Below are positions 1 to 64,000 of a DNA stretch of 64,000 nt, one piece after another. Both the position numbers and the translations under genes were made by a program. Origin of the DNA: Glutamicibacter nicotianae (GTDB lineage: Bacteria > Actinomycetota > Actinomycetes > Actinomycetales > Micrococcaceae); NCBI RefSeq assembly GCF_006539525.1, contig NZ_BJNE01000002.1, forward strand, positions 62,001 to 126,000, in the 5' to 3' direction. The first letter of the stretch is position 1, and every line of letters starts with the position of its first letter. The notes below the pieces were generated by a model. That model saw nothing but the letters and a program-made list of their open reading frames with translations. It was not told where the DNA came from and ran no database searches.

Positions 1-101
1 GTTCCGGCTGTTGCCTGAGAGCCAAACGATTATCAGGTCCCATGCACCACAAATATCGGCAATATCGGTTGGCATCCGGGCAGGCGAGGGAAGCGCGAAA
101 T

Positions 102-117
102 CAGCCAACGTTGGCTG
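102..117. promoter_or_regulatory. 16-bp perfect palindrome, operator-like
   Basis: The sequence CAGCCAACGTTGGCTG is its own reverse complement. Its 10-bp core CCAACGTTGG recurs in the palindrome at 161-182, with centres 62 bp apart. This is typical of paired sites for a dimeric repressor. No gene of this window starts beside it, so the target may lie left of the window. Confidence 0.5.
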
Positions 118-160
118 TCCTGGGAGTGGGGGCTTATCTCTGCACCCGTGAGGAGCATGA

Positions 161-182
161 AATCGTCCAACGTTGGACGATT
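161..182. promoter_or_regulatory. 22-bp perfect palindrome, operator-like
   Basis: All 22 bases are self-complementary; the central part reads TCGTCCAACGTTGGACGA. It shares the core CCAACGTTGG with the site at 102-117. It lacks a long loop and T-tract, which makes a terminator unlikely and a protein-binding site more likely. Confidence 0.55.
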
Positions 183-413
183 CCAAAGTGGAGGTCATGC
201 ACGACAGGCGTGGGCAGCACTTTAGTTGTGTCAGCAGGAAAGACATGGATACGGGTTCGACTTTCTGCCGGCAAATTCGGACTGGCGCTACGCTTCTGCT
301 GAGATCATGTGTTGATGCTCCACAGGATCGATGACCTGACCCGAGCGTTCGCCAGTGGACAGGAGCAGCAGGATGAATCATTTGCGTGCCCGTAATCGGT
401 GAAAACATCCGCT

Positions 414-449
414 ATCTGTAATTGCTGGAACTGAAATCTGTAATTGTTG
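414..449 (+). repeat. Two 14-bp direct repeats
   Basis: ATCTGTAATTGCTG at 414-427 and ATCTGTAATTGTTG at 436-449 differ by one base and start 22 bp apart. A weaker similar stretch lies near 515-537. These could be iteron-like protein sites or a remnant insertion-sequence end. No transposase is nearby. Confidence 0.3.
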
Positions 450-816
450 TGCTCCCCGAAGATCAGGAAATCCGCGTGATTCAAGGGATCAAGGGCCGTC
501 GCTTGTAATAGTTGAGATCTGTCCAGCTAATTGTTGGTAACTAAATGTTGCTCCGCTACGGCCAGGTCTCCAGTTGTGGTGCGCACCGTCGTGGTGACCT
601 CCCCGCCCAGTCCAGAGCGGTCAGGTACGTCGGTTCGCCGCTCCAAAGCAAGCCGTTTTCCGGCTATCCGCTGAAGATCAGCCGCCACATGTGCGTGCGG
701 TGGTGTGAGTGAAAATTTATGGTTTCAACCTCGCGCTTCTGTGCCGCCGGGGGGGAAGACCCGAGGGGTGTCGCCCCCCCTAGTTCGATGCCCAACGTGG
801 CCAACGAAGGGTCCCC

Positions 817-1199
817 GGGAATGCGTTCCTGCTCAAGGCGCAGTCCGCCTTGGATGCGCAATAATTCGTAGGCCCCGACCTCGTTGGGCAGCAATTCTGC
901 AGACGCCGCCCGGGTCAGCCCTTGGCATGGGGTGTCGCCAGCTGCGCGAAGCGCTGGAGTGTTCCGGGGTCCATCATCATTGATCGGGCATCGGGCCGCA
1001 CGCTGCGCAATGACGCCAGGATTGCCAGTCCATCCAGATCAACATCGCCCCAGTACAGCACCTCGATACGCACCACCCAAGGAATCGGAGCACATAGCGT
1101 ACGTCGTAACCGCCGCCGTGCAGCGCAACCACCCCGGGCGGTTCGGGCAGGGACAGCAGCGTCTGCAGGTTTTCTACGATTAGTACGGCCGGACGCCAT
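817..1199 (-). pseudogene. Remnant of a Wadjet JetD (DUF2220-type) gene
   Basis: Three consecutive minus-strand pieces in different frames read like the C-terminal half of JetD, the toprim-like nuclease subunit of the Wadjet (JetABCD) anti-plasmid system. The first (about 1199-1090) reads LIVENLQTLLSLPEPP then ALHGGGY. The second (about 1090-915) reads IPWVVRIEVLYWGDVDLDGL and ARSMMMDPGTL. The third (894-817) reads ELLRIQGGLRLEQERIP. Family members carry the same VENLQT, YWGD-D-G and RLEQERI blocks in this order. At least two frameshifts and a missing N-terminal half mean it cannot be functional. The homology stops where the toxin gene ends, at 1200. No JetA, JetB or JetC is visible in the window. 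Confidence 0.7.
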
Positions 1200-1454
1200 T
1201 CAATAGTGGTATCGGGCTTGAAGGATGATCAAGTCTTCTTCGATCACGATGTAGACCAGTCGGTGTTCGTCGGTAATCCGACGGGACCATGAGCCGGAGG
1301 CCCCGTATTTCAGCTGTTCGGGCTTTCCAATCCCTTGGAAGGGATCCGGAAGGCATGCTTCGATCAAGGTGTTGACTCTCTTGAGTACGCGCCGGTCGGC
1401 CGTTTGCCAGTGGACGTAGTCGTCCCATCCTGCCCGATCCCAGACGAGCCGCAC
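1200..1454 (-). CDS. Txe/YoeB-family toxin
   Basis: This 84-residue protein has the size and layout of YoeB/Txe ribosome-dependent mRNA interferases. It opens MRLVWDRAGWDDYVHW and has a central KRVNTLIEACLPDPFQGIGKPE segment broken around a family-typical P-F-x-G-x-G-K-P-E-x-L-K motif. It ends in a conserved R-x-x-x-x-x-H-R-L-V-Y core followed by a terminal Y-H-Y. YoeB toxins cleave mRNA at the ribosomal A site. The start codon touches the stop of the upstream antitoxin gene, so the two are translated together. Its stop codon abuts the JetD remnant, so the pair may have inserted into or survived beside a decaying defence locus. Function is inferred from family. Confidence 0.85.
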   Translation of the reverse strand: MRLVWDRAGWDDYVHWQTADRRVLKRVNTLIEACLPDPFQGIGKPEQLKYGASGSWSRRITDEHRLVYIVIEEDLIILQARYHY

Positions 1455-1706
1455 TTATTCGTCCCAGTCGAGTTCGTGGGTCTCTGTTATTCCTGACCGT
1501 GCACGTTCGTAGGCATCCAAGAGCCGCCGGGCATTGGCTGGCGAGCGGAAGAGGTACGCGGTCTCTTGCCATGCTGCGTATTCATCTGCTGCCATGAGAA
1601 CAGCATTTCCCTTGCGTGACACGATTTCGACAGCTTGGCGATCATCGTTGACTTGTTCAATCAATGGAAAGAGCGTCTTGCGGGCTTCGCTTGCACTGAT
1701 GGACAT
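1455..1706 (-). CDS. Phd/YefM-family antitoxin
   Basis: This 83-residue protein begins MSISASEARKTLFPLIEQV, the standard Phd/YefM DNA-binding N-terminus. It continues with the VEIVSRKGNAVLMAADEYAAW strand-helix region and ends in an acidic tail suited to wrapping the toxin. A ribosome binding site AAGGAG lies six bases before the ATG. It directly precedes the Txe/YoeB toxin gene on the same strand. In this family the antitoxin alone or with toxin represses its own promoter. An imperfect inverted repeat ACCAC-TTAA-TGGTG just upstream (about 1733-1746) is a candidate operator. Confidence 0.88.
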   Translation of the reverse strand: MSISASEARKTLFPLIEQVNDDRQAVEIVSRKGNAVLMAADEYAAWQETAYLFRSPANARRLLDAYERARSGITETHELDWDE

Positions 1707-2062
1707 CTCGGACTCCTTCCACTACTTGCCGTACCACTTAATGGTGCGACTTAACTGCGGTGTGGGGAAGTGCCCGTCCGACTGGAAAGCCCCGTGCAAC
1801 TGCGCCGTGAGGGGCGGCGCCGCCGCTAAGGGAACGCGCCAATAGGCGTGTAACATCTCCAGTAAGTCCAGCGTAATTAACGGCCAAGTCAGGCATGTTC
1901 CTTGGCGATTGAGGTCGTCGCCAGTGTTGCAGCATGGTTCACATTGACATTTGCCGGCGGACTCTTAGGTGGCTCAGGCAGACGTGGAAATTTTCGAGTC
2001 GAGTGAGACCGAGGGCCGTAGATGCCCTCGATGCCAACCTGCTAACGTCAGCCCCGCACCAG
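1707..2062. other. Intergenic stretch, promoter of the toxin-antitoxin pair
   Basis: About 350 bases lie between the antitoxin start and the 3' end of the CobW-like gene. They hold the antitoxin ribosome binding site and a candidate operator near 1733-1746. Short open frames here show no family signature. I see nothing else supported. Confidence 0.4.
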
Positions 2063-3118
2063 CTAGAACCCTTCAGCAGCAGGCTCGTCCGCGGCATCTG
2101 CTGCATCGCTGCTCAAGATCAGCCGCCGTTCCAACCGGGTGAGATTTCTCGGGGAAGGATCTTCGCGTGCTGGTTCCAAGGCCGCCGCCAATGCGGCGCC
2201 GACTGCTGCTTCATCCAGTCCCATGCCCACGGCGACCAGCGCGTCATCGGCCGGGTCGCTATGGGCGGTGGCTTCCGCGAAATGGATCTGCCGGCCCACC
2301 ATGTTGACCAGGAAGCGTTGCGTGCCGTCAGCGGTGCGCAGCTTCACGTGTCCCTTGAGCCGGTAGGCCGCGGCCGGCGGGTTCTCCAACAGATCCAGTA
2401 CGGCTCTCGGGTCTGCCGGCTCTAGGCAGCGCACCGTTACCGCGTTGGCGTGCGGAGCATGCTCGTGGTCGTGGTGCGGGCGGGAGGCGGCTGCCAACGG
2501 CAGCTCGTCGATCGGGTCTTCGTCCAAGGCGATGTCGAATACCAGCTCAGGGTCTATGGCGGCGTGCGAGGCCGGGATGATGGCCACGTGCGGGTTGACG
2601 TCCCGGATCCTTCCGCTGATTCTGTCCAGGACTGCGTCGCGGTGCTCCGGGGCAATGCGGTCCAGCTTGTTGACCACCACCATGCTGGTCGCGTTGAATC
2701 GTGCCGGTGCCATGGCCGCGGTATCCACGGTGTGCTCATGCTCCACCGCGTCGATCACGTCGATGATGCCGCCGAAGCGCACCCCGTGGGCCTTGCCGAA
2801 GCGCAGCAGCCGGTCCACGTTGATCGGGTCGGCGGCGCCGCTGGCCTCCACGATGATGGCATCCAGGCGCAGCTTCGGCTGGCCCAGCTTTTCCAGCAGC
2901 TCATCCAGGCCGCTGCTGTCGGACAGGCAGCAGACGCAGCCGCCGGCAATGGATTCGGCCGCATCGATCTGGCCGGTGATCAGCCCGGTATCCACGTTGA
3001 CCTTGCCGATGTCATTGATGATGACCCCTACCCGGGTGCCCGGGCGGGTCAGCAGGCGGTTGAGCAGGCTGGTCTTGCCTGCCCCCAGATATCCGGTGAG
3101 CACGATGACAGGGATCAA
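2063..3118 (-). CDS. CobW/G3E-family GTPase, likely zinc metallochaperone
   Basis: The protein (351 aa) has a Walker A motif GYLGAGKT at residues 9-16, the metal-binding motif CVCC at 61-64, and a VVVNKLD guanine-specificity motif. A histidine-rich linker (RPHHDHEHAPH) leads into the CobW C-terminal domain. These are hallmarks of COG0523 GTPases that deliver zinc or another metal to client proteins. I chose the TTG at 3118: AAAGGAG lies at the right distance before it and the protein then begins IPVIVLTG as in relatives. An upstream in-frame start would add 19 uncharacteristic residues. No Zur box was identified, so metal specificity is unproven. Confidence 0.88.
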   Translation of the reverse strand: MIPVIVLTGYLGAGKTSLLNRLLTRPGTRVGVIINDIGKVNVDTGLITGQIDAAESIAGGCVCCLSDSSGLDELLEKLGQPKLRLDAIIVEASGAADPINVDRLLRFGKAHGVRFGGIIDVIDAVEHEHTVDTAAMAPARFNATSMVVVNKLDRIAPEHRDAVLDRISGRIRDVNPHVAIIPASHAAIDPELVFDIALDEDPIDELPLAAASRPHHDHEHAPHANAVTVRCLEPADPRAVLDLLENPPAAAYRLKGHVKLRTADGTQRFLVNMVGRQIHFAEATAHSDPADDALVAVGMGLDEAAVGAALAAALEPAREDPSPRNLTRLERRLILSSDAADAADEPAAEGF

Positions 3119-3211
3119 TGCCGGCTCCTTTTCAGATCGACAGGCGGGCCGAGCCCATTCTCCTCGTTCGTCCAACCGTTGCCGCGTGCTGACACGCCTT
3201 GCAGAAGGCGG

Positions 3212-3910
3212 CTACCAGGCAGGCAATGCCGGAATTGGCCCGTCGGCCTCGATATGCCGGGCCTGGCCGCGGGCCAGCCATTCGATCAGGCCTTCGCGGT
3301 CCGAGCGCACCTTCAGCGCGCCGTCGCCGATGACCCATTCGTCGCCCTCTTCGGTTACCAGCGTCATGCCCGGGGCGTTCTTCACGCGCATGGTCCGCAC
3401 GGCGGCTTCGACGGCGTTCTCCTGGGAATCCGGATCGGCTTCCTCGATGGTCCAGGCGGTATCAAGATCGTGGTGGTGGATGACCACCTCGGCGATGCGC
3501 AGCGCCACGATGGAGGTCGCCGGAATGATCTTGCCGTGCAGATCCACCTCTTCGACAGCCAAATCGCCGCTGAGCCGTTCGCACTGCTCGGCGAAGTAGG
3601 CGGCAGCGTCCTGGAACTTCTTGACCAGTTCCTCGCGCGGCAGGGCCGCCAGCTCATTGATCTCCGCATCGCGGGCCTCACGCGAGGCATAGAGCTCCTG
3701 CGGTTCTCCGCTGGTGGCCCAATCGATGAGCTTGACCAGGCTCCGGCCGTTGGAGGCCAGGTGCGCGATGACATGCGCACGGCTCCAGCCTTCGCACAGC
3801 GAGGCGGCAGCCATTTCTTCGGTGGACAGGGTCTCGATCGTGGCCGACATCATCGCGGTTTCGCGGCTGAGTCGTGACAGGTCCGAGTGCAGGCGGGCAG
3901 TGTTGATCAT
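3212..3910 (-). CDS. Maleylpyruvate isomerase (MDMPI) / DinB-like family protein
   Basis: The 232-residue protein fits the mycothiol-dependent maleylpyruvate isomerase family. It has an N-terminal four-helix DinB-like metal-binding domain with CEGWSRAHVIAHLASNGRSL near residues 39-58 and a later AEVVIHHHDLDTAW segment. The histidines there (AHVIAH, HHHD) are the usual metal ligands. A smaller C-terminal domain follows (VTEEGDEWVIGDGALKV). Family members use mycothiol as cofactor, which fits an actinobacterial host. No ring-cleavage genes are adjacent, so a role in maleylpyruvate metabolism is not supported by context; a generic thiol transferase is equally possible. Confidence 0.8.
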   Translation of the reverse strand: MINTARLHSDLSRLSRETAMMSATIETLSTEEMAAASLCEGWSRAHVIAHLASNGRSLVKLIDWATSGEPQELYASREARDAEINELAALPREELVKKFQDAAAYFAEQCERLSGDLAVEEVDLHGKIIPATSIVALRIAEVVIHHHDLDTAWTIEEADPDSQENAVEAAVRTMRVKNAPGMTLVTEEGDEWVIGDGALKVRSDREGLIEWLARGQARHIEADGPIPALPAW

Positions 3911-4113
3911 GAAGTCACCCTACCAACGCGGGCGCTGAAGCCGCACTGGTTACGACATAGATACTGAATGCGACTCGATTCATATGCGCACTGTTTGGGC
4001 ACCAGCTGCTCGGGCAATTCTGATCTGGAAAAACACGCGTCCGGCATCCTTCTCCAGCAACCGGCAGCCACGTAGCCTTGGGAGTAAAGGCGAACGACCA
4101 GGAAAGCAGTCCA

Positions 4114-5883
4114 ATGGCGAAGAAAAAGAAGAAGCAGAAGCCCAAGCAGGGGCATCCGGCACGCCTGCAAGCGGGCGTCGTCTCCATGGACCGCGTGAAG
4201 GTCGGGCGAGGCCTGGACGCGCTCACCGGGCAGTTCGTGCAGTGGGCCGCCAAATACCGGGATGATCCCGAAATGACGATGATGCTCCTTGCCACGGTGC
4301 GTGAAACCTTGGGCATCTATGCCGAAGTTGTCGGCCTGGACAAGGTGACCGATTTCGACCCGCCAAAACTGCTTGCAGTGCTCAGTTCAATGCTTGAATT
4401 CGAAGAAGCCGAAGATCCCGAAGCTGCTGCCAACGGACTGGGAACCATGATCTTCATGGCTTGGTCGGACTACGCAGAGTTCCTGCGCGATTCAGGCCTG
4501 TGGGAGCGCGAAGACGAAAGCCTGGAGTGGTTCCTGGAGGCACTGGAAGCCCATGATCCATTCGGCGACAACGATGAAATTGACGAGATCATGGCATCCG
4601 ATGAAGCTTCGCAGGCTGCCCTGGCAGAGATTGCGGCCATGCCGATCAGCAAGCTGGCCCGTGCTGCCTTGCCTTGGGTCCTTGGCGAAGGCAAGAAGCT
4701 GTGGGGCAGCATGCCGGTCGGCGAATTCTTGGAAACTGCTGCAACAGCGCTCGCCGATCACATGCCTGCGGGCGTCGATGAATCGCGCCGGCCCGTGGTG
4801 TTGGGGGTAGTGCTCACAGCGCTGGAATCAGTCAATGCCATCAAGTTGCCCGACAAGGGCAAGCCTGAACGCGGTCTGATGCACGAAGACATCATGAAGC
4901 ATGAGGATGCCGACGCTTTCGAGGTGAATTTCTACTTCATCCAAGCCTGCCTGGACTTGTTCATGAAAAAGCCTGAGGGCATGGAGGAAGCCAGCATCCA
5001 GGCCTGGGGGCTGGCCGCCTTCTGGATCGTCGCGGGAATCGACGGCTCCCCGCATCGCGTGGATGCCCCGCGCGATGAACAATGGTCTCCAGAGGTTTGG
5101 GAAACAGCGCACGTGCACATGCAAGAACTGAGCTCGCTCGGCCTTCTCGAAGAGGGCGAAGCCTACACCGTGCCGACTATTGTCCGGCTCGCGATTACCG
5201 ACGTTGAGAATGACCTGCTCGATGACGGAGATGAATTCGACGATGCGGAGCTCGACGCGTTGTTCGGACCGGAGAGCGACGAGCCGAAGCGCCTGAAGCG
5301 CGAGGAACCCTACACCGGCAAGGTGCTGCAGCTGAAGCTGACCCTCAAGGAGGCCAAACCGCCGATCTGGCGACGTGTGCTCGTGCCCATGGACCTGAAT
5401 CTCGGCGACCTGCACGACATCATCCAGGCGAGCTTCGACTGGTATGACGGGCACCTGCACATCTTCTACGAGGGCGGTTTCGGCGGAACCTCATATGGTC
5501 CAGAAATTGACGACATGGACTACGAGGAGAATGAAGCGGAAACGCTGGTTTCTTCGCTGCTGAAGAAGGAAAAAGACCGCCTGGATTACATGTACGACTT
5601 CGGCGACGGCTGGGAAATCCGCATTGACGTCGAGAAGATCCTGGATGCTGATGGCGGCCAGCTGCCACGCTGCACCGGCGGCCGGCGCATGGCCCCGATG
5701 GAGGACAGCGGCGGGGTCGGCGGCTGGGAAGCCAAGCTGGAAATTCTTCAGGACCCGACGGACCCGGAATACGAGGAAGTGGCAGAGTGGCTCCTCGGCT
5801 TCGGGCACGATGAGGAAGACGAAGTCGATCCGGCCTATTTCAGCAAAGAACACATCAACGCCCACCTGGAGCTCGAGTTCTAG
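4114..5883 (+). CDS. Plasmid pRiA4b ORF-3-like domain protein
   Basis: This 589-residue protein starts with a strongly basic tail (MAKKKKKQKPKQG) and then a long acidic, mostly helical region. Its last 180 or so residues form a pRiA4b ORF-3-like domain (PF07929): LQLKLTLKEAKPPIWRRV, LHDIIQASFDW, a Y-D-F-G-D-G-W motif and a cysteine-containing CTGGRR segment. The function of that domain is unknown. I chose the ATG at 4114 because AGGAAAG precedes it; an upstream in-frame start adds 12 residues without support. The helical part resembles in layout the protein encoded at 12178-13287. A strong hairpin (5901-5948) follows the stop codon. Confidence 0.8.
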   Translation: MAKKKKKQKPKQGHPARLQAGVVSMDRVKVGRGLDALTGQFVQWAAKYRDDPEMTMMLLATVRETLGIYAEVVGLDKVTDFDPPKLLAVLSSMLEFEEAEDPEAAANGLGTMIFMAWSDYAEFLRDSGLWEREDESLEWFLEALEAHDPFGDNDEIDEIMASDEASQAALAEIAAMPISKLARAALPWVLGEGKKLWGSMPVGEFLETAATALADHMPAGVDESRRPVVLGVVLTALESVNAIKLPDKGKPERGLMHEDIMKHEDADAFEVNFYFIQACLDLFMKKPEGMEEASIQAWGLAAFWIVAGIDGSPHRVDAPRDEQWSPEVWETAHVHMQELSSLGLLEEGEAYTVPTIVRLAITDVENDLLDDGDEFDDAELDALFGPESDEPKRLKREEPYTGKVLQLKLTLKEAKPPIWRRVLVPMDLNLGDLHDIIQASFDWYDGHLHIFYEGGFGGTSYGPEIDDMDYEENEAETLVSSLLKKEKDRLDYMYDFGDGWEIRIDVEKILDADGGQLPRCTGGRRMAPMEDSGGVGGWEAKLEILQDPTDPEYEEVAEWLLGFGHDEEDEVDPAYFSKEHINAHLELEF

Positions 5884-5900
5884 GAACTGCAGGGGCACGC

Positions 5901-5948
5901 CAAACCGCCCTGCTCGATTCAATTGCATGAATCGGGCAGGGCGGTTTG
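5901..5948. terminator. Bidirectional terminator-like hairpin
   Basis: A 21-bp stem with one G-U pair and a six-base loop begins 17 bases after the stop codon of the pRiA4b-domain gene. Both strands could use it, since the dioxygenase remnant on the minus strand runs towards it. Confidence 0.8.
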
Positions 5949-5954
5949 CCTGGT

Positions 5955-6141
5955 GCGAGTAGCTGCAAGAGCTTTCCTCGGCGATCTCCTCAAACGTGTA
6001 GTAGTTTTCGTCCACGAGCATGCCGTCGGTGCCGTACTCGATGTCCCAGCCGCCCGGTGCGCGGGCGTAGAAGGTCACCATGTGGTCGTTGATGTGCCGG
6101 CACACGGTCTCCAGGACCTCGACCTCCACCATCAATTTCAT
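5955..6141 (-). pseudogene. C-terminal fragment of an extradiol ring-cleavage dioxygenase (VOC fold)
   Basis: The piece reads CRHINDHMVTFYARAPGGWD then IEYGTDGMLVDE. It matches the NDHM-x-x-F-Y-x-x-x-P-x-G-x-x-I-E-Y-G block near the C-terminus of BphC/HsaC-type 2,3-dihydroxybiphenyl dioxygenases, including the metal-ligand glutamate (in IEYG). Normal enzymes are about 290-300 residues; only about 55 are present. The N-terminal three quarters are gone. The frame runs without a stop through the downstream hairpin into the antisense of the neighbouring gene. It is therefore a dead fragment. Confidence 0.6.
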
Positions 6142-6175
6142 TGTCGCTGGAGCGTCGTTGCCTGAGGAGCCTGTG

Positions 6176-6637
6176 CTAGGCGCGGCCGCCTGGAGGGCCC
6201 ATGATCAGCATGACGGTGAAGATCAGTGCGACGATCACGACGGCGGTCACGGCAGTCAGAACTGGGCGGCCAACCATCCAGCGGAACAGCGTGTCGATCC
6301 ACTTGTCATCGTCGGGGTGGTCGCTCTTGGTGGTGCGCCATTCGCCTTCCAGCCGTCCCTGTTTTTCCAGGCGGCGTTCATAAGGAATGGTCAGGTAGGG
6401 GACCACCGAGGTGGCCGCGGCCAGTACGATGGATCGCTTGCTCCAGCGCTGGTTGATGCCGACCAGCACGCCGGTGGCGACATAGGAGAGGAAGACGAAA
6501 CCGTGCACGAATCCGGCAATCGAAACGGGCCAATCGCCCACCTTCACGGCATACTTCAGGAGCATGGCGATGATCAGCAGCGTCCAGGTGACTGCCTCGG
6601 CCCGGGCAACGATGCGGAATAGGGTGCGTGGTGACAT
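6176..6637 (-). CDS. DUF3817 membrane protein
   Basis: The 153-residue protein begins MSPRTLFRIVARAEAVTW, then has three membrane segments and a tail with a fourth: around residues 16-30 (LLIIAMLLKY), 40-60 (IAGFVHGFVFLSYVATGVLV), 70-85, and 125-146. The R-x-x-A-x-A-E-A-x-x-W start, the conserved H-G-x-x-F-x-x-Y and the P-x-x-Y-E-x-R-L block are typical of DUF3817 proteins, which are common in Actinobacteria. No biochemical function is known. It appears to be a single-gene unit; the downstream remnant is on the same strand but dead. Confidence 0.82.
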   Translation of the reverse strand: MSPRTLFRIVARAEAVTWTLLIIAMLLKYAVKVGDWPVSIAGFVHGFVFLSYVATGVLVGINQRWSKRSIVLAAATSVVPYLTIPYERRLEKQGRLEGEWRTTKSDHPDDDKWIDTLFRWMVGRPVLTAVTAVVIVALIFTVMLIMGPPGGRA

Positions 6638-6980
6638 TGCTCGATTTCTGTCCCTCGGAATTGCGAATTAACCGGTTCTCAATTCAGAACCCATCCGAGT
6701 CTAGCGGTCATGCCTGTGCGCGTCATTTGAACGTGGGGCAGGCCTTGATCCAAGCCAGAGGCGATAAGAAGCCAACCCGCCAGCAACGGAATATCCGTCG
6801 GACGAGATGCCCGTGGCAGTCCGGCTCGGCAATTCGCCCACGCGCTGGCGTTGCGTTCTCGATGGCATGGGTGAACGAGGCATCCGGGTGTAGTTCATTG
6901 TCGAGATTTGCGTGTTGCGGTACTCGTGGCAGCTCAGCCGAATGATCGCTGCCGTGCCTGCCGGGCTAGTCATGAAAACG
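6638..6980. other. Intergenic stretch without supported gene
   Basis: I see short open frames but none with a ribosome binding site and family signature. The right end carries the terminator hairpin at 6981-7022. The left end must hold the promoter of the DUF3817 gene. Confidence 0.4.
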
Positions 6981-7022
6981 CCACGGAGGCCGGGCTGCAA
7001 AGTTGCAGTCCGGCCTCCGTGG
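6981..7022. terminator. Long terminator hairpin
   Basis: A 20-bp stem with a single G-U pair and a two-base nominal loop (CCACGGAGGCCGG arm) lies 50 bases beyond the stop of the 53-aa gene on the minus strand. No long T-tract follows. Confidence 0.75.
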
Positions 7023-7071
7023 TGTCAATAAGCAGGGGCGCTTGTCGAACTAGCTGCTTGCGCAGCCGGTC

Positions 7072-7233
7072 CTAGATTTCCGGGCGGCCGTCCAGCGCGG
7101 CCCCATGCGGAGTCGCACCGCCTTCATCGGTCCAGTCCTGGCCAACTTCGTCATTCAATGCAGGGTCGGAAATGGTATCGGGCTCTTCGGCTTCTGCCTT
7201 GTTCAGCAGTGCTTCAGGGTTGTTCTCGGTCAT
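7072..7233 (-). CDS. Small acidic hypothetical protein (53 aa)
   Basis: The open frame encodes 53 residues. It opens MTENNPEALLNKAEAEEPDT, contains DPALNDEVGQDWTDEGG and ends ALDGRPEI. A ribosome binding site AAAGGGA lies eight bases before the ATG and a strong terminator follows, so it looks like a real single-gene unit. It is acidic, without cysteines, membrane segments or recognisable domain, and is probably soluble and partly disordered. Similar small acidic proteins are common in Arthrobacter-like genomes, but I do not recognise a function. Confidence 0.65.
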   Translation of the reverse strand: MTENNPEALLNKAEAEEPDTISDPALNDEVGQDWTDEGGATPHGAALDGRPEI

Positions 7234-7371
7234 GAATCCATCCCTTTCGTTGGTTGGATTGCCAACCTAGCAAGGATCATCGGACTTCAAAACCTGAATG
7301 GCTCCATTTCCAGCAAGCCTTGAGCAATCCAACAGTGTGCGCCAACCGGCTTCACGGCCAGAGCCTATTCC

Positions 7372-8028
7372 TCACGCTATGCGCTGCACGAAGACGACGG
7401 AGTCTTCCAAGGTTGCAGGATTGCCGTCCGGTGCCATGATGCTGCGTTCGCGGATCTCTGCGCACAGCACTTCCCACTGCTCAGGGTCCAGCTCCAGGGC
7501 CGCCAGTTCCTCTTCCGGGCTGGGGAACGCGGGCATCGGGTGATCGGGCTTGCCGGCGAAGGAAGGCATGGAGGCGTGGGACAGTGCCAGCAGATGGCCG
7601 CCCGGTGCGACCAGCGCTGCCGCCTTGCGCAGGAAGTCGGCGCGGGGGAATTCGAAAGGTGCCTGGAAGAAGCTCAAGGTCACCAGATCAAAGGTCTCCC
7701 CGGTATTCCACGCGGCCAGATCCGAGGCGATGAAGCGGGCCTGTTCCGCATCCAGGCCAAGCTTGGCGGCTTCTTCCGCGGCGCGTTTCACGGCGGTGGG
7801 CGAGATATCCACACCGGTAGCCTTCCAGCCATTGGCTGCCAGCCACAGCACGTCGCCGCCCTCGCCGCAGCCGATGTCCAACGATTTGCCGGCGTCCAAC
7901 GGGGCAACCAATTCCTCGATGACCTGGTTGACCTTGCCTGACCAGATCCGCTCGGATTGGCCGTAGTGGTTTTCCCAGAAGGCGACGCCGTCGAGTTGCG
8001 TGGTGTGGTGTTCGTGGTGGTGGCTCAT
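7372..8028 (-). CDS. Class I SAM-dependent methyltransferase
   Basis: The 218-residue protein has a Rossmann methyltransferase core. Motif I is LDIGCGEGGD at residues 50-59, the acidic residue after strand 2 is in VDISPTAV, and motif III-like FDLVTLSFFQAPFEFPR follows. It starts with a histidine-rich tail (MSHHHEHHTTQ) that could bind metal. The layout resembles small-molecule thiol or tellurite/TehB-like methyltransferases. The substrate cannot be read from sequence. No operon partners are evident. Confidence 0.82.
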   Translation of the reverse strand: MSHHHEHHTTQLDGVAFWENHYGQSERIWSGKVNQVIEELVAPLDAGKSLDIGCGEGGDVLWLAANGWKATGVDISPTAVKRAAEEAAKLGLDAEQARFIASDLAAWNTGETFDLVTLSFFQAPFEFPRADFLRKAAALVAPGGHLLALSHASMPSFAGKPDHPMPAFPSPEEELAALELDPEQWEVLCAEIRERSIMAPDGNPATLEDSVVFVQRIA

Positions 8029-8130
8029 CCTTGGTGTTCCCCATTCGTCAGTAAGGCCGTTATTGAAGACATTACTGACGATGGGCCCCGTACGCGATCA
8101 GTTTTGCGCCAGAGGCAAGAACTATTGTTT

Positions 8131-9999
8131 CTACCTTGCACTGACCTTGCCGAAGAGGCGGGCAATGGAGGCTAGGATCATTGGCCTGCAGGCCAGCCAC
8201 GCACCGGCGATCACGAGCAGCGAGAGCGCGAAGTAGAGCAGCCCGGCCCAGTTATCCGCGTACGCGGCGGGATCGGTGGACCCCTGGGCCGCATACATGT
8301 GGTTCAGGTTGCGCAGCGCCCCGGTGGAGAACACCAGGATCACGTGCACCAGGATGAACAGCACGAAGTACAGCATGGTGGGGAAGTGCAGGGCTCGGGC
8401 CACCTCAATCGGGTACTTCTTGGTCAGTGCTGGCATGTTCTTGGGCCAGAATGCGCTCATCCGGTAACCGGTGATCGCCGCTACCGGAGCGGCAATGAAC
8501 ACGGTGGTGAAGTAGGCCAGCTGCTGCAGCGAGTTGTAGTTCACCCAGCCGTTTTCGGTAGGCCAATCCAGCGTCAGGTATTGCAAGGCCGCCGAGATCG
8601 CATTCGGGAAGACCTCCCACGATGTCGGGACAATGCGCATCCAGTGGCCTGTGGCGAACAGCAGCACGAGGAACACCAAGCCATTGACCAGCCACAGCAG
8701 ATCAAGGCCCTGGTGCAGCCAGAGGTTGATACTCACCTTCGGGCTGCGCTTCGACGACCAATAGGCAGGCGGCTTCTTTTGATGCCTGACCAGCATGCCC
8801 GAGCGGATGATCAGGACCATGAGGAAGAAGTTGAAGAAGTGGTTCCATGCCAGCCAGCCGGGGAAGCCGATGGGTGCTGATTCCGGCAGATGGTATTCGC
8901 CCGGGTAGCGTTCCATGAAGGACTCGACCCCATCGATTCCGGCAATGCCGCGGGCAATGAGCACCGCGGCAGTGGCCAGGCCCAATGCGGCGAACGCGCC
9001 GACGATTCCAGCGAGCACCCACTGCTTGGTGGTCAGCGGACCATGCTTGACCGCTTCCTTCTTGCTCTTTGCCGAGGCCTGGGGCTTCGGGGTGATTGCA
9101 GGTTTTGCGGAAGATGCCTTTTCTGCCGCCACTGCTGGCGCCGCCGGAGCCGCAGACTGCTGCATGCCCATGCGGGTACGCGCAGGGGCTGGTGGCGTTT
9201 CATCTGCCGTGGCCGAGGGATCGGCCTTCGCACTGGATGCCTGGTCAACCGGTTCTGCCGGTGCGGCCTGGGCGTCTTCAGCAACGGGAGCTGGCGCAAC
9301 CGGAGCGGCAACAGCAACGTTTTCTGGGACGCTGGCTGCAGGTTCCGCAGGTTCCGCAGGTTCCGCAGGTTCCGCAGATGCTGCCGGGGCCGCTGCGGCT
9401 ACGGGTGCAGCCACGAATGAACTTGGCGGCCAGGCTTCTGCACCAGCGGTCCGCGGAAGTCCGCGGCGAACTGCCGGTGCATCTGCACTGGAATTCGCCG
9501 CGGCCGGTGCCGCATTCGCCGGGGGAACTGGTTCGCTGGCTGCCGGCGCCGCTTCAACCGGTGATGTCTTCGCCGGTTCAGCGACCGGCGTGGTTGCCGG
9601 CTCGGAAGCCGGCTCAGCCGCCGACTTTGGCTGCGACGCAGATGCAGGAGCGCTCGCTGCAACAGGAATTCCTGCAGGAGGCCATGGCTCGCCGCCTGCA
9701 ACTCGTGGCAGGCCTCGGCGCAACGATCCAGTTACTGGTGCCTGGCCGGCAACAGTCTGCTCGGACGCAGCGCTGGCCGCGGCAACAGCAGGTGTTTCGG
9801 CAGGCGTTGGTTCGGCGGGAGCAGGTGAGCTGACGGGCTGTTCGAGAACGGGCTCGGCAACTGGCTCAGCCTTCGTGGGCTCCGCAACGGTTGCGTCAGC
9901 GATGGCTGCCACGGAAGCGAACAGCTCGGCCGGGGGCCAGGGCTCGCCTCCGGCAACACGGGGCAAGCCCTGCCGGATGGATTGCTCAGGTGCAGTCAT
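8131..9999 (-). CDS. ETF-associated membrane cytochrome b-like protein with repeated N-terminal motifs
   Basis: The 622-residue protein has two halves. Residues 1-320 are Ala/Pro/Glu-rich and low complexity, with three copies of a motif R-x-G-L-P-R-x-A-G-x-E-x-W-P-P near residues 9-23, 94-107 and 178-192. Residues 325-620 form a five- or six-helix membrane domain like cytochrome b561 or formate dehydrogenase gamma subunits. Helix-embedded histidines that could bind haem lie in [29 protein letters not shown] and ILVHVILV. It starts five bases after the etfA stop, so it is the third gene of etfB-etfA-cytochrome. I infer that it passes electrons from the flavoprotein to the membrane quinone pool. 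The motif function is unknown. Confidence 0.75.
9341..9376. repeat. Four tandem 9-bp repeats inside the cytochrome gene
   Basis: The unit GGTTCCGCA occurs four times head to tail and encodes the repeated Pro-Ala-Glu of the low-complexity linker. It keeps the reading frame, so copy-number change would alter linker length without killing the gene. Confidence 0.9.
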
Positions 10000-10004
10000 G
10001 GCAA

Positions 10005-10985
10005 TTACGCCTTGCGTGCTTCAAGCGCGGAAATCAACTGCGGAACGACCTTGAAGACATCGCCGACCACACCGAAGTCGGCGATCTCGAAGATCGGCGC
10101 ATCGGCGTCCTTGTTGATGGCAACGATGGTCTTGGCAGTCTGCATGCCTGCCTTATGCTGGATGGCTCCTGAGATGCCCAGCGCGACATACAGCTGGGGC
10201 GAGACCGCAACACCGGTCTGTCCTACCTGCGCGGCATGCTCGACGTAGCCGGCATCCACCGCGGCGCGCGAAGCGCCCACGGCTGCCCCCAGGGCATCGG
10301 CCAGCTGGTGCACCAGATCGAACTGCTCCGCACTGCCCAGGCCGCGACCGCCGGAAACCACGCGAGCCGCGGAACGCAGCTCGGGACGGGTCGATGCCGT
10401 TTCGGCAGTTTCCAGTTCCTTGACCTCGATCTCCGGCTTGCCGCTTGCGGCGACCTCCAGTGCGGTGGCGCTCGCCGGCTGGGCTTGGGCGCGCTCTTCG
10501 ATGCTGCCCACGCGCACGGTAATCACCGGAGCGCCGAAGGTCGGGGCACTGTGGGTCGAGTACGCGCCGCCGTAGATCGAGTGGGCTGCGATGATTCCCT
10601 GGTCATCGCGCGAAACGCCGAGGGCATCCACGCTGAGCGCCAAGCGGTTGCGCACCGCGAAGCGTGCTGCCACTTCGCGCGAGGTCAGGGTATGCCCCAG
10701 GATCACCGCTTGCGGCTGGACTACGGCGAAGGCCTGCTGCAGCGCGTCAGCCATCGGCGCGGTCAGCACCGGCGACTCGACAACTGTGGTGAGCACTTGC
10801 GCGGCACCAGCCTGGCTGGCTTGTTCCGCCAGGGTTTCAACGGATCCTGCCGGGGCGGTCACCAAGGCGACCGGGGTGCCCACGGTGGAGGCTGCACCGA
10901 GCAGCTCCGCGTGGTTCTTGGCCAGCGTTCCGGCAGTGGTGGTCTCGAGGAAAACGAGAATTGAATCAGCAGCAAAATCAGTCAT
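10005..10985 (-). CDS. etfA: Electron transfer flavoprotein subunit alpha
   Basis: The 326-residue protein has the ETF alpha C-terminal FAD-binding region: [40 protein letters not shown] and [14 protein letters not shown] takes electrons from acyl-CoA and other flavin dehydrogenases and hands them to a membrane oxidoreductase. I chose the ATG at 10985 with GGAAAGAG before it; it sits 14 bases after the etfB stop. The cytochrome gene follows within five bases. The operon is convergent with nothing and points away from 12178. Confidence 0.94.
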
Positions 10986-10999
10986 GGTTCTCTTTCCGC

Positions 11000-11776
11000 T
11001 CACACCAGGTTGTTCTTGACGAGGAATTCGGCCAAGGCGTTGCCGGCTTCGCCGTCATCGGTCACGATGGTCCCAGCGTTGCGCGGCGGGCGCTGGGCCA
11101 CCGAAACCATGATGGAACGCGCGGTATCGGCCGGCAGCGCCTCGACGCCCAAGTCCGCCAGGGACAAGGATTCGATCGGCTTCTTCTTGGCTGCCATGAT
11201 GCCCTTGAAATTCGGGAAGCGGGCATCGGGCAATGCTTCGGTGATCGAAGCGACCGCCGGCAGCGGAGCGCTGACTTTGGCCGCGGCTCCATCGAGCTCG
11301 CGCAAGCCGCTGATCGCGCCGTCGGCAATGTCCACCGAGGACAGGGACGTCGCCGCTGGAAGATCAAGCAGCTCGGCCAGCATCACCGGGAGCATGCCGG
11401 CCGAACCGTCGGTGGACATGTTGCCGGTGAGGATCAGGTCGTAATTGCCCCGGCGCAAAGCCGCCGCAAGCACCTGCGCGGTGAGCACCAGATCGGCTCC
11501 GAGCAGCTCTTCATCGTTGATGTGCACGGCGTCGGCGGCGCCCATGGCCAAGGCCTTGCGCAAGGTGGCCTGGACCGATTCCGGCCCCATGGTCAGCACG
11601 GTGATATCAGTTCCAGGATTCGCGTCAGCGTGCTTCAACGCGACTTCCAAGGTCCGTTCGCCGATTTCATCGAGCACCACTTCTGAAGCGGCGCGATCAG
11701 CCAGGCCGGTCTCCAGATCCAGCAGGCGGTCTTCTCCGGTATCCGGGACTTCTTTGATCAGAACCGCGATCTTCAT
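11000..11776 (-). CDS. etfB: Electron transfer flavoprotein subunit beta
   Basis: The 258-residue protein begins [20 protein letters not shown] and carries the ETF beta signature region [20 protein letters not shown] followed by [15 protein letters not shown]. It binds AMP and forms the heterodimer with the alpha subunit encoded next. Two adjacent ATG codons are possible. I took the second because the GAGGAG site then lies six bases away instead of three. It is the first gene of the etf-cytochrome operon, so the promoter must lie in 11777-11900. Confidence 0.94.
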
Positions 11777-12177
11777 CATTTTCTCCTCTTATCGCAGCAG
11801 TTTCCGCCCGAACCTCCGAGTGCCGGAAGCCATCCATGATTCCGAGTTCCACGGACCTAGGCTATGCTCGCCGCCGAAACTACTAGGAAATCCAAGTTCA
11901 TTATTGGACCCCGCCGCAGATATCCTGCAGAACTCGAAGTATTGTGTCGTAGGCTACATTCGTCTCTGCTGTTTATCTTGTCGGATCAAGCGCCAATGGT
12001 CAATGAAAGTGGACAAGAAAACAGCAAGTGAGCACGTTGAAGGACAAATGGTCTACAGATCGGCGGGGTATCCGAACGCGTTTCTGAGCAGGTGAGCCGC
12101 ATCGCGCTTTTCGCCCGGTTCCGGGTGGGCACCGTAGGCTTTAACCAGAGACCAATTTCGGAATTAAGGGACGGCTC
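11777..12177. other. Divergent intergenic region
   Basis: About 400 bases separate the etf operon (leftward) from the hypothetical gene at 12178 (rightward). It should contain both promoters. I recognise no riboswitch, repeat or small gene here. Confidence 0.4.
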
Positions 12178-13287
12178 ATGGCCAGCAAGAAGCGTCAAGG
12201 CAAGAAGAATTCGGGCGCAGGAAATCCTGCCAAGGCGGCAGCTCGCGGCCGCAGCGTGTTCAAGATCCAGGCTGAAGCGCAGGTCGACGCGCTTCGCGGC
12301 GACTACACGGCTTGGGTCGCGGAGCAGGTCCCTGTGTTCACTGCCGAACAGGCGTCACAGGCAGCGGGCATGCAGTCGGACCTCATCGGCCAGATTGCCG
12401 GCGAGTACGCCGACAACGCCCGCAGCTCCAACCTGTTCGACATGGACGTCGATGTCTTCGGCGAGACCCTGGCCATGCACCTTGGCAACCTGCCGGAATC
12501 ATTGGCGCCAGAACCGATCTTCACCACCTGGCTGGAGTACTTCAACTTCGTCGATGACCGCAAGCTCTGGCAGGGTCCAGCGGAAAACCTCGAAGCCCTG
12601 CGCGAGATGCTGGAAGACACCCTCAACGGCTTCGCCGAAGGCGATGCGGAACTGTGCGAATTGCTGCGCGGAACCAAGCTGTTCACCCAGGTCAAGGCCT
12701 ATGCAGAGGCGCTGGCCGAGGGCGTGGACATGGAAGACTTCTCCGCAGAGGCGCAAGCCCCGCGCGCCAAGGTGCTCAACGCCGTTGGCCTGGATGCTGA
12801 AACCTTCGACCCTAGCGGTCCAGCGCCACTGGCTTTCAATTACATCTGGAGTGCCGGGCGCATGTCAGTCGTGGAGTCAGACGGCTCGGTGCTGCGCACC
12901 GACCCGGACGCCTACGACCTGCTGGTGGCCGGCGAGGAAGCGGGCAGCGCGCAGTTGCTCTTCGAGATGGCTGTCGGCTGTGTCCAGGCGCACCTGAACC
13001 CGACCTTCGATGTCACCCTGCGCGATGAAGCCCATTACCTGGTGCTGCGCAACCTGCTGGTCACCGCATCCACCGGACGCGAAGGGGACCTGGAAGGCCT
13101 GCGCCGCAACTGCGGCCCGAAGATTTACGATGAGGTGCTGCCAGAAGCTCGGACGGCCATGGATTCCTTGGCCGACTACGGCCTGATTGCCAAGGATGGC
13201 GAGCACTACAGCATCGACGAGCGCCTGGTTCCGGTCATCTCTGCCGGCATCACCGAGGTTGAGGTCTTCTTCGAAGAAGCCGAATAA
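12178..13287 (+). CDS. Hypothetical protein with basic N-terminal tail
   Basis: The 369-residue protein has a lysine-rich start (MASKKRQGKKNSGAGNP) followed by an acidic helical body. A segment FTTWLEYFNFVDDRKLW near residue 120 resembles in pattern (W-x-x-Y-x-x-F-x-D-x-x-L-W) the WSDYAEFLRDSGLW segment of the protein at 4114-5883. I do not recognise a named family. There is no signal peptide or membrane segment, so it should be cytoplasmic and perhaps nucleic-acid associated through the basic tail. The ATG is preceded by AAGGGAC. A hairpin terminator follows at 13311-13342. Confidence 0.7.
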   Translation: MASKKRQGKKNSGAGNPAKAAARGRSVFKIQAEAQVDALRGDYTAWVAEQVPVFTAEQASQAAGMQSDLIGQIAGEYADNARSSNLFDMDVDVFGETLAMHLGNLPESLAPEPIFTTWLEYFNFVDDRKLWQGPAENLEALREMLEDTLNGFAEGDAELCELLRGTKLFTQVKAYAEALAEGVDMEDFSAEAQAPRAKVLNAVGLDAETFDPSGPAPLAFNYIWSAGRMSVVESDGSVLRTDPDAYDLLVAGEEAGSAQLLFEMAVGCVQAHLNPTFDVTLRDEAHYLVLRNLLVTASTGREGDLEGLRRNCGPKIYDEVLPEARTAMDSLADYGLIAKDGEHYSIDERLVPVISAGITEVEVFFEEAE

Positions 13288-13310
13288 AGCAGTACAGCAA
13301 GGCAGCTCAA

Positions 13311-13342
13311 GGCACCCGCAGCGCTATGGCCCTGCGGGTGCC
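13311..13342 (+). terminator. Terminator hairpin after the 12178 gene
   Basis: Arms GGCACCCGCA and TGCGGGTGCC form a perfect 10-bp stem beginning 23 bases after the stop codon. Confidence 0.7.
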
Positions 13343-13413
13343 GAGCAAGGCAAGAAGAAATGCTCTAGTTGCAGATAGGCGGACCTGCCGTGGCCAGGAC
13401 GAGCGAAAGGCCC

Positions 13414-13818
13414 ATGAGGTGGCTCGCAGCAGTCAGCGGAATCCTCTTCGCGGTGTTGCTGATGATCGTTGATCCCTTGATCGCCGGAGCTGCCTGGTGG
13501 GCTGAGCCCGGCCTCTGGTTCCCCTTGGCCTTCCCGATGCTTCCTTGGCTTGCCATAGCCGCCGTCATGGCATGGCTGGGCAGCGCCAGCGACCGTTGGC
13601 TGCATGCGCTGTTGCTGAGCCTCGTTTCCTTGGCGGCCGGTGTGATTCCGGGCTTTTTCTGGACGCTTCTGCTCTTTGATGCCTTCCCCGAATCCGCCAG
13701 CCCGCAGCTGCCGATGGCCGTCTCGCTCATCGCCGGCGCAGCAGTGATTGTGATGGGGGCAGTCGCAGGTTCCTGCGTCGCCCTCAGGCGCTTGAGCAAA
13801 GCTCGACTGGCCAGATAG
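13414..13818 (+). CDS. Small multi-pass membrane protein, unknown function
   Basis: The 134-residue protein starting MRWLAAVSGILFAVLLMIVD has four hydrophobic segments (roughly residues 3-28, 36-55, 64-88, 101-124) and ends in a basic RRLSKARLAR tail. I recognise no family. I chose the ATG at 13414 with GAAAGG in front, though the spacing is short. A TTG at 13369 in the same frame is an alternative. It converges with the DUF1801 gene on the other strand, 15 bases away. Confidence 0.6.
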   Translation: MRWLAAVSGILFAVLLMIVDPLIAGAAWWAEPGLWFPLAFPMLPWLAIAAVMAWLGSASDRWLHALLLSLVSLAAGVIPGFFWTLLLFDAFPESASPQLPMAVSLIAGAAVIVMGAVAGSCVALRRLSKARLAR

Positions 13819-13833
13819 CGCCACATCTGCGCG

Positions 13834-14259
13834 CTATTGCGCTTGGTCGTCCTGCCGCGAGGCGGCAATGCCGATCAGCTTGCGCAGCACGTCCAGGTTG
13901 ATATCCTCCAGCTTCTTCACGTACACGCAGCCGGCTCCTTCGGTGTACTTGCCCAGCTGCGGCAGCAGCTCGGCCCCTTCGGGCAGATCCTTCAGGCCAT
14001 AGAGCGACAGCTGGGCCTTGCGCGGCGAGAAGCCAGTCTTGGGCCAGATGCCGGTGGTGCGCGCATTGGCAGGGGAGATATAGGTATAGCTTCCGTAGCC
14101 GATCATGCTCGGGCCCCACATCACCGGCTGCTCGCCGGTGGCTTCGCGGAAGATGCGGTCCAGCTCATGGCCGTCAATCCGGCGCTTGTCCGGGGTTGCC
14201 GCCTCGATGAACTCCTCAACGCTGGCGTCAGTTGGAAGGGTCTTCTGACTTGTTGGCAA
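13834..14259 (-). CDS. DUF1801 domain protein
   Basis: The 141-residue product starts (TTG) PTSQKTLPTDASVEEFIEA and contains the DUF1801 pattern MWGPSMIGYGSYTYIS, TGFSPRKAQLSLYG and a C-terminal LEDINLDVLRKLIG. DUF1801 proteins share a fold with YdhG/iron-chaperone-like proteins, but their role is unclear. The TTG start has GGAGG six bases upstream. It lies inside the last codons of the MFS gene, a 32-base overlap, so translation is probably coupled to it. A second, unrelated-looking DUF1801 gene is at 16941. Confidence 0.8.
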   Translation of the reverse strand: MPTSQKTLPTDASVEEFIEAATPDKRRIDGHELDRIFREATGEQPVMWGPSMIGYGSYTYISPANARTTGIWPKTGFSPRKAQLSLYGLKDLPEGAELLPQLGKYTEGAGCVYVKKLEDINLDVLRKLIGIAASRQDDQAQ

Positions 14260-15646
14260 GTGATGCCTCCTCGGGTGCAGCAGGCGATTCTGCCTGGAAA
14301 ATTGCCGACAGCTTGCGATACTGGCCGGTGCCCATGGCCAGCAGCGCCACCACAATCATGATCAGCCCGCCGGCCAGGAAGATCAAGGCGATGCCACGCG
14401 CCTCGCCTTGCCCCACCAGCCAGCCGAACTGGGCATCGCCCTCGGGCGAACGCATGAACGGGATGACCAGGTACTGGGCTATTGGCGCGATCAGGAAGGC
14501 GGTAATCGGGGCCGCCGCAGCTTCGAGCATCTGGGCGAAGCCGAATACCCGGCCCTGGCGGCGGAAGGCGACCACCTTCTGGATCACCGTTTGCTCCGAG
14601 GCTTCCACCGCGGGAATCAGCATCATGTAGAACCAGATGCCCAGCACATACAGCCAGGTCCACTCGCGGATGGTGAAGATCGCGCCGAGGAATCCCATGA
14701 CGGCCACCAGCAGGAGCATGGTGCGGATCGGGTTGGCCCCCAAGCCGAACTTGGCGATGGCCAGGCCTCCGACGATGAAGCCGGTGGACGCCAGCCCGAA
14801 GGCGATGCCCCAGGCCTCGACCGGCATGATGGTCAGCCCGTAGGGGTCCATCAGCGCCATATAGGTGCCGCCGATGAAGTTGTTGAACATCGAGAAGATG
14901 ATCAGGGCGAACAGTCCCGGAATGGCCATTACCGTGGTGAAGCCCAGGCGCAGGTCGCTGGTCTTGGTGCGCCCCTCCTCCTTTTCCGGCTCCTCCTCCG
15001 GGATGGAGATGCCCAGCAGGTGCAGCATCGTGATCACCACCAGCATGATGGCGATGGCCAGCGTCCACCCCATCCCCAGCAGCCCGATGGACAGCCCTGA
15101 GAACACGCTGGTGACGATGAAGGCGATGCCCTGCACCGTGCCCACCAGCCCGTTGGCATTCGCGTGGCGCTCGACCGGGATCAGCAGGGTGACGGTCGTG
15201 GACAGGGCGATGCCGCGCATCTGCTCGACGATTGCGCCGAACAGGATGACCAGGCAGAAGATCCAGAACTGCCACCCGCCGATGTCAAGGATGTCTTCGG
15301 TGGGCAGCACGAGGTAGATCAGTCCGGCCAGGCTGAAGGCCACCGCGGTGATGAGCGCGGAGAAGACGAAGACCGATTTCTTGCGGTGGTTGTCCACGAT
15401 GGTCCCGAAAACCATGGAGAACAGGGAGATTAGCAGCATGAACGCGCCGCCGATGATGCCGGTGGCCATGACGTTCTCGGTTTCCAGGTACACCCAGAAG
15501 GTCAACGCGAACCACAGGTAGCTGGTGGTGAGGTTCGCAACGGCGGTATTCACCAGAATGTGCATGAATGAGCGCTGGCCCTGCGGCGGAACCTCGGGGT
15601 TGCCGCTGCCGGCCAGCGGATGATCCGTGGGTCCTTCATCGCGCAT
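14228..15646 (-). CDS. MFS transporter, drug/export type
   Basis: The 472-residue protein has about twelve hydrophobic segments from residue 30 on, with NTAVANLTTSYLWFALTFWV as helix 1 and a FGTIVDNHRKKSV loop between helices 2 and 3. The latter is the DHA-type motif A of multidrug MFS exporters. The substrate is unknown. I chose the ATG at 15646 because residues before it look non-coding; the site before it is weak. It is followed, with overlap, by the DUF1801 gene. Confidence 0.82.
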   Translation of the reverse strand: MRDEGPTDHPLAGSGNPEVPPQGQRSFMHILVNTAVANLTTSYLWFALTFWVYLETENVMATGIIGGAFMLLISLFSMVFGTIVDNHRKKSVFVFSALITAVAFSLAGLIYLVLPTEDILDIGGWQFWIFCLVILFGAIVEQMRGIALSTTVTLLIPVERHANANGLVGTVQGIAFIVTSVFSGLSIGLLGMGWTLAIAIMLVVITMLHLLGISIPEEEPEKEEGRTKTSDLRLGFTTVMAIPGLFALIIFSMFNNFIGGTYMALMDPYGLTIMPVEAWGIAFGLASTGFIVGGLAIAKFGLGANPIRTMLLLVAVMGFLGAIFTIREWTWLYVLGIWFYMMLIPAVEASEQTVIQKVVAFRRQGRVFGFAQMLEAAAAPITAFLIAPIAQYLVIPFMRSPEGDAQFGWLVGQGEARGIALIFLAGGLIMIVVALLAMGTGQYRKLSAIFQAESPAAPEEASLANKSEDPSN

Positions 15647-15883
15647 GGGGAGCCTGCTTTGCAAAAAGTGGGCTGGTGCTCGTATCAAAGAATACGCCGA
15701 TGCATTGATAGGCAACAGGTGTTGACTCAGACGATCGAAAACATAGTAGTCAGATGCCTAGCCCAAGCTTAGGCATAGCCCGAGTGTGACCGCGGGCACT
15801 TTCTGCCAAGGTTGAATCCATGCAAACCGGCTGCAGCGGTTTTCCCCTTTTGACGAGCATTGAATGGACGGAGACACCACGCC

Positions 15884-16171
15884 ATGACCGAGACCCTGAA
15901 CGAGGTATCCAGCCTGCTGGATAACGCCCTGGTTGACAGCCCGGAAACCGGAGAGCTCCGCGCCAATCGAAATATCTTCACCGACAAAGGGATCTTCGAG
16001 CTGGAAATGAAGCACATCTGGGAAGGCAACTGGGTGTACCTGGCCCACGAACCCCAGATCCCGAACATCGGCGACTACTACACCACCAACATCGGCCGCC
16101 AGCCAATCATCATCTCGCGCAACAAGCAGGGCGAACTCAACGCCCTGATCAACGAAAGTTTATGCGAATAG
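15884..16171 (+). pseudogene. benA: 5' fragment of benA (benzoate 1,2-dioxygenase alpha subunit)
   Basis: Residues 1-89 match the N-terminus of Ben[53 protein letters not shown] and [20 protein letters not shown]. The homology ends abruptly near 16157, just before the Rieske iron-sulfur motif should appear, and an unrelated stop follows. The complete enzyme has about 450 residues. The original ribosome binding site and ATG are intact, so a 95-residue dead peptide could still be made. Confidence 0.85.
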
Positions 16172-16231
16172 ATATCCGCGTGAATACCGGTGAAAATCCC
16201 CAGTACCGGGAATGGGGCAGTGGCTGTGGTT

Positions 16232-16732
16232 TTATCTGCTTGCTTGAGCCAGAGGGCGTGGCGGGCGAGTCAAAGCCGCGCGGAGGCCAAGGACTCCCAT
16301 GGCAGCCAGCAAGGCCAGGGCGAGGATGCTGGCGATGTATAGGGGCTCTTCCAGATCAGCAGCGGCGCCGGCGTTCCAATCGGCAAAGGTATCGCCCACG
16401 GAGTTCATGTTGGCGAAGGAGGCGAAGAAATAGGCCGGTGCGCCGAGAGCAACGATCAGGCTCCATGTCCCAATAGCGGCCCAAGCGGGCAACTTGCGAC
16501 CGGACGCGATGACGGAAACGAGCCAGGAGATGGCGAGGGCAATTCCGATTGCTGCGAAGACCCAACCTCCGAGCGAATCGTAATCCTGGTCCATGGCGGC
16601 CATCTGCACGATGGTCTCATCCAGGGGGATTCCACTGGCTGCGACCACTGCCCAATTGTTCATGAGCAGTGCGCCGTAAACCGCGTAGGCCGCGATGACG
16701 GCGGCACCGGAGGTGGCTAGAAGCTTGCGCAT
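16232..16732 (-). CDS. Four-helix membrane protein, unknown function
   Basis: The 166-residue protein starts MRKLLATSGAAVIAAYAVYG. It has hydrophobic segments near residues 8-30, 55-78, 84-106 and 133-152, and a proline- and arginine-rich tail. I recognise no named family. It lies between the benA fragment and a DUF1801 gene and has no operon partner. Confidence 0.6.
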   Translation of the reverse strand: MRKLLATSGAAVIAAYAVYGALLMNNWAVVAASGIPLDETIVQMAAMDQDYDSLGGWVFAAIGIALAISWLVSVIASGRKLPAWAAIGTWSLIVALGAPAYFFASFANMNSVGDTFADWNAGAAADLEEPLYIASILALALLAAMGVLGLRAALTRPPRPLAQASR

Positions 16733-16940
16733 GCCGGTAGCCTAACAGCGTGCAAGCGAAATACTTGGCATCACTAGCAGCTCGTGCGTCGGGTGCCGGT
16801 ATTGCATTGCAGAAGACCGTGAAGCAGAGGCCCCGAATCGGTAAAGTGCATTATGTGCCGATCGGGAAAGCGCAGCGATCGCGCGAGCGACATCACCAAA
16901 CGCTGCCATGCAGCGCCAATTGTCTATAAGGGGACTAGAA

Positions 16941-17282
16941 ATGATCTTCACCAAGAAGGGCGACGCCGCTGTCCTGGCCAAGCTCAGTGCGGCTCCAGCA
17001 CCTTATCGCGAGATTGCCGAGCGGCTGCATGCCATCATCCTGGAAAGCGCGCCGTCGCTGGAGCCGATCGTCCGCTGGGGACTTCCCTTTTATGTCCGGG
17101 ACGGCAAGGATGTCTGCTACATCAAGCCTGACAAGGACTTCGTTGCCTTCGGTTTTGGCGAGGTGGTGAATCCCGCCTACGAGGACGGCGCGCACATGCA
17201 TCCAGTCGCGTGGACCATCACCTCGCTGGATGCTGCAACGGAAGACAGGATCCGCGAGCTGGTGAAAAAGGCGGCTGGCTGA
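16941..17282 (+). CDS. DUF1801 domain protein
   Basis: The 113-residue protein starting MIFTKKGDAAVLAKLSAAP has the DUF1801 core APSLEPIVRWGLPFYVRDGK and CYIKPDKDFVAFGFGE. This is the YdhG-like fold with the typical G-x-P-x-Y motif. Function is unknown. The ATG is preceded by AAGGGG. The gene ends 38 bases before a strong hairpin that also serves the catA fragment. Confidence 0.8.
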   Translation: MIFTKKGDAAVLAKLSAAPAPYREIAERLHAIILESAPSLEPIVRWGLPFYVRDGKDVCYIKPDKDFVAFGFGEVVNPAYEDGAHMHPVAWTITSLDAATEDRIRELVKKAAG

Positions 17283-17320
17283 TCCAGGGCAGCGGCAACG
17301 CCCGGAGCCGTTCGAATGCA

Positions 17321-17360
17321 CGGAAGGCCTCGGCAGGAACATTCCTGCCGAGGCCTTCCG
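17321..17360. terminator. Bidirectional terminator hairpin
   Basis: A perfect 19-bp inverted repeat with a two-base nominal centre lies between the converging DUF1801 gene and the catA fragment. Confidence 0.8.
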
Positions 17361-17381
17361 CTTGCCTGGCCGCGCTGGGGC

Positions 17382-18283
<902 letters not shown>

Positions 18284-19897
18284 ATGAAGGCTTATGCCCA
18301 GGGCGAGAGCGAGCCGCAGCTGATCGAAGAGACGATCGGAGCCAACTTCGAACGCACGGCGGCCCGCTTCGGCCCGGCAGAGGCACTGGTCGAAGCTTCC
18401 ACGGGGCGGCGTTGGAGCTGGAGCGAGCTGGACGCGCACATTAACCGCCTGGCCAAGGGCCTGCTGGCCGCCGGCCTGCAGGCGGGGGACCGGGTGGGCA
18501 TCTGGGCGCCGAACTGCGCCGAATGGGTTTTCGCGCAGTACGCCACCGCGAAAATCGGCGTCATCCTGGTCAATGTCAATCCTGCCTACCGCACCCATGA
18601 GTACGCCTACGCGGTCAACCATTCGGGGGTGCGCCTGCTGCTGGCGGTCTCCGAATTCAAGACCAGCAACTACCGTGCGATGGTGGACGCGACGCGCGCC
18701 GACACCCCTGAACTTGAACGCGTTATCTACGTGGACACCGCGGACTTCGAGCAACTGCTGGCCGAAGGCGAGCGCATCAGCGACGAGGAACTGTCCCGGT
18801 GCCTGGCTGCCACCAAGCCGGAGGACCCGATCAACATCCAGTACACCTCGGGCACCACCGGCTACCCGAAGGGCGCGGTGCTCAGCCACCGCAACATCCT
18901 GAACAACGGCTACCAGGTCACCGGCATGATCGACCTGGACGAGCATGACCGGCTGTGCATCCCGGTCCCGTTCTACCACTGCTTCGGCATGGTCATGGGC
19001 AACCTGGGCTGCACCAGCCGGGGCACCACGATCGTCATCCCGGCCCCGGGCTTCGACGCCGAAACCACGCTGCGGGTGGTGGCCGAGGAGAAGTGCACCG
19101 GGTTGTACGGGGTGCCCACGATGTTCATCGCGATGCAGAACCATCCCAGCTTCAAGGACCACGATCTCTCCTCGCTGCGCACCGGCATCATGGCCGGTTC
19201 CATCTGCCCGGTCGAGGTGATGCGCCGCTGCGTCGATGACATGGGGATGAGCGCGGTCTCCATCGCCTACGGCATGACCGAGACTTCTCCGGTGTCCTGC
19301 CAGACCCGCGGCAACGACGATCTCGAGCGCCGCACCTCCACCATCGGCCGGGTGCACCCGCATGTGGAAATCAAGGTGGTGGATCCGGCCAGCGGCGAAA
19401 CCCTGGAACGCGGGGAAACCGGTGAATACTGCACCCGAGGCTACTCGGTGATGCTCGGCTACTGGAATGACGAGGAGAAGACCCGTGCAGCCATCGACGA
19501 CGAAGGCTGGATGCACACCGGGGATCTGGCGGTGATGCGCGAGGACGGCTACTGCACGATCGTCGGGCGCATCAAGGACATGGTGATCCGCGGCGGGGAG
19601 AACATCTACCCGGCGGAGATCGAGGAATTCCTCTACAAGCATCCGGACATCGAGGACGTGCAGGTGATCGGGGTGCCCGATCAGAAGTACGGCGAGGCGA
19701 TCTGCGCCTGCATCCGCATGAAGGCAGGACGCGAGCCGCTGGATGCGGCGGCGATCCGCGAGTATTGCACCGGGCATCTGGCGCACTACAAGATCCCCGC
19801 CTACGTGCAGATCCTGCAGGATTTCCCGACCACCGTCACCGGGAAGATCCGCAAGAACCAGTTGCGCGAGGACGCGGCGAAACGGCTTGAACTGTAG
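18284..19897 (+). CDS. AMP-forming acyl-CoA synthetase (FadD-like)
   Basis: The 537-residue protein is a complete ANL-family ligase. It has the phosphate-binding motif YTSGTTGYPKGAV, the A5 motif YGMTETSP, the A7/A8 region WMHTGDLAVM and DMVIRGGENIYPAEIEE, and the catalytic lysine in VTGKIRKNQLRE. Family enzymes adenylate a carboxylic acid and transfer it to CoA. Overall layout is like medium-chain acyl-CoA ligases. The GAAGGGG site lies seven bases before the ATG. No beta-oxidation genes adjoin it, so the substrate is uncertain. Confidence 0.9.
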   Translation: MKAYAQGESEPQLIEETIGANFERTAARFGPAEALVEASTGRRWSWSELDAHINRLAKGLLAAGLQAGDRVGIWAPNCAEWVFAQYATAKIGVILVNVNPAYRTHEYAYAVNHSGVRLLLAVSEFKTSNYRAMVDATRADTPELERVIYVDTADFEQLLAEGERISDEELSRCLAATKPEDPINIQYTSGTTGYPKGAVLSHRNILNNGYQVTGMIDLDEHDRLCIPVPFYHCFGMVMGNLGCTSRGTTIVIPAPGFDAETTLRVVAEEKCTGLYGVPTMFIAMQNHPSFKDHDLSSLRTGIMAGSICPVEVMRRCVDDMGMSAVSIAYGMTETSPVSCQTRGNDDLERRTSTIGRVHPHVEIKVVDPASGETLERGETGEYCTRGYSVMLGYWNDEEKTRAAIDDEGWMHTGDLAVMREDGYCTIVGRIKDMVIRGGENIYPAEIEEFLYKHPDIEDVQVIGVPDQKYGEAICACIRMKAGREPLDAAAIREYCTGHLAHYKIPAYVQILQDFPTTVTGKIRKNQLREDAAKRLEL

Positions 19898-20065
19898 CCG
19901 CTTGCTGCCAGCCGGGGCATCAAGCCACAGCGATGCTTTGGGTGGAGGTGAGCTTCAGCATAAATACTGCGTCCGGGAATTTCCTGCATGCTAGTTTTCC
20001 AAGTGGCTTCCGTGGGCTAACCTCGGAGGCGACAAGGAAAATCCTTACGTGAACGGGGTGCGTAC

Positions 20066-21505
20066 GTGCAGAAGCATTTCAGCCGCCTAGTGGGCATCGC
20101 TGTGATCGTGGTCGTGGTTGTCGCGGCCTCGCTGCTGGTGTGGGCGCTGAGCATCGCCGATCGCCCGGTGGGCATGTGGAACCCGATCGAGGTCCACATC
20201 GGAAGGCTCTGGACAACCTTCTACAGCTCCGAACTGCCCGATTTGTCGATCCTAGTTTTCTCCGTTGCCGCCGCGGTGATCCTAGTACTGCTGGTGGTCC
20301 TGGGCGAGCGTCTGGTCACCTGGCGTTATCGCCGGACGCCGATCGATAAATCGAGCCGGCCGCTGGCGCCCAAGGCGGTGATGGCCCGCACCCGAGGCGT
20401 CTACGCAGGACCGGTCACCGTGACCGTGCTGATTCCGGCGCACAATGAAGAAGCCTCCCTGCCGTACACCCTGAAGGCCCTGGAGGAGCAGAGCTTCAAG
20501 CCATCGCGGATCATCGTGGTTGCCGATAACTGCACCGACCGGACCGTGCAGGTCGCCGGCGAGCGTGGGGTCGAGGTGTTCGAATCGGTGGACAACAAGC
20601 ACAAGAAGGGCGGGGCGCTGAACCAGGCGCTGCACGCCATCCTGCCCGGGATGGGCGATAACGACTGCGTCATGGTGATGGATGCCGACAGCCAGATCGG
20701 CGCGGACTTCTTGGCAACCGCCAGGGACCGCTTCACCTGGGACCGCGCGCTGATGGCGGTGGGCGGGTTGTTCCACGGCGAAGAAGGCCACGGGCTGATC
20801 GGCCAATTCCAGCGCAACGAATACACCCGCTACCAACGCGAAATCTCGCGCCGCGACGGCCGGGTCTTCGTGCTCACCGGCACGGCCTCGGTATTCCGCG
20901 CCTCGGCCCTGCGCGAGGTGGCGGCTGCGCGCGGCAGCGTGCTTCCGGGAACCCCCGGCGAGGTCTATGACACGGCGGCCTTGACCGAAGACAATGAGCT
21001 GACCATCGCGCTGAAAACCCTCGGCGCGCTGACCACGTCGCCGCAGGACTGCACGGTGGTCACCGAGCTGATGCCCAACTGGAAGATGCTGTGGGCGCAG
21101 CGGCTGCGCTGGCAGCGTGGCGCCTTGGAGAACCTGGGCGCGTACGGAGTCACCGCGCAGACCTCCCGGTACTGGGCGCAGCAGATCGGCATCGGCTATG
21201 GCGTGATCGCGCTGTTCAGCTATTTCGCGCTGATGATCATCATGCTGATCTCCATGGACACCTGGGTGTGGTTCCCGTTCTGGATGCTGCTGGGCGCGCT
21301 CTTTGCTGTCGAACGCGTGGTCACGGTCTGGCACGGCGGCTGGAGAGCGAGGATCGTCGCCGCGCTGGTGATTCCCGAGCTGGTCTACGACGCCTTCCTT
21401 GATCTCGCATTCCTCAAGGGCGTCGGGGATATCGCCTTTGCCCGCAGCGCGGATTGGAAGCATGTCGACCACGCAGGTGCCGCACGGAAGGAAAACATCT
21501 CATGA
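20066..21505 (+). CDS. Membrane GT2 glycosyltransferase, processive polysaccharide synthase type
   Basis: The 479-residue protein has two N-terminal membrane helices (residues 7-30 and 60-82). The GT2 catalytic domain carries VLIPAHNEEASLP, VVADNCTDRT, VMDADSQ, TGTASVFR and the acceptor motif TEDNEL. A Q-R-L-R-W motif (WAQRLRWQRG) follows, then C-terminal helices. The QxxRW motif marks processive beta-glycan synthases such as those for cellulose, hyaluronan or poly-N-acetylglucosamine. No PilZ domain is visible. The start is a GTG. The next gene overlaps its stop by four bases, and EAL and GGDEF genes follow, so exopolysaccharide output may be tied to cyclic-di-GMP. Confidence 0.87.
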   Translation: MQKHFSRLVGIAVIVVVVVAASLLVWALSIADRPVGMWNPIEVHIGRLWTTFYSSELPDLSILVFSVAAAVILVLLVVLGERLVTWRYRRTPIDKSSRPLAPKAVMARTRGVYAGPVTVTVLIPAHNEEASLPYTLKALEEQSFKPSRIIVVADNCTDRTVQVAGERGVEVFESVDNKHKKGGALNQALHAILPGMGDNDCVMVMDADSQIGADFLATARDRFTWDRALMAVGGLFHGEEGHGLIGQFQRNEYTRYQREISRRDGRVFVLTGTASVFRASALREVAAARGSVLPGTPGEVYDTAALTEDNELTIALKTLGALTTSPQDCTVVTELMPNWKMLWAQRLRWQRGALENLGAYGVTAQTSRYWAQQIGIGYGVIALFSYFALMIIMLISMDTWVWFPFWMLLGALFAVERVVTVWHGGWRARIVAALVIPELVYDAFLDLAFLKGVGDIAFARSADWKHVDHAGAARKENIS

Positions 21506-21723
21506 TGAATCTCATCGTCCAGATCCCGCGGGGAATCATTCTCCCCGAAAGCGTGCTGCTCAGCGATTGGTTCGCCGTGCTCGCCTCGTTCGTCGCGATC
21601 AACACCGTGCTCTATCTGGTCCTGGGCTTGGCCAAGCTGCTGCCGGTGATCCGGATCCGCAGCGCACGGGGACGCGAACGCCGCTCAGAAACCAGGAATA
21701 TCGATCCCGAGGCGTCCGTGTAG
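21502..21723 (+). CDS. Small membrane protein coupled to the GT2 gene
   Basis: The 73-residue protein starts MMNLIVQIPRGIILPESVLL and has one strong membrane helix (about residues 23-48) and a basic, arginine-rich cytoplasmic tail. Its ATG overlaps the glycosyltransferase stop (ATGA), a sign of translational coupling. It may be an accessory subunit like the small partners of PgaC or cellulose synthase; this is inference from context. Its last 39 bases overlap the 3' end of the convergent EAL gene. Confidence 0.65.
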   Translation: MMNLIVQIPRGIILPESVLLSDWFAVLASFVAINTVLYLVLGLAKLLPVIRIRSARGRERRSETRNIDPEASV

Positions 21724-22380
21724 CTCATGCATCGCCGCGGGGAGGTCCGCCAGCTCGATGCCGGGGCTGAAATAGAAGCCTTGCGCATAGTCGAAGTCCA
21801 GCCTGCGGGCGAGCTGAAGATGCTCGGCGGTTTCGACCCCCTCGACCAGCGTCTTGGCGTTGATCTCGCGGGCGGCCGCCAGCAGGATGTCCACATGCTC
21901 GCGGGCCTCGGCCGATGCCAGGTAGTGGATGAACAGCGAACGGTCCAGCTTCACGATGTGCGGTTTCAAGCACAGGATGCGCTCCCTTGTCGCGTAGCCG
22001 ATGCCTGCATCGTCAACGAGCAGCAGGCAGCCGAGCTCTTCGGCATTGATCCGGGCCGCATCGCAAACTTCCGGTGCGGACAGCTCGTGCAGTTCCAGCC
22101 CCCAGTCCAGCCGGCGATCAAGTTCCGGGGCAGTGCGCGCGAAGGCCTTGATTGCAGGGCCTGAGGCATTCATGGTGAGCAGCAGCCCGTCGGGCAGCCC
22201 TTCGGCGGCGTGGACGATGCCCTCCAGGGCGCGCAGCTCCAGCGCCAGCAGATTGCCTTCGGCCCGGGCTTCGGCGAAGTGCTCATCTGGCCGGCGTCCG
22301 TCGCTGAATCGTGCCAGCGCCTCGAAGCCCAGCAACGCGTCGGAGCGCAGGTTGATCAGGGGCTGGAATGCGAACTTCAT
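21685..22380 (-). CDS. EAL-domain cyclic-di-GMP phosphodiesterase
   Basis: The 231-residue protein is a stand-alone EAL domain. Key positions are present: GFEALARF (EAL), the asparagine in LTMNASG, the glutamate in LELHELS, the metal-binding pair in LLVDDAGIGYA, the lysine in IVKLDRS, the glutamate in TLVEGVET and the glutamine in YAQGFYFS. The usual DDFG loop reads DDAG, a minor variant. It should hydrolyse cyclic-di-GMP. It is divergent from the GGDEF gene across a 103-base gap, so synthesis and breakdown share one control region. Confidence 0.9.
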   Translation of the reverse strand: MKFAFQPLINLRSDALLGFEALARFSDGRRPDEHFAEARAEGNLLALELRALEGIVHAAEGLPDGLLLTMNASGPAIKAFARTAPELDRRLDWGLELHELSAPEVCDAARINAEELGCLLLVDDAGIGYATRERILCLKPHIVKLDRSLFIHYLASAEAREHVDILLAAAREINAKTLVEGVETAEHLQLARRLDFDYAQGFYFSPGIELADLPAAMHELHGRLGIDIPGF

Positions 22381-22483
22381 GGTCCACCTAGGCTGGCGAT
22401 GCGGATTGGCAACATGATGCTGGTTAGGCTGTTGGGTACGAAGGTGATATTACCCTGAAGCTGGCCAGGGATACGCGGTACTG

Positions 22484-23551
22484 ATGAATTCACAAGGAAG
22501 CGGGAGCAGCATGCCCAGGACAAGGAACCGGCGGGCCAACGATGACGGAATCTGGTGGAGCCGGCTGCTGCCAGCCAGGCTCCGCAGGATCGAGCGACTG
22601 GAAGTTGCTGTCACCGGGATGGTGGCGGCATTCCTGCTGGTGTTCTATCTGGTCAACCTGGGCAATGATTTCAGTTCTCCGCTCATCCAGAAGCTGGCGG
22701 TGGCAAGGGTTGCCGGGACCTTGGCCATGGTGATCACCGTGTGGATGCTGCTTGACCGTTTTCCACTGTGGATTGCCTATCTCGGGGCCCTGGCCGAGTT
22801 GTCGGCCTTTGTCGTCTTCGTGGGGTTCTCGGTCAACCATGAGCAGATCGTCTTCAGGCTCCAGGAATTTCCGCTCATCGCGCTCTATATGTCCTGGCTC
22901 TTTCCGCCGGCGGTCACCCGGTGGACCATCTATCCGGTCATGGCTTTCACCATTCCCTACTCGGTGTTCTTCGGCCCTGCCGTAGGCACCGAGCACCAAA
23001 GCGGTCCGTTGAACGTGCTGAGCCTGGTCTTCTTCACAGTCATTGGGATGTTCGTCGGCCACTACGTCAAGCGCCGATTCCGCCAGCAAACCCAGGTTGA
23101 TGCGCTGACCGGCGCCTTGAACCGCGTCGGGCTGTCGGCGCGTGGCGAGCCCGCCTTGCTCGCGTCGCGGAAGCACCGCAGGCCGCTGGCTGTGGCGCTG
23201 CTGGACATGGACGGATTCAAGGAGATCAACGACCAAGATGGCCATGACGCGGGGGACCGTGCGCTGAAGGAGCTGGTGCGGCATCTGCGCAGCTCGATCC
23301 GTGCCGGAGACCTGGTCTGCCGATTGGGCGGAGACGAATTCGTGCTGGTGTTCCCCAATACGACCCAGGGCCAGGCGCAGCTCTTGATGGAGCGCATTGA
23401 AGGGTCATCCAAGCTGGCCTGGAGCTTCGGAACGGCACAGGCCCGAGCCGATGACAACTTGAGCACCATGATCCTGCGCGCCGACCGGGACATGTACGCC
23501 TCCAAGCGCCAGCGTGCTGCCGAACGCGGCAAGTCCGCAGGGGAAAGCTGA
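22484..23551 (+). CDS. Membrane diguanylate cyclase (GGDEF)
   Basis: The 355-residue protein has about six membrane helices in residues 40-205, then a GGDEF domain. The active-site motif RLGGDEFVLVF is canonical. An RAGD inhibitory I-site sits at the standard distance before it, so product feedback is expected. The domain also has DALTGALNRVGL and DMDGFKEINDQDGHDAGD. It makes cyclic-di-GMP. The sensor signal of the membrane part is unknown. It stops nine bases from the convergent SulP gene. Confidence 0.92.
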   Translation: MNSQGSGSSMPRTRNRRANDDGIWWSRLLPARLRRIERLEVAVTGMVAAFLLVFYLVNLGNDFSSPLIQKLAVARVAGTLAMVITVWMLLDRFPLWIAYLGALAELSAFVVFVGFSVNHEQIVFRLQEFPLIALYMSWLFPPAVTRWTIYPVMAFTIPYSVFFGPAVGTEHQSGPLNVLSLVFFTVIGMFVGHYVKRRFRQQTQVDALTGALNRVGLSARGEPALLASRKHRRPLAVALLDMDGFKEINDQDGHDAGDRALKELVRHLRSSIRAGDLVCRLGGDEFVLVFPNTTQGQAQLLMERIEGSSKLAWSFGTAQARADDNLSTMILRADRDMYASKRQRAAERGKSAGES

Positions 23552-23560
23552 GTCCAGGCC

Positions 23561-25051
23561 CTAGCCGAGCTTGCCGCCTAACCGGTCCTGCATTTTCTGG
23601 CTGGCCTCGTTCAGGCCCTGGATTTCCACACTCTTCCCGTAGTGCTCGTATTTGGTGCGGATCGAGTCCAATGCGGCGACGGTCGAGGCATCCCAGAGAT
23701 GCGAATCTGACATGTCGATGATGACCTTCTCGGGATCCTGCGCGTAGTCGAACTGCATGTACAGGTCATTGGAGGAAGCGAAGAACAGCTCGCCGTTGAC
23801 CTTGTACACGGCCGAATCTTCGGTAGCGCTGCGGTCCACGGTGACCATATGCGCTACGCGGTTGGCGAAGAGCACCATGGCAGCAAGGATGCCCGCGCCC
23901 ACGCCGATGGCGAGGTTGCTGGTGATCACGGTGAGCGCCACGGTGATGGCCATGACGAAAGTTTCGCTCTTGGGCATCATCTTCAGCGTGCTCGGGCGAA
24001 TGGAATGCCAGTTGAAGGTGGTGGCCGAAACCACGATCATCACCGCGACCAGCGCGGCCATCGGAATCCGGGCGACGATGTCGCCGAGCAGCACGGCCAG
24101 CAGCAGCATGAAGATGCCGGCGAAGGCCGTGGAGATCCGGGTGCGCCCGCCGGAGACCTTCACTCCCACCATGGTCTGGCCGATCATCGCGCAGCCGCAG
24201 ATCCCGCCGAAGAACCCGGTGACGATATTCGCGGTGCCCTGCGCCCAGGACTCGCGGGTCTTGCTCGACGGGGTGTCGGTGATGTCATCGACCAGCTTGG
24301 CGGTCAGCAGGGATTCGAGCAGGCCGACGAAAGCCACCGCGATCGCATAGGGCGCGATGATCTGCAGCGTCTCCAGGTTCAGCGGCACGCCGGGCAGGTG
24401 GAAGACCGGCAGCGAGTCGGGCAGTTCCCCCTTGTCACCCACGGTGGGCACGGAGACCTTCGCGAAGATGGTGATCGCGGTGAGCACCACGATGGCGATC
24501 AGCGGCGCCGGGACCGCCTTGGTGATCTTCGGGAAGTAGCAGACGATGGCGACGCCGAGGATCACCAGCGGGTAGACCATCCACGGGACATTGCGCAGCT
24601 CGGGCATCTGCGCCCAGAAAATCGAGATGGCCAGGCCATTGACGAAACCGATCATCACCTGGCGCGGAATGAAGCGCAGCAGCTTGGCCACGCCCAGCAC
24701 AGCCAGCGTGACCTGGATGATGCCGGCCAGCACCACCGCCGCGAAGAGGTATTCCACTCCGTGGGTGCGCACCAGCGGGGCGACCACCAGTGCCACCGCA
24801 CCGGCGGCGGCGGAAATCATCGCCGGGCGCCCGCCGGTGATCGCGATGACCACCGACATGGTGAAGGAGGCGAAGATGCCTACGCGCGGGTCCACCCCGG
24901 CGATCACGGTGAACGCGATGACCTCGGGGATCAGTGCCAGGGAAACGACCAGGCCGGCGAGCAGTTCGGTTTTCAGCAGCCGCGGGGACTTGAGGGTGCG
25001 CAGCACCGACTGCCGTTGCAGGGGCGTCAATTCAGCGGTCGCGGTACTCAC
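23561..25051 (-). CDS. SulP-family anion transporter with STAS domain
   Basis: The 496-residue protein has ten or more membrane helices, including the SulP signature region SLALIPEVIAFTVIAGVDPR, and a C-terminal STAS domain (about residues 395-490, with VIIDMSDSHLWDASTVAALD). SulP proteins move sulfate, bicarbonate or other anions. Substrate is not fixed by sequence. The start is GTG. The 5' side on the same strand carries three repeated hairpin elements (25183-25940), the nearest 131 bases upstream of the start codon. Confidence 0.9.
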   Translation of the reverse strand: MSTATAELTPLQRQSVLRTLKSPRLLKTELLAGLVVSLALIPEVIAFTVIAGVDPRVGIFASFTMSVVIAITGGRPAMISAAAGAVALVVAPLVRTHGVEYLFAAVVLAGIIQVTLAVLGVAKLLRFIPRQVMIGFVNGLAISIFWAQMPELRNVPWMVYPLVILGVAIVCYFPKITKAVPAPLIAIVVLTAITIFAKVSVPTVGDKGELPDSLPVFHLPGVPLNLETLQIIAPYAIAVAFVGLLESLLTAKLVDDITDTPSSKTRESWAQGTANIVTGFFGGICGCAMIGQTMVGVKVSGGRTRISTAFAGIFMLLLAVLLGDIVARIPMAALVAVMIVVSATTFNWHSIRPSTLKMMPKSETFVMAITVALTVITSNLAIGVGAGILAAMVLFANRVAHMVTVDRSATEDSAVYKVNGELFFASSNDLYMQFDYAQDPEKVIIDMSDSHLWDASTVAALDSIRTKYEHYGKSVEIQGLNEASQKMQDRLGGKLG

Positions 25052-25182
25052 CGGGGCTCCGTTTCGTCAGGTGTCCCAGGGAAGGAAAGTGGGAACCCGT
25101 CTACGTTATCGCACCGGGGGATGCCTGCGCCCGGAGATGTCGGAGATCTGCGCTACACGAGGCGAACAGGAAGCTTAAATTC
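25052..25182. other. Leader of the SulP gene
   Basis: No gene is seen. On the minus strand this is the stretch between the first hairpin element and the SulP start codon, so it should include the 5' untranslated region. Confidence 0.4.
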
Positions 25183-25250
25183 GAAATCCCGGCGAATTGC
25201 TTCGCCGGGATTTCTCGATCATCACTCGCACCTTCATGAGGTATTTACCA
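25183..25250. repeat. Hairpin-plus-constant-tail element, copy 1
   Basis: A perfect 14-bp stem (arms 25183-25196 and 25201-25214, loop TTGC) is followed after four bases by a constant tail, TCATCACTCGCACC then TTCATGAGGTATTTACC. The tail contains its own small stem ACCT-TCATG-AGGT. The same tail occurs at 25441 and 25903 after hairpins of different stem sequence. Confidence 0.85.
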
Positions 25251-25267
25251 ATATAGGAGGCGAAGCT

Positions 25268-25330
25268 ATGCCGGTGCTGAGCGCTGACTGCAGATTTGGA
25301 GAAAACTGTGCCGTCGGTAGACGGAAATAG
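25268..25330 (+). CDS. Possible 20-residue peptide after copy 1
   Basis: An ATG at 25268 has a near-perfect ribosome binding site (AGGAGG, seven bases away) directly downstream of the copy-1 tail. The frame encodes 20 residues, MPVLSADCRFGENCAVGRRK, and then TAG. No relative is known to me. Very short frames arise by chance, so this is only a candidate leader peptide. Confidence 0.25.
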   Translation: MPVLSADCRFGENCAVGRRK

Positions 25331-25400
25331 TTTCCATGACCCGCCTGCAGTTCGCGGTTTCGAAAATTGCTGGAAGCAGGCGAATGGTTTTGGATACAGG

Positions 25401-25473
25401 AACTGGCACTGTCGCAAGACCGACAGTGCCAGTTTCCGCGTCATCACTCGCACCTTCATGAGGTACTTACAAC
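25401..25473. repeat. Hairpin-plus-constant-tail element, copy 2
   Basis: A perfect 14-bp stem (25401-25414 and 25421-25434, loop CAAGAC) with a sequence unrelated to copy 1 is followed after six bases by the tail at 25441-25473. The tail has one or two base changes from copy 1 and continues TTACAACTCTAGAGCGG, which resembles the continuation of copy 3. Confidence 0.85.
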
Positions 25474-25571
25474 TCTAGAGCGGCAGTCTGTGGATGCGAT
25501 AAGCATGCACTGCGCGTAGGCCATGCATCGGGCAGGATGCTTCTGGTTAGCCAGCAACTCCGGCTGGTGAA

Positions 25572-25859
25572 TTGAGCCATGCCCTGTGCCTGGATAATTC
25601 AACCCTGCAGCGCCAGGTGACCGCGGCCATCAAGGACGGATACCTGGAACGCATTGCCGATCCCCAGGGAAATGTCGCCCGCAAGATCTGCCTGACCGCG
25701 CTGGGCGCCGAGCGGCTGTCGGATTCCCGTGCGCAGTCGATTGCTTCGCTGGAGCAGATCCTGGGGGATTGGAGCTGCGCGGAAATCGAGCAGTTCGCCA
25801 AGTACCTGAATCGCTTCAACAGCTCGATCGAAGAGTACAGCGAAGCCAAAAGGGCTTAA
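25572..25859 (+). pseudogene. C-terminal fragment of a MarR-family regulator
   Basis: The frame reads LDNSTLQRQVTAAIKDGYLE then RIADPQGNVARKICLTALGA, the recognition helix and wing of MarR regulators, and a C-terminal dimer helix. A full MarR is about 140-150 residues; the first 50 or so are missing and the upstream sequence does not continue the fold. The piece cannot dimerise normally. Its stop codon abuts hairpin copy 3. Confidence 0.65.
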
Positions 25860-25861
25860 AG

Positions 25862-25935
25862 AGAAGTTCCCGTTGGGCAATATCCAACGGGAACTTCTAC
25901 GATCATCACTCGCACCTTCAAGAGGTGTTTACAAC
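25862..25935. repeat. Hairpin-plus-constant-tail element, copy 3
   Basis: A perfect 15-bp stem (25862-25876 and 25884-25898, loop of seven) follows the MarR fragment by two bases. After four bases comes the tail at 25903-25935. Its small stem has changed in the loop (TTCAAG for TTCATG) and gained one pair (CACCT-AGGTG). Confidence 0.85.
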
Positions 25936-26113
25936 ACTACTGGCGGATTCTGTGCCGTCCCTTTGGCTCAGCTACGCATATTCGATGCTTCCGCACAGGC
26001 AAGGTACACAGAATGCCGTTGGGCGAAATGCACATAGATCCACGGGCCGACCGGCACGAAACTTGGTCAAATTTCCATAGGCCCGCGAGCCGCTTCTCCT
26101 TATGCTGGGAAGC

Positions 26114-27292
26114 ATGACTCCAACGCAGAAGCCAGCACCCGCAGCGACCCGTCCGTTGAACGTGGCCATCGTGCCTGATTCCTTCAAAGGCAGTGCGCGG
26201 GCCAGCGAAGTGGCATCGGCCCTGGCCGGCGGCTTCGCCAAGGGAGCGGCCAGCCGCAAGCGCGACGTCGAGATCACCGCAGTGCCCTTCGCCGATGGCG
26301 GCGAAGGAACCCTCGAAGCGTTGATCGATGCCTGGGGCACCGAAGCGATCAGCGTACAGACCACCGACGCCCTGGGCCGCCCTGTCGCGTCCCGGCTGGG
26401 ACTGTCGGCCGACGGGAAGATCGCCGTGGTTGAAGCGGCCGAAGCTGCCGGCCTGCCGCAGGTCAGCGACGTCGAACGCAGGCCGCTGGAGGCAACGACC
26501 TACGGCCTGGGCGCGCTGGTCTCCCGTGCCCTGGAACTGGGCGTCTCGCAGATTATCTTGTGCTTGGGCGGCTCGGCCACCACCGACGGCGGCACCGGGC
26601 TGCTTGCTGCCCTTGGTGCCAGCTTCCTGGATGCCGACGGCGCGAAGCTGCCCGCTGGGGGCGGAGTGCTGCAGAATCTGGCCTCCATCGACGTTTCGGG
26701 GCTTGACCCGCGGGCGGCGAACGTCCAATGGCAGATCGCCTGCGATGTCACCAACCCGCTGCTCGGCGCCAAGGGCGCGGCCGCGGTGTTCGGTCCGCAG
26801 AAGGGCGCCAGCCAGGAGCAGGTGCAGCTCCTGGATGCAGGCCTGGCCCGGCTGGCCGATGTGCTGGAAGCCGATACCGGGCGCAAGCTGCGCGAGCAGC
26901 CGGGCATGGGCGCGGCCGGCGGCTTGGCCATCAGCCTCGGATCCTACTTCCAGGTGGATCTGGTCCCCGGCTGGGATTTGGTGGCGAAAGTGCTTGGCGC
27001 CCACGGCATCCTCGAGGGCGCGGATCTGGTACTGACCGGGGAAGGGCGCCTGGATTCGCAGTCGCTGGACGGAAAGGTGGTCTCCGGGGTGCTGCAGGCA
27101 GCCGGCGAGAACGCCGAGGTGATCGTGGTTGCCGGGTCGGTGGACCTGACCGATGAGCAGCTGGAGGAATCCGGGATCTTGGCCGCTTATTCCATTGCCC
27201 CGGGGCCGGCAACGCTGGCAGAACTCTCCGCGCAGACCCCGTCCCTGGTGGAGCGCACCGCGTTCAGCGTGGCGCGCACCTACCTGCGCTAG
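26114..27292 (+). CDS. glxK: Glycerate kinase (GarK/GlxK family)
   Basis: The 392-residue protein is a type-2-fold glycerate kinase. It has NVAIVPDSFKGSARASEVA, PFADGGEGTLEAL, the glycine-rich ILCLGGSATTDGGTGLLAAL, the CDVTNPLLGAKGAAAVFGPQ block and VLTGEGRLDSQSLDGKV. It phosphorylates glycerate (usually to 2-phosphoglycerate). I chose the ATG at 26114 with GGGA before it; an ATG at 26102 in frame is possible. The CdaR-type regulator and GntP permease at 29295-32009 complete a glycerate module, though three other genes lie between. Confidence 0.92.
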   Translation: MTPTQKPAPAATRPLNVAIVPDSFKGSARASEVASALAGGFAKGAASRKRDVEITAVPFADGGEGTLEALIDAWGTEAISVQTTDALGRPVASRLGLSADGKIAVVEAAEAAGLPQVSDVERRPLEATTYGLGALVSRALELGVSQIILCLGGSATTDGGTGLLAALGASFLDADGAKLPAGGGVLQNLASIDVSGLDPRAANVQWQIACDVTNPLLGAKGAAAVFGPQKGASQEQVQLLDAGLARLADVLEADTGRKLREQPGMGAAGGLAISLGSYFQVDLVPGWDLVAKVLGAHGILEGADLVLTGEGRLDSQSLDGKVVSGVLQAAGENAEVIVVAGSVDLTDEQLEESGILAAYSIAPGPATLAELSAQTPSLVERTAFSVARTYLR

Positions 27293-27307
27293 CCTGCACG
27301 TTCGGGG

Positions 27308-28156
27308 TCAGCCGGCCGTGCGCAGGAATTCCCCGAGGGACATCGGCGGGGTGCCGGTGATGATTTCGACGTGGTTGCTCACCCGTGACATCGCATCGCT
27401 GGCGATGGCTGTATAGGTGCTGACCCAGGCATCCAGCTGCCAGTCCGGGGCACCGAAGACCGCGCGCGAGGCGTAGGCCTCCTCGATGGTTTCGTTGTGG
27501 AACACGATCTGCTTGCCGCCGGCCTCGCTGAGGATGCGTGCCACATCGGCCATGTCCAGGGACTGCGGCCCGGTCAGCTCGTAGGTGGCGCCGGCATGCT
27601 CTGCCGGATCTGCGAGCACGGCGGCCGCGGACCGCGCCACGTCGGCCCGGGCGACCGGAACGAAGCGGCCCTCGCCTGCCGGTCCGCGGATGACCCCGTC
27701 CCGCCCGGCAAGGTGCGGCATGAGGTCCTGGTAGAAGCTGTCGCGCAGGAAAGTCCAGCGCATCCCGGACTCCTTCAGGTATTGCTCGGTGGCGTGGTGC
27801 TCGCGGGCAAGGGTGAACAGCGCATCGGGTGCCGCGGCAGCGAAGGACGTATAGACGACCTGCGTGACCCCGGCCTTGCTGGCCGCGTCGATGAAGGCAC
27901 GGTGCAGATCCATCCGCTGCGGCCCTTCCGGAGCGGAGACCATGAAGAGCACCTCAACGCCGTCAAGGGCCTCGGCGCTGGCGGACTGGTCGGCATAGTC
28001 GAATTGCCGCACCTCGGCCTCGGGCAATTCCGGGGCCTTCGACGGCGTGCGCGCCAGCAGGCGCTGGGCGATCCCGCGGTGGGCGAGCTGATGGGCCACC
28101 AGTGATCCGAGCGCTCCGGTGGAGCCGGTGACTGCAATGCTTGGCGTGGACCCCAT
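27308..28156 (-). CDS. NmrA-like NAD(P)-binding oxidoreductase
   Basis: The 282-residue protein begins with a dinucleotide-binding motif IAVTGSTGALGSLVAHQLA and continues as an atypical short-chain dehydrogenase of the NmrA/QOR2 (YtfG) group, with FYQDLMPHLAG and a TGPQSLDMADVA region. Such proteins reduce quinones or sense NADP. The active-site tyrosine-lysine pair of classical SDRs is not evident. It is convergent with glycerate kinase, 15 bases apart. Confidence 0.82.
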   Translation of the reverse strand: MGSTPSIAVTGSTGALGSLVAHQLAHRGIAQRLLARTPSKAPELPEAEVRQFDYADQSASAEALDGVEVLFMVSAPEGPQRMDLHRAFIDAASKAGVTQVVYTSFAAAAPDALFTLAREHHATEQYLKESGMRWTFLRDSFYQDLMPHLAGRDGVIRGPAGEGRFVPVARADVARSAAAVLADPAEHAGATYELTGPQSLDMADVARILSEAGGKQIVFHNETIEEAYASRAVFGAPDWQLDAWVSTYTAIASDAMSRVSNHVEIITGTPPMSLGEFLRTAG

Positions 28157-28340
28157 GGCTGCTCACTTCCCCTCTGGTGCAATGCCCAGTGCCAGCCTAG
28201 GCGAAGCGCGCCCTATTCGATACCCCAGCGTTGGGACGACTTCGGCGGCGTGAGGTGTCAGCCGAGGGGTTGAGATCGGCTGCCCCGAGTTACCTCAGTC
28301 TGCCGATGTCCTTGCGCGGGTGGATTTCTACGATTGAACC

Positions 28341-28889
28341 ATGAACAAGAAAAGGTACCTCGCCGTTGGCTCCCTGAGCATCATTTCTGCACTCCTGCTA
28401 TCCGGATGCAGTGTCAGCGATCTGTTGTCGGACAAGCTGGATGAGTCAACGACTAGAACTGCGGAATCCTCCAGCAAAGCTGTGGCAGATGGCCTCTTGC
28501 CGAACTGGGTTCCTGAAGGCGGAACAAATATCGAACTGGTGCAGCGCAACACAGGCAACGAACGTATTTTCGTGATGGACTACGAAGGAGAACTCAACGA
28601 TGGCCAGTGCACCGCTCTGAGCAAAGTCGGAGATCCAACCGACGCAGAATTGGCTAAGGCCTACGCTTCCGATCCGCGTACCAAGGATCTGGCAGCAGTC
28701 GAAATATCCAAAACTAGAACGTTGGATGCGGACTGGTGGCCAGACGACGCCCAGACGCATACCACGGATCTCTGCGGACGGTTCTGGGTCCACCAGGCCG
28801 ATGGAAAACTTTATGCCTTTGCCCCCGACTTGGTTGTCCAGGTGCAGGCCATTGAGAAAGAGCGCGCGGCGGCCGAGAACAACAAGTAG
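28341..28889 (+). CDS. Lipoprotein of unknown function
   Basis: The 182-residue protein has a lipoprotein signal: basic start MNKKRYLAVG, hydrophobic core and lipobox LLSG with cysteine at residue 23. The mature part is small and soluble with two cysteines (in NDGQCTAL and TDLCGRFW) that could pair outside the cell. I recognise no family. It would be anchored to the outer face of the membrane. Codon use is slightly less GC-rich than the neighbours, so recent acquisition is possible. Confidence 0.7.
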   Translation: MNKKRYLAVGSLSIISALLLSGCSVSDLLSDKLDESTTRTAESSSKAVADGLLPNWVPEGGTNIELVQRNTGNERIFVMDYEGELNDGQCTALSKVGDPTDAELAKAYASDPRTKDLAAVEISKTRTLDADWWPDDAQTHTTDLCGRFWVHQADGKLYAFAPDLVVQVQAIEKERAAAENNK

Positions 28890-28985
28890 CTTTCAACTGG
28901 TCGACCATGATTCGCAGGCCGCAAAGCCATTCTGCTGTGACTTGGCCGGTGGCTTGCGAATTCATGGTTCGAAGGAAGTCGGTCT

Positions 28986-29168
28986 CTAGCTGTTGGTGTT
29001 CGGAGCTAACCGAGTTGCGTACACAATGCAACCGGCCAGTCCGAGGAAGCTGAGCAGAATCACAGAGAAACCGAGTAGGCCCGGAAGCTGCTGGCTCCAG
29101 GTCATATTGAACGTCACGAGCAGAGCGACCAAAAATCCCCCCGTCAGGTAGCTGACAGCTGAACTCAT
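28986..29168 (-). CDS. Small two-helix membrane protein
   Basis: The 60-residue protein starts [20 protein letters not shown] and consists of two membrane helices (about residues 8-27 and 31-51). GAAAGG lies six bases before the ATG. No family is recognised. It is convergent with the lipoprotein gene and divergent from the CdaR regulator. Confidence 0.55.
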
Positions 29169-29254
29169 GATGAACCTTTCGTGGGGAGAACTTGCTTCAG
29201 CGAGCCTAGCATCTCCAAGCGTGGGAGCCTAGGACCTTGAGCAGCTGTTTTGGA

Positions 29255-29274
29255 CTTCCATGTCCGTATGGAAG
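29255..29274. promoter_or_regulatory. Inverted repeat upstream of the CdaR-type gene
   Basis: CTTCCAT-N6-ATGGAAG is a perfect 7-bp inverted repeat lying 20 bases before the regulator start. It could be an autoregulatory operator. Confidence 0.4.
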
Positions 29275-29294
29275 GTGGCGGCTAGGATGAAGAC

Positions 29295-30356
29295 ATGAAT
29301 CAAAAGGAGCAACCTCGGCTGGCCAGCGCATTGGCGCAAAAGGTCGTTGATACTATCGCTCCGACCATCAACCGCAACGTGAACATCATGAATGCTCACG
29401 GGGTCATCATCGCTTCGACCGATGCCGCGCGAATCGGCACCCACCACGACGGCAGCGCAGAGGCAATCAGTCGCAACGCCATCATCCGGGTCAGCCAGGC
29501 TGACGGTTCCGCGGGAACCCTGCCAGGGGTCAATGTCCCTCTGACGCTGAACGGCCAGCTGTGCGGAGTTGTCGGCGTGACCGGTGCTCCGCATGAGGTG
29601 GAGCCGCTGGCCGGTTTGATTGCCTTGACGGTGCAATTGCTCTTCGCCCAGGACTACGAGCACTCGCGCAGTGCGCGCCGCGAGACCGAGGCCCGAGACA
29701 TCATTTCTGCGCTGATCGCAGGCCGCGTGGCCCCCGAAGTCATCGACCGCTCGCTGGCTGCCCATGGCTTGCGCGGGCCGAAGTGCATCGAAGCATGGCT
29801 CCCGCGAAGCGTCGAGGATCCGTTGCTCGAAGAACCTGCCAAGGAGCACCACCGCACGTCTTGGATCAGCCTGTCCGGTGCGTACTGGAGGCTGCGCGCA
29901 GCCCACGAGCCTGCTTTCGCTGAAGAACTCTTGAACGAGGAACGTTTCCTTGTGTCCATGCCGGTGGAAACTGCGGAGGAGCTCATGGCCGAAACCGAAG
30001 TGCTGCGCGTGCTGATGGGGTACCCGTCGCTCGTGCCCCGCCATGCCCAGCGCGGAATGTGGAGCCGGGAAATTGCGGTGGCTATCGCCCGCACCCCAGC
30101 GCGCAGCCTGGAACATGCCGCCGCTCCGGCGCAACAGCTCAATGAGGAACAGGCCAAAACCCTCTTGGTGGTTTCGACGGCTGCATCGATGAGCCAAGCC
30201 GCCTCGGACCTGCATATTCACCGCAACACCTTGGTTCAACGGCTTGAGCGGATCGGCCGGATTAGCGGTGTGGACATCCGGCAGTCCAGCGAGTCACTGA
30301 AACTCCAGCATGCGATTTACGCCAGAGAGGCCTTGGGGCAGCTGCATATTTTCTAG
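29295..30356 (+). CDS. CdaR-type sugar diacid/glycerate regulator
   Basis: The 353-residue protein has an N-terminal putative sugar-diacid recognition domain (ASALAQKVVDTIAPTINRNV, IMNAHGVIIASTD, a PLTLNGQLCGVVGVTG block) and a C-terminal PucR-type helix-turn-helix (AASDLHIHRNTLVQRLERI). CdaR proteins activate glucarate, galactarate or glycerate genes in response to the acid. The GntP permease follows on the same strand and a glycerate kinase lies upstream, so glycerate is the likeliest signal. Confidence 0.87.
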   Translation: MNQKEQPRLASALAQKVVDTIAPTINRNVNIMNAHGVIIASTDAARIGTHHDGSAEAISRNAIIRVSQADGSAGTLPGVNVPLTLNGQLCGVVGVTGAPHEVEPLAGLIALTVQLLFAQDYEHSRSARRETEARDIISALIAGRVAPEVIDRSLAAHGLRGPKCIEAWLPRSVEDPLLEEPAKEHHRTSWISLSGAYWRLRAAHEPAFAEELLNEERFLVSMPVETAEELMAETEVLRVLMGYPSLVPRHAQRGMWSREIAVAIARTPARSLEHAAAPAQQLNEEQAKTLLVVSTAASMSQAASDLHIHRNTLVQRLERIGRISGVDIRQSSESLKLQHAIYAREALGQLHIF

Positions 30357-30429
30357 GACCCGGGAACTGGGTTGCGGTGACAGTTGTGGCAGTAGCCGGA
30401 TATTTGCACACATTGACCCAAATCGAAAG

Positions 30430-30453
30430 TGGGCAAATATGGTCGTGTGCCCA
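30430..30453. promoter_or_regulatory. Inverted repeat upstream of gntP
   Basis: TGGGCA-N12-TGCCCA lies about 195 bases before the permease start codon and 74 bases after the regulator gene. Its place in the only promoter-sized gap of the module makes it a candidate CdaR site. Confidence 0.35.
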
Positions 30454-30647
30454 TAGGTAATCGGTGCGGGTTTTTCTAGTATTGGCAGGATGATCGATCT
30501 TTGCGCCCGAATTCCGTGGCGGCACGGAGGTATCTAGTCCAACAGCCAAGGCTTTGAGCAGCTTTGCCGACGGGGCTGATCCACCGGTTGTGCCATCGTG
30601 GGCCGGGAGCAGAGAACAACTGTTTTTGGCAAAGGAGCCAACCCGCC

Positions 30648-32009
30648 GTGTATGAACTTCTTGTTCTGCTGATCCTTGTCGTGGCCATCGTAATGGTCAC
30701 GGCACGCTTGAAAATCAGCCCATTCCTCGCCCTCATTGGCGCCGCCATCCTGGCTGCCTTCGCCTACCGGATTCCGCTGGCCGACGTGGCCTCGACGGTC
30801 ACCACGGCCTTTGGCAGCACCATGGGCAACATCGGTCTGGTGATCCTGTTCGGAACAATGATTGGTGTGATCCTGGAGAAATCCGGTGCCGCGATCTCCA
30901 TGGCAGATGCGCTGATCAAGGTCCTGGGCACACGGTTCCCCAACCTGACGCTGTCGATCATCGGCTATATCGTTTCCATCCCGGTCTTCTGCGACTCCGG
31001 GTACGTGGTGCTCAACTCGCTGCGCAAAGCCATCACCCTGCGCACCGGCGTTTCTGCGCTGGCGACATCCATCGCCCTGATGACCGGCCTGTACGCAACC
31101 CACACCATGGTGCCGCCGACTCCGGGTCCGCTGGCCGCAGCGGAAAGCATCGGGGTTGCCGATAACCTGGGCCTGATCATCGCTGTCGGCTTGCCTGTTG
31201 CCGCCATCTCGGCGCTGGCAGGCTTGGCCTACGCCAGCCGTTTCAACAAGTCCAAGTGGACCCCGTTGCCCAGCGAGGGCGATGACGATATCTCCGAACT
31301 CGACTACGGGCAGCTGCGCGCGAGCTTCGGCAAATTGCCGAGCCCGGCATTGGCATTCATGCCGATCGTGGTTCCGCTGGTACTGATCTGCGCCGCTTCG
31401 ATTGCGAAGCTGCCTTCGCACCCGTTCGGCGAGGGCATTGCACTGGAAATCCTTTCCTTCATCGGTACTCCGGTGATCGCCCTGATCTTCGGCTTGATCT
31501 CCTCGACCTTCCTGCTCAGCGGCGACAGCAAGCTGGCGGACTTCAATGAGCAGATGCATGAAGCCGTGCGCACCGCTGCCCCGATCTTGCTGATCACCGG
31601 TGCCGGTGCGGGCTTCGGCGCGGTGCTGGCAGCATCGGATCTGACCACGATCCTATCGGATTCGCTCAGCGGGCTGGGCTTGGGCCTGGCGGTGCCGTTC
31701 CTGATCGCCGCTGCGCTGAAGTCCGCGCAGGGCTCGTCCACTGTGTCCATGGTGACCACCTCTGCGCTGGTCGCGCCGATGCTCGGCTCCTTGGGTCTGG
31801 GTTCGGAACTGGGCATGGTGCTCACGGTCTTGGCCGTCGGTGCCGGTGCGATGGTTGTCTCGCACGCCAACGACTCCTACTTCTGGGTCGTGTCGCAGCT
31901 CAGCCGCATTCCGGTGATTACCGCATACAAGACCTTGAGCGTGGCGACCGCCATTCAGGGTACCGCCGCCTTCCTGACGGTAATGCTCCTGGGAGCCGTG
32001 CTGCTGTAG
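30648..32009 (+). CDS. GntP-family gluconate/glycerate permease
   Basis: The 453-residue membrane protein starts (GTG) YELLVLLILVVAIVMVTAR and has the GntP layout: twelve or more helices, IPVFCDSGYVVLNSLRKA, THTMVPPTPGPLAAAE and a C-terminal SHANDSYFWVVSQ. These are signature segments of gluconate/H+ symporters; many homologues next to glycerate kinases carry glycerate. AAAGGAG lies ten bases before the GTG. A strong terminator follows at 32027-32070. Confidence 0.9.
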   Translation: MYELLVLLILVVAIVMVTARLKISPFLALIGAAILAAFAYRIPLADVASTVTTAFGSTMGNIGLVILFGTMIGVILEKSGAAISMADALIKVLGTRFPNLTLSIIGYIVSIPVFCDSGYVVLNSLRKAITLRTGVSALATSIALMTGLYATHTMVPPTPGPLAAAESIGVADNLGLIIAVGLPVAAISALAGLAYASRFNKSKWTPLPSEGDDDISELDYGQLRASFGKLPSPALAFMPIVVPLVLICAASIAKLPSHPFGEGIALEILSFIGTPVIALIFGLISSTFLLSGDSKLADFNEQMHEAVRTAAPILLITGAGAGFGAVLAASDLTTILSDSLSGLGLGLAVPFLIAAALKSAQGSSTVSMVTTSALVAPMLGSLGLGSELGMVLTVLAVGAGAMVVSHANDSYFWVVSQLSRIPVITAYKTLSVATAIQGTAAFLTVMLLGAVLL

Positions 32010-32026
32010 CAGGACGCTGGCTAAGC

Positions 32027-32070
32027 AAGCAACGGATCGCACCATCTGCCGATGGCGCGATCCGTTGCTT
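32027..32070. terminator. Terminator hairpin after gntP
   Basis: Arms AAGCAACGGATCGC and GCGATCCGTTGCTT pair over 14 bp, with an inner CCATC-TGCC-GATGG stem. It could act for both converging genes. Confidence 0.85.
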
Positions 32071-32116
32071 TAAGGATGTGTCTGAAAGCGGTAGCCGAAG
32101 AGCGACGTCCTGCCCG

Positions 32117-32473
32117 CTAGACGCCCCGCGCGGCCTTGTTCGCCTTGGCAGCCGAGACCATTAGCAACACGATAATGGCCAGATAGCCGGCTCCGGTCGT
32201 GGCGAAGGCGACACCGAACTGGCCCAGCACGCAGAGTACCGCTGAACCGGCTAACGCGGCCCAGCCTGCCCATGCAGCCGCGGCCACCAGCGGCGCAGCC
32301 CGCCGATGCCCTGCCAACCAAGCCTCGTTGCTGGCCAAGGTGTGGCGCGTCCTGATGCCGATGGCCGCATTGCGCGCGAGCTTTCCATCCCGGGCCATGG
32401 GTGCGAGGAGCGCTGCCACCAAAGTGATGGCCAGCAACCCGAGCATGAAGGAGATGACGCCTGCTGGATCCAC
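32117..32473 (-). CDS. SdpI-family membrane protein
   Basis: The 118-residue protein has three membrane helices and the conserved motif NAAIGIRTRHTLASNEAWLAGHR broken as GIRTRHTL and SNEAWLAGHR. This is typical of the SdpI C-terminal domain, known from immunity to the Bacillus toxin SdpC. Short actinobacterial versions have no proven role. The start is GTG preceded by AGGTGG. It is alone in its transcription unit. Confidence 0.78.
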   Translation of the reverse strand: MDPAGVISFMLGLLAITLVAALLAPMARDGKLARNAAIGIRTRHTLASNEAWLAGHRRAAPLVAAAAWAGWAALAGSAVLCVLGQFGVAFATTGAGYLAIIVLLMVSAAKANKAARGV

Positions 32474-32691
32474 GTTCCACCTATCCTGCCTATTCGCCGT
32501 GAACAGCCATCCTATTCGGAAGCTGCGCAGTTCCCGAGTTCAAATTTCGTCATGCAAGTGTCATATGAAGGCCGCGCAGCCATCGATCAGGCAAGCAGGT
32601 GGTTCGAAGATGACGTATTTTGTCCTGCCGTTCCCTCGCATGACAGTGCCCTTCCGTGACTGCTGCCGGCAGTGGTTGACTCGGAGCACAA
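32474..32691. other. Divergent promoter region upstream of the riboswitch
   Basis: No gene is supported. It must hold promoters for the SdpI-like gene (leftward) and for the riboswitch-led operon (rightward). A TTGACT at 32677 is a possible -35 element. Confidence 0.35.
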
Positions 32692-32778
32692 CCCATCCAG
32701 AGCGGCTGAGAGACCTGGCTCCGCGACGCCGCAGCAAGTCTGCATCCCGCAGGTAGTGCTAACGCCAGGATCGATGGA
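32692..32778 (+). promoter_or_regulatory. SAM riboswitch (S-box / SAM-I type)
   Basis: The sequence carries the S-box core in order: P1 arm CCATC (32693), AGAGCGGCTGAGAGA, CCTGGCTCCGCGACGCCGC, AGCAA, a P3 stem CTGC-ATCCC-GCAG, then GTGCTAACGCCAGGA and the closing P1 arm GATGG (32777). GCGGC pairs with GCCGC as in stem P2. The usual GCAACC reads GCAAGT, a small deviation. The monooxygenase start codon lies 51 bases further on. S-boxes switch off sulfur and methionine genes when SAM is plentiful. Confidence 0.85.
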
Positions 32779-32828
32779 ATCGCAGGGACCCTGCGTCCTT
32801 CGGAACCTGCAACGCAAGGGAGAAGAAG

Positions 32829-34067
32829 ATGACAGTGCAAGATACCGTACAAGACACCGGACTACGCCGAGTTCCCTACTACGGGAACGCCAGCGAAACC
32901 GAGCTGGAGCAGTGGCGCGAAGTTGCCCAGCAGGTGGCAGGCACGCTCGTACAAGACGCCCTGGAACGCGACCGCAAGAACCAGCAGCCATTCGCCGAGG
33001 TGCAGCTGCTGCGCGAAGCCGGCTTGCTGAACCTTTTGGTGCCTGCAGAATTCGGCGGAGCAGGAGCCCACTGGGAAACGGCATTCGACGTGGTCCGCAT
33101 CCTGGCCGCGGCGGATGGCTCCATCGCGCAGCTGCTGGCCTACCACTACATCAACCAGTCGGGCATTGCCTTCTATGCTCCGGCGGAAGCGCAAGGCAAA
33201 TGGTGGCAACGCACCGTGGAAGGCGGCTGGCTCTGGGGCGATTCGGTTAATCCGGTTGACCCGGATCTGACGCTGAGCGTCGAAGGGGATGGGTACCGGC
33301 TGAACGGGGCCAAGCGGTTCTCCACCGGTTCCGGTGTTGGCGAGGTCATCGTCATCAACGCGCTGGTCCAAGGCGGGGAATACGACGGGCAGATTCTCGC
33401 CTTCGTGCTGCCCCGCGACATCGAAGGACTGGAAATCGTTGAGGACTGGGACTACCTGGGCCAGCGGCTCAGCGCATCCAACTCGCTGAAGTACCACAAC
33501 GTCAGGCTTGAAGCCGAGGATTTGCTCGGATTCGTCACCGACGAACCGGTGTCCACCTTGCTCACCCCGGGCATCCAGCTGGCTTTCGCCAATTTCTACC
33601 TGGGCATTGCCGAAGGAGCGCTGGAGCGCGGCAAGCAGATCCTGCTGGGCCGCAAGAACGCCTGGCTGTTCTCGCAGGCCGACACCTACTCCCAGGATCC
33701 GATTTTCCAGCGGACCGTCGGAGAGCTCAAAGCCCGCACCGCCGCGGTGGCTGCACTGACCGAGAAGCTCGGCCGGAAATTCGATGCGCTGCTGTCGAAG
33801 GCCGGGGACGTCACCCAGCCCGAGCGGGCCGCGCTGGCAGTGGAAATCGCCGAAGCCAAGGTGGTCTCCACCGAGGTTGGCGTCGAGGTGGCGAACCGGA
33901 TCTTCGAGGTGACCGGATCATCCTCGACCGCGAGCTCGGTGGGCCTGGATTTGTATTGGCGCAACGTGCGCACGCACTCGCTGCATGACCCGGTGGACTA
34001 CAAGAAAATCGAGGTCGGCGCGTACTTCCTGCGCGGAGAATCCCAGCCGCTCTCGCTCTACACCTAG
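32829..34067 (+). CDS. DszC/SfnC-like flavin-dependent monooxygenase (acyl-CoA dehydrogenase fold)
   Basis: The 412-residue protein has the acyl-CoA dehydrogenase fold. It includes LLREAGLLNLLVPAEFGGAG, the middle beta domain with GYRLNGAKRFSTGSGVGEV and DWDYLGQRLSASNSLKYHNV, and a C-terminal helix domain ending DLYWRNVRTHSLHDPVDYK. The last motif is typical of DszC/SfnC FMNH2-dependent enzymes, which oxidise sulfur compounds, rather than true acyl-CoA dehydrogenases. A SAM riboswitch controls it, which supports a sulfur role. AAGGGAGAAGAAG precedes the ATG. The next gene encodes a homologue. Confidence 0.85.
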   Translation: MTVQDTVQDTGLRRVPYYGNASETELEQWREVAQQVAGTLVQDALERDRKNQQPFAEVQLLREAGLLNLLVPAEFGGAGAHWETAFDVVRILAAADGSIAQLLAYHYINQSGIAFYAPAEAQGKWWQRTVEGGWLWGDSVNPVDPDLTLSVEGDGYRLNGAKRFSTGSGVGEVIVINALVQGGEYDGQILAFVLPRDIEGLEIVEDWDYLGQRLSASNSLKYHNVRLEAEDLLGFVTDEPVSTLLTPGIQLAFANFYLGIAEGALERGKQILLGRKNAWLFSQADTYSQDPIFQRTVGELKARTAAVAALTEKLGRKFDALLSKAGDVTQPERAALAVEIAEAKVVSTEVGVEVANRIFEVTGSSSTASSVGLDLYWRNVRTHSLHDPVDYKKIEVGAYFLRGESQPLSLYT

Positions 34068-34092
34068 AATTTCGAACGGATTGGATTCAACG

Positions 34093-35322
34093 ATGACTGT
34101 ACTTGCAACTGGCACTCGGCTTGCAGGGCTCAAAGCCCGTTTTGCCCCGCTCTTCGCGGACATCGCGCAGGGAGCTGCCGAACGCGACCGCACCGGCGAA
34201 CTGCCCTACCAGGCAGTCGCGGACCTGGCTGCCGCCGGCTTCGGCGCCGTCCGGGTTCCGGAATCGCACGGCGGGGCCGGGGCGACCCTGCCTGAGCTCT
34301 TCGAGCTGTTCGTGGATCTTGCGGCCGCTGATTCCAATATCGCCCAGGCGCTGCGCGCGCACTTCGCCTTCGTCGAGGATCGGCTGGTCGCCGCCGAAGG
34401 CCCGGGGCGCGACAAGTGGCTGGCCCGCTTCGCTGCCGGGGAACTGGTGGGCAACTCGTGGACCGAGGTTGGAACCGTGAAGGTCGGGGACGTGATCACC
34501 AAGGTCACCCCGGACGGCGAGGGCGGCTTCAAGATCAATGGAACCAAGTACTATTCCACCGGCTCAATTTTCGCTGACTGGCTGGACACCTATGCCGAGC
34601 GCACCGACACCGGAAAACGCGTGATCGCCGCGGTCAACCGCCACCAGCCCGGTGTCGAGCTGGCCGATGACTGGGATGGCTTCGGCCAGCGCACCACGGG
34701 CACCGGAACCTCCACGTTCACCGATGCGGTGGTGGCCGAGGAAGACCTGGTCGACTTCGACACCCGTTTCAAGTACCAGACCGCGTTCTACCAGCAGGTG
34801 CTCCTGGCGGTCCTGGCCGGCTCTGCCAAGGCGGCAGAGCGGGACTTCGCCGCCGAGCTGAAAGCGCGCAAGCGGACCTTCAGCCATGCCGCAGCCAATG
34901 TGGCGGCCGAAGACCCGCAGCTGCTGCAGGTGATCGGCGAGGTCTCCGCTGCATCCTTCGCCGCCGCGGCAACGGTTCAACGCGTTTCGGCGGCGTTGCA
35001 GGGAGCCTACGAAACAGCGCTGGCGCTGCACACCGGCCAGGCGAGCGCAGAAGAGGACGAAGCGGCCAATGACGCGGCCGAACTGGCCAGCGCACAGGCG
35101 CAGGTGGTGCTCACCCCGCTGGTGCTCAATGCCATCACCCATGCCTTCGATGCGCTGGCTGCCAGCGCGACGAGCGTTTCCAAGAACCTTGATCGGCACT
35201 GGCGCAATGCCCGAACCGCGGGCAACCACAATCCCTGGGTCTTCAAGGCGCGGTTGATCGGCGACCTGGCGGTCAACGGCACCGAGCTTCCACGCGTGTG
35301 GTCGATCGGCGCCTCGAAGTAG
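34093..35322 (+). CDS. Second DszC/SfnC-like flavin monooxygenase
   Basis: The 409-residue protein is a diverged homologue of the preceding one: VADLAAAGFGAVRVPESHGG, the beta-domain motif FKINGTKYYSTGSIFADW, DDWDGFGQRTTGTGT and the terminal DRHWRNARTAGNHNPWVFK. It starts 25 bases after the upstream stop and shares the riboswitch. The two proteins may act on different sulfur substrates or sequential steps. A flavin reductase, which such enzymes need, is not encoded nearby. A terminator follows. Confidence 0.84.
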   Translation: MTVLATGTRLAGLKARFAPLFADIAQGAAERDRTGELPYQAVADLAAAGFGAVRVPESHGGAGATLPELFELFVDLAAADSNIAQALRAHFAFVEDRLVAAEGPGRDKWLARFAAGELVGNSWTEVGTVKVGDVITKVTPDGEGGFKINGTKYYSTGSIFADWLDTYAERTDTGKRVIAAVNRHQPGVELADDWDGFGQRTTGTGTSTFTDAVVAEEDLVDFDTRFKYQTAFYQQVLLAVLAGSAKAAERDFAAELKARKRTFSHAAANVAAEDPQLLQVIGEVSAASFAAAATVQRVSAALQGAYETALALHTGQASAEEDEAANDAAELASAQAQVVLTPLVLNAITHAFDALAASATSVSKNLDRHWRNARTAGNHNPWVFKARLIGDLAVNGTELPRVWSIGASK

Positions 35323-35337
35323 CTTCCATTTCCGTAG

Positions 35338-35370
35338 CAGGCCCAGCATTCTTTGCCGATGCTGGGCCTG
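35338..35370 (+). terminator. Terminator of the monooxygenase operon
   Basis: A perfect 12-bp stem (CAGGCCCAGCAT arm) is followed by TTGTTTT, a classical intrinsic terminator. Confidence 0.88.
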
Positions 35371-35407
35371 TTGTTTTGCGCCTGCAGAATCGCCCGCTGG
35401 CTAGACT

Positions 35408-36340
35408 GTGTGGGTGATCAATTACACCCTGCGCCAGCTGCAGTACTTCGTCGCCGTCGCGGAACTCGGCTCCATTTCCGCGGCGGCGAAGCAGTGCCAT
35501 ATTTCCCAGGCCGCCATGTCGCAGTCGATGGACGAGCTGGAGCGCGCCGTCGGCTCCCAGCTGCTGGTGCGCCGCCGGGCGCGCGGGGTGGTGCTCACCG
35601 CTGTCGGCACCGACTTCCTGCTGGATTCACGGGCGCTGGTGCGCCATGCCGAAGAGGTGCAGGACCTGATCGTCGAGCGCCAGACCAAGCTCTCGGGCCC
35701 GCTGGTGATCGGCTGCTATTCCTCGCTGGCAGCGTTCTGGATCCCGGTGATCTGCGAACGCTTCACCAATGTCCACCCGGACCTGCAGGTGACCTTGGTG
35801 GAAGGCGATGGCGCCGAGCTGCAAGAACGCATGCTCAAGGGCCACCTGGATGCGGTGCTCACCCATACCCGCCACCTGCTGCCGCAGGTTTCCTGGCGCC
35901 GGGTGATGTCGGGCCGTCCCTATGTGCTGGTAGGCGGCAACCACCGGCTGGCGGACCGCACCTCGGTTGCGCTCGCCGAGCTGGCCGATGACGATTTCGT
36001 TTCCCTGGACATTCCCACGGTGCGCGATAACCAGCTGGTGAACCTGCGCATGTCGGGCCTTGATCCGAAGGTGCGCTGGAGTTCGCAGAGCTTCGAGGCC
36101 GTGCGCGGGATGGTGGCCCGGGGTCTGGGCTACACCGTGCTGGTGCAGCGTCCGCCAGTCAACCTGAGCTACGACGGATTGCCGCTGTCGGTGCTGGAGA
36201 TCGAAGGCGAGGTCGGGGTCAGCGACATCTGCGTGGCCTATACCGCCTCGGAACGCCCGAGCCTGCGGCTGCGCGCGTTCCTGGATTTCTGCGAGGAAAC
36301 CGGGGCCGAGAAAGAGCGCGAGGCCGGCCGGAACCCGTAG
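35408..36340 (+). CDS. LysR-family transcription regulator
   Basis: The 310-residue protein begins with a LysR helix-turn-helix: LRQLQYFVAVAELGSISAAA, KQCHISQAAMSQSMDELERA. The periplasmic-binding-like effector domain follows (GPLVIGCYSSLAAFWIPVIC). It starts with GTG at 35408 or 35414. Its targets could be the riboswitch-led monooxygenases upstream or the MHS/hydrolase pair that faces it. The stop codon lies inside a bidirectional terminator. Confidence 0.9.
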   Translation: MWVINYTLRQLQYFVAVAELGSISAAAKQCHISQAAMSQSMDELERAVGSQLLVRRRARGVVLTAVGTDFLLDSRALVRHAEEVQDLIVERQTKLSGPLVIGCYSSLAAFWIPVICERFTNVHPDLQVTLVEGDGAELQERMLKGHLDAVLTHTRHLLPQVSWRRVMSGRPYVLVGGNHRLADRTSVALAELADDDFVSLDIPTVRDNQLVNLRMSGLDPKVRWSSQSFEAVRGMVARGLGYTVLVQRPPVNLSYDGLPLSVLEIEGEVGVSDICVAYTASERPSLRLRAFLDFCEETGAEKEREAGRNP

Positions 36341-36360
36341 GTTCCAACCGGCCTCGCGCT
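36315..36360. terminator. Bidirectional terminator between LysR and MHS genes
   Basis: AGCGCGAGGCCGG pairs with CCGGCCTCGCGCT and an inner GGAAC-GTTCC stem closes the loop. The LysR stop codon is in the loop and the MHS stop is 17 bases beyond. Confidence 0.85.
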
Positions 36361-36376
36361 TCAGCCAGCCAGGAGG

Positions 36377-37726
36377 CTAGTGGCTCATCTCCTCGGCTTC
36401 GAGGTCGGCATCGCGGCCTTCCTTGATGCCGCGCATGGCCAGCGCGGCGACAATGAACGCGGCAGCCCAGACGGCGCCGGCGATCCACAGCGATCCGCCG
36501 CCGAGCAGCACCAGGCCGGCAACGATCATCGGGGTGAAGCCTGCGCCAACGGTGGAGGAGAGCTGGTAAACCAGCGAGGCGCCGGTGTAGCGGATGCGGG
36601 TGGGGAACAGCTCGGCGGTGAACGCGCCGAACGGCCCGAAGATGAAGGCCTGGATGATGCCGTTGGCCACGAACAGGGCGATGGCGAACAGCCACAGCTG
36701 GCCCAGTTCCAGCATCCACATGATCGGCAGGGCGGCGATGGCGCCGGCGAGGATGCCGACCATCATGACCGGGCGGCGGCCCAGCTTGTCGGAGTAGCGC
36801 GAGGATACCCAGATGCCCACCACGGTCAGTGCGGCACCGATGGCCTTGATGTTCAGCACCGCCGTGCGGTCCAAACCGACTTCCTCGACCACGTAGGAGA
36901 TGGCCCAGACGGTCATCAGGCCCTGCACGGTGTAGGAGCTCATGCCCACCAGGGTTCCGCGGATGACCGATTTCGGGTACTTGGTGATGACCTCCATGAA
37001 TGGGGTCTTGCGCTCTTCGGCCTTGTCTTCAAGGGCCAGGAACAGCGGGGATTCGGTGACCTTCAGGCGGATGACCAGCCCGATGCCCACCAGCGCGATG
37101 CTGATCAGGAACGGAATGCGCCAGCCCCAGGCCAGGAACTGCTCATTGGGCATGATGGAGACGGCGGAGACCGCCAAGGTAGCCATCACGGCGCCGGCCG
37201 GGCCGCCCATGTTCGCGAAGCTCGCGGCGAAGCCGCGGCGTTCCTTCGGCGCGTGCTCGAGAGCCATCAGCATGGCGCCACCCCATTCGCCACCCACGGC
37301 CAGGCCCTGGACGATGCGCAGGGTAATCAGTGCGATCGGGGCCAGCATGCCGATCTGGGCAGTGGGAGGCAGCAGCCCGATCAGCGTCGAGGCGCCGCCC
37401 ATCATGGCCATCGAGGTGATCAGCACGCCCTTGCGCCCGATCTTGTCGCCGAAGTGGCCGAAGATGATGCCGCCCAGAGGGCGGGCCAGGTAGCCCACGG
37501 CCAGGGTGGCGAAGGAAGCGAAGATTGCCACGCCTGGGGTCAGTCCCACGAAGAAGACCTTGTTGAAGACCAGCGAGGCCGCGGTGGCGTAGAGGATGAA
37601 ATCGTAGAATTCGATCGCGCTGCCGATGAAGCTGGAAGCCAGGATCCGGCGCATCTGCGGGGAGTTCAGCGAGGGGACCTTCATTGGTGCCTCCACGCTG
37701 CTGCGGTTGTTAAGGGTGCTGCTCAT
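36377..37726 (-). CDS. MHS-family MFS transporter (metabolite:H+ symporter)
   Basis: The 449-residue protein has the MHS features. These are RRILASSFIGSAIEFYDFIL at helix 1, FGHFGDKIGRKGVLI between helices 2 and 3, and RIVQGLAVGGEWGGAMLMAL, the helix-4/5 motif of ShiA/KgtP/ProP-type symporters. Substrates of this family are organic acids or betaines. Its start overlaps the stop of the upstream hydrolase gene by four bases, so the two form one unit and may handle the same compound. Confidence 0.88.
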   Translation of the reverse strand: MSSTLNNRSSVEAPMKVPSLNSPQMRRILASSFIGSAIEFYDFILYATAASLVFNKVFFVGLTPGVAIFASFATLAVGYLARPLGGIIFGHFGDKIGRKGVLITSMAMMGGASTLIGLLPPTAQIGMLAPIALITLRIVQGLAVGGEWGGAMLMALEHAPKERRGFAASFANMGGPAGAVMATLAVSAVSIMPNEQFLAWGWRIPFLISIALVGIGLVIRLKVTESPLFLALEDKAEERKTPFMEVITKYPKSVIRGTLVGMSSYTVQGLMTVWAISYVVEEVGLDRTAVLNIKAIGAALTVVGIWVSSRYSDKLGRRPVMMVGILAGAIAALPIMWMLELGQLWLFAIALFVANGIIQAFIFGPFGAFTAELFPTRIRYTGASLVYQLSSTVGAGFTPMIVAGLVLLGGGSLWIAGAVWAAAFIVAALAMRGIKEGRDADLEAEEMSH

Positions 37727-38769
37727 CGTGCTGCCGCCATTTCACTAGTGACGCGGGAAAAGGATATCGTGTCCAGGTCGTTGGGCACGAGGTAGGTGCC
37801 GGAGAATTTCTCGGCGTGGGCCTCCCAGACTGCCAGGGGCGTGGTTCCGGGGACCAGGTGGTGCAACGCAAGGGTGCGCGCCCCGGCTTCGTGGGCAATC
37901 GCGATTGCCTGTTCCGGCGAGGTGTGCGAAGCGCGGTGGTGGTCCATTGACGCTTGGGCTTCCAAGGTGCCCACCGAACCGTACGCGCGTTCCACCCAGT
38001 CGAAGTCGATGGCCTCATGCAGCAGCAGGTCGGTATCCCGGGCCAGGGCCACCAGGTTCTGGCACGGCGCGGTGTCCCCGGAAATAGTCACCGAGCCTTC
38101 TGCGGTGTCGAAGCGGAAGGCGAAGGCCGGGGCGATTGGCGGGTGCTTGACCAGGGTTGCAGTCACCGTGACCAGCTCATCGCGGTAGATCACGAATGGC
38201 GCGAAGTCCGCCGGGGTCGGGTTGGCATTCGGGTGGTACCCGGTGCCGTCAGGGATCTCGATGTCCGAGGCGATGAAGTGGTCCAACGGGGAAGGGCGCA
38301 GGGCGTCGATCACGCGGTCGTTCAGATCAGTGGCGTAGGCCTGCATCAGGTGCTCGAACATCGAAGCGGTGCCCGGGGTCGGGTTCTGCGCGAAGACCGG
38401 CTGCGGTGCGGTGGTGGCGCGTGGCGACGCTGGCGGCAGGGCGCCGCGGTCGCCCGGGCCGATGATGGAGATCGGGGCCTTGCCGGCTGGCAGGGTGAAC
38501 ATGCCGAAGATGGCCAGCGACGCCAGGTCGATGGTGTGATCCGAATGCAGGTGGGTGAGGAAGATGCCGCGAAGGTTAGCCGGGGTGAATCCTGCCTTCA
38601 TCAGCTGGTTGCCCACGCCGGTTCCGGCATCCACCAGATAGACGCTGTCGCCCACGACGACGGCGGTGGAAATGCCTGCGCGCTTGCCGGCGTTCTCGCC
38701 GATCCACCAGCGCGGACCGCCGGCGGTGCCCAGCGTCACGACGTGGGGATTGAGATTGGTGGAGGCCAT
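37723..38769 (-). CDS. Metallo-beta-lactamase-fold hydrolase
   Basis: The 348-residue protein has the metal-binding motif THLHSDHTIDLA, an upstream LVDAGTGVGNQLMKAG, and later GDTAPCQNLVALA and LHEAID motifs. It resembles RNase Z-like or arylsulfatase-like hydrolases that act on small esters. It is first in a two-gene unit with the MHS transporter. Given the sulfur-linked neighbourhood, an arylsulfatase or ester hydrolase role is possible but unproven. Confidence 0.82.
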   Translation of the reverse strand: MASTNLNPHVVTLGTAGGPRWWIGENAGKRAGISTAVVVGDSVYLVDAGTGVGNQLMKAGFTPANLRGIFLTHLHSDHTIDLASLAIFGMFTLPAGKAPISIIGPGDRGALPPASPRATTAPQPVFAQNPTPGTASMFEHLMQAYATDLNDRVIDALRPSPLDHFIASDIEIPDGTGYHPNANPTPADFAPFVIYRDELVTVTATLVKHPPIAPAFAFRFDTAEGSVTISGDTAPCQNLVALARDTDLLLHEAIDFDWVERAYGSVGTLEAQASMDHHRASHTSPEQAIAIAHEAGARTLALHHLVPGTTPLAVWEAHAEKFSGTYLVPNDLDTISFSRVTSEMAAAR

Positions 38770-38918
38770 GGAATGCGCCCTTTCTTTCGTTCAAGTGCTG
38801 CATTCAATTCTTATGCGCTGGATCACATCCGTAAAACTGTTTTTATCAACCAGCTAAATAGGTTTCACCGATGATTGGTTGGGTATGCTCATAGCATCGA
38901 CGTACACCAAGGAGGGTC

Positions 38919-39302
38919 ATGTCCGAGCCAGAACGCAGCCGGATCTCACGCTGGCTACTGCCGCACGGCAGCGAGCCCGACCCGCGCTTCACCCTTGCCA
39001 ACGAGCGCACCTTCCTGGCCTGGGTCCGCACCTCATTGGCGTTCCTTGCCGGCGGCACAGCGCTGGAGGCCTTCGCCGCCGAGGCGTTCCCGTCGCCGCT
39101 GCGCACCTGGCTGGCGGTGCTGGTGATCGGCGTCGGCATCCTGATCGCCGCCGGGGCCGCGGTGCGCTGGGTCCGCGTGGAACGCAGCATGCGCACCGGC
39201 CGCCCGCTGCCGATTCCCGCCATCGTCCCGCTGCTGGCCTTCGGCGCGGTGGTCGCCTCGCTGGCGGCCATCGTCATGATCTTCTGGTCGCTCGGCTCGT
39301 GA
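38919..39302 (+). CDS. DUF202 membrane protein (YidH-like)
   Basis: The 127-residue protein has DPRFTLANERTFLAWVRTSL, the DUF202 signature, then three membrane helices. GGAGG lies before the ATG. The next gene overlaps its stop (GTGA), so both are translated together. DUF202 proteins have no established function. Confidence 0.87.
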   Translation: MSEPERSRISRWLLPHGSEPDPRFTLANERTFLAWVRTSLAFLAGGTALEAFAAEAFPSPLRTWLAVLVIGVGILIAAGAAVRWVRVERSMRTGRPLPIPAIVPLLAFGAVVASLAAIVMIFWSLGS

Positions 39303-39631
39303 AGAACGAACCCGTCGAGATCGCCGATGCGGGCCTGCAGCCCGAGCGGACCATCTTCGCGTGGAATCGCACGATGGTCTCCTTCCTCGTGGTCTCCGCT
39401 GTTTTCCTGCGCTGGCTGCCGCACTACGGCATCGGCATGATCCTGCTGATCGCGGTGTCCTCGTCGATGGCTCTGGGGATCCTGCTCTCGCAGCGTGCGC
39501 GGTATCGGCGCATGGCCCTCGGGGTCAAGCACGAGAAGGTCCAGGCGGACGTGGTTGCGGTGCTGATGACCACGCTGGCGCTTTGTGCGCTGGGCGGATA
39601 TGCGCTGTTCCTGGTGCTCGGCCCGAACTAA
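39299..39631 (+). CDS. Second DUF202 membrane protein
   Basis: The 110-residue protein has GLQPERTIFAWNRTMVSFLV, the paralogous DUF202 motif, and three helices. It begins with GTG overlapping the previous stop. The tandem arrangement of a long and a short DUF202 protein suggests a hetero-oligomer, which is inference. Confidence 0.85.
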   Translation: MKNEPVEIADAGLQPERTIFAWNRTMVSFLVVSAVFLRWLPHYGIGMILLIAVSSSMALGILLSQRARYRRMALGVKHEKVQADVVAVLMTTLALCALGGYALFLVLGPN

Positions 39632-39764
39632 GCACGGTGCAACCGCGTGCCGTTGATGCCGCTGCTGAAAGCATCGGAAAATCGCCGGATCCATTTGCCG
39701 CCAGCGGGCGTACAGTGGAACTACCGGTTCAGCTCGAATTCGCCGTAAAAGGGGATGATTCGCG

Positions 39765-40199
39765 ATGCAGGCTGAGGCTAGATTCAAGATGCCGTTCATT
39801 TTCGCCCAGGTGGTGATTGCGGCTTTTGGGGCCATGTCGCTGAGTGTCTTGGCCTATTTCATTGCCAGGGTCATCGGCGCATCCATGGAGTACTCCGGCG
39901 GCTTGTTCCAGAATCTGGATTTCATCCATATCGTGCGCTTCACCGCCCCGCCGATCCTCGTGCTCGGGTTTCTGACCTTCTTGATTGGCCGGGCCAAGCC
40001 GGGGTTCTGCCGTATCGCCCAGGTCATCGGCGTTGCAGTCGTGCTGGCCTCGGCGGTGGTGCAGTGGTTCTTCGCCGAGGACTGGGGGACCGCCCTGACG
40101 GTGACGATCATGCACCTGGTGGTCGCGGCATCCTGGTATATCGCGGTGAACTACTCGAACAGGAAGTTCAACGAGATCGCGGAGCTGGAAAACATATAG
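39765..40199 (+). CDS. Four-helix membrane protein A
   Basis: The 144-residue protein has four membrane helices and motifs FTAPPILVLGFLTFLIGRAK and IMHLVVAASWYIAVNYSNRK. The next gene encodes a clear paralogue with matching helix pattern. I do not recognise a characterised family; it may be a domain of unknown function. Confidence 0.65.
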   Translation: MQAEARFKMPFIFAQVVIAAFGAMSLSVLAYFIARVIGASMEYSGGLFQNLDFIHIVRFTAPPILVLGFLTFLIGRAKPGFCRIAQVIGVAVVLASAVVQWFFAEDWGTALTVTIMHLVVAASWYIAVNYSNRKFNEIAELENI

Positions 40200-40208
40200 C
40201 CATGCTAA

Positions 40209-40246
40209 GTGTCGCGGTTCTCACGGGTTATTGAGAGCCGCGGCAC
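40209..40246 (+). terminator. Hairpin between the two paralogous membrane genes
   Basis: GTGTCGCGGTTCTCA pairs with TGAGAGCCGCGGCAC with two G-U pairs. It separates the two genes, so the second probably has its own promoter. Confidence 0.7.
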
Positions 40247-40297
40247 AGGCGGTCAGGAATAGAATGGTTGAGAACTTTCAACAATTCTAGGAGTGCC

Positions 40298-40735
40298 ATG
40301 ACGGCTCAGGGACAGCCCAACAGCCCATTCAATTTCATTCAGGTGATTATCGGTGCGCTGGGTACCAGCTACCTGAACGTCATCATTTTCTTCCTGGCTG
40401 GCGCCGCTGGAGCATCCCGCCGGATCGGTCCGAATCCAACCGATGTTGTCACCTTCGACCACCTGCTTCAGTTCACCTTGATCCCGATCCTGTTCTTCGG
40501 CCTGGTGGTCTTCCTGATTGGACGGGCAAGCAAGGGCATTTGCAAGATCGCGCAGTGGGTCGGCCTGGTTATAGCTGTCGCATCGATCGCCTTCCCGATC
40601 ATGCACGCAGCGGATGCAGCTACCGCAGTGGGCCTGAGCCTAATCCATATCGTGACCGGCATCGGCTGGTTCTTCTCCGTGCACTACGGCAACAAGAAGC
40701 TGCACGTTCCTTCCAAGGACGTAGCAGTGGCCTGA
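40298..40735 (+). CDS. Four-helix membrane protein B, paralogue of A
   Basis: The 145-residue protein shares with its neighbour the pattern FTLIPILFFGLVVFLIGRAS and LIHIVTGIGWFFSVHYGNKK. AGGAG lies before the ATG. Tandem duplication and divergence are evident. Function unknown. Confidence 0.65.
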   Translation: MTAQGQPNSPFNFIQVIIGALGTSYLNVIIFFLAGAAGASRRIGPNPTDVVTFDHLLQFTLIPILFFGLVVFLIGRASKGICKIAQWVGLVIAVASIAFPIMHAADAATAVGLSLIHIVTGIGWFFSVHYGNKKLHVPSKDVAVA

Positions 40736-40748
40736 GCCTGATGCGCAA

Positions 40749-40789
40749 AACCTCGCAGAACGATCAGCAATGATCTGCTCTGCGAGGTT
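40749..40789. terminator. Terminator hairpin
   Basis: AACCTCGCAGA pairs with TCTGCGAGGTT, followed by CTTTGCG. It lies between membrane protein B and the convergent MFS gene and may serve both. Confidence 0.8.
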
Positions 40790-40828
40790 CTTTGCGTTAA
40801 ACGGATGTGCCGCAGTGGTGCCGTGCGG

Positions 40829-42130
40829 TTACACCCCGACTTGTTCGAGCTGCGGATCCTCGTAGGCCTTGCGCATGCGCGGCAGGAACAGCAGGCTCCC
40901 GGCCGCCGCGAAGCACAGCACCGCGGCGGTAATCCATGCGGCCAGGTAGCTGCCGGTGGTTTCCCGCGACAGCCCCGCGGTCAGCGAACCTGCGCCGGCG
41001 CCGATCATGTGGAAGGCGAAGACCCAGCCGAAGACCACGGTGGCCTTGACCGGACCGAAGTACTGGCGGCAGAGCACCACCGTAGGAGGCACCGTGGCCA
41101 CCCAGTCCAGGCCGTAGAAGATGATGAAGATCCACAGCAGCGGCTCGACGGTGGGACCCATCAGCGAATGCAGGAACAGCAGCGAGAGCCCGCGCAGCGC
41201 GTAGTACACCGCAAGCAGCAGCCACGGGCGTACGCGGTCGGTCAGCCACCCGGAGAACACGGTTCCGACGATGTCGAAAATGCCAACCAGCGCCAGCAAC
41301 CCGGACGCGGTCGTGGCCGGCATGCCGTGGTCGTGCGCCGCAGGGATGAAGTGCGTCTGTACCAGGCCGTTGGTTGACCAGCCGCAGATCCAGAAGGTCA
41401 TCGCCAAGACCCAGAATGCCGGGTAGCGCGAAGCCGAGAACAGGGCCTTGAGCGTCGCGGCGGCCATCGAACCCTGCCGGGGTTCGGCCTCCGGCGTGTC
41501 CACGGCATCGGTTCCGCCGTAGGGAAGCACCCCGGCTTCGGCAGGGGAGTTGGCAAAAGGCCAGCGCAGCAGCGGGATGATCAGCACCGCGAAAACGGCA
41601 ACCACCAGGGCAGCGATCCGCCATGAATACTGCTCGATGATCACCACGATGCTCGGAAGAAACACCAACTGGCCGGCGGCATTCGCGCCGGAGAAGATGC
41701 CCATCACCAGGCCGCGGCGTTCGGAGAACCAGCGGTTGGCCACCACGGAACCGAAAACCAGTGCCATCGCCCCGGTGCCCAGTCCAACCAGCACGCCCCA
41801 CAGCACCCACAACTGCCAGATTTGGCTGATGAACACCGATAATCCGGCGCCCGAAGCCACCAGCGCCAGGGCAATGGCGGCCACCTTGCGCATGGAATAG
41901 CGTTCCAGCAAGGTCGCGGCGAAGGGTGCCGCCAGGCCGTAGACCACCAGGTTGATGGTCACCGCGGTCGACAGCTGGGAGCGGAGCCAGCCGAATTCGG
42001 ATTCGAGCGGTTCGAAGAACGCTCCGGTGGTGGAGCGGAAAGCTGCCGTGGCAACGAGTGCCAGTGTGGTCACGATGGCGACCAGCCACGCTCGGTGGAT
42101 CCGCGATGGCTTCCGGGAACTCAATCGCAC
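40829..42130 (-). CDS. MFS transporter (monocarboxylate/OFA type)
   Basis: The 433-residue protein has twelve helices. GAFFEPLESEFGWLRSQLST is at the helix 1-2 loop, and GSVVANRWFSERRGLVMGIF around helix 4-5 is typical of monocarboxylate or oxalate:formate-type porters. A central loop is acidic. Substrate unknown. It stands alone. Confidence 0.83.
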   Translation of the reverse strand: MRLSSRKPSRIHRAWLVAIVTTLALVATAAFRSTTGAFFEPLESEFGWLRSQLSTAVTINLVVYGLAAPFAATLLERYSMRKVAAIALALVASGAGLSVFISQIWQLWVLWGVLVGLGTGAMALVFGSVVANRWFSERRGLVMGIFSGANAAGQLVFLPSIVVIIEQYSWRIAALVVAVFAVLIIPLLRWPFANSPAEAGVLPYGGTDAVDTPEAEPRQGSMAAATLKALFSASRYPAFWVLAMTFWICGWSTNGLVQTHFIPAAHDHGMPATTASGLLALVGIFDIVGTVFSGWLTDRVRPWLLLAVYYALRGLSLLFLHSLMGPTVEPLLWIFIIFYGLDWVATVPPTVVLCRQYFGPVKATVVFGWVFAFHMIGAGAGSLTAGLSRETTGSYLAAWITAAVLCFAAAGSLLFLPRMRKAYEDPQLEQVGV

Positions 42131-42285
42131 GCTCCTTATAGACGATGCTTAAAGCATTGCACCGGCTTTGGCGGGCATTGAACTTCATGACACCCGTGGA
42201 ACAAATATTGACTCCCCCGGTTGTGGAGCGTCTTGCATTACCGGGACTTGCTGCAATTGCCGAAGCGCAGTGGCCGCAGGGTTCG

Positions 42286-42786
42286 CTAGGCGGGGTCGCC
42301 TTTGCCGGAGTTCTGGCGCCGGTTGCGAGGCCACCGGTCCTGCGCGGGCAGTGCACCCAGCGCCTGCCGCGGGAAGGTTTTCGGCTTGGACCCGGAGGGC
42401 AGCTCATCCTTGCCCAGCGGATCCGCCAGATCCGTCGGGCCAGCTGATGCGTGGCTTACTGGGCTCGTCTCGGAAGTCTGGGCGGTGACCGGGGCATCGC
42501 GGATCACCGGCATCCTGCGTGGAGGCAGCGGGCGTTGGTGGTGCACCAGATAGATCAGCATTGCCAGGGCCTTGTGCATGACCACGATGGTGAAAATCAC
42601 CGCTCCGGCATAGCAGCCCCAGGCGACCAGGTGCAGCGTGGTCACGTTCAGGACGTTCAGCTCCAACGTGCCGTTTAGCATCATGACCGCGCCGATTTGC
42701 CCGATCACTACGCCGAGCACGGCTAGTGAAATCGCAAACCAGAAGTACACCAGGGCATCGGCGCCGGGTTTCTTCACCACAGCCAT
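42286..42786 (-). CDS. Membrane protein with proline-rich tail
   Basis: The 166-residue protein starts MAVVKKPGADALVYFWFAIS and has three hydrophobic segments (residues 12-35, 45-65, 68-85). A proline- and charge-rich cytoplasmic tail begins HHQRPLPPRRMP. GGAGG five bases before the ATG at 42786 fixes the start. No family recognised. Confidence 0.6.
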   Translation of the reverse strand: MAVVKKPGADALVYFWFAISLAVLGVVIGQIGAVMMLNGTLELNVLNVTTLHLVAWGCYAGAVIFTIVVMHKALAMLIYLVHHQRPLPPRRMPVIRDAPVTAQTSETSPVSHASAGPTDLADPLGKDELPSGSKPKTFPRQALGALPAQDRWPRNRRQNSGKGDPA

Positions 42787-42852
42787 GTGAACCTCCGTTG
42801 GCCAGCTGTCGGCGGTCATTGCTACACACTTTAGTGCATGGCGGAAAACGGG

Positions 42853-43653
42853 TTATCTGCCCAAGGTGGCCCGGGCCTGGCGCAGCAGCGGTTCGTCGAC
42901 CATCTGCCCCTCGAAGGCAAACACCCCTGGGTTCTCCTTGGCGGCGTCAAGGATCCGCCTCGCGCGGTCCAGTTCCGCTTCGGTGGGCGCAAACGCCTCG
43001 CGGATGACCGGCATCTGGTTGGGGTGGATCGAGGCTTTCGCCGCGAATCCCGAAGCCTTGGCATCGCGGGACTCTGCGCCTAGGCCTTCCAGGTCGGGGA
43101 TGTCCAGGTACACGGAATCAACGGCGGCTTTGCCGTGGGTGGCCGCATGCAGCAGCACCTGCGACCGCGCGAACCGCGCCACCTCGCGGTAGCTGCCGTC
43201 CTCTCCGCGCGAGGAGGTGCCGCCGAGCGAGGCGATCAAGTCTTCGGCGCCCCACATCAGTGCGACGACATTCGGCGCCTCGGCAATCTGTCCGGCATTG
43301 GTGATGCCCTTGGCAGTTTCGCATAGCGCCAGCACGTCGTATCCGGCCAACGCGGACGGATCCTCCGCGGACTCGCACTTGGGCAGCATCACGGTGCGGT
43401 AGGCGGTCTGCTCCAGCGCTTCGAAGTCCTTGGCGAAGTGCTCGCTGTCCACCGGGTTCACGCGCACAATCACCCGTTCGGGATCCAGCGGGGTCTCCAC
43501 CAAGGCTCTGCGGGCAGCGTCCTTGTTCGCGGGGGCCACCGCATCTTCCAGGTCGATGATGACCGCGTCGGCGCGCTGCGCCGCCTTGGCATAGCGCTCG
43601 GGCCGGTCGGCTGGGCAGAACAGCAGGGAAGGACCCATCAGGAAGCTAGCCAT
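42853..43653 (-). CDS. CitE-like HpcH/HpaI-family lyase
   Basis: The 266-residue protein has the CitE layout: GPSLLFCPADRPERYAKAAQ, ADAVIIDLEDAVAP, RVNPVDSE, VMLPKCES and a WGAEDLIASLGG block. The latter are the Mg- and CoA-binding residues of the family. In Mycobacterium the equivalent CitE gene beside accA1/accD1 and maoC encodes a beta-hydroxyacyl-CoA lyase of leucine catabolism. Here it overlaps the MaoC gene by eight bases in the same kind of operon, so cleavage of an HMG-CoA-type intermediate is the best guess. Confidence 0.87.
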   Translation of the reverse strand: MASFLMGPSLLFCPADRPERYAKAAQRADAVIIDLEDAVAPANKDAARRALVETPLDPERVIVRVNPVDSEHFAKDFEALEQTAYRTVMLPKCESAEDPSALAGYDVLALCETAKGITNAGQIAEAPNVVALMWGAEDLIASLGGTSSRGEDGSYREVARFARSQVLLHAATHGKAAVDSVYLDIPDLEGLGAESRDAKASGFAAKASIHPNQMPVIREAFAPTEAELDRARRILDAAKENPGVFAFEGQMVDEPLLRQARATLGR

Positions 43654-44170
43654 CGGTATTTTCCCCCTTGGCTTCCAGTGAGTCCTGGTGCGCTTGCCTG
43701 GTCCACATCAGGCAGGTGCGGGTGGCGGTTGCCACGATGTCGCCGTGCTGGTTGCGGCCGGTGTGCGTCATGGACGCCAGTCCCTGGCCGGGGCGCGACT
43801 TGGATTCGCGCAGTGCGGTGATCTCGGTTTCGGTGTAGAGCGTATCGCCGTGGAACATCGGGTGCGGGAACTTCACGTCGTTGATGCCCAGCTGCCCCAC
43901 GATGGTGCCTTCGGTCAGCTGGCCCACCGACTGGCCGATCATGGTGCTCAAGGTCAGCAGCGAGTTGACCAGCGGCTTGCCGAAGGGCTGGGTGGAAGCC
44001 CACGCGGCGTCCAGATGCAGGCCCTGGTTGTTCATGGTCATCGTCGTGAAGGCGACGTTGTCCGCTTCGGTCAGGGTGCGTCCGGGCTTGTGCACGTAGG
44101 TGGCGCCGAGCTGCAGCTCGTCGAAGTAGAGGCCGCGCTGCTCGACACGGTTGGGGGTTTGCTCGCTCAT
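43646..44170 (-). CDS. MaoC-family (R)-enoyl-CoA hydratase
   Basis: The 174-residue protein is a hot-dog-fold MaoC dehydratase: RTLTEADNVAFTTMTMNNQG, HLDAAWASTQPFGKPLVNSL, then KFPHPMFHGDTLYTETE. The catalytic Asp-His pair usually found in A-D-x-x-x-F and H-x-D is visible. Its start overlaps the carboxylase alpha stop by four bases. It probably hydrates the 3-methylglutaconyl-CoA-type product of the carboxylase. Confidence 0.88.
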   Translation of the reverse strand: MSEQTPNRVEQRGLYFDELQLGATYVHKPGRTLTEADNVAFTTMTMNNQGLHLDAAWASTQPFGKPLVNSLLTLSTMIGQSVGQLTEGTIVGQLGINDVKFPHPMFHGDTLYTETEITALRESKSRPGQGLASMTHTGRNQHGDIVATATRTCLMWTRQAHQDSLEAKGENTDG

Positions 44171-46224
44171 GCGTCCTGCTCCTGATGCTTCGCTTCGGTT
44201 GTGCCGGTTGGCTCGGTTGGTTCCACGGTGGCCACGACCTGCTTGGCCTTGACCAGATCCCCGGACTTCAGGCCGGTCATCCGCACGATGCCATCGGCGG
44301 GGGATAGGAGCTGGTGTTCCATTTTCATCGCCTCGATGCTCAGCAGCAGCTGGCCGGCGGCGACCTCATCGCCATCGGCAACCTGCACGCTGATCACGGT
44401 GCCGGGCATGGGGGATTCGACATGCGGGGAGAAGGTCCCGGACTCGATGGCGAGGGTGGCCAGGTGGCGTTCGAGGACTTCTTCGCGGGAAAGCTTGCGC
44501 ACCGCCGCGGTCCACCCGTCCTCGCACAGCCACAGCGTGCCGTCTTCGGCGAAGGCGTGCTGGAGTGCTGTGCGCTGGCCGTTGACGGACAGGGTTCCAT
44601 CCGGTTCCTGGCGCACAGTGAATTCTTCGCCGCCTACTCGCACCAAGCTGGCATCCTGTTCCCTGAGCAGCGCGGTCTTGCCCTCGGCCGCCTCGGCATC
44701 GAAGTACTGGATGCTGGCCCGGCGATGCTGGGCCCGCCAGCCATCGCGCAGGCCCCAGGGTGTTTTCGCCGCAGGAATCCGCTGGTCCTCAAGGTGCGCC
44801 GCCAGTGCCAGTTCGCGCTCGCTGATCTGGCGGAAGGCGAACTGGTCCAGCTTCCGCTCAATCAGGTTGGTGTCCAGGCGTCCGGCGGCCACATCCTCGT
44901 CGGCCAGCAGCAGCCGCAGGTACTCGCTGTTGGCCAGCACGCCCAGCACCACGGTGCCGGCCAGCGCCTGATCCAGCCGGACCAGCGCCTCGGTGCGGTC
45001 CTCGCCCCAGGCGATGAGCTTGGAGAGCATCGGGTCGTAGTGGGCGCTGATCTCCAAGCCGTCGCGCAGCGAGGAATCCACGCGGACATTCTCCGGCTCG
45101 CTCACGCGCAGCACGGTGCCCACCGAAGGCAGGAAGCCGGAGGACGGGTCCTCGGCGTAGAGCCGGGCCTCGATGGCATGGCCGCACAGCCCCACCTGGT
45201 CCTGGGTGAAGTCCAGCGCCTGGCCGGCCGCGATGCGCACCTGCCACTGCACCAGATCCAGTTTTTCCCCGTTGACCCGTACGACGTCCTCGGTGACCGG
45301 GTGCTCCACCTGCAGGCGGGTATTCATTTCCATGAAGAAGAACTCGTCGGGGTTCTGGTCGCTGACCAGGAACTCGACGGTGCCCGCGCCGACGTAGCCC
45401 ACGGACTGCGCGGCGGCTACCGCGGCGGCGCCGATGCGCTCGCGGATCTGCGCGCCGTGCTCCAGGTTCTCGAACAGCGGGGCCGGGGCTTCCTCGATGA
45501 CCTTCTGGTGGCGGCGCTGCAAGGAGCATTCGCGTTCGCCCAGATGCACGGTGTTCCCATGCGCGTCGGCCAGGATCTGCACCTCGATATGGCGCGGATT
45601 GCGCACCAGCCGCTCGAGGAACAGGGTGTCATCGCCAAACGCGCTGCGCGCGGTGCGCCGGGCGCTGGCCAGCGCCTCGGGCAGCTGCGCGGCGGATTCC
45701 ACCGCGAACATGCCCTTGCCGCCGCCACCGGCCGAGGGCTTGATCAGCAGCGGGAAGCCGACATCCGTGGCGGCCGCGAGCAGCTGCTCGTCGCCCAGGC
45801 CGGGTTCGGCGATGCCGGGAACCACCGGCACCTGGTGGGAGAGCACATGGTTCTTGGAGCGGATCTTGTCGCCCATCAGGTTGATCGAGTTCACCGGCGG
45901 TCCGATGAAGGTGATGCCGGCGGCTTCCAAGGCGCGGGCGAAGTCCACGTTCTCGGAGAGGAACCCGTAGCCCGGGTGGACCGCCTGGGCGCCGGTGCGC
46001 CTGCAGGCGGCGATCACCGCGTCGATATCCAGGTAGCTTTCATTGGCCGGGGCCGCGCCGATGCGCACCGCGCGGTCGGCTTCGGACACATGCAGGGCCC
46101 CGGCGTCGGCATCGGAGTACACGGCGACGGATTCGATGCCCAGGCGGCGCAGGGTGCGGATGATGCGCACCGCGATTTCCCCGCGGTTGGCGATCAGGAC
46201 GGTATCAAAGAGCTTGGCAGTCAT
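44167..46224 (-). CDS. Biotin-dependent acyl-CoA carboxylase alpha subunit (methylcrotonyl-CoA type)
   Basis: The 685-residue protein has the biotin carboxylase domain (VLIANRGEIAVRIIRT, the ATP-grasp loop KPSAGGGGKGM, FFMEMNTRLQVEHPVTE), a linker domain and the C-terminal biotinyl domain with EAMKMEH, the biotinylated lysine. It pairs with the beta subunit encoded upstream, 15 bases away. With MaoC, CitE and TetR genes the set fits 3-methylcrotonyl-CoA carboxylase of leucine breakdown (AccA1/LiuD). Geranyl- or propionyl-CoA are alternatives. Confidence 0.93.
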   Translation of the reverse strand: MTAKLFDTVLIANRGEIAVRIIRTLRRLGIESVAVYSDADAGALHVSEADRAVRIGAAPANESYLDIDAVIAACRRTGAQAVHPGYGFLSENVDFARALEAAGITFIGPPVNSINLMGDKIRSKNHVLSHQVPVVPGIAEPGLGDEQLLAAATDVGFPLLIKPSAGGGGKGMFAVESAAQLPEALASARRTARSAFGDDTLFLERLVRNPRHIEVQILADAHGNTVHLGERECSLQRRHQKVIEEAPAPLFENLEHGAQIRERIGAAAVAAAQSVGYVGAGTVEFLVSDQNPDEFFFMEMNTRLQVEHPVTEDVVRVNGEKLDLVQWQVRIAAGQALDFTQDQVGLCGHAIEARLYAEDPSSGFLPSVGTVLRVSEPENVRVDSSLRDGLEISAHYDPMLSKLIAWGEDRTEALVRLDQALAGTVVLGVLANSEYLRLLLADEDVAAGRLDTNLIERKLDQFAFRQISERELALAAHLEDQRIPAAKTPWGLRDGWRAQHRRASIQYFDAEAAEGKTALLREQDASLVRVGGEEFTVRQEPDGTLSVNGQRTALQHAFAEDGTLWLCEDGWTAAVRKLSREEVLERHLATLAIESGTFSPHVESPMPGTVISVQVADGDEVAAGQLLLSIEAMKMEHQLLSPADGIVRMTGLKSGDLVKAKQVVATVEPTEPTGTTEAKHQEQDA

Positions 46225-46239
46225 GGTTCTTTCCTCGCA

Positions 46240-47844
46240 CTACATCCGGAAGAGGCCGAAGCTGGTCTCCGGCAGTGGCTGGCGGGCGCAGACATCCAAG
46301 GCCAGGCCGAGCACCCGGCGGGTATCGGCCGGGTCGATGACCCCGTCGTCCCATAGCCTGGCGGTGGAATAGTAGGGGTTGCCTTGGGTTTCGTATTGCT
46401 CGCGGATTGGCGCCTTGAACGCTTCCTCTTCCTCATCGCTCCAGCTGCCGCCGGCCGCCTCGATCCCGTCGCGCTTGACCGTGGACAACACGGATGAAGC
46501 CTGGGCCCCGCCCATCACCGAGATCCGCGCGTTCGGCCACATCCACAGGAATCGCGGGGAGTAGGCCCGGCCGCACATCGAGTAGTTGCCGGCGCCGAAG
46601 GAGCCGCCGATGATCACGGTCAGCTTGGGAACCCGGGCGGTGGCCACCGCAGTGACCATCTTCGCCCCGTGCTTGGCAATGCCATCGGCCTCGTAGTCGC
46701 GGCCCACCATGAACCCCGCGAGGTTCTGCAGGAACAGCAACGGAATGCCGCGCTGGTCGCACAGCTCGATGAAGTGCGCGCCCTTCATCGCGGATTCCGA
46801 GAACAGCACGCCGTTATTGGCGATGATGCCCACCTGGTGGCCATGGATGCGCGCGAAGCCGGTGACCAGGGTGGTGCCGTATTCGGCCTTGAACTCGTGG
46901 AACTTGCTGGAATCGACGATGCGGGCGATGACCTCGTGCACGTCGTAGGGCGCGTTGACATCCACCGGCACCACGCCGGCCAGTTCGCTGCCCGGGTACA
47001 GCGGCTCGGCCACCTGCCCCTCGATGCCCCAGGCGGGGGCCGGGTTGGCCGGCAGGGTGGAGACGATATCGCGGATGATCATCAGCGCATGCTCGTCGTT
47101 CTCGGCCAGGTGGTCCACCACCCCGGAGGTCTTGGCATGCAGGTCGCCGCCGCCCAATTCCTCGGCCGTGACGATTTCCCCGATGGCAGCCTTCACCAGC
47201 GGCGGGCCGCCGAGGAAGATCGTGCCCTGGTTGCGCACGATCACCGTCTCGTCGCTCATCGCCGGCACGTAGGCGCCGCCGGCAGTGCAGGAGCCGAGCA
47301 CCGCTGCCAACTGCGGGATCTTGGCCGCCGAAAGCTGCGCCTGGTTGTAGAAGATGCGCCCGAAGTGCTCGCGGTCGGGGAACACCTCGTCCTGCATCGG
47401 CAGGAAGGCTCCGCCCGAATCCACCAGGTAGATGCACGGCAGGTTGTTCTCCAACGCAATTTCCTGGGCGCGCAGGTGCTTCTTGACCGTCATCGGGAAG
47501 TAGGTGCCGCCCTTGACCGTGGCGTCATTGGCGATGACCAGCACGTGCCGCCCATGCACCAGGCCGATGCCGGCAATTACTCCGGCACCGGGGCTCGCGC
47601 CGTCGTACATGTCCTCGGCGGCCAGCGGGGCGATTTCCAGGAACGGCGAACCGTCATCCAGCAGCGCGTCCACCCGCTCGCGGGGCAGCAGCTTGCCGCG
47701 ATCCACATGCCGTTGCCGGGACTTCTCGGAACCGCCACGGGCGGCGCGTTCCAGCCGTTCATGCAGTTCGGCCAGCAGCGGCGCCTGGTCGGCGGCGTTG
47801 CGTTCGAACTGCTCGGGGTTCAGTTGGGAGGAAAGGGTCTTCAC
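46240..47844 (-). CDS. Acyl-CoA carboxylase beta subunit (methylcrotonyl-CoA type)
   Basis: The 534-residue carboxyltransferase has [60 protein letters not shown], a second crotonase half with [17 protein letters not shown], and the closing [11 protein letters not shown]. The pattern matches MccB/LiuB/AccD1. It starts with GTG four bases after the TetR gene and leads directly to the alpha subunit. Confidence 0.93.
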
Positions 47845-47848
47845 GAAG

Positions 47849-48484
47849 TCAGTCCTTGCTGGTCGGTTCGCTGGCGATTACCTGGGGTACGGGCAGCTGC
47901 TGCGGTGGCAGCGGGAATTCGTCGGGTACCGCGAGGATGCGCATGGCCAGGGAGATGAAGTTCAGCTGCACCTCGGCCAGCGAGAGCCGGCCATCTGGGC
48001 GGTACCAGTGCGAGACGCCGGTGCCCATTTCCATCAGTGCCAGGCGTGCGATGCCCAGGTCCGCGGTGCTGAAGCTTCCCTGGCGCTCGCCGGCCTGCAG
48101 CGCGTCGGCGAAGAGCTGCTCGTAGGCATCGCGCAGCGCCTGCATCTGCTTGCGGGCGGCGGGCGACAGCGCGCGCATCTCGTATTCGGTGACGCGTGCG
48201 GTGCTGGGGTTGGTGGCGGTGAATCCGACGTGGAAGGCGACGAGCAAAGCAAGCTGGCGCACCGGGTCGGTGCTGCCGTCCAGCGCCTGCTTGGCGCCGG
48301 AGATCATGGCGGACAGGCAGTCGTTCATGATGCCCAGCAGCAGGTCTTCCTTGCCGCCGACGTAGTGGTAGAGGGTGGCCGAGTTCAGTCCCACGGCGCT
48401 GCCCAGTTCGCGGATGCCCGTGGCGGCGAAGCCGCGCTGGGCAAAGCAGGCTACGGCTGCTTGCTGGACCTTTCCAAGTTCCAT
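47849..48484 (-). CDS. TetR/AcrR-family regulator of the acyl-CoA operon
   Basis: The 211-residue protein has a TetR helix-turn-helix, [20 protein letters not shown] and [20 protein letters not shown], and a larger ligand domain. The ATG at 48484 has AAGGTGG five bases before it. It is the first gene of the carboxylase operon, so it likely represses the operon until an acyl-CoA intermediate accumulates. A palindrome 29 bases upstream is a candidate operator. Confidence 0.9.
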
Positions 48485-48512
48485 GGACACCACCTTGTGA
48501 CTCAAAAGCCAA

Positions 48513-48524
48513 TCAATCGATTGA
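48513..48524. promoter_or_regulatory. Palindrome upstream of the TetR gene
   Basis: TCAATCGATTGA is a perfect 12-bp palindrome 29 bases before the TetR start codon, a usual place for an autoregulatory operator. Confidence 0.45.
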
Positions 48525-48713
48525 CAGTCCCCATCCAACCGAAGAACGGCTGTGGTGTCAATCACAGCCTCCTGTTGCCGGCATATTAAATCTCGCCGAA
48601 ATATGACGCCTGCTATTCATGAATCAAATGCATAACACTAGACTGCTTGATGTTATTTACTAACAAGCTATAGATAATCCGACTTTTCAGCTCGTCAGAC
48701 GCCACAGGAAGGC

Positions 48714-49496
48714 ATGATGCCCCAACCCGAATCAGCAACCCCCAAATGCAACGATGCAACCTCGACCGGCCCTTCGCGCCGCGGTCTGCTCGCCGGCGCC
48801 TCCGGGCTCATTGCCCTGGCCGGACTGGCGGCCTGCGCTTCGCCGCAGGCCTCCGACGCGGACCGCGCGCATCTGGCCGACCCCGCGCGGACCCCCGACG
48901 AAGTGCTGCAGGTGCTGCGCGCCGGAAACCAGCGCTATTGCGCCGGCAAGCCGGAGCACCCCAACCAGGCAATTGACCGGCGCAGCGAGCAAGCCGAGCA
49001 CCAGAGCCCCTTCGCCTTGATTCACGGCTGCGTGGATTCCCGCGTCACCCCCGAGCTCCTGTTCGACCAGGGGATTGGAGACCTGTTCGTCACCCGGACA
49101 GCCGGTGCCGTGCTCGATGACACCTTGGTGGGCAGCATGGAATTCGCTGTCTCCAGTCCGTATTCGGTACCGCTGCTGGTGATCCTCGGGCACACCGCCT
49201 GCGGCGCGGTGACGGGCACGTTGAAGGCGATGGAGAAAGATGCCGGGAACCCGCAGTTGCCCGGGGAGATGGAAGACTTCGCAGCTCAGATTGCACCCGT
49301 AGCCCGCACAGCAGGAGTCGAGGGATCGGGAAGCGAAGCGGTGGACACGGTGGTGCAGGCCAATGCCCGAGCCGTGGTTGAGCAGCTGCTCGAGCGCTCT
49401 GCCATCATCCGCAAGGCGGTGGAAGAACAGCGGACCCGGGTGGTGCCGGCGGTCTACGACCTGGAGACCGGAGAGGTGAGCTGGCTGGAGGGCTGA
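48714..49496 (+). CDS. Exported beta-carbonic anhydrase with Tat and lipoprotein signals
   Basis: The 260-residue protein has a twin-arginine signal (TGPSRRGLLAGASGLIALAG) running into a lipobox LAAC, then a beta-carbonic anhydrase domain. Zinc-site motifs are present: HGCVDSRV (Cys, Asp, Arg) and LGHTACGAVTG (His, Cys). It should interconvert CO2 and bicarbonate outside the membrane after folding in the cytoplasm. A short AT-rich stretch precedes it. No bicarbonate transporter is adjacent, but a SulP protein is encoded elsewhere in the window. Confidence 0.88.
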   Translation: MMPQPESATPKCNDATSTGPSRRGLLAGASGLIALAGLAACASPQASDADRAHLADPARTPDEVLQVLRAGNQRYCAGKPEHPNQAIDRRSEQAEHQSPFALIHGCVDSRVTPELLFDQGIGDLFVTRTAGAVLDDTLVGSMEFAVSSPYSVPLLVILGHTACGAVTGTLKAMEKDAGNPQLPGEMEDFAAQIAPVARTAGVEGSGSEAVDTVVQANARAVVEQLLERSAIIRKAVEEQRTRVVPAVYDLETGEVSWLEG

Positions 49497-49635
49497 CCAT
49501 CCGGAGAAATCCAACTCCCGGGCTTATCGGCACGGTGCCGCCATTGAGTCGCAGCGGCACTGGTACTCTCGACGCTGGATGCCATTGCAGCATTCGCCAG
49601 TGATCAGTCCGCAGTCAGCTGCGGTGAAAGGCCCC

Positions 49636-50856
49636 ATGACAGCCACCGAATCCAGTGCAAACTCCCGCGCCCGTGCAGCAGTCGCTGCCCTGTTCCTCAC
49701 CAATGGAGCGCTTTTTGCCAATATGGCGCCGCGTCTTCCCGAGTTGAAGCGGGAACTGGGATTGGACACCGCAAGCTACGGCTTGCTGGTTACGGCGTGG
49801 CCCGTCGGGGCGATCCTTGCCGGGTTGGCCGCCGGTACGCTGGTGCGCCGATTCGGTTCCGCGCAAGTTGCCGTCTTCGGCACGATGGCTACCGGTGCGG
49901 CATTGCTCGCCGCCGGCAGCGCCCCGGAGGTGCCCTGGGTGGTGCTGGCTTTCGCCGTGGGCGGTGCCATGGACTCGATTACCGATGTCGGGCAGAACGC
50001 GCACGGCCTGGTGGTGCAACGGCGTTATGGGCGTTCGATCTTGAACTCCTTCCACGCCTTGTGGTCTGTCGGAGCGGTGCTTGGCGGATTGATGGCCGCC
50101 GGGGCGATTCAGCTGAACCTGGCGCTGCCGGTGCATTTGGGCATATCGATGGCGCTGTTCGCCGTGGTGGCGCTGATCGCATTGAAATTCTGCCTTCCCC
50201 GGTCGGCTGAGCAGGCGGCCATCGAACCCGTTGAGCCGCCGGCTGCCGAGGCCATCCGGACCGCGCGCCCAGCAGGGTCCCGCGGCCGGCTGCTGCTGAT
50301 GATGAGCGCCTTGGTCTTGATCTCCGTGGCTGGAGTGATGGTCGAGGATGCCGGAAATTCCTGGTCGACACTGTATCTGGGCGAGCTCGGGGCACCAGCG
50401 GCACTGGCGGCCAGCGGGTTCATCGCCTTGGTTGGCGCCCAGTTCGTTGGCCGGATCCTCGGCGATGGGATGGTCAACCGCTTTGGACAGCGCCGCATGG
50501 CCCAGTTCGGCGGCGCGCTGATAGCGCTCGGCATGGGCTTGGCGTTGCTGTTCCCCAGCGTGCCGGGCACATTGCTGGGTTTCGCGGCGGCTGGATTCGG
50601 CTCGGCAACTCTGGTCCCGGCGGTAATGGACCAAGCCGACAAGCTCCCTGGCCTGTCCCCGGGAACTGGCCTGAGCATTGTCTCCTGGCTCATGCGATTG
50701 GGCTTCTTGCTCTCGCCGCCACTGGTCGGATTCCTTGCCGAGAATGTCGGGTTGCGGCTGGCGCTGCTGGTTTTCCCCATTGCGGGTCTGATAGTGCTGA
50801 TTTGCTCGCCGGTGCTGCGCGGAAAGAAATCACCTGAGGACGGGGACGTGCAGTAA
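49636..50856 (+). CDS. MFS transporter, sugar/export type
   Basis: The 406-residue protein has twelve helices. It includes LTNGALFANMAPRLPELKRE, GTLVRRFGSAQVAVFGTMA, and a DVGQNAHGLVVQRRYGRSI segment with LNSFHALWSVGAVLGGLMAA, typical of FucP/YbjJ-like MFS proteins. GAAAGG precedes the ATG at 49636. Substrate unknown. Confidence 0.82.
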   Translation: MTATESSANSRARAAVAALFLTNGALFANMAPRLPELKRELGLDTASYGLLVTAWPVGAILAGLAAGTLVRRFGSAQVAVFGTMATGAALLAAGSAPEVPWVVLAFAVGGAMDSITDVGQNAHGLVVQRRYGRSILNSFHALWSVGAVLGGLMAAGAIQLNLALPVHLGISMALFAVVALIALKFCLPRSAEQAAIEPVEPPAAEAIRTARPAGSRGRLLLMMSALVLISVAGVMVEDAGNSWSTLYLGELGAPAALAASGFIALVGAQFVGRILGDGMVNRFGQRRMAQFGGALIALGMGLALLFPSVPGTLLGFAAAGFGSATLVPAVMDQADKLPGLSPGTGLSIVSWLMRLGFLLSPPLVGFLAENVGLRLALLVFPIAGLIVLICSPVLRGKKSPEDGDVQ

Positions 50857-50906
50857 AGCGGTCGCGACTAGCGCTCATCTCGAATACCTGCGGATAGGCT
50901 TGGAGC

Positions 50907-51500
50907 ATGGAAGATGCGCTGAAGAAGATCAGCTGGCCGGTACGCACCGAGCGGCTGAGCTTGCGCCGGGTGACGCCGGATGATGTGGAAGCAATCTGGC
51001 GCTACCGGCAGCTTGCTGAAGTTACGCAGTGGATCACCGCTGGTCCTGGGACACTGGAAGATTTCCGCGCCATGTTCTTCGCGAAGGACTATCCGCTGAA
51101 GGATCTGGCCGTGGAACTGGATGCCGGCCAGGGGACCGAGCTGATTGGCACGGTCATGCTGAATATCGTGGATGGCTGGGGCCAAAGCGAAGTTGAGCAG
51201 AGTGCCAAAGGCGTTGAGGGAAACCTCGGCTGGAGCTTCGACCCGGCCTACGGCGGCAAGGGCTACGCCACCGAAGCCATCCGTGCTGCCATCGGCCTGT
51301 GCTTCGGCCCACTGGGCCTGCACCGGGTTACTGCCGAATGCTTCGCCGCCAATGAGCCATCGTGGAGATTGATGGAGCGCTTGGGGATGCGCAAGGAATT
51401 CCATGGCCGCAAGGACAGTCTGCACCGCAGCGGGGAATGGATGGATTCCATGGCCTATGCGCTGTTGGCCGAGGAATGGACGGACTCGACTTCCTGCTGA
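50907..51500 (+). CDS. GNAT acetyltransferase, RimJ/RimL-like
   Basis: The 197-residue protein has RTERLSLRRVTPDDVEAIWR and the acetyl-CoA-binding region GWSFDPAYGGKGYATEAIRA followed by FAANEPSWRLMERLGMRKEF. This is the RimJ/RimL branch of GNAT enzymes, which acetylate protein N-termini or small amines. It is a single gene with a terminator at 51551-51592. Confidence 0.88.
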   Translation: MEDALKKISWPVRTERLSLRRVTPDDVEAIWRYRQLAEVTQWITAGPGTLEDFRAMFFAKDYPLKDLAVELDAGQGTELIGTVMLNIVDGWGQSEVEQSAKGVEGNLGWSFDPAYGGKGYATEAIRAAIGLCFGPLGLHRVTAECFAANEPSWRLMERLGMRKEFHGRKDSLHRSGEWMDSMAYALLAEEWTDSTSC

Positions 51501-51550
51501 AGGTGCTCTTCGAGTTTTAGCATGGGAACCTCATCAAAGTTGCCGCGACA

Positions 51551-51592
51551 CAGCAAGACCCCGTGACCACTGACGGTCATGGGGTCTTGCTG
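51551..51592. terminator. Bidirectional terminator hairpin
   Basis: An 18-bp stem (arm CAGCAAGACCCCGTGACC) with one G-U pair lies between the converging GNAT and siderophore ATPase genes. Confidence 0.85.
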
Positions 51593-51610
51593 TACTGAAA
51601 TTTCGCGAAC

Positions 51611-52366
51611 TCAGTAGTACACCGCCAGCGGGCCATTGGGGCCCGGAACGACGTTGACTGGGGTCTCGAAAACTTCGCTGAGGATTTCGTCCTGCATGAT
51701 CTGCGCTGGGGTGCCGAAGTGCACCACCTTGCCCTGCTTCATGGCGCAGATGTAGTCCGCGTAGTGCCCGGCGAAATTGATGTCGTGCAGCACGATCACG
51801 ATGGTGCGGTTCAGCTCGCGGGCGGCACGCTGCAGGTGCTGCATCATCACCACTGAGTGCTTCATGTCCAGGTTGTTCAGCGGCTCATCGAGCAGCACCG
51901 TATCGGTGTCCTGGGCCAGGACCATGGCCACATAAGCGCGCTGGCGCTGGCCGCCGGAGAGCTCATCGAGGTAGCGGGCTTCCAGTTCGCCCAGATCCAG
52001 GAAGTCGATGGAGCGCGAGATGATCTCTTCATCGGCCTGGGTCAGCCGGCCCTTGGAGTGCGGGTAGCGGCCGAAGCCCACCAGCTGGCGCACGGTCAGG
52101 CGGGTGACGAAGTGGTTCTCCTGTCGCAGGATCGAGACGATCTTGGCCAGGTCCTTGGAATTGGTCTTGGACACGTCGTAGCCGGAGACCTCGATGGAGC
52201 CCTGGTCGATGCCCAGCAGGCGCCCGACCATGGTGAGCATGGTGGACTTGCCAGCTCCGTTCGGGCCAACCAGCGCGGTGATCCCGCCGGTGGGGATTTC
52301 CAAGCTGACCGGGCCGATGGAGACCGTGGAGCTGTACTGCTTGCTGACGGAATTGAGGGTAATCAC
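51611..52366 (-). CDS. Siderophore ABC transporter ATPase
   Basis: The 251-residue ATPase has Walker A GPNGAGKST, signature LSGGQRQRAYVA, Walker B DTVLLDEPLNNLD and the switch histidine in IVIVLHDINFAGHYAD. It groups with FecE/FepC iron-siderophore ATPases. The start overlaps the stop of the permease gene by four bases. It is the last gene of the operon. Confidence 0.92.
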   Translation of the reverse strand: MITLNSVSKQYSSTVSIGPVSLEIPTGGITALVGPNGAGKSTMLTMVGRLLGIDQGSIEVSGYDVSKTNSKDLAKIVSILRQENHFVTRLTVRQLVGFGRYPHSKGRLTQADEEIISRSIDFLDLGELEARYLDELSGGQRQRAYVAMVLAQDTDTVLLDEPLNNLDMKHSVVMMQHLQRAARELNRTIVIVLHDINFAGHYADYICAMKQGKVVHFGTPAQIMQDEILSEVFETPVNVVPGPNGPLAVYY

Positions 52367-53397
52367 AGCCGGCCCTTTCGCAGGATGAAGATCAAGAAGG
52401 TAATGCCGCCGACGGCTTCGATGATGATGCCAACCACGCCTTCGGCGTAGAAGACGTTCTTCATGATGAAGTAGGCGCCGGCCAGGACCACGAAGCCGAT
52501 GAGGAATGACATCGGGTAGATGAAGCGGTGGTCATAGGTGTCGGCCAGCTGGTAGGCCAAGGTGGCCACCAGGAAGCCGAGGAAGGTCAGCGGGCCAACC
52601 AGCGCGGTAGTGACGGCCATGAGGATGGAGATGAAGAACAGGGACTTCATGACTTCGCGGCGGTGGTTGATGCCCAGGTTGATGGTGGTTTCCTTGCCCA
52701 GGGCGAGGATGTTCATCTTCTTGGAGGACAGCACCAGGTAGCCGCCGGCGATCAGCACCAGCGGGATGGCCACCGGCATGTAGCTCATGTCGGCGTTGGC
52801 CATCGAGCCGAACAGGCGTGCGGTGAGCACGTCGAATTCGCTCGGGGTCAGCAGGCGCTGCATGAACGTGGCGATGGAACCCAGCCCGGTGCCGATGATG
52901 ATGCCCACCAGCAGCATGATCTGGATGTTGCCCAGCTTGCCGGACAGCAGCCAGCCGTACAGCGCCACCGACAGGCCCACCATGATCGCCACTTGCAACA
53001 CGAACTGGCTGACCCCGGTAAAGAAGGTCACGCCGGCCACGCCCAGCACGAAGACCGCGCCGGTCTGCACCACGCGGTACAAGGCTTCGAAGCCCATGAT
53101 CGATGGGGTGATGATGCGGTTGTTGGTGACCGTCTGGAAGGCGACGGTGGCGATGGCCTGGCAGGCCGCCACGATCACCATGGTCAGGATGTTGCTGGCG
53201 CGCAGCTTGGCGATGATCCAGAAGCCGTCGGAGCCGAACGGCATGGGGTTGTCCCATGCGAGCAGGCCGATGCCGAAGAACAGGGCCAGCCCGATCATGA
53301 TGGACAGGGTGATCCAGTAGCGCTTGCGGACCTGCTTGGTGGGAAGCGGGCCTGCGCTGCGGCCGGCGTGATGGGTGCCCAAGGCGGGGTAAGTCAT
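52363..53397 (-). CDS. Siderophore ABC transporter permease (FecCD family)
   Basis: The 344-residue protein has eight to ten helices and FecCD features, such as TNNRIITPSIMGFEALYRVV near the N-terminus and GPLTFLGFLVATLAYQLADT late. I chose the ATG at 53397, four bases after the upstream permease stop. A TTG at 53409 would overlap that gene. It pairs with the preceding permease as a heterodimer. Confidence 0.9.
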   Translation of the reverse strand: MTYPALGTHHAGRSAGPLPTKQVRKRYWITLSIMIGLALFFGIGLLAWDNPMPFGSDGFWIIAKLRASNILTMVIVAACQAIATVAFQTVTNNRIITPSIMGFEALYRVVQTGAVFVLGVAGVTFFTGVSQFVLQVAIMVGLSVALYGWLLSGKLGNIQIMLLVGIIIGTGLGSIATFMQRLLTPSEFDVLTARLFGSMANADMSYMPVAIPLVLIAGGYLVLSSKKMNILALGKETTINLGINHRREVMKSLFFISILMAVTTALVGPLTFLGFLVATLAYQLADTYDHRFIYPMSFLIGFVVLAGAYFIMKNVFYAEGVVGIIIEAVGGITFLIFILRKGRL

Positions 53398-53401
53398 GAG
53401 A

Positions 53402-54382
53402 TTAGCCAACTTTACGCTGCCTCAGGAGCAGGAAGATGAAAACGACGGCGCCGAGCACGCCCAGGATCAGCGAGACCGGAACCTCGAACGGCATGATGAT
53501 GGTGCGGCCTACAAGATCGCAGATCGTGGTGATCGCGATGCCCAGCAGGCAGACCCAGGGCAGGTTGCTGCGCAGGTCGTCGCCGCGGACCATCGAGACG
53601 ATATTCGGCACGATCAACCCGAGGAATGGCAGATTGCCAATCACCACGGTGACCACGCCGGTGGCGACCGCGATCAGCGCGGTGCCCAGCAGCATCACCT
53701 GGCGGTAGTTCAGGCCCACGTTGGTGGCGATTTCCTCGCCCAATCCGGCCACGGTGAAGCGGTCGGCAACGATGTAGATGGCCACTGCCACGATGGCCAC
53801 GATCCACAGCACCTCGTACTGCCCGCGGATCACCGAGGTGAAGGAGCCGGCCAGCCAGATGCCCATGGACTGCAGCTTGTCGGTGGACAGGGCGAAGAAG
53901 GTTGAGAAGGCGCCGACCACGGAGCCTAGCATGATGCCCACGATCGGCACGGTGAGCGAGGCCTTGAGCGAAACCCGCTGCAGGAACAGGAAGAAGATCA
54001 TGGTGCCGATGAAGGCGAAGGCAATCGCCACGCTCATCTTTGCCAGCAGGGTGGCGGTGGGGAAGAAGACCAGCATGGTCAGCAAGCCCAGTCCGGCCCA
54101 TTCGGTGGTGCCGGTGGTGGTCGGCTCCACGAAGCGGTTCTGGGTCAGCAGCTGCATGACCAATCCGCTCATGGCCATGGCGGCACCGGCGAGCACCAGT
54201 GCGATGGTGCGCGGAATGCGCGTGACGGCGAACATCATCGCGCCGTCGTCCTTGCCGAAGATGTCGTAGACGCCGGTGAACAGCGAGAACGCCAGCAGCA
54301 CCAGCACCGCGAGGATGCCCAGTGCGAGTTTGCCGGTGAGGACCTTGCTCTTGATCCGGGCCGGGAGGGTCGTGCTTGTCAT
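53402..54382 (-). CDS. Siderophore ABC transporter permease (FecCD family)
   Basis: The 326-residue protein has RIPRTIALVLAGAAMAMSGL and TQNRFVEPTTTGTTEWAGLG, the FecCD entry motifs, and VVIGNLPFLGLIVPNIV toward the end. It is the second gene of the uptake operon, separated from the binding-protein gene by a hairpin, so its level may be lower than that of the binding protein. Confidence 0.92.
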   Translation of the reverse strand: MTSTTLPARIKSKVLTGKLALGILAVLVLLAFSLFTGVYDIFGKDDGAMMFAVTRIPRTIALVLAGAAMAMSGLVMQLLTQNRFVEPTTTGTTEWAGLGLLTMLVFFPTATLLAKMSVAIAFAFIGTMIFFLFLQRVSLKASLTVPIVGIMLGSVVGAFSTFFALSTDKLQSMGIWLAGSFTSVIRGQYEVLWIVAIVAVAIYIVADRFTVAGLGEEIATNVGLNYRQVMLLGTALIAVATGVVTVVIGNLPFLGLIVPNIVSMVRGDDLRSNLPWVCLLGIAITTICDLVGRTIIMPFEVPVSLILGVLGAVVFIFLLLRQRKVG

Positions 54383-54414
54383 AATGCCGCCGTGGAAATA
54401 TGTGGTGGGAATGC

Positions 54415-54457
54415 GCCTCTAGTGGCGAAGCCGGAATCCGGCTTCGCCACTAGAGGC
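54415..54457 (-). terminator. Intra-operon hairpin
   Basis: An almost uninterrupted 21-bp inverted repeat lies between the binding-protein stop (54476) and the first permease start (54382). It may end part of the transcripts or protect the upstream mRNA. Confidence 0.8.
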
Positions 54458-54475
54458 CAGGGGAGTTCAAGACGC

Positions 54476-55462
54476 TTACTTGGCAGCTTCCAGGGCGTCA
54501 GCGAAATCATTCAGGAACTCGGTGTAGGTCTGGATGCTCTCGTTGGTGTAGGTGTCAGCCGGCATCACGATAACCTGGGCTTCCTTGGCGGCGGTGACGT
54601 TCTGCAACGCTTCGGAGTTCTCCAGCAGTTCCTTGGCAGGCTGGTAGTCGGCACCGTCAGCGCCAACAGCTGCGTCGCGGTCCATGACGATGATCCAGTC
54701 AGGGTTCGACTTGGCGATGGCCTCGACCGAAACGTCGTCGCCCTCGTGGTCGGTGGAGGACTCTTCGAGCTTCAGTGCCGGGGTCAGGCCCAGGAAGTCG
54801 AACATCGGGCCGACGGTGCGGCCGGTGGTCGGAGCCGAGTAGCCCAGCTCGCCGCCCGAGGCGATCAGGCCCATGACGGTCTCGTCCTTGTTGTAAGCAT
54901 CGGTTACGCGCTTCTCGGCGGCCTGGAAATCCTCAACGAGCTTCTTGGCCTCGGCCTGCTTGCTGAAGATTTCGCCCAGGGTGGTGACCTGGCGTTCCAG
55001 CTCGGTGTTGAATGGCTCGCCTTCGCGTGGGTCGAGGGAAACGATGGTGGCTTCTGGTGCCAGTTCCTTGAACTTCTCGGCGTGCTGGGTGTAGCGCTGG
55101 CCGTTGATGATCAGGTCAGGGTCGACGGTGACTACCGATTCCAGGTTGGGTTCCTTGTGGCTTCCCAAATCCAGGATCTTCTCGTCCTTGGTGTAGGAGA
55201 TGGTGTCCGGCATCAGGGACACGGCGCCTGCGGTCAGCTCGATGCCCCAGGAATCGAGGGTCTCGAAGGTGCGGTTATCGGTTGCAACGACAGACTTTGC
55301 GGGAACCGTGATGGTCTTCTCGCCTTCGTTGTCGGTGATGGTGACAGTCTTGGCGTCGCCGGCCTTGGCCTCGGCAGCGGTATCGGTTGCGGAACCGCAA
55401 GCGGTCAGGGACAGTGCGGCGATGCTCAGCAGTGCGGCAGCGCGAAGCTTCATGGAGGACAT
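54476..55462 (-). CDS. Iron-siderophore binding lipoprotein
   Basis: The 328-residue protein has a lipoprotein signal (LLSIAALSLTAC) and a FhuD/CeuE-type periplasmic-binding fold: ITDNEGEKTITVPAKSVVAT, DPDLIINGQRYTQ, GYSAPTTGRTVGPMFDFLGL and NPDWIIVMDRDAAVG. It would capture ferric siderophore at the cell surface for the permeases encoded downstream. A DtxR-type box lies upstream at 55519. The siderophore type is not known. Confidence 0.9.
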   Translation of the reverse strand: MSSMKLRAAALLSIAALSLTACGSATDTAAEAKAGDAKTVTITDNEGEKTITVPAKSVVATDNRTFETLDSWGIELTAGAVSLMPDTISYTKDEKILDLGSHKEPNLESVVTVDPDLIINGQRYTQHAEKFKELAPEATIVSLDPREGEPFNTELERQVTTLGEIFSKQAEAKKLVEDFQAAEKRVTDAYNKDETVMGLIASGGELGYSAPTTGRTVGPMFDFLGLTPALKLEESSTDHEGDDVSVEAIAKSNPDWIIVMDRDAAVGADGADYQPAKELLENSEALQNVTAAKEAQVIVMPADTYTNESIQTYTEFLNDFADALEAAK

Positions 55463-55798
55463 GTATTCCTTCTTCGAACAGCAACCGGCGTTGGTTGCGC
55501 TATTAAGTGATCTGATAATTAGCTTAGCCTTATCTGAGCGAATTAAGCTAAGCCGCCCTTATGTTAGGTAAATCACCCGAATGCCCGAACTACGCGCGGG
55601 GCACAGCAGGAAAATTCGGCACTTTCCGAAGTTGCCCCCAGTTGACTGGGCGATTTCCGGGGTAAATAACGACCGTCCACCTTGTTTAATTAGTCCATAT
55701 TGCTTCGGCGGCCGCGTCAGGGAACGTCATGAATTGCACCGGTAACGATTTCCATGACGGAATAAAGGGCATTATTGCCTAATCTTTCCCGCCGCGTA
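55463..55798. other. Regulatory and intergenic region of the siderophore operon
   Basis: This 336-base gap holds the DtxR-type box and half-sites (55519-55575) near the operon start. The rest toward the DUF488 stop shows no gene that I can support. Confidence 0.4.
55519..55537 (-). promoter_or_regulatory. DtxR/IdeR iron box
   Basis: TTAGCTTAGCCTTATCTGA matches about 15 of 19 positions of the consensus TTAGGTTAGGCTAACCTAA (allowing the degenerate centre). It starts 57 bases before the binding-protein start codon. Further half-sites, TTAAGCTAAGCC (55543) and GTTAGGTAAAT (55563), follow. The operon is therefore probably repressed by iron-loaded DtxR. Confidence 0.75.
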
Positions 55799-56332
55799 TC
55801 AGGCGGCCGGGTAGGTAATCCTCAGCTGCGGGCCAATCACGGCGCCAGGGCTCAGCTCAGCGGCCTTGGCCTCGGGTCCATCAATGATATGGAGGACTTC
55901 GGCGCCGCGGGCCAAGAGGTAATCGGCAATGATTCGGCGGTGGCAACGCCACCACACCGCTTCGGCGCACATGATCGCAATCTTCTGGCCGACGGCCCGC
56001 TCCTGGAGTTGCTGGATTGCGTGGAGGAAATCATCGCCGAGTGCGTGGTCGGCGTAATTATGGAAGCTGCGGTTCCTCCACCACGCGTTGACCTCGAAAT
56101 CGACGCTCTGGCTCACCGGGCGCCTGCCGGCCAGAGCCTCCTCGCGATGCAGGCCGATTCCGGCCGCTTTCAACGAGGCTTGCAAGGCATCGGAGTTGAA
56201 CTGCGGGAACTTGCGGGATCCGGCCAGCTTGCGAACGTCCACCACCTGCATGATTCCGTGCTGCATCAGCAGAGCGAGGAAATCCTCAATGGATCTTGTT
56301 GAGTGTCCAATGGTGAAAATCCTGGCGGGCAA
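55799..56332 (-). CDS. DUF488 family protein
   Basis: The 177-residue protein begins (TTG) PARIFTIGHSTRSIEDFLAL and contains VVDVRKLAGSRKFPQFN and the motif CAEAVWWRCHRRIIADYL, the DUF488 core. Function is unknown. I chose the TTG at 56332 because AGGGAG lies eight bases before it and the family consistently starts I-x-T-I-G-H-S. It is preceded by a small gene on the same strand. Confidence 0.84.
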   Translation of the reverse strand: MPARIFTIGHSTRSIEDFLALLMQHGIMQVVDVRKLAGSRKFPQFNSDALQASLKAAGIGLHREEALAGRRPVSQSVDFEVNAWWRNRSFHNYADHALGDDFLHAIQQLQERAVGQKIAIMCAEAVWWRCHRRIIADYLLARGAEVLHIIDGPEAKAAELSPGAVIGPQLRITYPAA

Positions 56333-56366
56333 AGTGCTGGCTCCCTGGAAGAGAATAGGAAACGGG

Positions 56367-56579
56367 CTAGTGCTGTTCGTGCTTGGCGGAGCTGAGCACC
56401 AGTTGTAGCAGCTCCTGGACCTCGGCAGCGCGCGACTGCCAGTAACCGGTATCGAGCCCGAAACCGAGGGACGCTTCATCGGCACGTTTCTTGAAGTAGT
56501 CCCGGTGGTCTTCCAAGGCATTGGCCAAATCTGCGAACTGGTCGTTGCTGAGTTCCAAATTCAGGGTTTTATGCTTCAT
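56367..56579 (-). CDS. Small helical protein, unknown function
   Basis: The 70-residue protein starts MKHKTLNLELSNDQFADLAN and is predicted mostly helical, with EDHRDYFKKRADEASLGFGL. GAGG nine bases before the ATG at 56579 fits; an ATG at 56588 is too close. It precedes DUF488 by 34 bases, a possible two-gene unit. No family recognised. Confidence 0.55.
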   Translation of the reverse strand: MKHKTLNLELSNDQFADLANALEDHRDYFKKRADEASLGFGLDTGYWQSRAAEVQELLQLVLSSAKHEQH

Positions 56580-56755
56580 GAGCTTCATCCTCGGTTGAGT
56601 GCGAATGCTATAAAGCAGAGAATACGCCGATTGCCAGCAAGAATGCTGTCAATTGAGCTGCCACTCAGGAAGAGGTCGGCGGCGCGGGTAAAGGGAATAG
56701 GCTCAGGGCAGGCCTCGTTGTGCCAGATACGAGCATCAACCAGAAGGAGCAATTC

Positions 56756-57442
56756 ATGGCTGAAGGAAATCGAGTAGTACTCATTGGCGGACACGGGAAG
56801 GTCGCCCTGCTGGCGGCTCCCAAGCTGGCTGATCGCGGCTACGCGGTCGATTCGCTGATCCGCAACCCCGAACACGCCGCCGACATCAAGGCAGCAGGTG
56901 CCAAGCCGGTGGTCCTCGATATCGAGAGCGCCGAGGTGGACCAGCTGGCGGATGCCTTCACCGGTGCCAGTGCCATTGTGTTCTCGGCGGGAGCCGGCGG
57001 CGGCAACGAGCAGCGCACCCGCGCTGTGGATTACGAGGCGGCAGTGCGATCCATGAAGGCTGCCAAGCAGGCCGGGGTGGACCGTTTCGTGATGGTCTCC
57101 TACAGCCGTGCGCTGGTCGACGTGGACAACCTGGACCCGTCCAACTCCTTCTACCCCTATGCCAAGGCCAAGCACGACGCGGATGCCTTCCTGCGCGGCA
57201 CCGACCTTGACTACACGATCCTGGGCCCGGGCGCGCTGACTTTGGAGCCTGCAAGCAAGCATGTGGTGCTGGCTGACGAGGCGGGGAACCTCAAGGATTC
57301 GGACGCTGACGGCGAGAGGATGCAGACCTCCCGCGAAAATGTCGCGGAAGTGATCACCCATGTGGTATCCAGCAATGCGGCACGCCGGACCACGGTGAAC
57401 TTCTACGACGGCAAGATGCCGATCGTCGAAGCGATCCTCTAG
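56756..57442 (+). CDS. NAD(P)-binding oxidoreductase (atypical SDR)
   Basis: The 228-residue protein has GNRVVLIGGHGKVALLAAPK at the start, a modified dinucleotide-binding loop, then VLDIESAEVDQLADAF, SAIVFSAGAGGG and FYPYAKAKHDADAFLRGTDL. These match the NAD(P)H-binding group of atypical short-chain dehydrogenases. The start ATG at 56756 has AAGGAG before it. Substrate unknown. Confidence 0.83.
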   Translation: MAEGNRVVLIGGHGKVALLAAPKLADRGYAVDSLIRNPEHAADIKAAGAKPVVLDIESAEVDQLADAFTGASAIVFSAGAGGGNEQRTRAVDYEAAVRSMKAAKQAGVDRFVMVSYSRALVDVDNLDPSNSFYPYAKAKHDADAFLRGTDLDYTILGPGALTLEPASKHVVLADEAGNLKDSDADGERMQTSRENVAEVITHVVSSNAARRTTVNFYDGKMPIVEAIL

Positions 57443-57525
57443 GGTGTGCGGGATAGAGGTTCGCGGCTTCCACTGAGTGGATGCCCGGGCTTCTGCCCGC
57501 GGGCAACCGGTGGGATCATGTGACC

Positions 57526-58209
57526 ATGACCAAACTAGAACCTGCAGCGAACCACTACGGACGCGATGTCTCGGCCAGGATTGGAAGCGCGGCTCCCAAT
57601 CTGTTCGAGCAGTACCCGTTGCTGGGGGCGCTGTGGGAGGACGCCAAGGACCTTCTAGCGGTCCGGAGCAATGACACCCACACGCTGTATTCGGTGTCCA
57701 TTGCCGATCAGCTGCTGGAGCACCACCGGCATGCGGAGGCCAAAATCGTGTTGCCGGCCATGCTGCTGCACGACATCGGCTGGTCTGCCGTGGATCCGGA
57801 CCTCGTGCTCAGTGCGATCGCGCCGGGTGCGGGCAACCCGGAACTCGTGCTGCAGCACGAAAAGGAAGGCGCCAAGCTGGCTGCGCGGCTGCTGGAAAAA
57901 CATGATGTGGCGCAGGAAGATATCGAACGCATTGTCCATATCATCGATGGCCATGACTCCCGCGCCGAATCCACCAGCATCGAGGACTCCCTGGTCAAGG
58001 ACGCGGACAAGCTCTGGCGGCTGACCGGCCATGGGCTGGACACCATCATGGACTGGTTCGGCCTGACCCGCGTCCAGGCGTTAACCCTGGTGGAATCCCG
58101 GGTTGCGGGGAAGCTCTTCACCGAGGCGGCCCGGAGCATGGCCAGCGGATTCATCGCGGTCCAGCGCGCCAGCATGCTGCCGCAACGGCTCGTGCTCGAC
58201 GGGCAGTAG
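57526..58209 (+). CDS. HD-domain metal-dependent phosphohydrolase
   Basis: The 227-residue protein contains an HD domain: NDTHTLYSVSIADQLLEHHR, the HD pair in LPAMLLHDIGWSAVD, IVHIIDGHDSR and the distal aspartate in LVKDADKLWRL. All metal-ligand positions look intact. It probably hydrolyses a phosphate ester, perhaps a nucleotide. It may start at GTG 57520 or ATG 57526. Confidence 0.83.
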   Translation: MTKLEPAANHYGRDVSARIGSAAPNLFEQYPLLGALWEDAKDLLAVRSNDTHTLYSVSIADQLLEHHRHAEAKIVLPAMLLHDIGWSAVDPDLVLSAIAPGAGNPELVLQHEKEGAKLAARLLEKHDVAQEDIERIVHIIDGHDSRAESTSIEDSLVKDADKLWRLTGHGLDTIMDWFGLTRVQALTLVESRVAGKLFTEAARSMASGFIAVQRASMLPQRLVLDGQ

Positions 58210-58340
58210 CCGCCCGAACCGCGGCGAGCACGCAGCAGTGCGCCCGGCCGGTTGCCCAAGAGCGACCATGCCGGAGGGCTACTGTGGGGTGTGCCAGCGG
58301 TTTATGCGAGGGCATGAGCAGATTTCCAACAGGAGGCATA

Positions 58341-59168
58341 ATGGCCGGTGGCAGTTCGCAGCCGGGGCGCAGCGTCACATCGAAGATCCTCGCGATCCTT
58401 GCCGCCTTCGAGACAACCAGAAGGTCGCTGAGCCTGACCGAAATTTCCGCCGCGGCCGACCTGCCGCTATCCACCACCCACCGGCTGGTGGGCGAACTGG
58501 TGGAATCCGGGATGCTCAGCCGCTCCGCCAACGGCGGCATCCAATTGGGCCTGCGCCTCTGGGCGATCGCCCAGAACACCGGCCGGCAACTTCGCGACAC
58601 TGCCCGCCCTTACGTGCAGGACCTGTTCTCCTTGACCGGCGAAACCAGCCAGCTGGCCATCCGCGACGGGAACATGTCGCTGTACATCGACCGCGTCTAC
58701 GGCACCAAGCGCATTGCCCGGGCCTCGCGGGTCGGCGGGCGACTGCCGCTGCATGCCACCGCCGTGGGCAAGGTCATTCTCGCTTTTTCCGAATCGTGGG
58801 TCGCCGACGCCTATCTGGAACTGCCCCTGCAGCAGATGACCGCGCATACCCGCAGCAACCCCAAGCAGCTGCGCGAGGAGCTGGAGCGGGTCCGCGAGAA
58901 GGGGTATGCCACCACCAATGAGGAGGTCCGGCTGGGCACCTCGTCGATTGCGGTCCCGGTCTTCCACACCGGCCGCCTGGGCTGTTCCATCGGCCTGGTT
59001 ATCCCGACCTCCCATGCCGCGAACATGGACCGTTTCCTGCCCGTGCTCCAGGGGACGTCCCGGCGGCTGGAAGCCGCGACCGTGCATATTCCGCTGGAAA
59101 CCTTGCTGGGCATCGTATCCGGCCCCGACATGAATGTTCCCGAGGAAGAATCGCCGGAAGAAGGATAG
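58341..59168 (+). CDS. IclR-family regulator
   Basis: The 275-residue protein has the IclR winged helix (SKILAILAAFETTRRSLSLT, EISAAADLPLSTTHRLVGEL) and the effector domain (LPLHATAVGKVILAFSES, GYATTNEEVRLGTSSIAVPV). AGGAGG is four bases from the ATG. It lies immediately upstream of the P450 operon on the same strand, so it is the likely regulator of alkylphenol genes. Confidence 0.92.
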   Translation: MAGGSSQPGRSVTSKILAILAAFETTRRSLSLTEISAAADLPLSTTHRLVGELVESGMLSRSANGGIQLGLRLWAIAQNTGRQLRDTARPYVQDLFSLTGETSQLAIRDGNMSLYIDRVYGTKRIARASRVGGRLPLHATAVGKVILAFSESWVADAYLELPLQQMTAHTRSNPKQLREELERVREKGYATTNEEVRLGTSSIAVPVFHTGRLGCSIGLVIPTSHAANMDRFLPVLQGTSRRLEAATVHIPLETLLGIVSGPDMNVPEEESPEEG

Positions 59169-59185
59169 CGGGGCAGGAAAGGCAG

Positions 59186-59202
59186 CTTCCACTGGATGGA
59201 AG
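59186..59202. promoter_or_regulatory. IclR-type inverted repeat before the P450 gene
   Basis: CTTCCA-CTGGA-TGGAAG is an inverted repeat of the TTCCA/TGGAA type bound by many IclR regulators. It lies 99 bases before the P450 start. Confidence 0.5.
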
Positions 59203-59300
59203 TTCCTGCTATACCGCGGGGTGTGGGGTAGGTAACACTTGGGTTAGTGAACGTGGCGCGGAGCACACCGTGCCCCATCGATTTCCCAAGGAGCAGTTCC

Positions 59301-60602
59301 ATGACGAGCACCCCAGCCATCTCGGGCGGATGCCCAATGGGCTTCGGCGCCGAAGCGCCGGCCGGCCATCACGGGTACGAGCCGTTTGCAATGGAGAACC
59401 CCTTCCCGTCCTACGCGAAGATGCGCAGCGAGCAGCCGGTCATGTTCGACGAGCGAACCGGCCTGTACGTGCTCACCCGCTATGACGACGTGAAGGCGGT
59501 CTTCGAAGACTGGGAGACCTTCTCCTCGGAGAACGCGCAGGCTCCTGTCCGCAAGCGCGGCCCGCAGGCCACCAAGATCATGAATGACGGCGGATTCACC
59601 ACCTACTCCGGCCTGTCCGCCCGCCGCCCGCCGGAGCACACCCGCATCCGCGCGATTGCGCAGAAGGCCTTCACCCCGCGCCGCTTCAAGGCGCTGGAGC
59701 CGATGATCCGCGAGAACGTGCGCAGCGCCATCGAGCAGATGCTCGCCCGCGGCGACGGGCATGCGGAAATCGTGGCGGACCTGGCTTACTCGCTGCCGAC
59801 CATCACCATCGTGACCCTGATCGGCGCCGACATCTCCAAGGTCGACACCTACAAGCGCTGGAGCGACTCCCGTGCGGCCATGACCTGGGGCGACCTCAGC
59901 GATGAAGAGCAGATCCCGCACGCCCACAACCTGGTCGAATACTGGGACGAATGCCAGAAGCTGGTCGCCGAAGCCCACGCGACGGAAGGCGACAGCCTGA
60001 CTGCCGACCTGGTCAAAGCGCAGAACGAAGGTGCGGAGATCACCGATCACGAGATCGCCTCGCTGCTCTACTCGCTGCTGTTCGCAGGCCACGAGACCAC
60101 CACCACGCTGATCTCCAACTGCGTGCGCGTGCTGCTTGAGCACCGCGACGCCTGGGACGCGCTGGTTGCCGAGCCCAAGCAGATCCCCAAGGCCATCGAC
60201 GAAGTGCTGCGCTATTCCGGCTCCATTGTCGGCTGGCGCCGCAAGGCGCTGAAGGACACCGAGATCGCCGGCGTGCAGATCCCCCAGGGTGCAGAACTAT
60301 TGCTGCTGATGGGATCGGCCAACCGCGACGAATCCCGCTTCGAGAACGGCGAGGACTTCGACATCACCCGCGCCAACGCCCGCGACCACCTGTCCTTCGG
60401 CTTCGGCATCCACTACTGCCTGGGCAATATGCTCGCCAAGCTGCAGGCGAAGATCGCGCTGGAGGAACTGGCCAGCGCGCTGCCGAACCTCCAACTGGTG
60501 GATGGCGATGCCATCACCTTCCGCAAGAACATTTCCTTCCGCGTCCCCGATTTCGTGAACGTCACGCTGAACGCGGATGCCGATTCGCTGAAAGAGGCCT
60601 AG
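59301..60602 (+). CDS. creJ: Cytochrome P450, CreJ-like
   Basis: The 433-residue P450 has the I-helix oxygen motif AGHETTTT, the E-x-x-R of helix K (DEVLRYSG) and the haem loop LSFGFGIHYCLGNMLAK with the cysteine ligand. AAGGAG is seven bases before the ATG. It is followed within two bases by a PEP-synthase-like gene. This combination matches the cre cluster of Corynebacterium glutamicum, where CreJ oxidises the methyl group of phosphorylated p-cresol. No ferredoxin or reductase (CreF, CreE) is visible before the window ends. Confidence 0.85.
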   Translation: MTSTPAISGGCPMGFGAEAPAGHHGYEPFAMENPFPSYAKMRSEQPVMFDERTGLYVLTRYDDVKAVFEDWETFSSENAQAPVRKRGPQATKIMNDGGFTTYSGLSARRPPEHTRIRAIAQKAFTPRRFKALEPMIRENVRSAIEQMLARGDGHAEIVADLAYSLPTITIVTLIGADISKVDTYKRWSDSRAAMTWGDLSDEEQIPHAHNLVEYWDECQKLVAEAHATEGDSLTADLVKAQNEGAEITDHEIASLLYSLLFAGHETTTTLISNCVRVLLEHRDAWDALVAEPKQIPKAIDEVLRYSGSIVGWRRKALKDTEIAGVQIPQGAELLLLMGSANRDESRFENGEDFDITRANARDHLSFGFGIHYCLGNMLAKLQAKIALEELASALPNLQLVDGDAITFRKNISFRVPDFVNVTLNADADSLKEA

Positions 60603-60604
60603 AG

Positions 60605-61684
60605 ATGAGCAACAACGAATTCATTGAGTTCTTCGACGGCGGCAAGGAACCGACCCTCGACTCGCTGGGCGGCAAGGGCGCTTCCCTGGTCACCATGACC
60701 GCAGCCGGCATGCCGGTTCCCCCGGGATTCGTGGTCAACACCGAAGCATTCCGCACCTTCATGCACTCGGGCCTCTCCGAAGAGATCGCCGAGCGGCTCA
60801 AGGGACTGGACCCGGAGGACGTGCAGGCCGCTGACGCCGCCAGCGCGGCAATCCGCGAAATGATCATCTCCCGTCCGGTCCCCGAAGAGCTGGGCAACGC
60901 GACGAGGGAGGCCTACGCGCAGCTGCAGTCCCGCTTCGAGAGCGAGGTGCCGCTGGCGGTGCGTTCCTCGGCCACCGCGGAGGACCTGCCCGACGCCTCC
61001 TTCGCCGGCCAGCAGGACACCTACCTCTGGCTCAACGGCTACCGGGAGGTGGCAGACCATATCCGCGCCTGCTTCGCCTCGCTGTACACCACCCGTGCGA
61101 TCATCTACCGGATCAAGAACCAGATCCCCGACGAAGGCTTGTGCATGGCGGTAGTCGTGCAGAAGATGGTCAACGCCAAGAGCGCAGGCGTGGCCATGAC
61201 CCTGGACCCAACCAACGGCGACCGCTCCAAGATCACCGTGGACGCCTCCTGGGGCGTGGGCGAAATGGTGGTCTCGGGAACTGTCACCCCGGATAACATC
61301 CAGCTGGACAAGGTCACCCTGGCAGTGATCCACGAGCATATCGGCGACAAGCATGCCGAGATGGTCCCCGACGCGGCCACCAACACCCTGGTGGAACGCG
61401 ACGTGGAGGAAGCACGGCGCACCGTGCGCTGCCTGTCCGATACCGAACTGGCAGCCGTGGCCCAGCTGGCCAAGCGCGCCGAGAAGCACTACAAGGCGCC
61501 GCAGGATATCGAATGGGCCATCGACGCCGACCTGCCCGAGGGCGAAAACCTGCTGCTTCTGCAGGCCCGTCCGGAAACGGTCCATTCGGCCAAGACCCCG
61601 GAAGCCAAGCCCAAGAGCACCGGCTACTCCTCATCCCTTGGATTCGGATCCATCACCGCATCGCTGACCAAGATCAGCGGCTAG
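60605..61684 (+). CDS. PEP-synthase N-terminal (ATP-grasp) half, phenol-phosphorylating enzyme component
   Basis: The 359-residue protein is the pyruvate/PEP dikinase ATP-binding domain alone: LGGKGASLVTMTAAGMPVPP, LAVRSSATAEDLPDASFAGQ, QDTYLWLNG and a late DIEWAIDADLP then LLLLQARPETV. Full PEP synthase has about 800 residues with further domains. Here the swivelling histidine domain is on the next gene. Split enzymes like this phosphorylate phenols (phenylphosphate synthase, and CreH/CreI for p-cresol). AAAGAGG precedes the ATG. Confidence 0.86.
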   Translation: MSNNEFIEFFDGGKEPTLDSLGGKGASLVTMTAAGMPVPPGFVVNTEAFRTFMHSGLSEEIAERLKGLDPEDVQAADAASAAIREMIISRPVPEELGNATREAYAQLQSRFESEVPLAVRSSATAEDLPDASFAGQQDTYLWLNGYREVADHIRACFASLYTTRAIIYRIKNQIPDEGLCMAVVVQKMVNAKSAGVAMTLDPTNGDRSKITVDASWGVGEMVVSGTVTPDNIQLDKVTLAVIHEHIGDKHAEMVPDAATNTLVERDVEEARRTVRCLSDTELAAVAQLAKRAEKHYKAPQDIEWAIDADLPEGENLLLLQARPETVHSAKTPEAKPKSTGYSSSLGFGSITASLTKISG

Positions 61685-61734
61685 CACACATCGCAATTCC
61701 CGCCCGAGCCTTCCCTTACCCCTTGAAAGGGTGC

Positions 61735-63606
61735 ATGACCATGACAATGAAGTCGTTCCCCAAGCCATCCGATTTGCCGGTGCCAGCAGGTGCCGAAGGA
61801 TGGGAAGAGATCTACCCGTACTACCTGGTGTTCCAAGACGAGCTCAAGGAGCAGGAAGACGCCAAGTTCTGGTTCTGCGACTCACAGCACTGGCCAACGG
61901 TCTTCAAGCCCTTCGAGACCATTGGCGGCGAATTCGCGGTCAAGTGCCTGGGCCAGTACAACGCCCGCCACCTGATGATCCCGAACGCCAACGGCATCGA
62001 CTTCCGCATCCACCAGGGCTACCTGTACATGTCCCCGATCCCGGTGCCCGATGAGCAAATCGCCGCGCGCGTCTCTGAATTCGAAGCACGCATCGGCCAC
62101 TACTTCGGCGACTGGGAGAACAAGCTGGCTGCCTGGCACACCAAGGTCAAGGGCACCATTGCCGATATGGAAGCGCTGCGCTTCGACCCGCTGCCGGAAA
62201 TCGTCCCCTTCGAGGACATGGAGAACGGCGTGGGCAAGGACGGTTCGCAGGTCCTGCTGGATAACTACGACAAGCTGATCTCGCTGACCTACCAGAACTG
62301 GCAGTACCACTTCGAATTCCTGAACCTGGGCTACATTGCCTACCTGGACTTCTTCAACTTCTGCAAGGAAGTGTTCCCCAACATCCCTGACCAGTCCATC
62401 GCCACCATGGTGCAGGGCGTGGACATGGAACTCTTCCGCCCGGACGACGAGCTCAAGGCGCTGGCGCTGCTGGCAGTCGAGCTTAAGCTGTCCGAGCTTT
62501 TCTCCAACACCGACGACCCGGCCGCCACCCTGGCCGCCATCGCCGCCGCACCCGGCGGAGAGCGCTGGATCGCGCAGTGGGAAGAAGCCCACGAGCCATG
62601 GTTCAACTTCACCATCGGCAACGGCTTCTACGGCCACGACAAGTACTGGAATGAGAACCCGGAAATCCCGCTGGGCTTCATCGCCGACTACATCCGCCGC
62701 GTCGAGGAAGGCGCGCAGATCCTGCGTCCCACCGAGAAGCTGATCGCGGAGAAGGAACGCATTGTCGAGGAATACGCCGACCTGCTCGACGGCGAGACCG
62801 CACAGGTCTTCGAGGCCAAGCGCGCGCTGGCAGCCACCGCCTACCCGTACGTGGAGAACCACAACTTCTACATCGAGCACTGGACCATGGGCGTCTTCTG
62901 GCGCAAGGTCCGCGAGCTGTCGCGCATGCTGGCTGATGCAGGGGTCTTCGAGGATCCAGGGGACCTGCTCTACCTGGGCCGCAACGAGGTGCGCGACGTG
63001 CTCTTCGACCTGGTCACCTCCTTCGGCATCGGGGCCGGCGAGCCGATCGCCGCGGTGGCCCTGCCCAAGAAGATCGCCAAGCGCCGGCAGATCGTCGACG
63101 CGCTGAAGACCGCGCGCCCGGCCCCGGCGCTGAACACCCCGCCGGAATCGATCACCGAGCCATTCACCCGCATGCTGTGGGGCATCACCACCGAACAGGT
63201 GCAGTCCTGGCTGGGCAATGACGAGGACGCCCAGGAGAACGTGCTCAAGGGCATGGCCGCCTCGCCAGGCACCGTCGAGGGCGTGGCACGAGTGGTCATG
63301 CACGCCGACGAGCTGGGCCAGATCCAGCCGGGCGAAATCCTGGTGGCGCCGATCACCGCGCCGAGCTGGGGCCCGATCTTCGGGAAGATCAAGGCCACGG
63401 TCACCGATATCGGCGGCATGATGTCGCACGCGGCGATCGTCTGCCGCGAATACGACCTGCCTGCGGTCACCGGTACCGGCAGCGCCTCGACCACCATCAA
63501 GACCGGCGACCGCCTGCGGGTGGACGGCGGCAAGGGAACCGTGGAAATCCTGGTGGACAGCCCCGTGCTGACCGGGCCTTCAGCCCATTCCCACAACCAC
63601 GGCTAA
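61735..63606 (+). CDS. PEP-utilising mobile-domain half of a phenol-phosphorylating enzyme
   Basis: The 623-residue protein has a large N-terminal region (EEIYPYYLVFQDELKEQEDA and following) unlike canonical PEP synthase. Its C-terminal mobile domain carries GGMMSHAAIVCREYDLPAVT, with the phosphorylated histidine in SHAA. With the ATP-grasp partner upstream it should move a phosphate from ATP via histidine to a phenol. Three in-frame ATGs lie at 61735-61747; I took the first. The C-terminus is histidine-rich. Confidence 0.86.
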   Translation: MTMTMKSFPKPSDLPVPAGAEGWEEIYPYYLVFQDELKEQEDAKFWFCDSQHWPTVFKPFETIGGEFAVKCLGQYNARHLMIPNANGIDFRIHQGYLYMSPIPVPDEQIAARVSEFEARIGHYFGDWENKLAAWHTKVKGTIADMEALRFDPLPEIVPFEDMENGVGKDGSQVLLDNYDKLISLTYQNWQYHFEFLNLGYIAYLDFFNFCKEVFPNIPDQSIATMVQGVDMELFRPDDELKALALLAVELKLSELFSNTDDPAATLAAIAAAPGGERWIAQWEEAHEPWFNFTIGNGFYGHDKYWNENPEIPLGFIADYIRRVEEGAQILRPTEKLIAEKERIVEEYADLLDGETAQVFEAKRALAATAYPYVENHNFYIEHWTMGVFWRKVRELSRMLADAGVFEDPGDLLYLGRNEVRDVLFDLVTSFGIGAGEPIAAVALPKKIAKRRQIVDALKTARPAPALNTPPESITEPFTRMLWGITTEQVQSWLGNDEDAQENVLKGMAASPGTVEGVARVVMHADELGQIQPGEILVAPITAPSWGPIFGKIKATVTDIGGMMSHAAIVCREYDLPAVTGTGSASTTIKTGDRLRVDGGKGTVEILVDSPVLTGPSAHSHNHG

Positions 63607-63639
63607 TTCCGTCCCAGTACCCCAAGCCGGGATCACCCC

Positions 63640-63669
63640 GGGTGCCGGCCCGTCCCAGGGCCGGCACCC
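63640..63669 (+). terminator. Intercistronic hairpin in the cre-like operon
   Basis: GGGTGCCGGCCC pairs perfectly with GGGCCGGCACCC over 12 bp with a six-base loop, 33 bases after the stop codon. No T-run follows, so it may stabilise mRNA rather than end it. Confidence 0.6.
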
Positions 63670-63704
63670 GCTCAAGAATCTCCAACTGACGAAAGGCACG
63701 ATCC

Positions 63705-64000
63705 ATGAGCAGCTCACCTACGGTGCTGATCACCGGGGCCGCCGGCGGACTGGGCCGGGCCTTCGCCCTCGGGTTCGCCGAACGCGGCTACCAGGTAGCC
63801 GCCGCCGACATCGATTTGGCAGGCACCGAGCAAACCGTGCAGCTGGTCCGCGAAGCCGGCGGGCAGGCGCAGGCCTTCGAAGTGAATGTCACCGACCCGC
63901 AATCCACCGAGCAGATGGCGGCCGGCGCCGCGGAATTCGCCGGCGGACGCATCGACGTGCTGATCAACAACGCGGCGATCTACGCCACCGTGACCCGCTC
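63705..64000 (+). CDS. Short-chain dehydrogenase (partial, continues past the window)
   Basis: The first 98 residues show an SDR nucleotide-binding motif TGAAGGLGRAFA, an acidic residue after strand 2 (AAADIDLAGTE) suggesting NAD preference, and the NNAA motif (VLINNAAIY). GAAAGG precedes the ATG. In cre-like clusters an alcohol dehydrogenase (CreG) oxidises 4-hydroxybenzyl alcohol, and this gene sits in that place. The 3' end is outside the window. Confidence 0.8.
   Translation, partial: MSSSPTVLITGAAGGLGRAFALGFAERGYQVAAADIDLAGTEQTVQLVREAGGQAQAFEVNVTDPQSTEQMAAGAAEFAGGRIDVLINNAAIYATVTR

Follow-up and report, generated by a model that had tools for sequence, protein, structure and literature searches.

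Introduction

The closest described counterparts of the locus analyzed here come from streptococci, which belong to a different phylum than the Micrococcaceae. According to PMC3091779, the csRNAs of the streptococcal CiaRH system are several related short RNAs per genome, each with a terminator stem-loop and a conserved unpaired stretch for pairing with mRNAs, and the CiaR sites before csRNA genes are an 11-bp direct repeat that ends 10 nt before the -10 element. Among actinobacteria, Mcr7 of M. tuberculosis (PMC4038636) is a PhoP-dependent noncoding RNA under an OmpR-type regulator. Another actinobacterial small RNA with hairpins is 6C RNA (RF01066), which contains two hairpins with C-rich loops.

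Here, we analyze a stretch of 64,000 nucleotides from Glutamicibacter nicotianae (the window), in which a preliminary description had noted three variable hairpins followed by a constant tail. We propose, at a probability of about 0.75, that the three copies are genes for trans-acting small RNAs (sRNAs) that are driven by an OmpR/PhoB-type regulator, end at their own terminators, and pair with mRNAs including the leader of an McdR-type MerR gene.

Results

The preliminary description gave three perfect stems of 14, 14, and 15 bp, and we located these at 25183-25214, 25401-25434, and 25862-25898. The shared tail was verified as a 24-nt core at plus-strand positions 25219, 25441, and 25903, which has no mismatches among the copies and occurs in 0 of 100 shuffles of the window, but the end TTTACAAC is exact only in copy 3, with CTTACAAC in copy 2 and TTTACCAA in copy 1. 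Likewise, hairpin and tail are both present as described, but their order is reversed relative to the predicted transcript, since the RNA, read on the minus strand, carries the variable hairpin at its 3' end.

On that strand, each copy appears to be a compact gene with a terminator-type hairpin whose sequence changes freely. In copy 1 (25178-25242, minus strand, predicted RNA ends), a 5' ACCTC mini-hairpin accompanies the core GGTGCGAGTGATGA at 25232-25219 and a terminator-type hairpin with arms at 25201-25214 and 25183-25196; its -10 element, TATATT, was placed by family alignment at 25250-25255, and boxes of the CNCAG type with an 11-bp period (TGCAG, CTCAG, and CATAG) occupy 25266-25292, all on the minus strand. 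Copy 2 (25396-25464, minus strand, predicted ends) has the mini-hairpin, the core at 25454-25441, and hairpin arms at 25421-25434 and 25401-25414, with the -10 element TAGAGT at 25472-25477 and boxes CGCAG, CTTAT (degenerate), and CACAG at 25488-25514 on the same strand. The corresponding features of copy 3 (25855-25926, minus strand, predicted ends) are the mini-hairpin, the core at 25916-25903, hairpin arms at 25884-25898 and 25862-25876, the minus-strand -10 element TAGTGT at 25934-25939, and minus-strand boxes CGTAG, CAAAG, and CACAG at 25950-25976. Each window copy has two or three good boxes and not more. The predicted RNAs of copies 1, 2, and 3 fold far better than shuffled sequences (z scores of -5.1, -6.0, and -5.1, respectively). 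Within the conserved stretch GGUGCGAGUGAUGA, the GAGUGAUGA part is mostly unpaired in the best structures of copies 1 and 2; in the best structure of copy 3, the mini-hairpin is absorbed and some of the core is paired. With a sequence model (R1), we counted five copies in the host genome: the three in the window, a fourth 45 kb further on, and a diverged fifth on another contig.

For a family alignment (A1), we collected the exact 11-mer GTGCGAGTGAT at 101 distinct sites, kept the 93 with CCT at most 18 nt upstream, and added back one locus of a relative (L021) to reach 94 copies; four second cores of tandem pairs, a diverged copy (L045), and two unrelated sites (L080 and L105) were left out. 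Because copies were selected by the exact 11-nt core and CCT, which inflates conservation of the core and mini-hairpin, invariance in A1 is partly built in. As a looser check, 18 of 20 further model matches that were found without the selection pattern retain the 11-mer.

The comparison establishes a common minus-strand layout: boxes spaced by 11 bp, a TAnnnT -10 element, about 7 nt, an ACCT-loop-AGGT mini-hairpin with a loop that varies in length among copies, the core, and the hairpin. As expected of a trans-acting sRNA, the copies appear to have promoters of their own, with a -10 element in 92 of 94; TAnnnT stands 22-27 nt before GTGCGAG in these copies, at 24 nt in 56 of them. After alignment on the -10 element, CNCAG repeats were found at -48, -37, -26, and -15, exactly 11 bp apart, amounting to up to four boxes, the last of which ends 10 nt before the -10 element. 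The best-kept promoter positions include A -12 (98%), A -34 (92%), G -44 (89%), and G -22 (86%), in a count in which the -10 positions are fixed by construction. A stem of at least 8 bp lies downstream of the core in 89 of 93 copies compared with 6 of 93 shuffled sequences. U-runs 3' of the hairpins are modest (mean of 4.6 T in 12 nt). A predicted terminator and independence of neighboring genes, both expected of a trans-acting sRNA, were found together with the candidate promoter. We also observed, in genus g4 (L071, L072, and L075), that the core is doubled head-to-tail within one RNA with a 15-nt period.

For the preliminary description, a tail restricted to a single locus in one strain would have counted against the observation. 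All 18 Glutamicibacter genomes examined contain one to seven matches each to the 24-mer at three or fewer mismatches, and copies were confirmed by reading or by R1 match in 11 inspected Micrococcaceae genera (g1, g4, g5, g10, g17, g18, g20, g25, g28, g31, and g32) of the 32 in the sample. The layout was seen in 27 of 30 loci of one set of relatives and 14 of 16 of another. Searching named genomes for the core together with CCTC gave at least 118 stretches, 80 of them among the matches listed. R1 matched 70 of these 80 listed loci, comprising 68 of 68 with Micrococcaceae titles and 2 of the 12 others, with some of the 80 being copies from which R1 was built. R1-positive taxa were Arthrobacter, Paenarthrobacter, Pseudarthrobacter, Paeniglutamicibacter, Glutamicibacter, Galactobacter, Pseudoglutamicibacter, Zhihengliuella, Zafaria, Micrococcus, Kocuria, and Auritidibacter, along with unnamed members of the Micrococcaceae, and their assignment to the family was checked. 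The remaining 10 of the 80 listed loci are from scattered phyla and have the core without the promoter, with one weak partial R1 match. Full matches to promoter and core were observed in two records with titles of distant taxa, Sporosarcina REN13 (L302) and the Acidobacteria MAG G2_11 (L320), which are perhaps contaminating contigs.

A class-wide R1 search of 246 genomes with strict filters gave good scores only in the two Micrococcaceae; elsewhere in the class, there were three weak matches (E values of 0.002-0.007), two of which covered the promoter part only. In two weakly matching loci from other actinobacterial families (L155 and L153), we observed CCAG-type boxes and a -10 element before unrelated protein genes, and these boxes may mark wider use of the regulator. 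A 14-mer at one or fewer mismatches was found in 189 of 197 genomes of the family, a count that we set aside as evidence because, by our own arithmetic, chance gives about one per genome.

Membership in a known Rfam family would likewise have counted against the preliminary description. Rfam searches yielded nothing at the gathering score at the window loci or in ten loci of relatives, and the best subthreshold match (27.9 bits against a cutoff of 58) was on the plus strand over a terminator. Our first guess was 6C RNA because relatives in some other genera have C-rich loops. The two C-rich-loop hairpins of 6C RNA are absent from the window copies, and the Rfam 6C model had no match at these loci while scoring above its cutoff in 32 of 60 class genomes as a control; 6C RNA was therefore rejected. 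Literature searches found no description of this RNA and no sRNA study of Micrococcaceae, and the RNA family of the Micrococcaceae apparently has been undescribed so far.

By analogy, the CNCAG layout resembles a promoter layout for an OmpR-type response regulator, as in CiaR-driven csRNAs. The sequences of the boxes differ: the csRNA box is TTTAAG-N5-TTTAAG, whereas ours is CNCAG in up to four units. The nearest reported boxes that we found are the M. tuberculosis PhoP box, TCACAGC-N4-TCACAGC (PMC4832192), and the complement of the C. glutamicum PhoR motif, TTCACAGG-N3 (PMC3353115). MtrA was rejected as the regulator, as its reported boxes differ from CNCAG. A three-box search of the host genome recovered 30 sites compared with 6 for a reversed control. 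Because only one of the five sRNA promoters and a doubtful site (L141, 2 nt off) were recovered with a -10 element, no wider regulon backs the idea of this regulator, and we rejected a regulon built from these sites.

One pstS promoter of the host genome, at 2430-2760 on the minus strand of L120, contains GTTAACC-TTCT-GTTCACC, a PHO box of the Streptomyces type, for which the consensus GTTCACC-N4 is given in PMC4832192; this box differs from the TCACAGC-N4-TCACAGC box reported there for PhoP, the regulator of Mcr7. Since the pstS promoter has this GTTCACC-type box, the phosphate regulator PhoP is less likely to act on the sRNA promoters. On L120, the CNCAG box matrix reached a best three-unit score of 12.7 (background maxima had a median of 9.8, and the third highest of 60 was 13.2), which is within background and yet falls on that pstS promoter on the opposite strand. 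Nothing unusual was seen with this matrix on L119, which contains the other pstS.

To find targets, we searched the 18 Glutamicibacter genomes for exact complements of the core and read the sites outside the sRNA genes, among which the leader of a MerR-family gene was the single recurring class. By Pfam, the gene order is MerR, bifunctional nuclease (PF02577), and MerR, with the second MerR gene as the target, and this order matches that of ftsR, cg1632, and cg1633 as described in PMC6683498. Upstream of the target gene lies CGACACGC, which has been reported as the WhiB2 motif of mcdR. We take cg1633 to correspond to Rv1830/McdR and call the target gene McdR-type.

In the 18 leaders of the genus, obtained by protein search, contiguous pairing with the 24-nt 5' part of the RNA spans 13-16 pairs in 18 of 18 when G.U pairs are allowed, and 13 of the 18 contain an exact complement of 10-14 nt. 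G006, G007, G013, G014, and G015 fail the exact test through a single A-to-G substitution that still leaves a G.U pair, and they pass only with wobble. Over a 14-nt site, 18 of 21 changed cells keep pairing and the three breaks are all at end positions, a substitution pattern that is weak evidence if only transitions are counted. Mean identity is 0.93 over the 11-nt site compared with approximately 0.35-0.5 on either side; the 5' end of the leader (0.82) and the ribosome-site region (about 0.9) are also conserved. Duplex energies range from -25.5 to -30.2 kcal/mol, and 3-10 of 2,500 random windows of the genus pair as strongly. These comparisons establish conserved complementarity and make the McdR-type leader a predicted target that is firm at the sequence level in Glutamicibacter.

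The predicted site lies about 60-67 nt before the mcdR start codon, far from the ribosome site. We did not find consistent refolding of the mcdR start region across the 18 leaders, and pairing of the target site with the start codon, as proposed by RNAalifold, was rejected as inconsistent across them.

Among other genera, 58 genomes have the gene, and we read 45 distinct genomes (47 loci, with two genomes read twice). Eight of the 45 have an exact match at a shuffle P of ≤0.012, six of these at 38-50 nt from a -10-like element and two without that anchor; with wobble allowed, 1 of 47 loci (L287) has a run of at least 9 at a P of <0.05. The matches are suggestive of the McdR-type leader as a predicted target in genera g4, g11, g12, g18, and g23. 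No such match was seen in most of the other genera read, where the RNA must consequently act on other targets or on none. Two more exact complements of the core were each observed once, at L224 next to the Shine-Dalgarno sequence of a gene that looks DUF485-like by eye and at L181 within codons 4-7 of a gene that looks LemA-like by eye; these are possible further targets.

Discussion

Of the explanations raised in the preliminary description, a family of small RNAs has gained support, as a candidate promoter, an RNA 5' part, and a hairpin proper to each copy recur in a multicopy family. As we picture the system, a putative OmpR/PhoB-type response regulator would bind the direct repeats of CNCAG spaced by 11 bp and bring polymerase to the TAnnnT -10 element. 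Several copies would then produce an RNA of approximately 65-75 nt, composed of the 5' mini-hairpin, the conserved GGUGCGAGUGAUGA, and an intrinsic terminator in which selection may act on structure alone. The conserved stretch would pair with mRNAs, with the 5' leader of the McdR-type MerR gene as the best-supported target in Glutamicibacter, and pairing 60-67 nt before the mcdR start could lead to either repression or activation. In this way, the system may link two-component signaling to the control of cell division.

The parallel with csRNAs extends to copy number, the terminator stem-loop, the repeat period and its distance from the -10 element, and the conserved unpaired stretch. A difference from csRNAs, in addition to the boxes, is that our predicted target site is in the leader and theirs is at the Shine-Dalgarno sequence; the csRNAs and Mcr7 were compared with our RNA by description. 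We give roughly even odds to a csRNA-like system having arisen independently in the Micrococcaceae, with two-component-driven copies of a seed RNA pairing with the leader of an McdR-type checkpoint regulator. The fixed stretch of the RNA matches the beginning of the mRNA for a regulator thought to control cell division, and in such a system actinobacterial cell division would be under posttranscriptional control by a multicopy seed RNA. Since the seed is exact, the type of regulator is predicted, and the predicted target is genus-wide, each step is testable.

An unlikely alternative to trans-acting sRNA genes is that a transcription factor binds the core as DNA, shortly past the start site both here and in the mcdR leader, with short transcripts being incidental. 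A double-stranded motif works in either orientation, and the core would lie at about +11 to +24 here, counted from a predicted start, and some 35-40 nt inside the mcdR leader. However, with respect to transcription, the core is in the opposite orientation in 18 of 18 leaders, a terminator-type hairpin follows it in nearly all copies, and the length of the mini-hairpin loop varies. The retention of pairing by G.U at changed target positions, with breaks only at the ends, also argues against a DNA site, weakly so if only transitions are counted.

The genomic surroundings bear on trans-acting sRNA genes and on the other two explanations of the preliminary description. We inspected 16 contexts by eye and found the following gene to be convergent in 12 of them, codirectional in 3, and unclear in 1. 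Copies stand in tandem ahead of a SulP transporter gene on the same strand in the window and in one relative, at the corresponding locus (L021), as a cis-acting leader or attenuator for SulP would. SulP was not seen in the other 14 contexts, where copies adjoin proC/ppx, thiC, moaE, MFS, thiolase, and further genes; because neighbors vary in this way and each copy ends in its own hairpin, we hold a SulP leader to be very improbable. The copies are equally improbable as termini of a mobile element or as recombination sites directed at terminators. Tandem copies, a variable number per genome, and an adjoining hairpin would fit such elements, but copies within a genome mostly share one orientation and one region, the promoter is conserved together with the copies, the recurring unit is the promoter plus the RNA 5' part, and inspection of the 16 contexts by eye revealed no transposase or recombinase. 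Least probable is a short leader peptide or small protein beginning M-K-V-R-V-M. The K-V-R-V-M reading noted earlier does exist, and one 94-amino-acid frame with this start spans copies 2 and 1, but it is probably not coding because other copies have TTG in place of its ATG or lack the codon. Past the core, moreover, the sequence is not conserved.

Among the window neighbors, Pfam named SulP and glycerate kinase only. Between sRNA copies 2 and 3, and convergent with copy 3, which is placed right behind its end, an open reading frame at 25572-25859 on the plus strand had no Pfam match; by eye, it resembles the C-terminal part of a MarR regulator and is possibly a gene remnant. Elsewhere in the window, the Rfam search detected a SAM riboswitch (RF00162) at 32690-32780 on the plus strand with a score of 53.1 bits.
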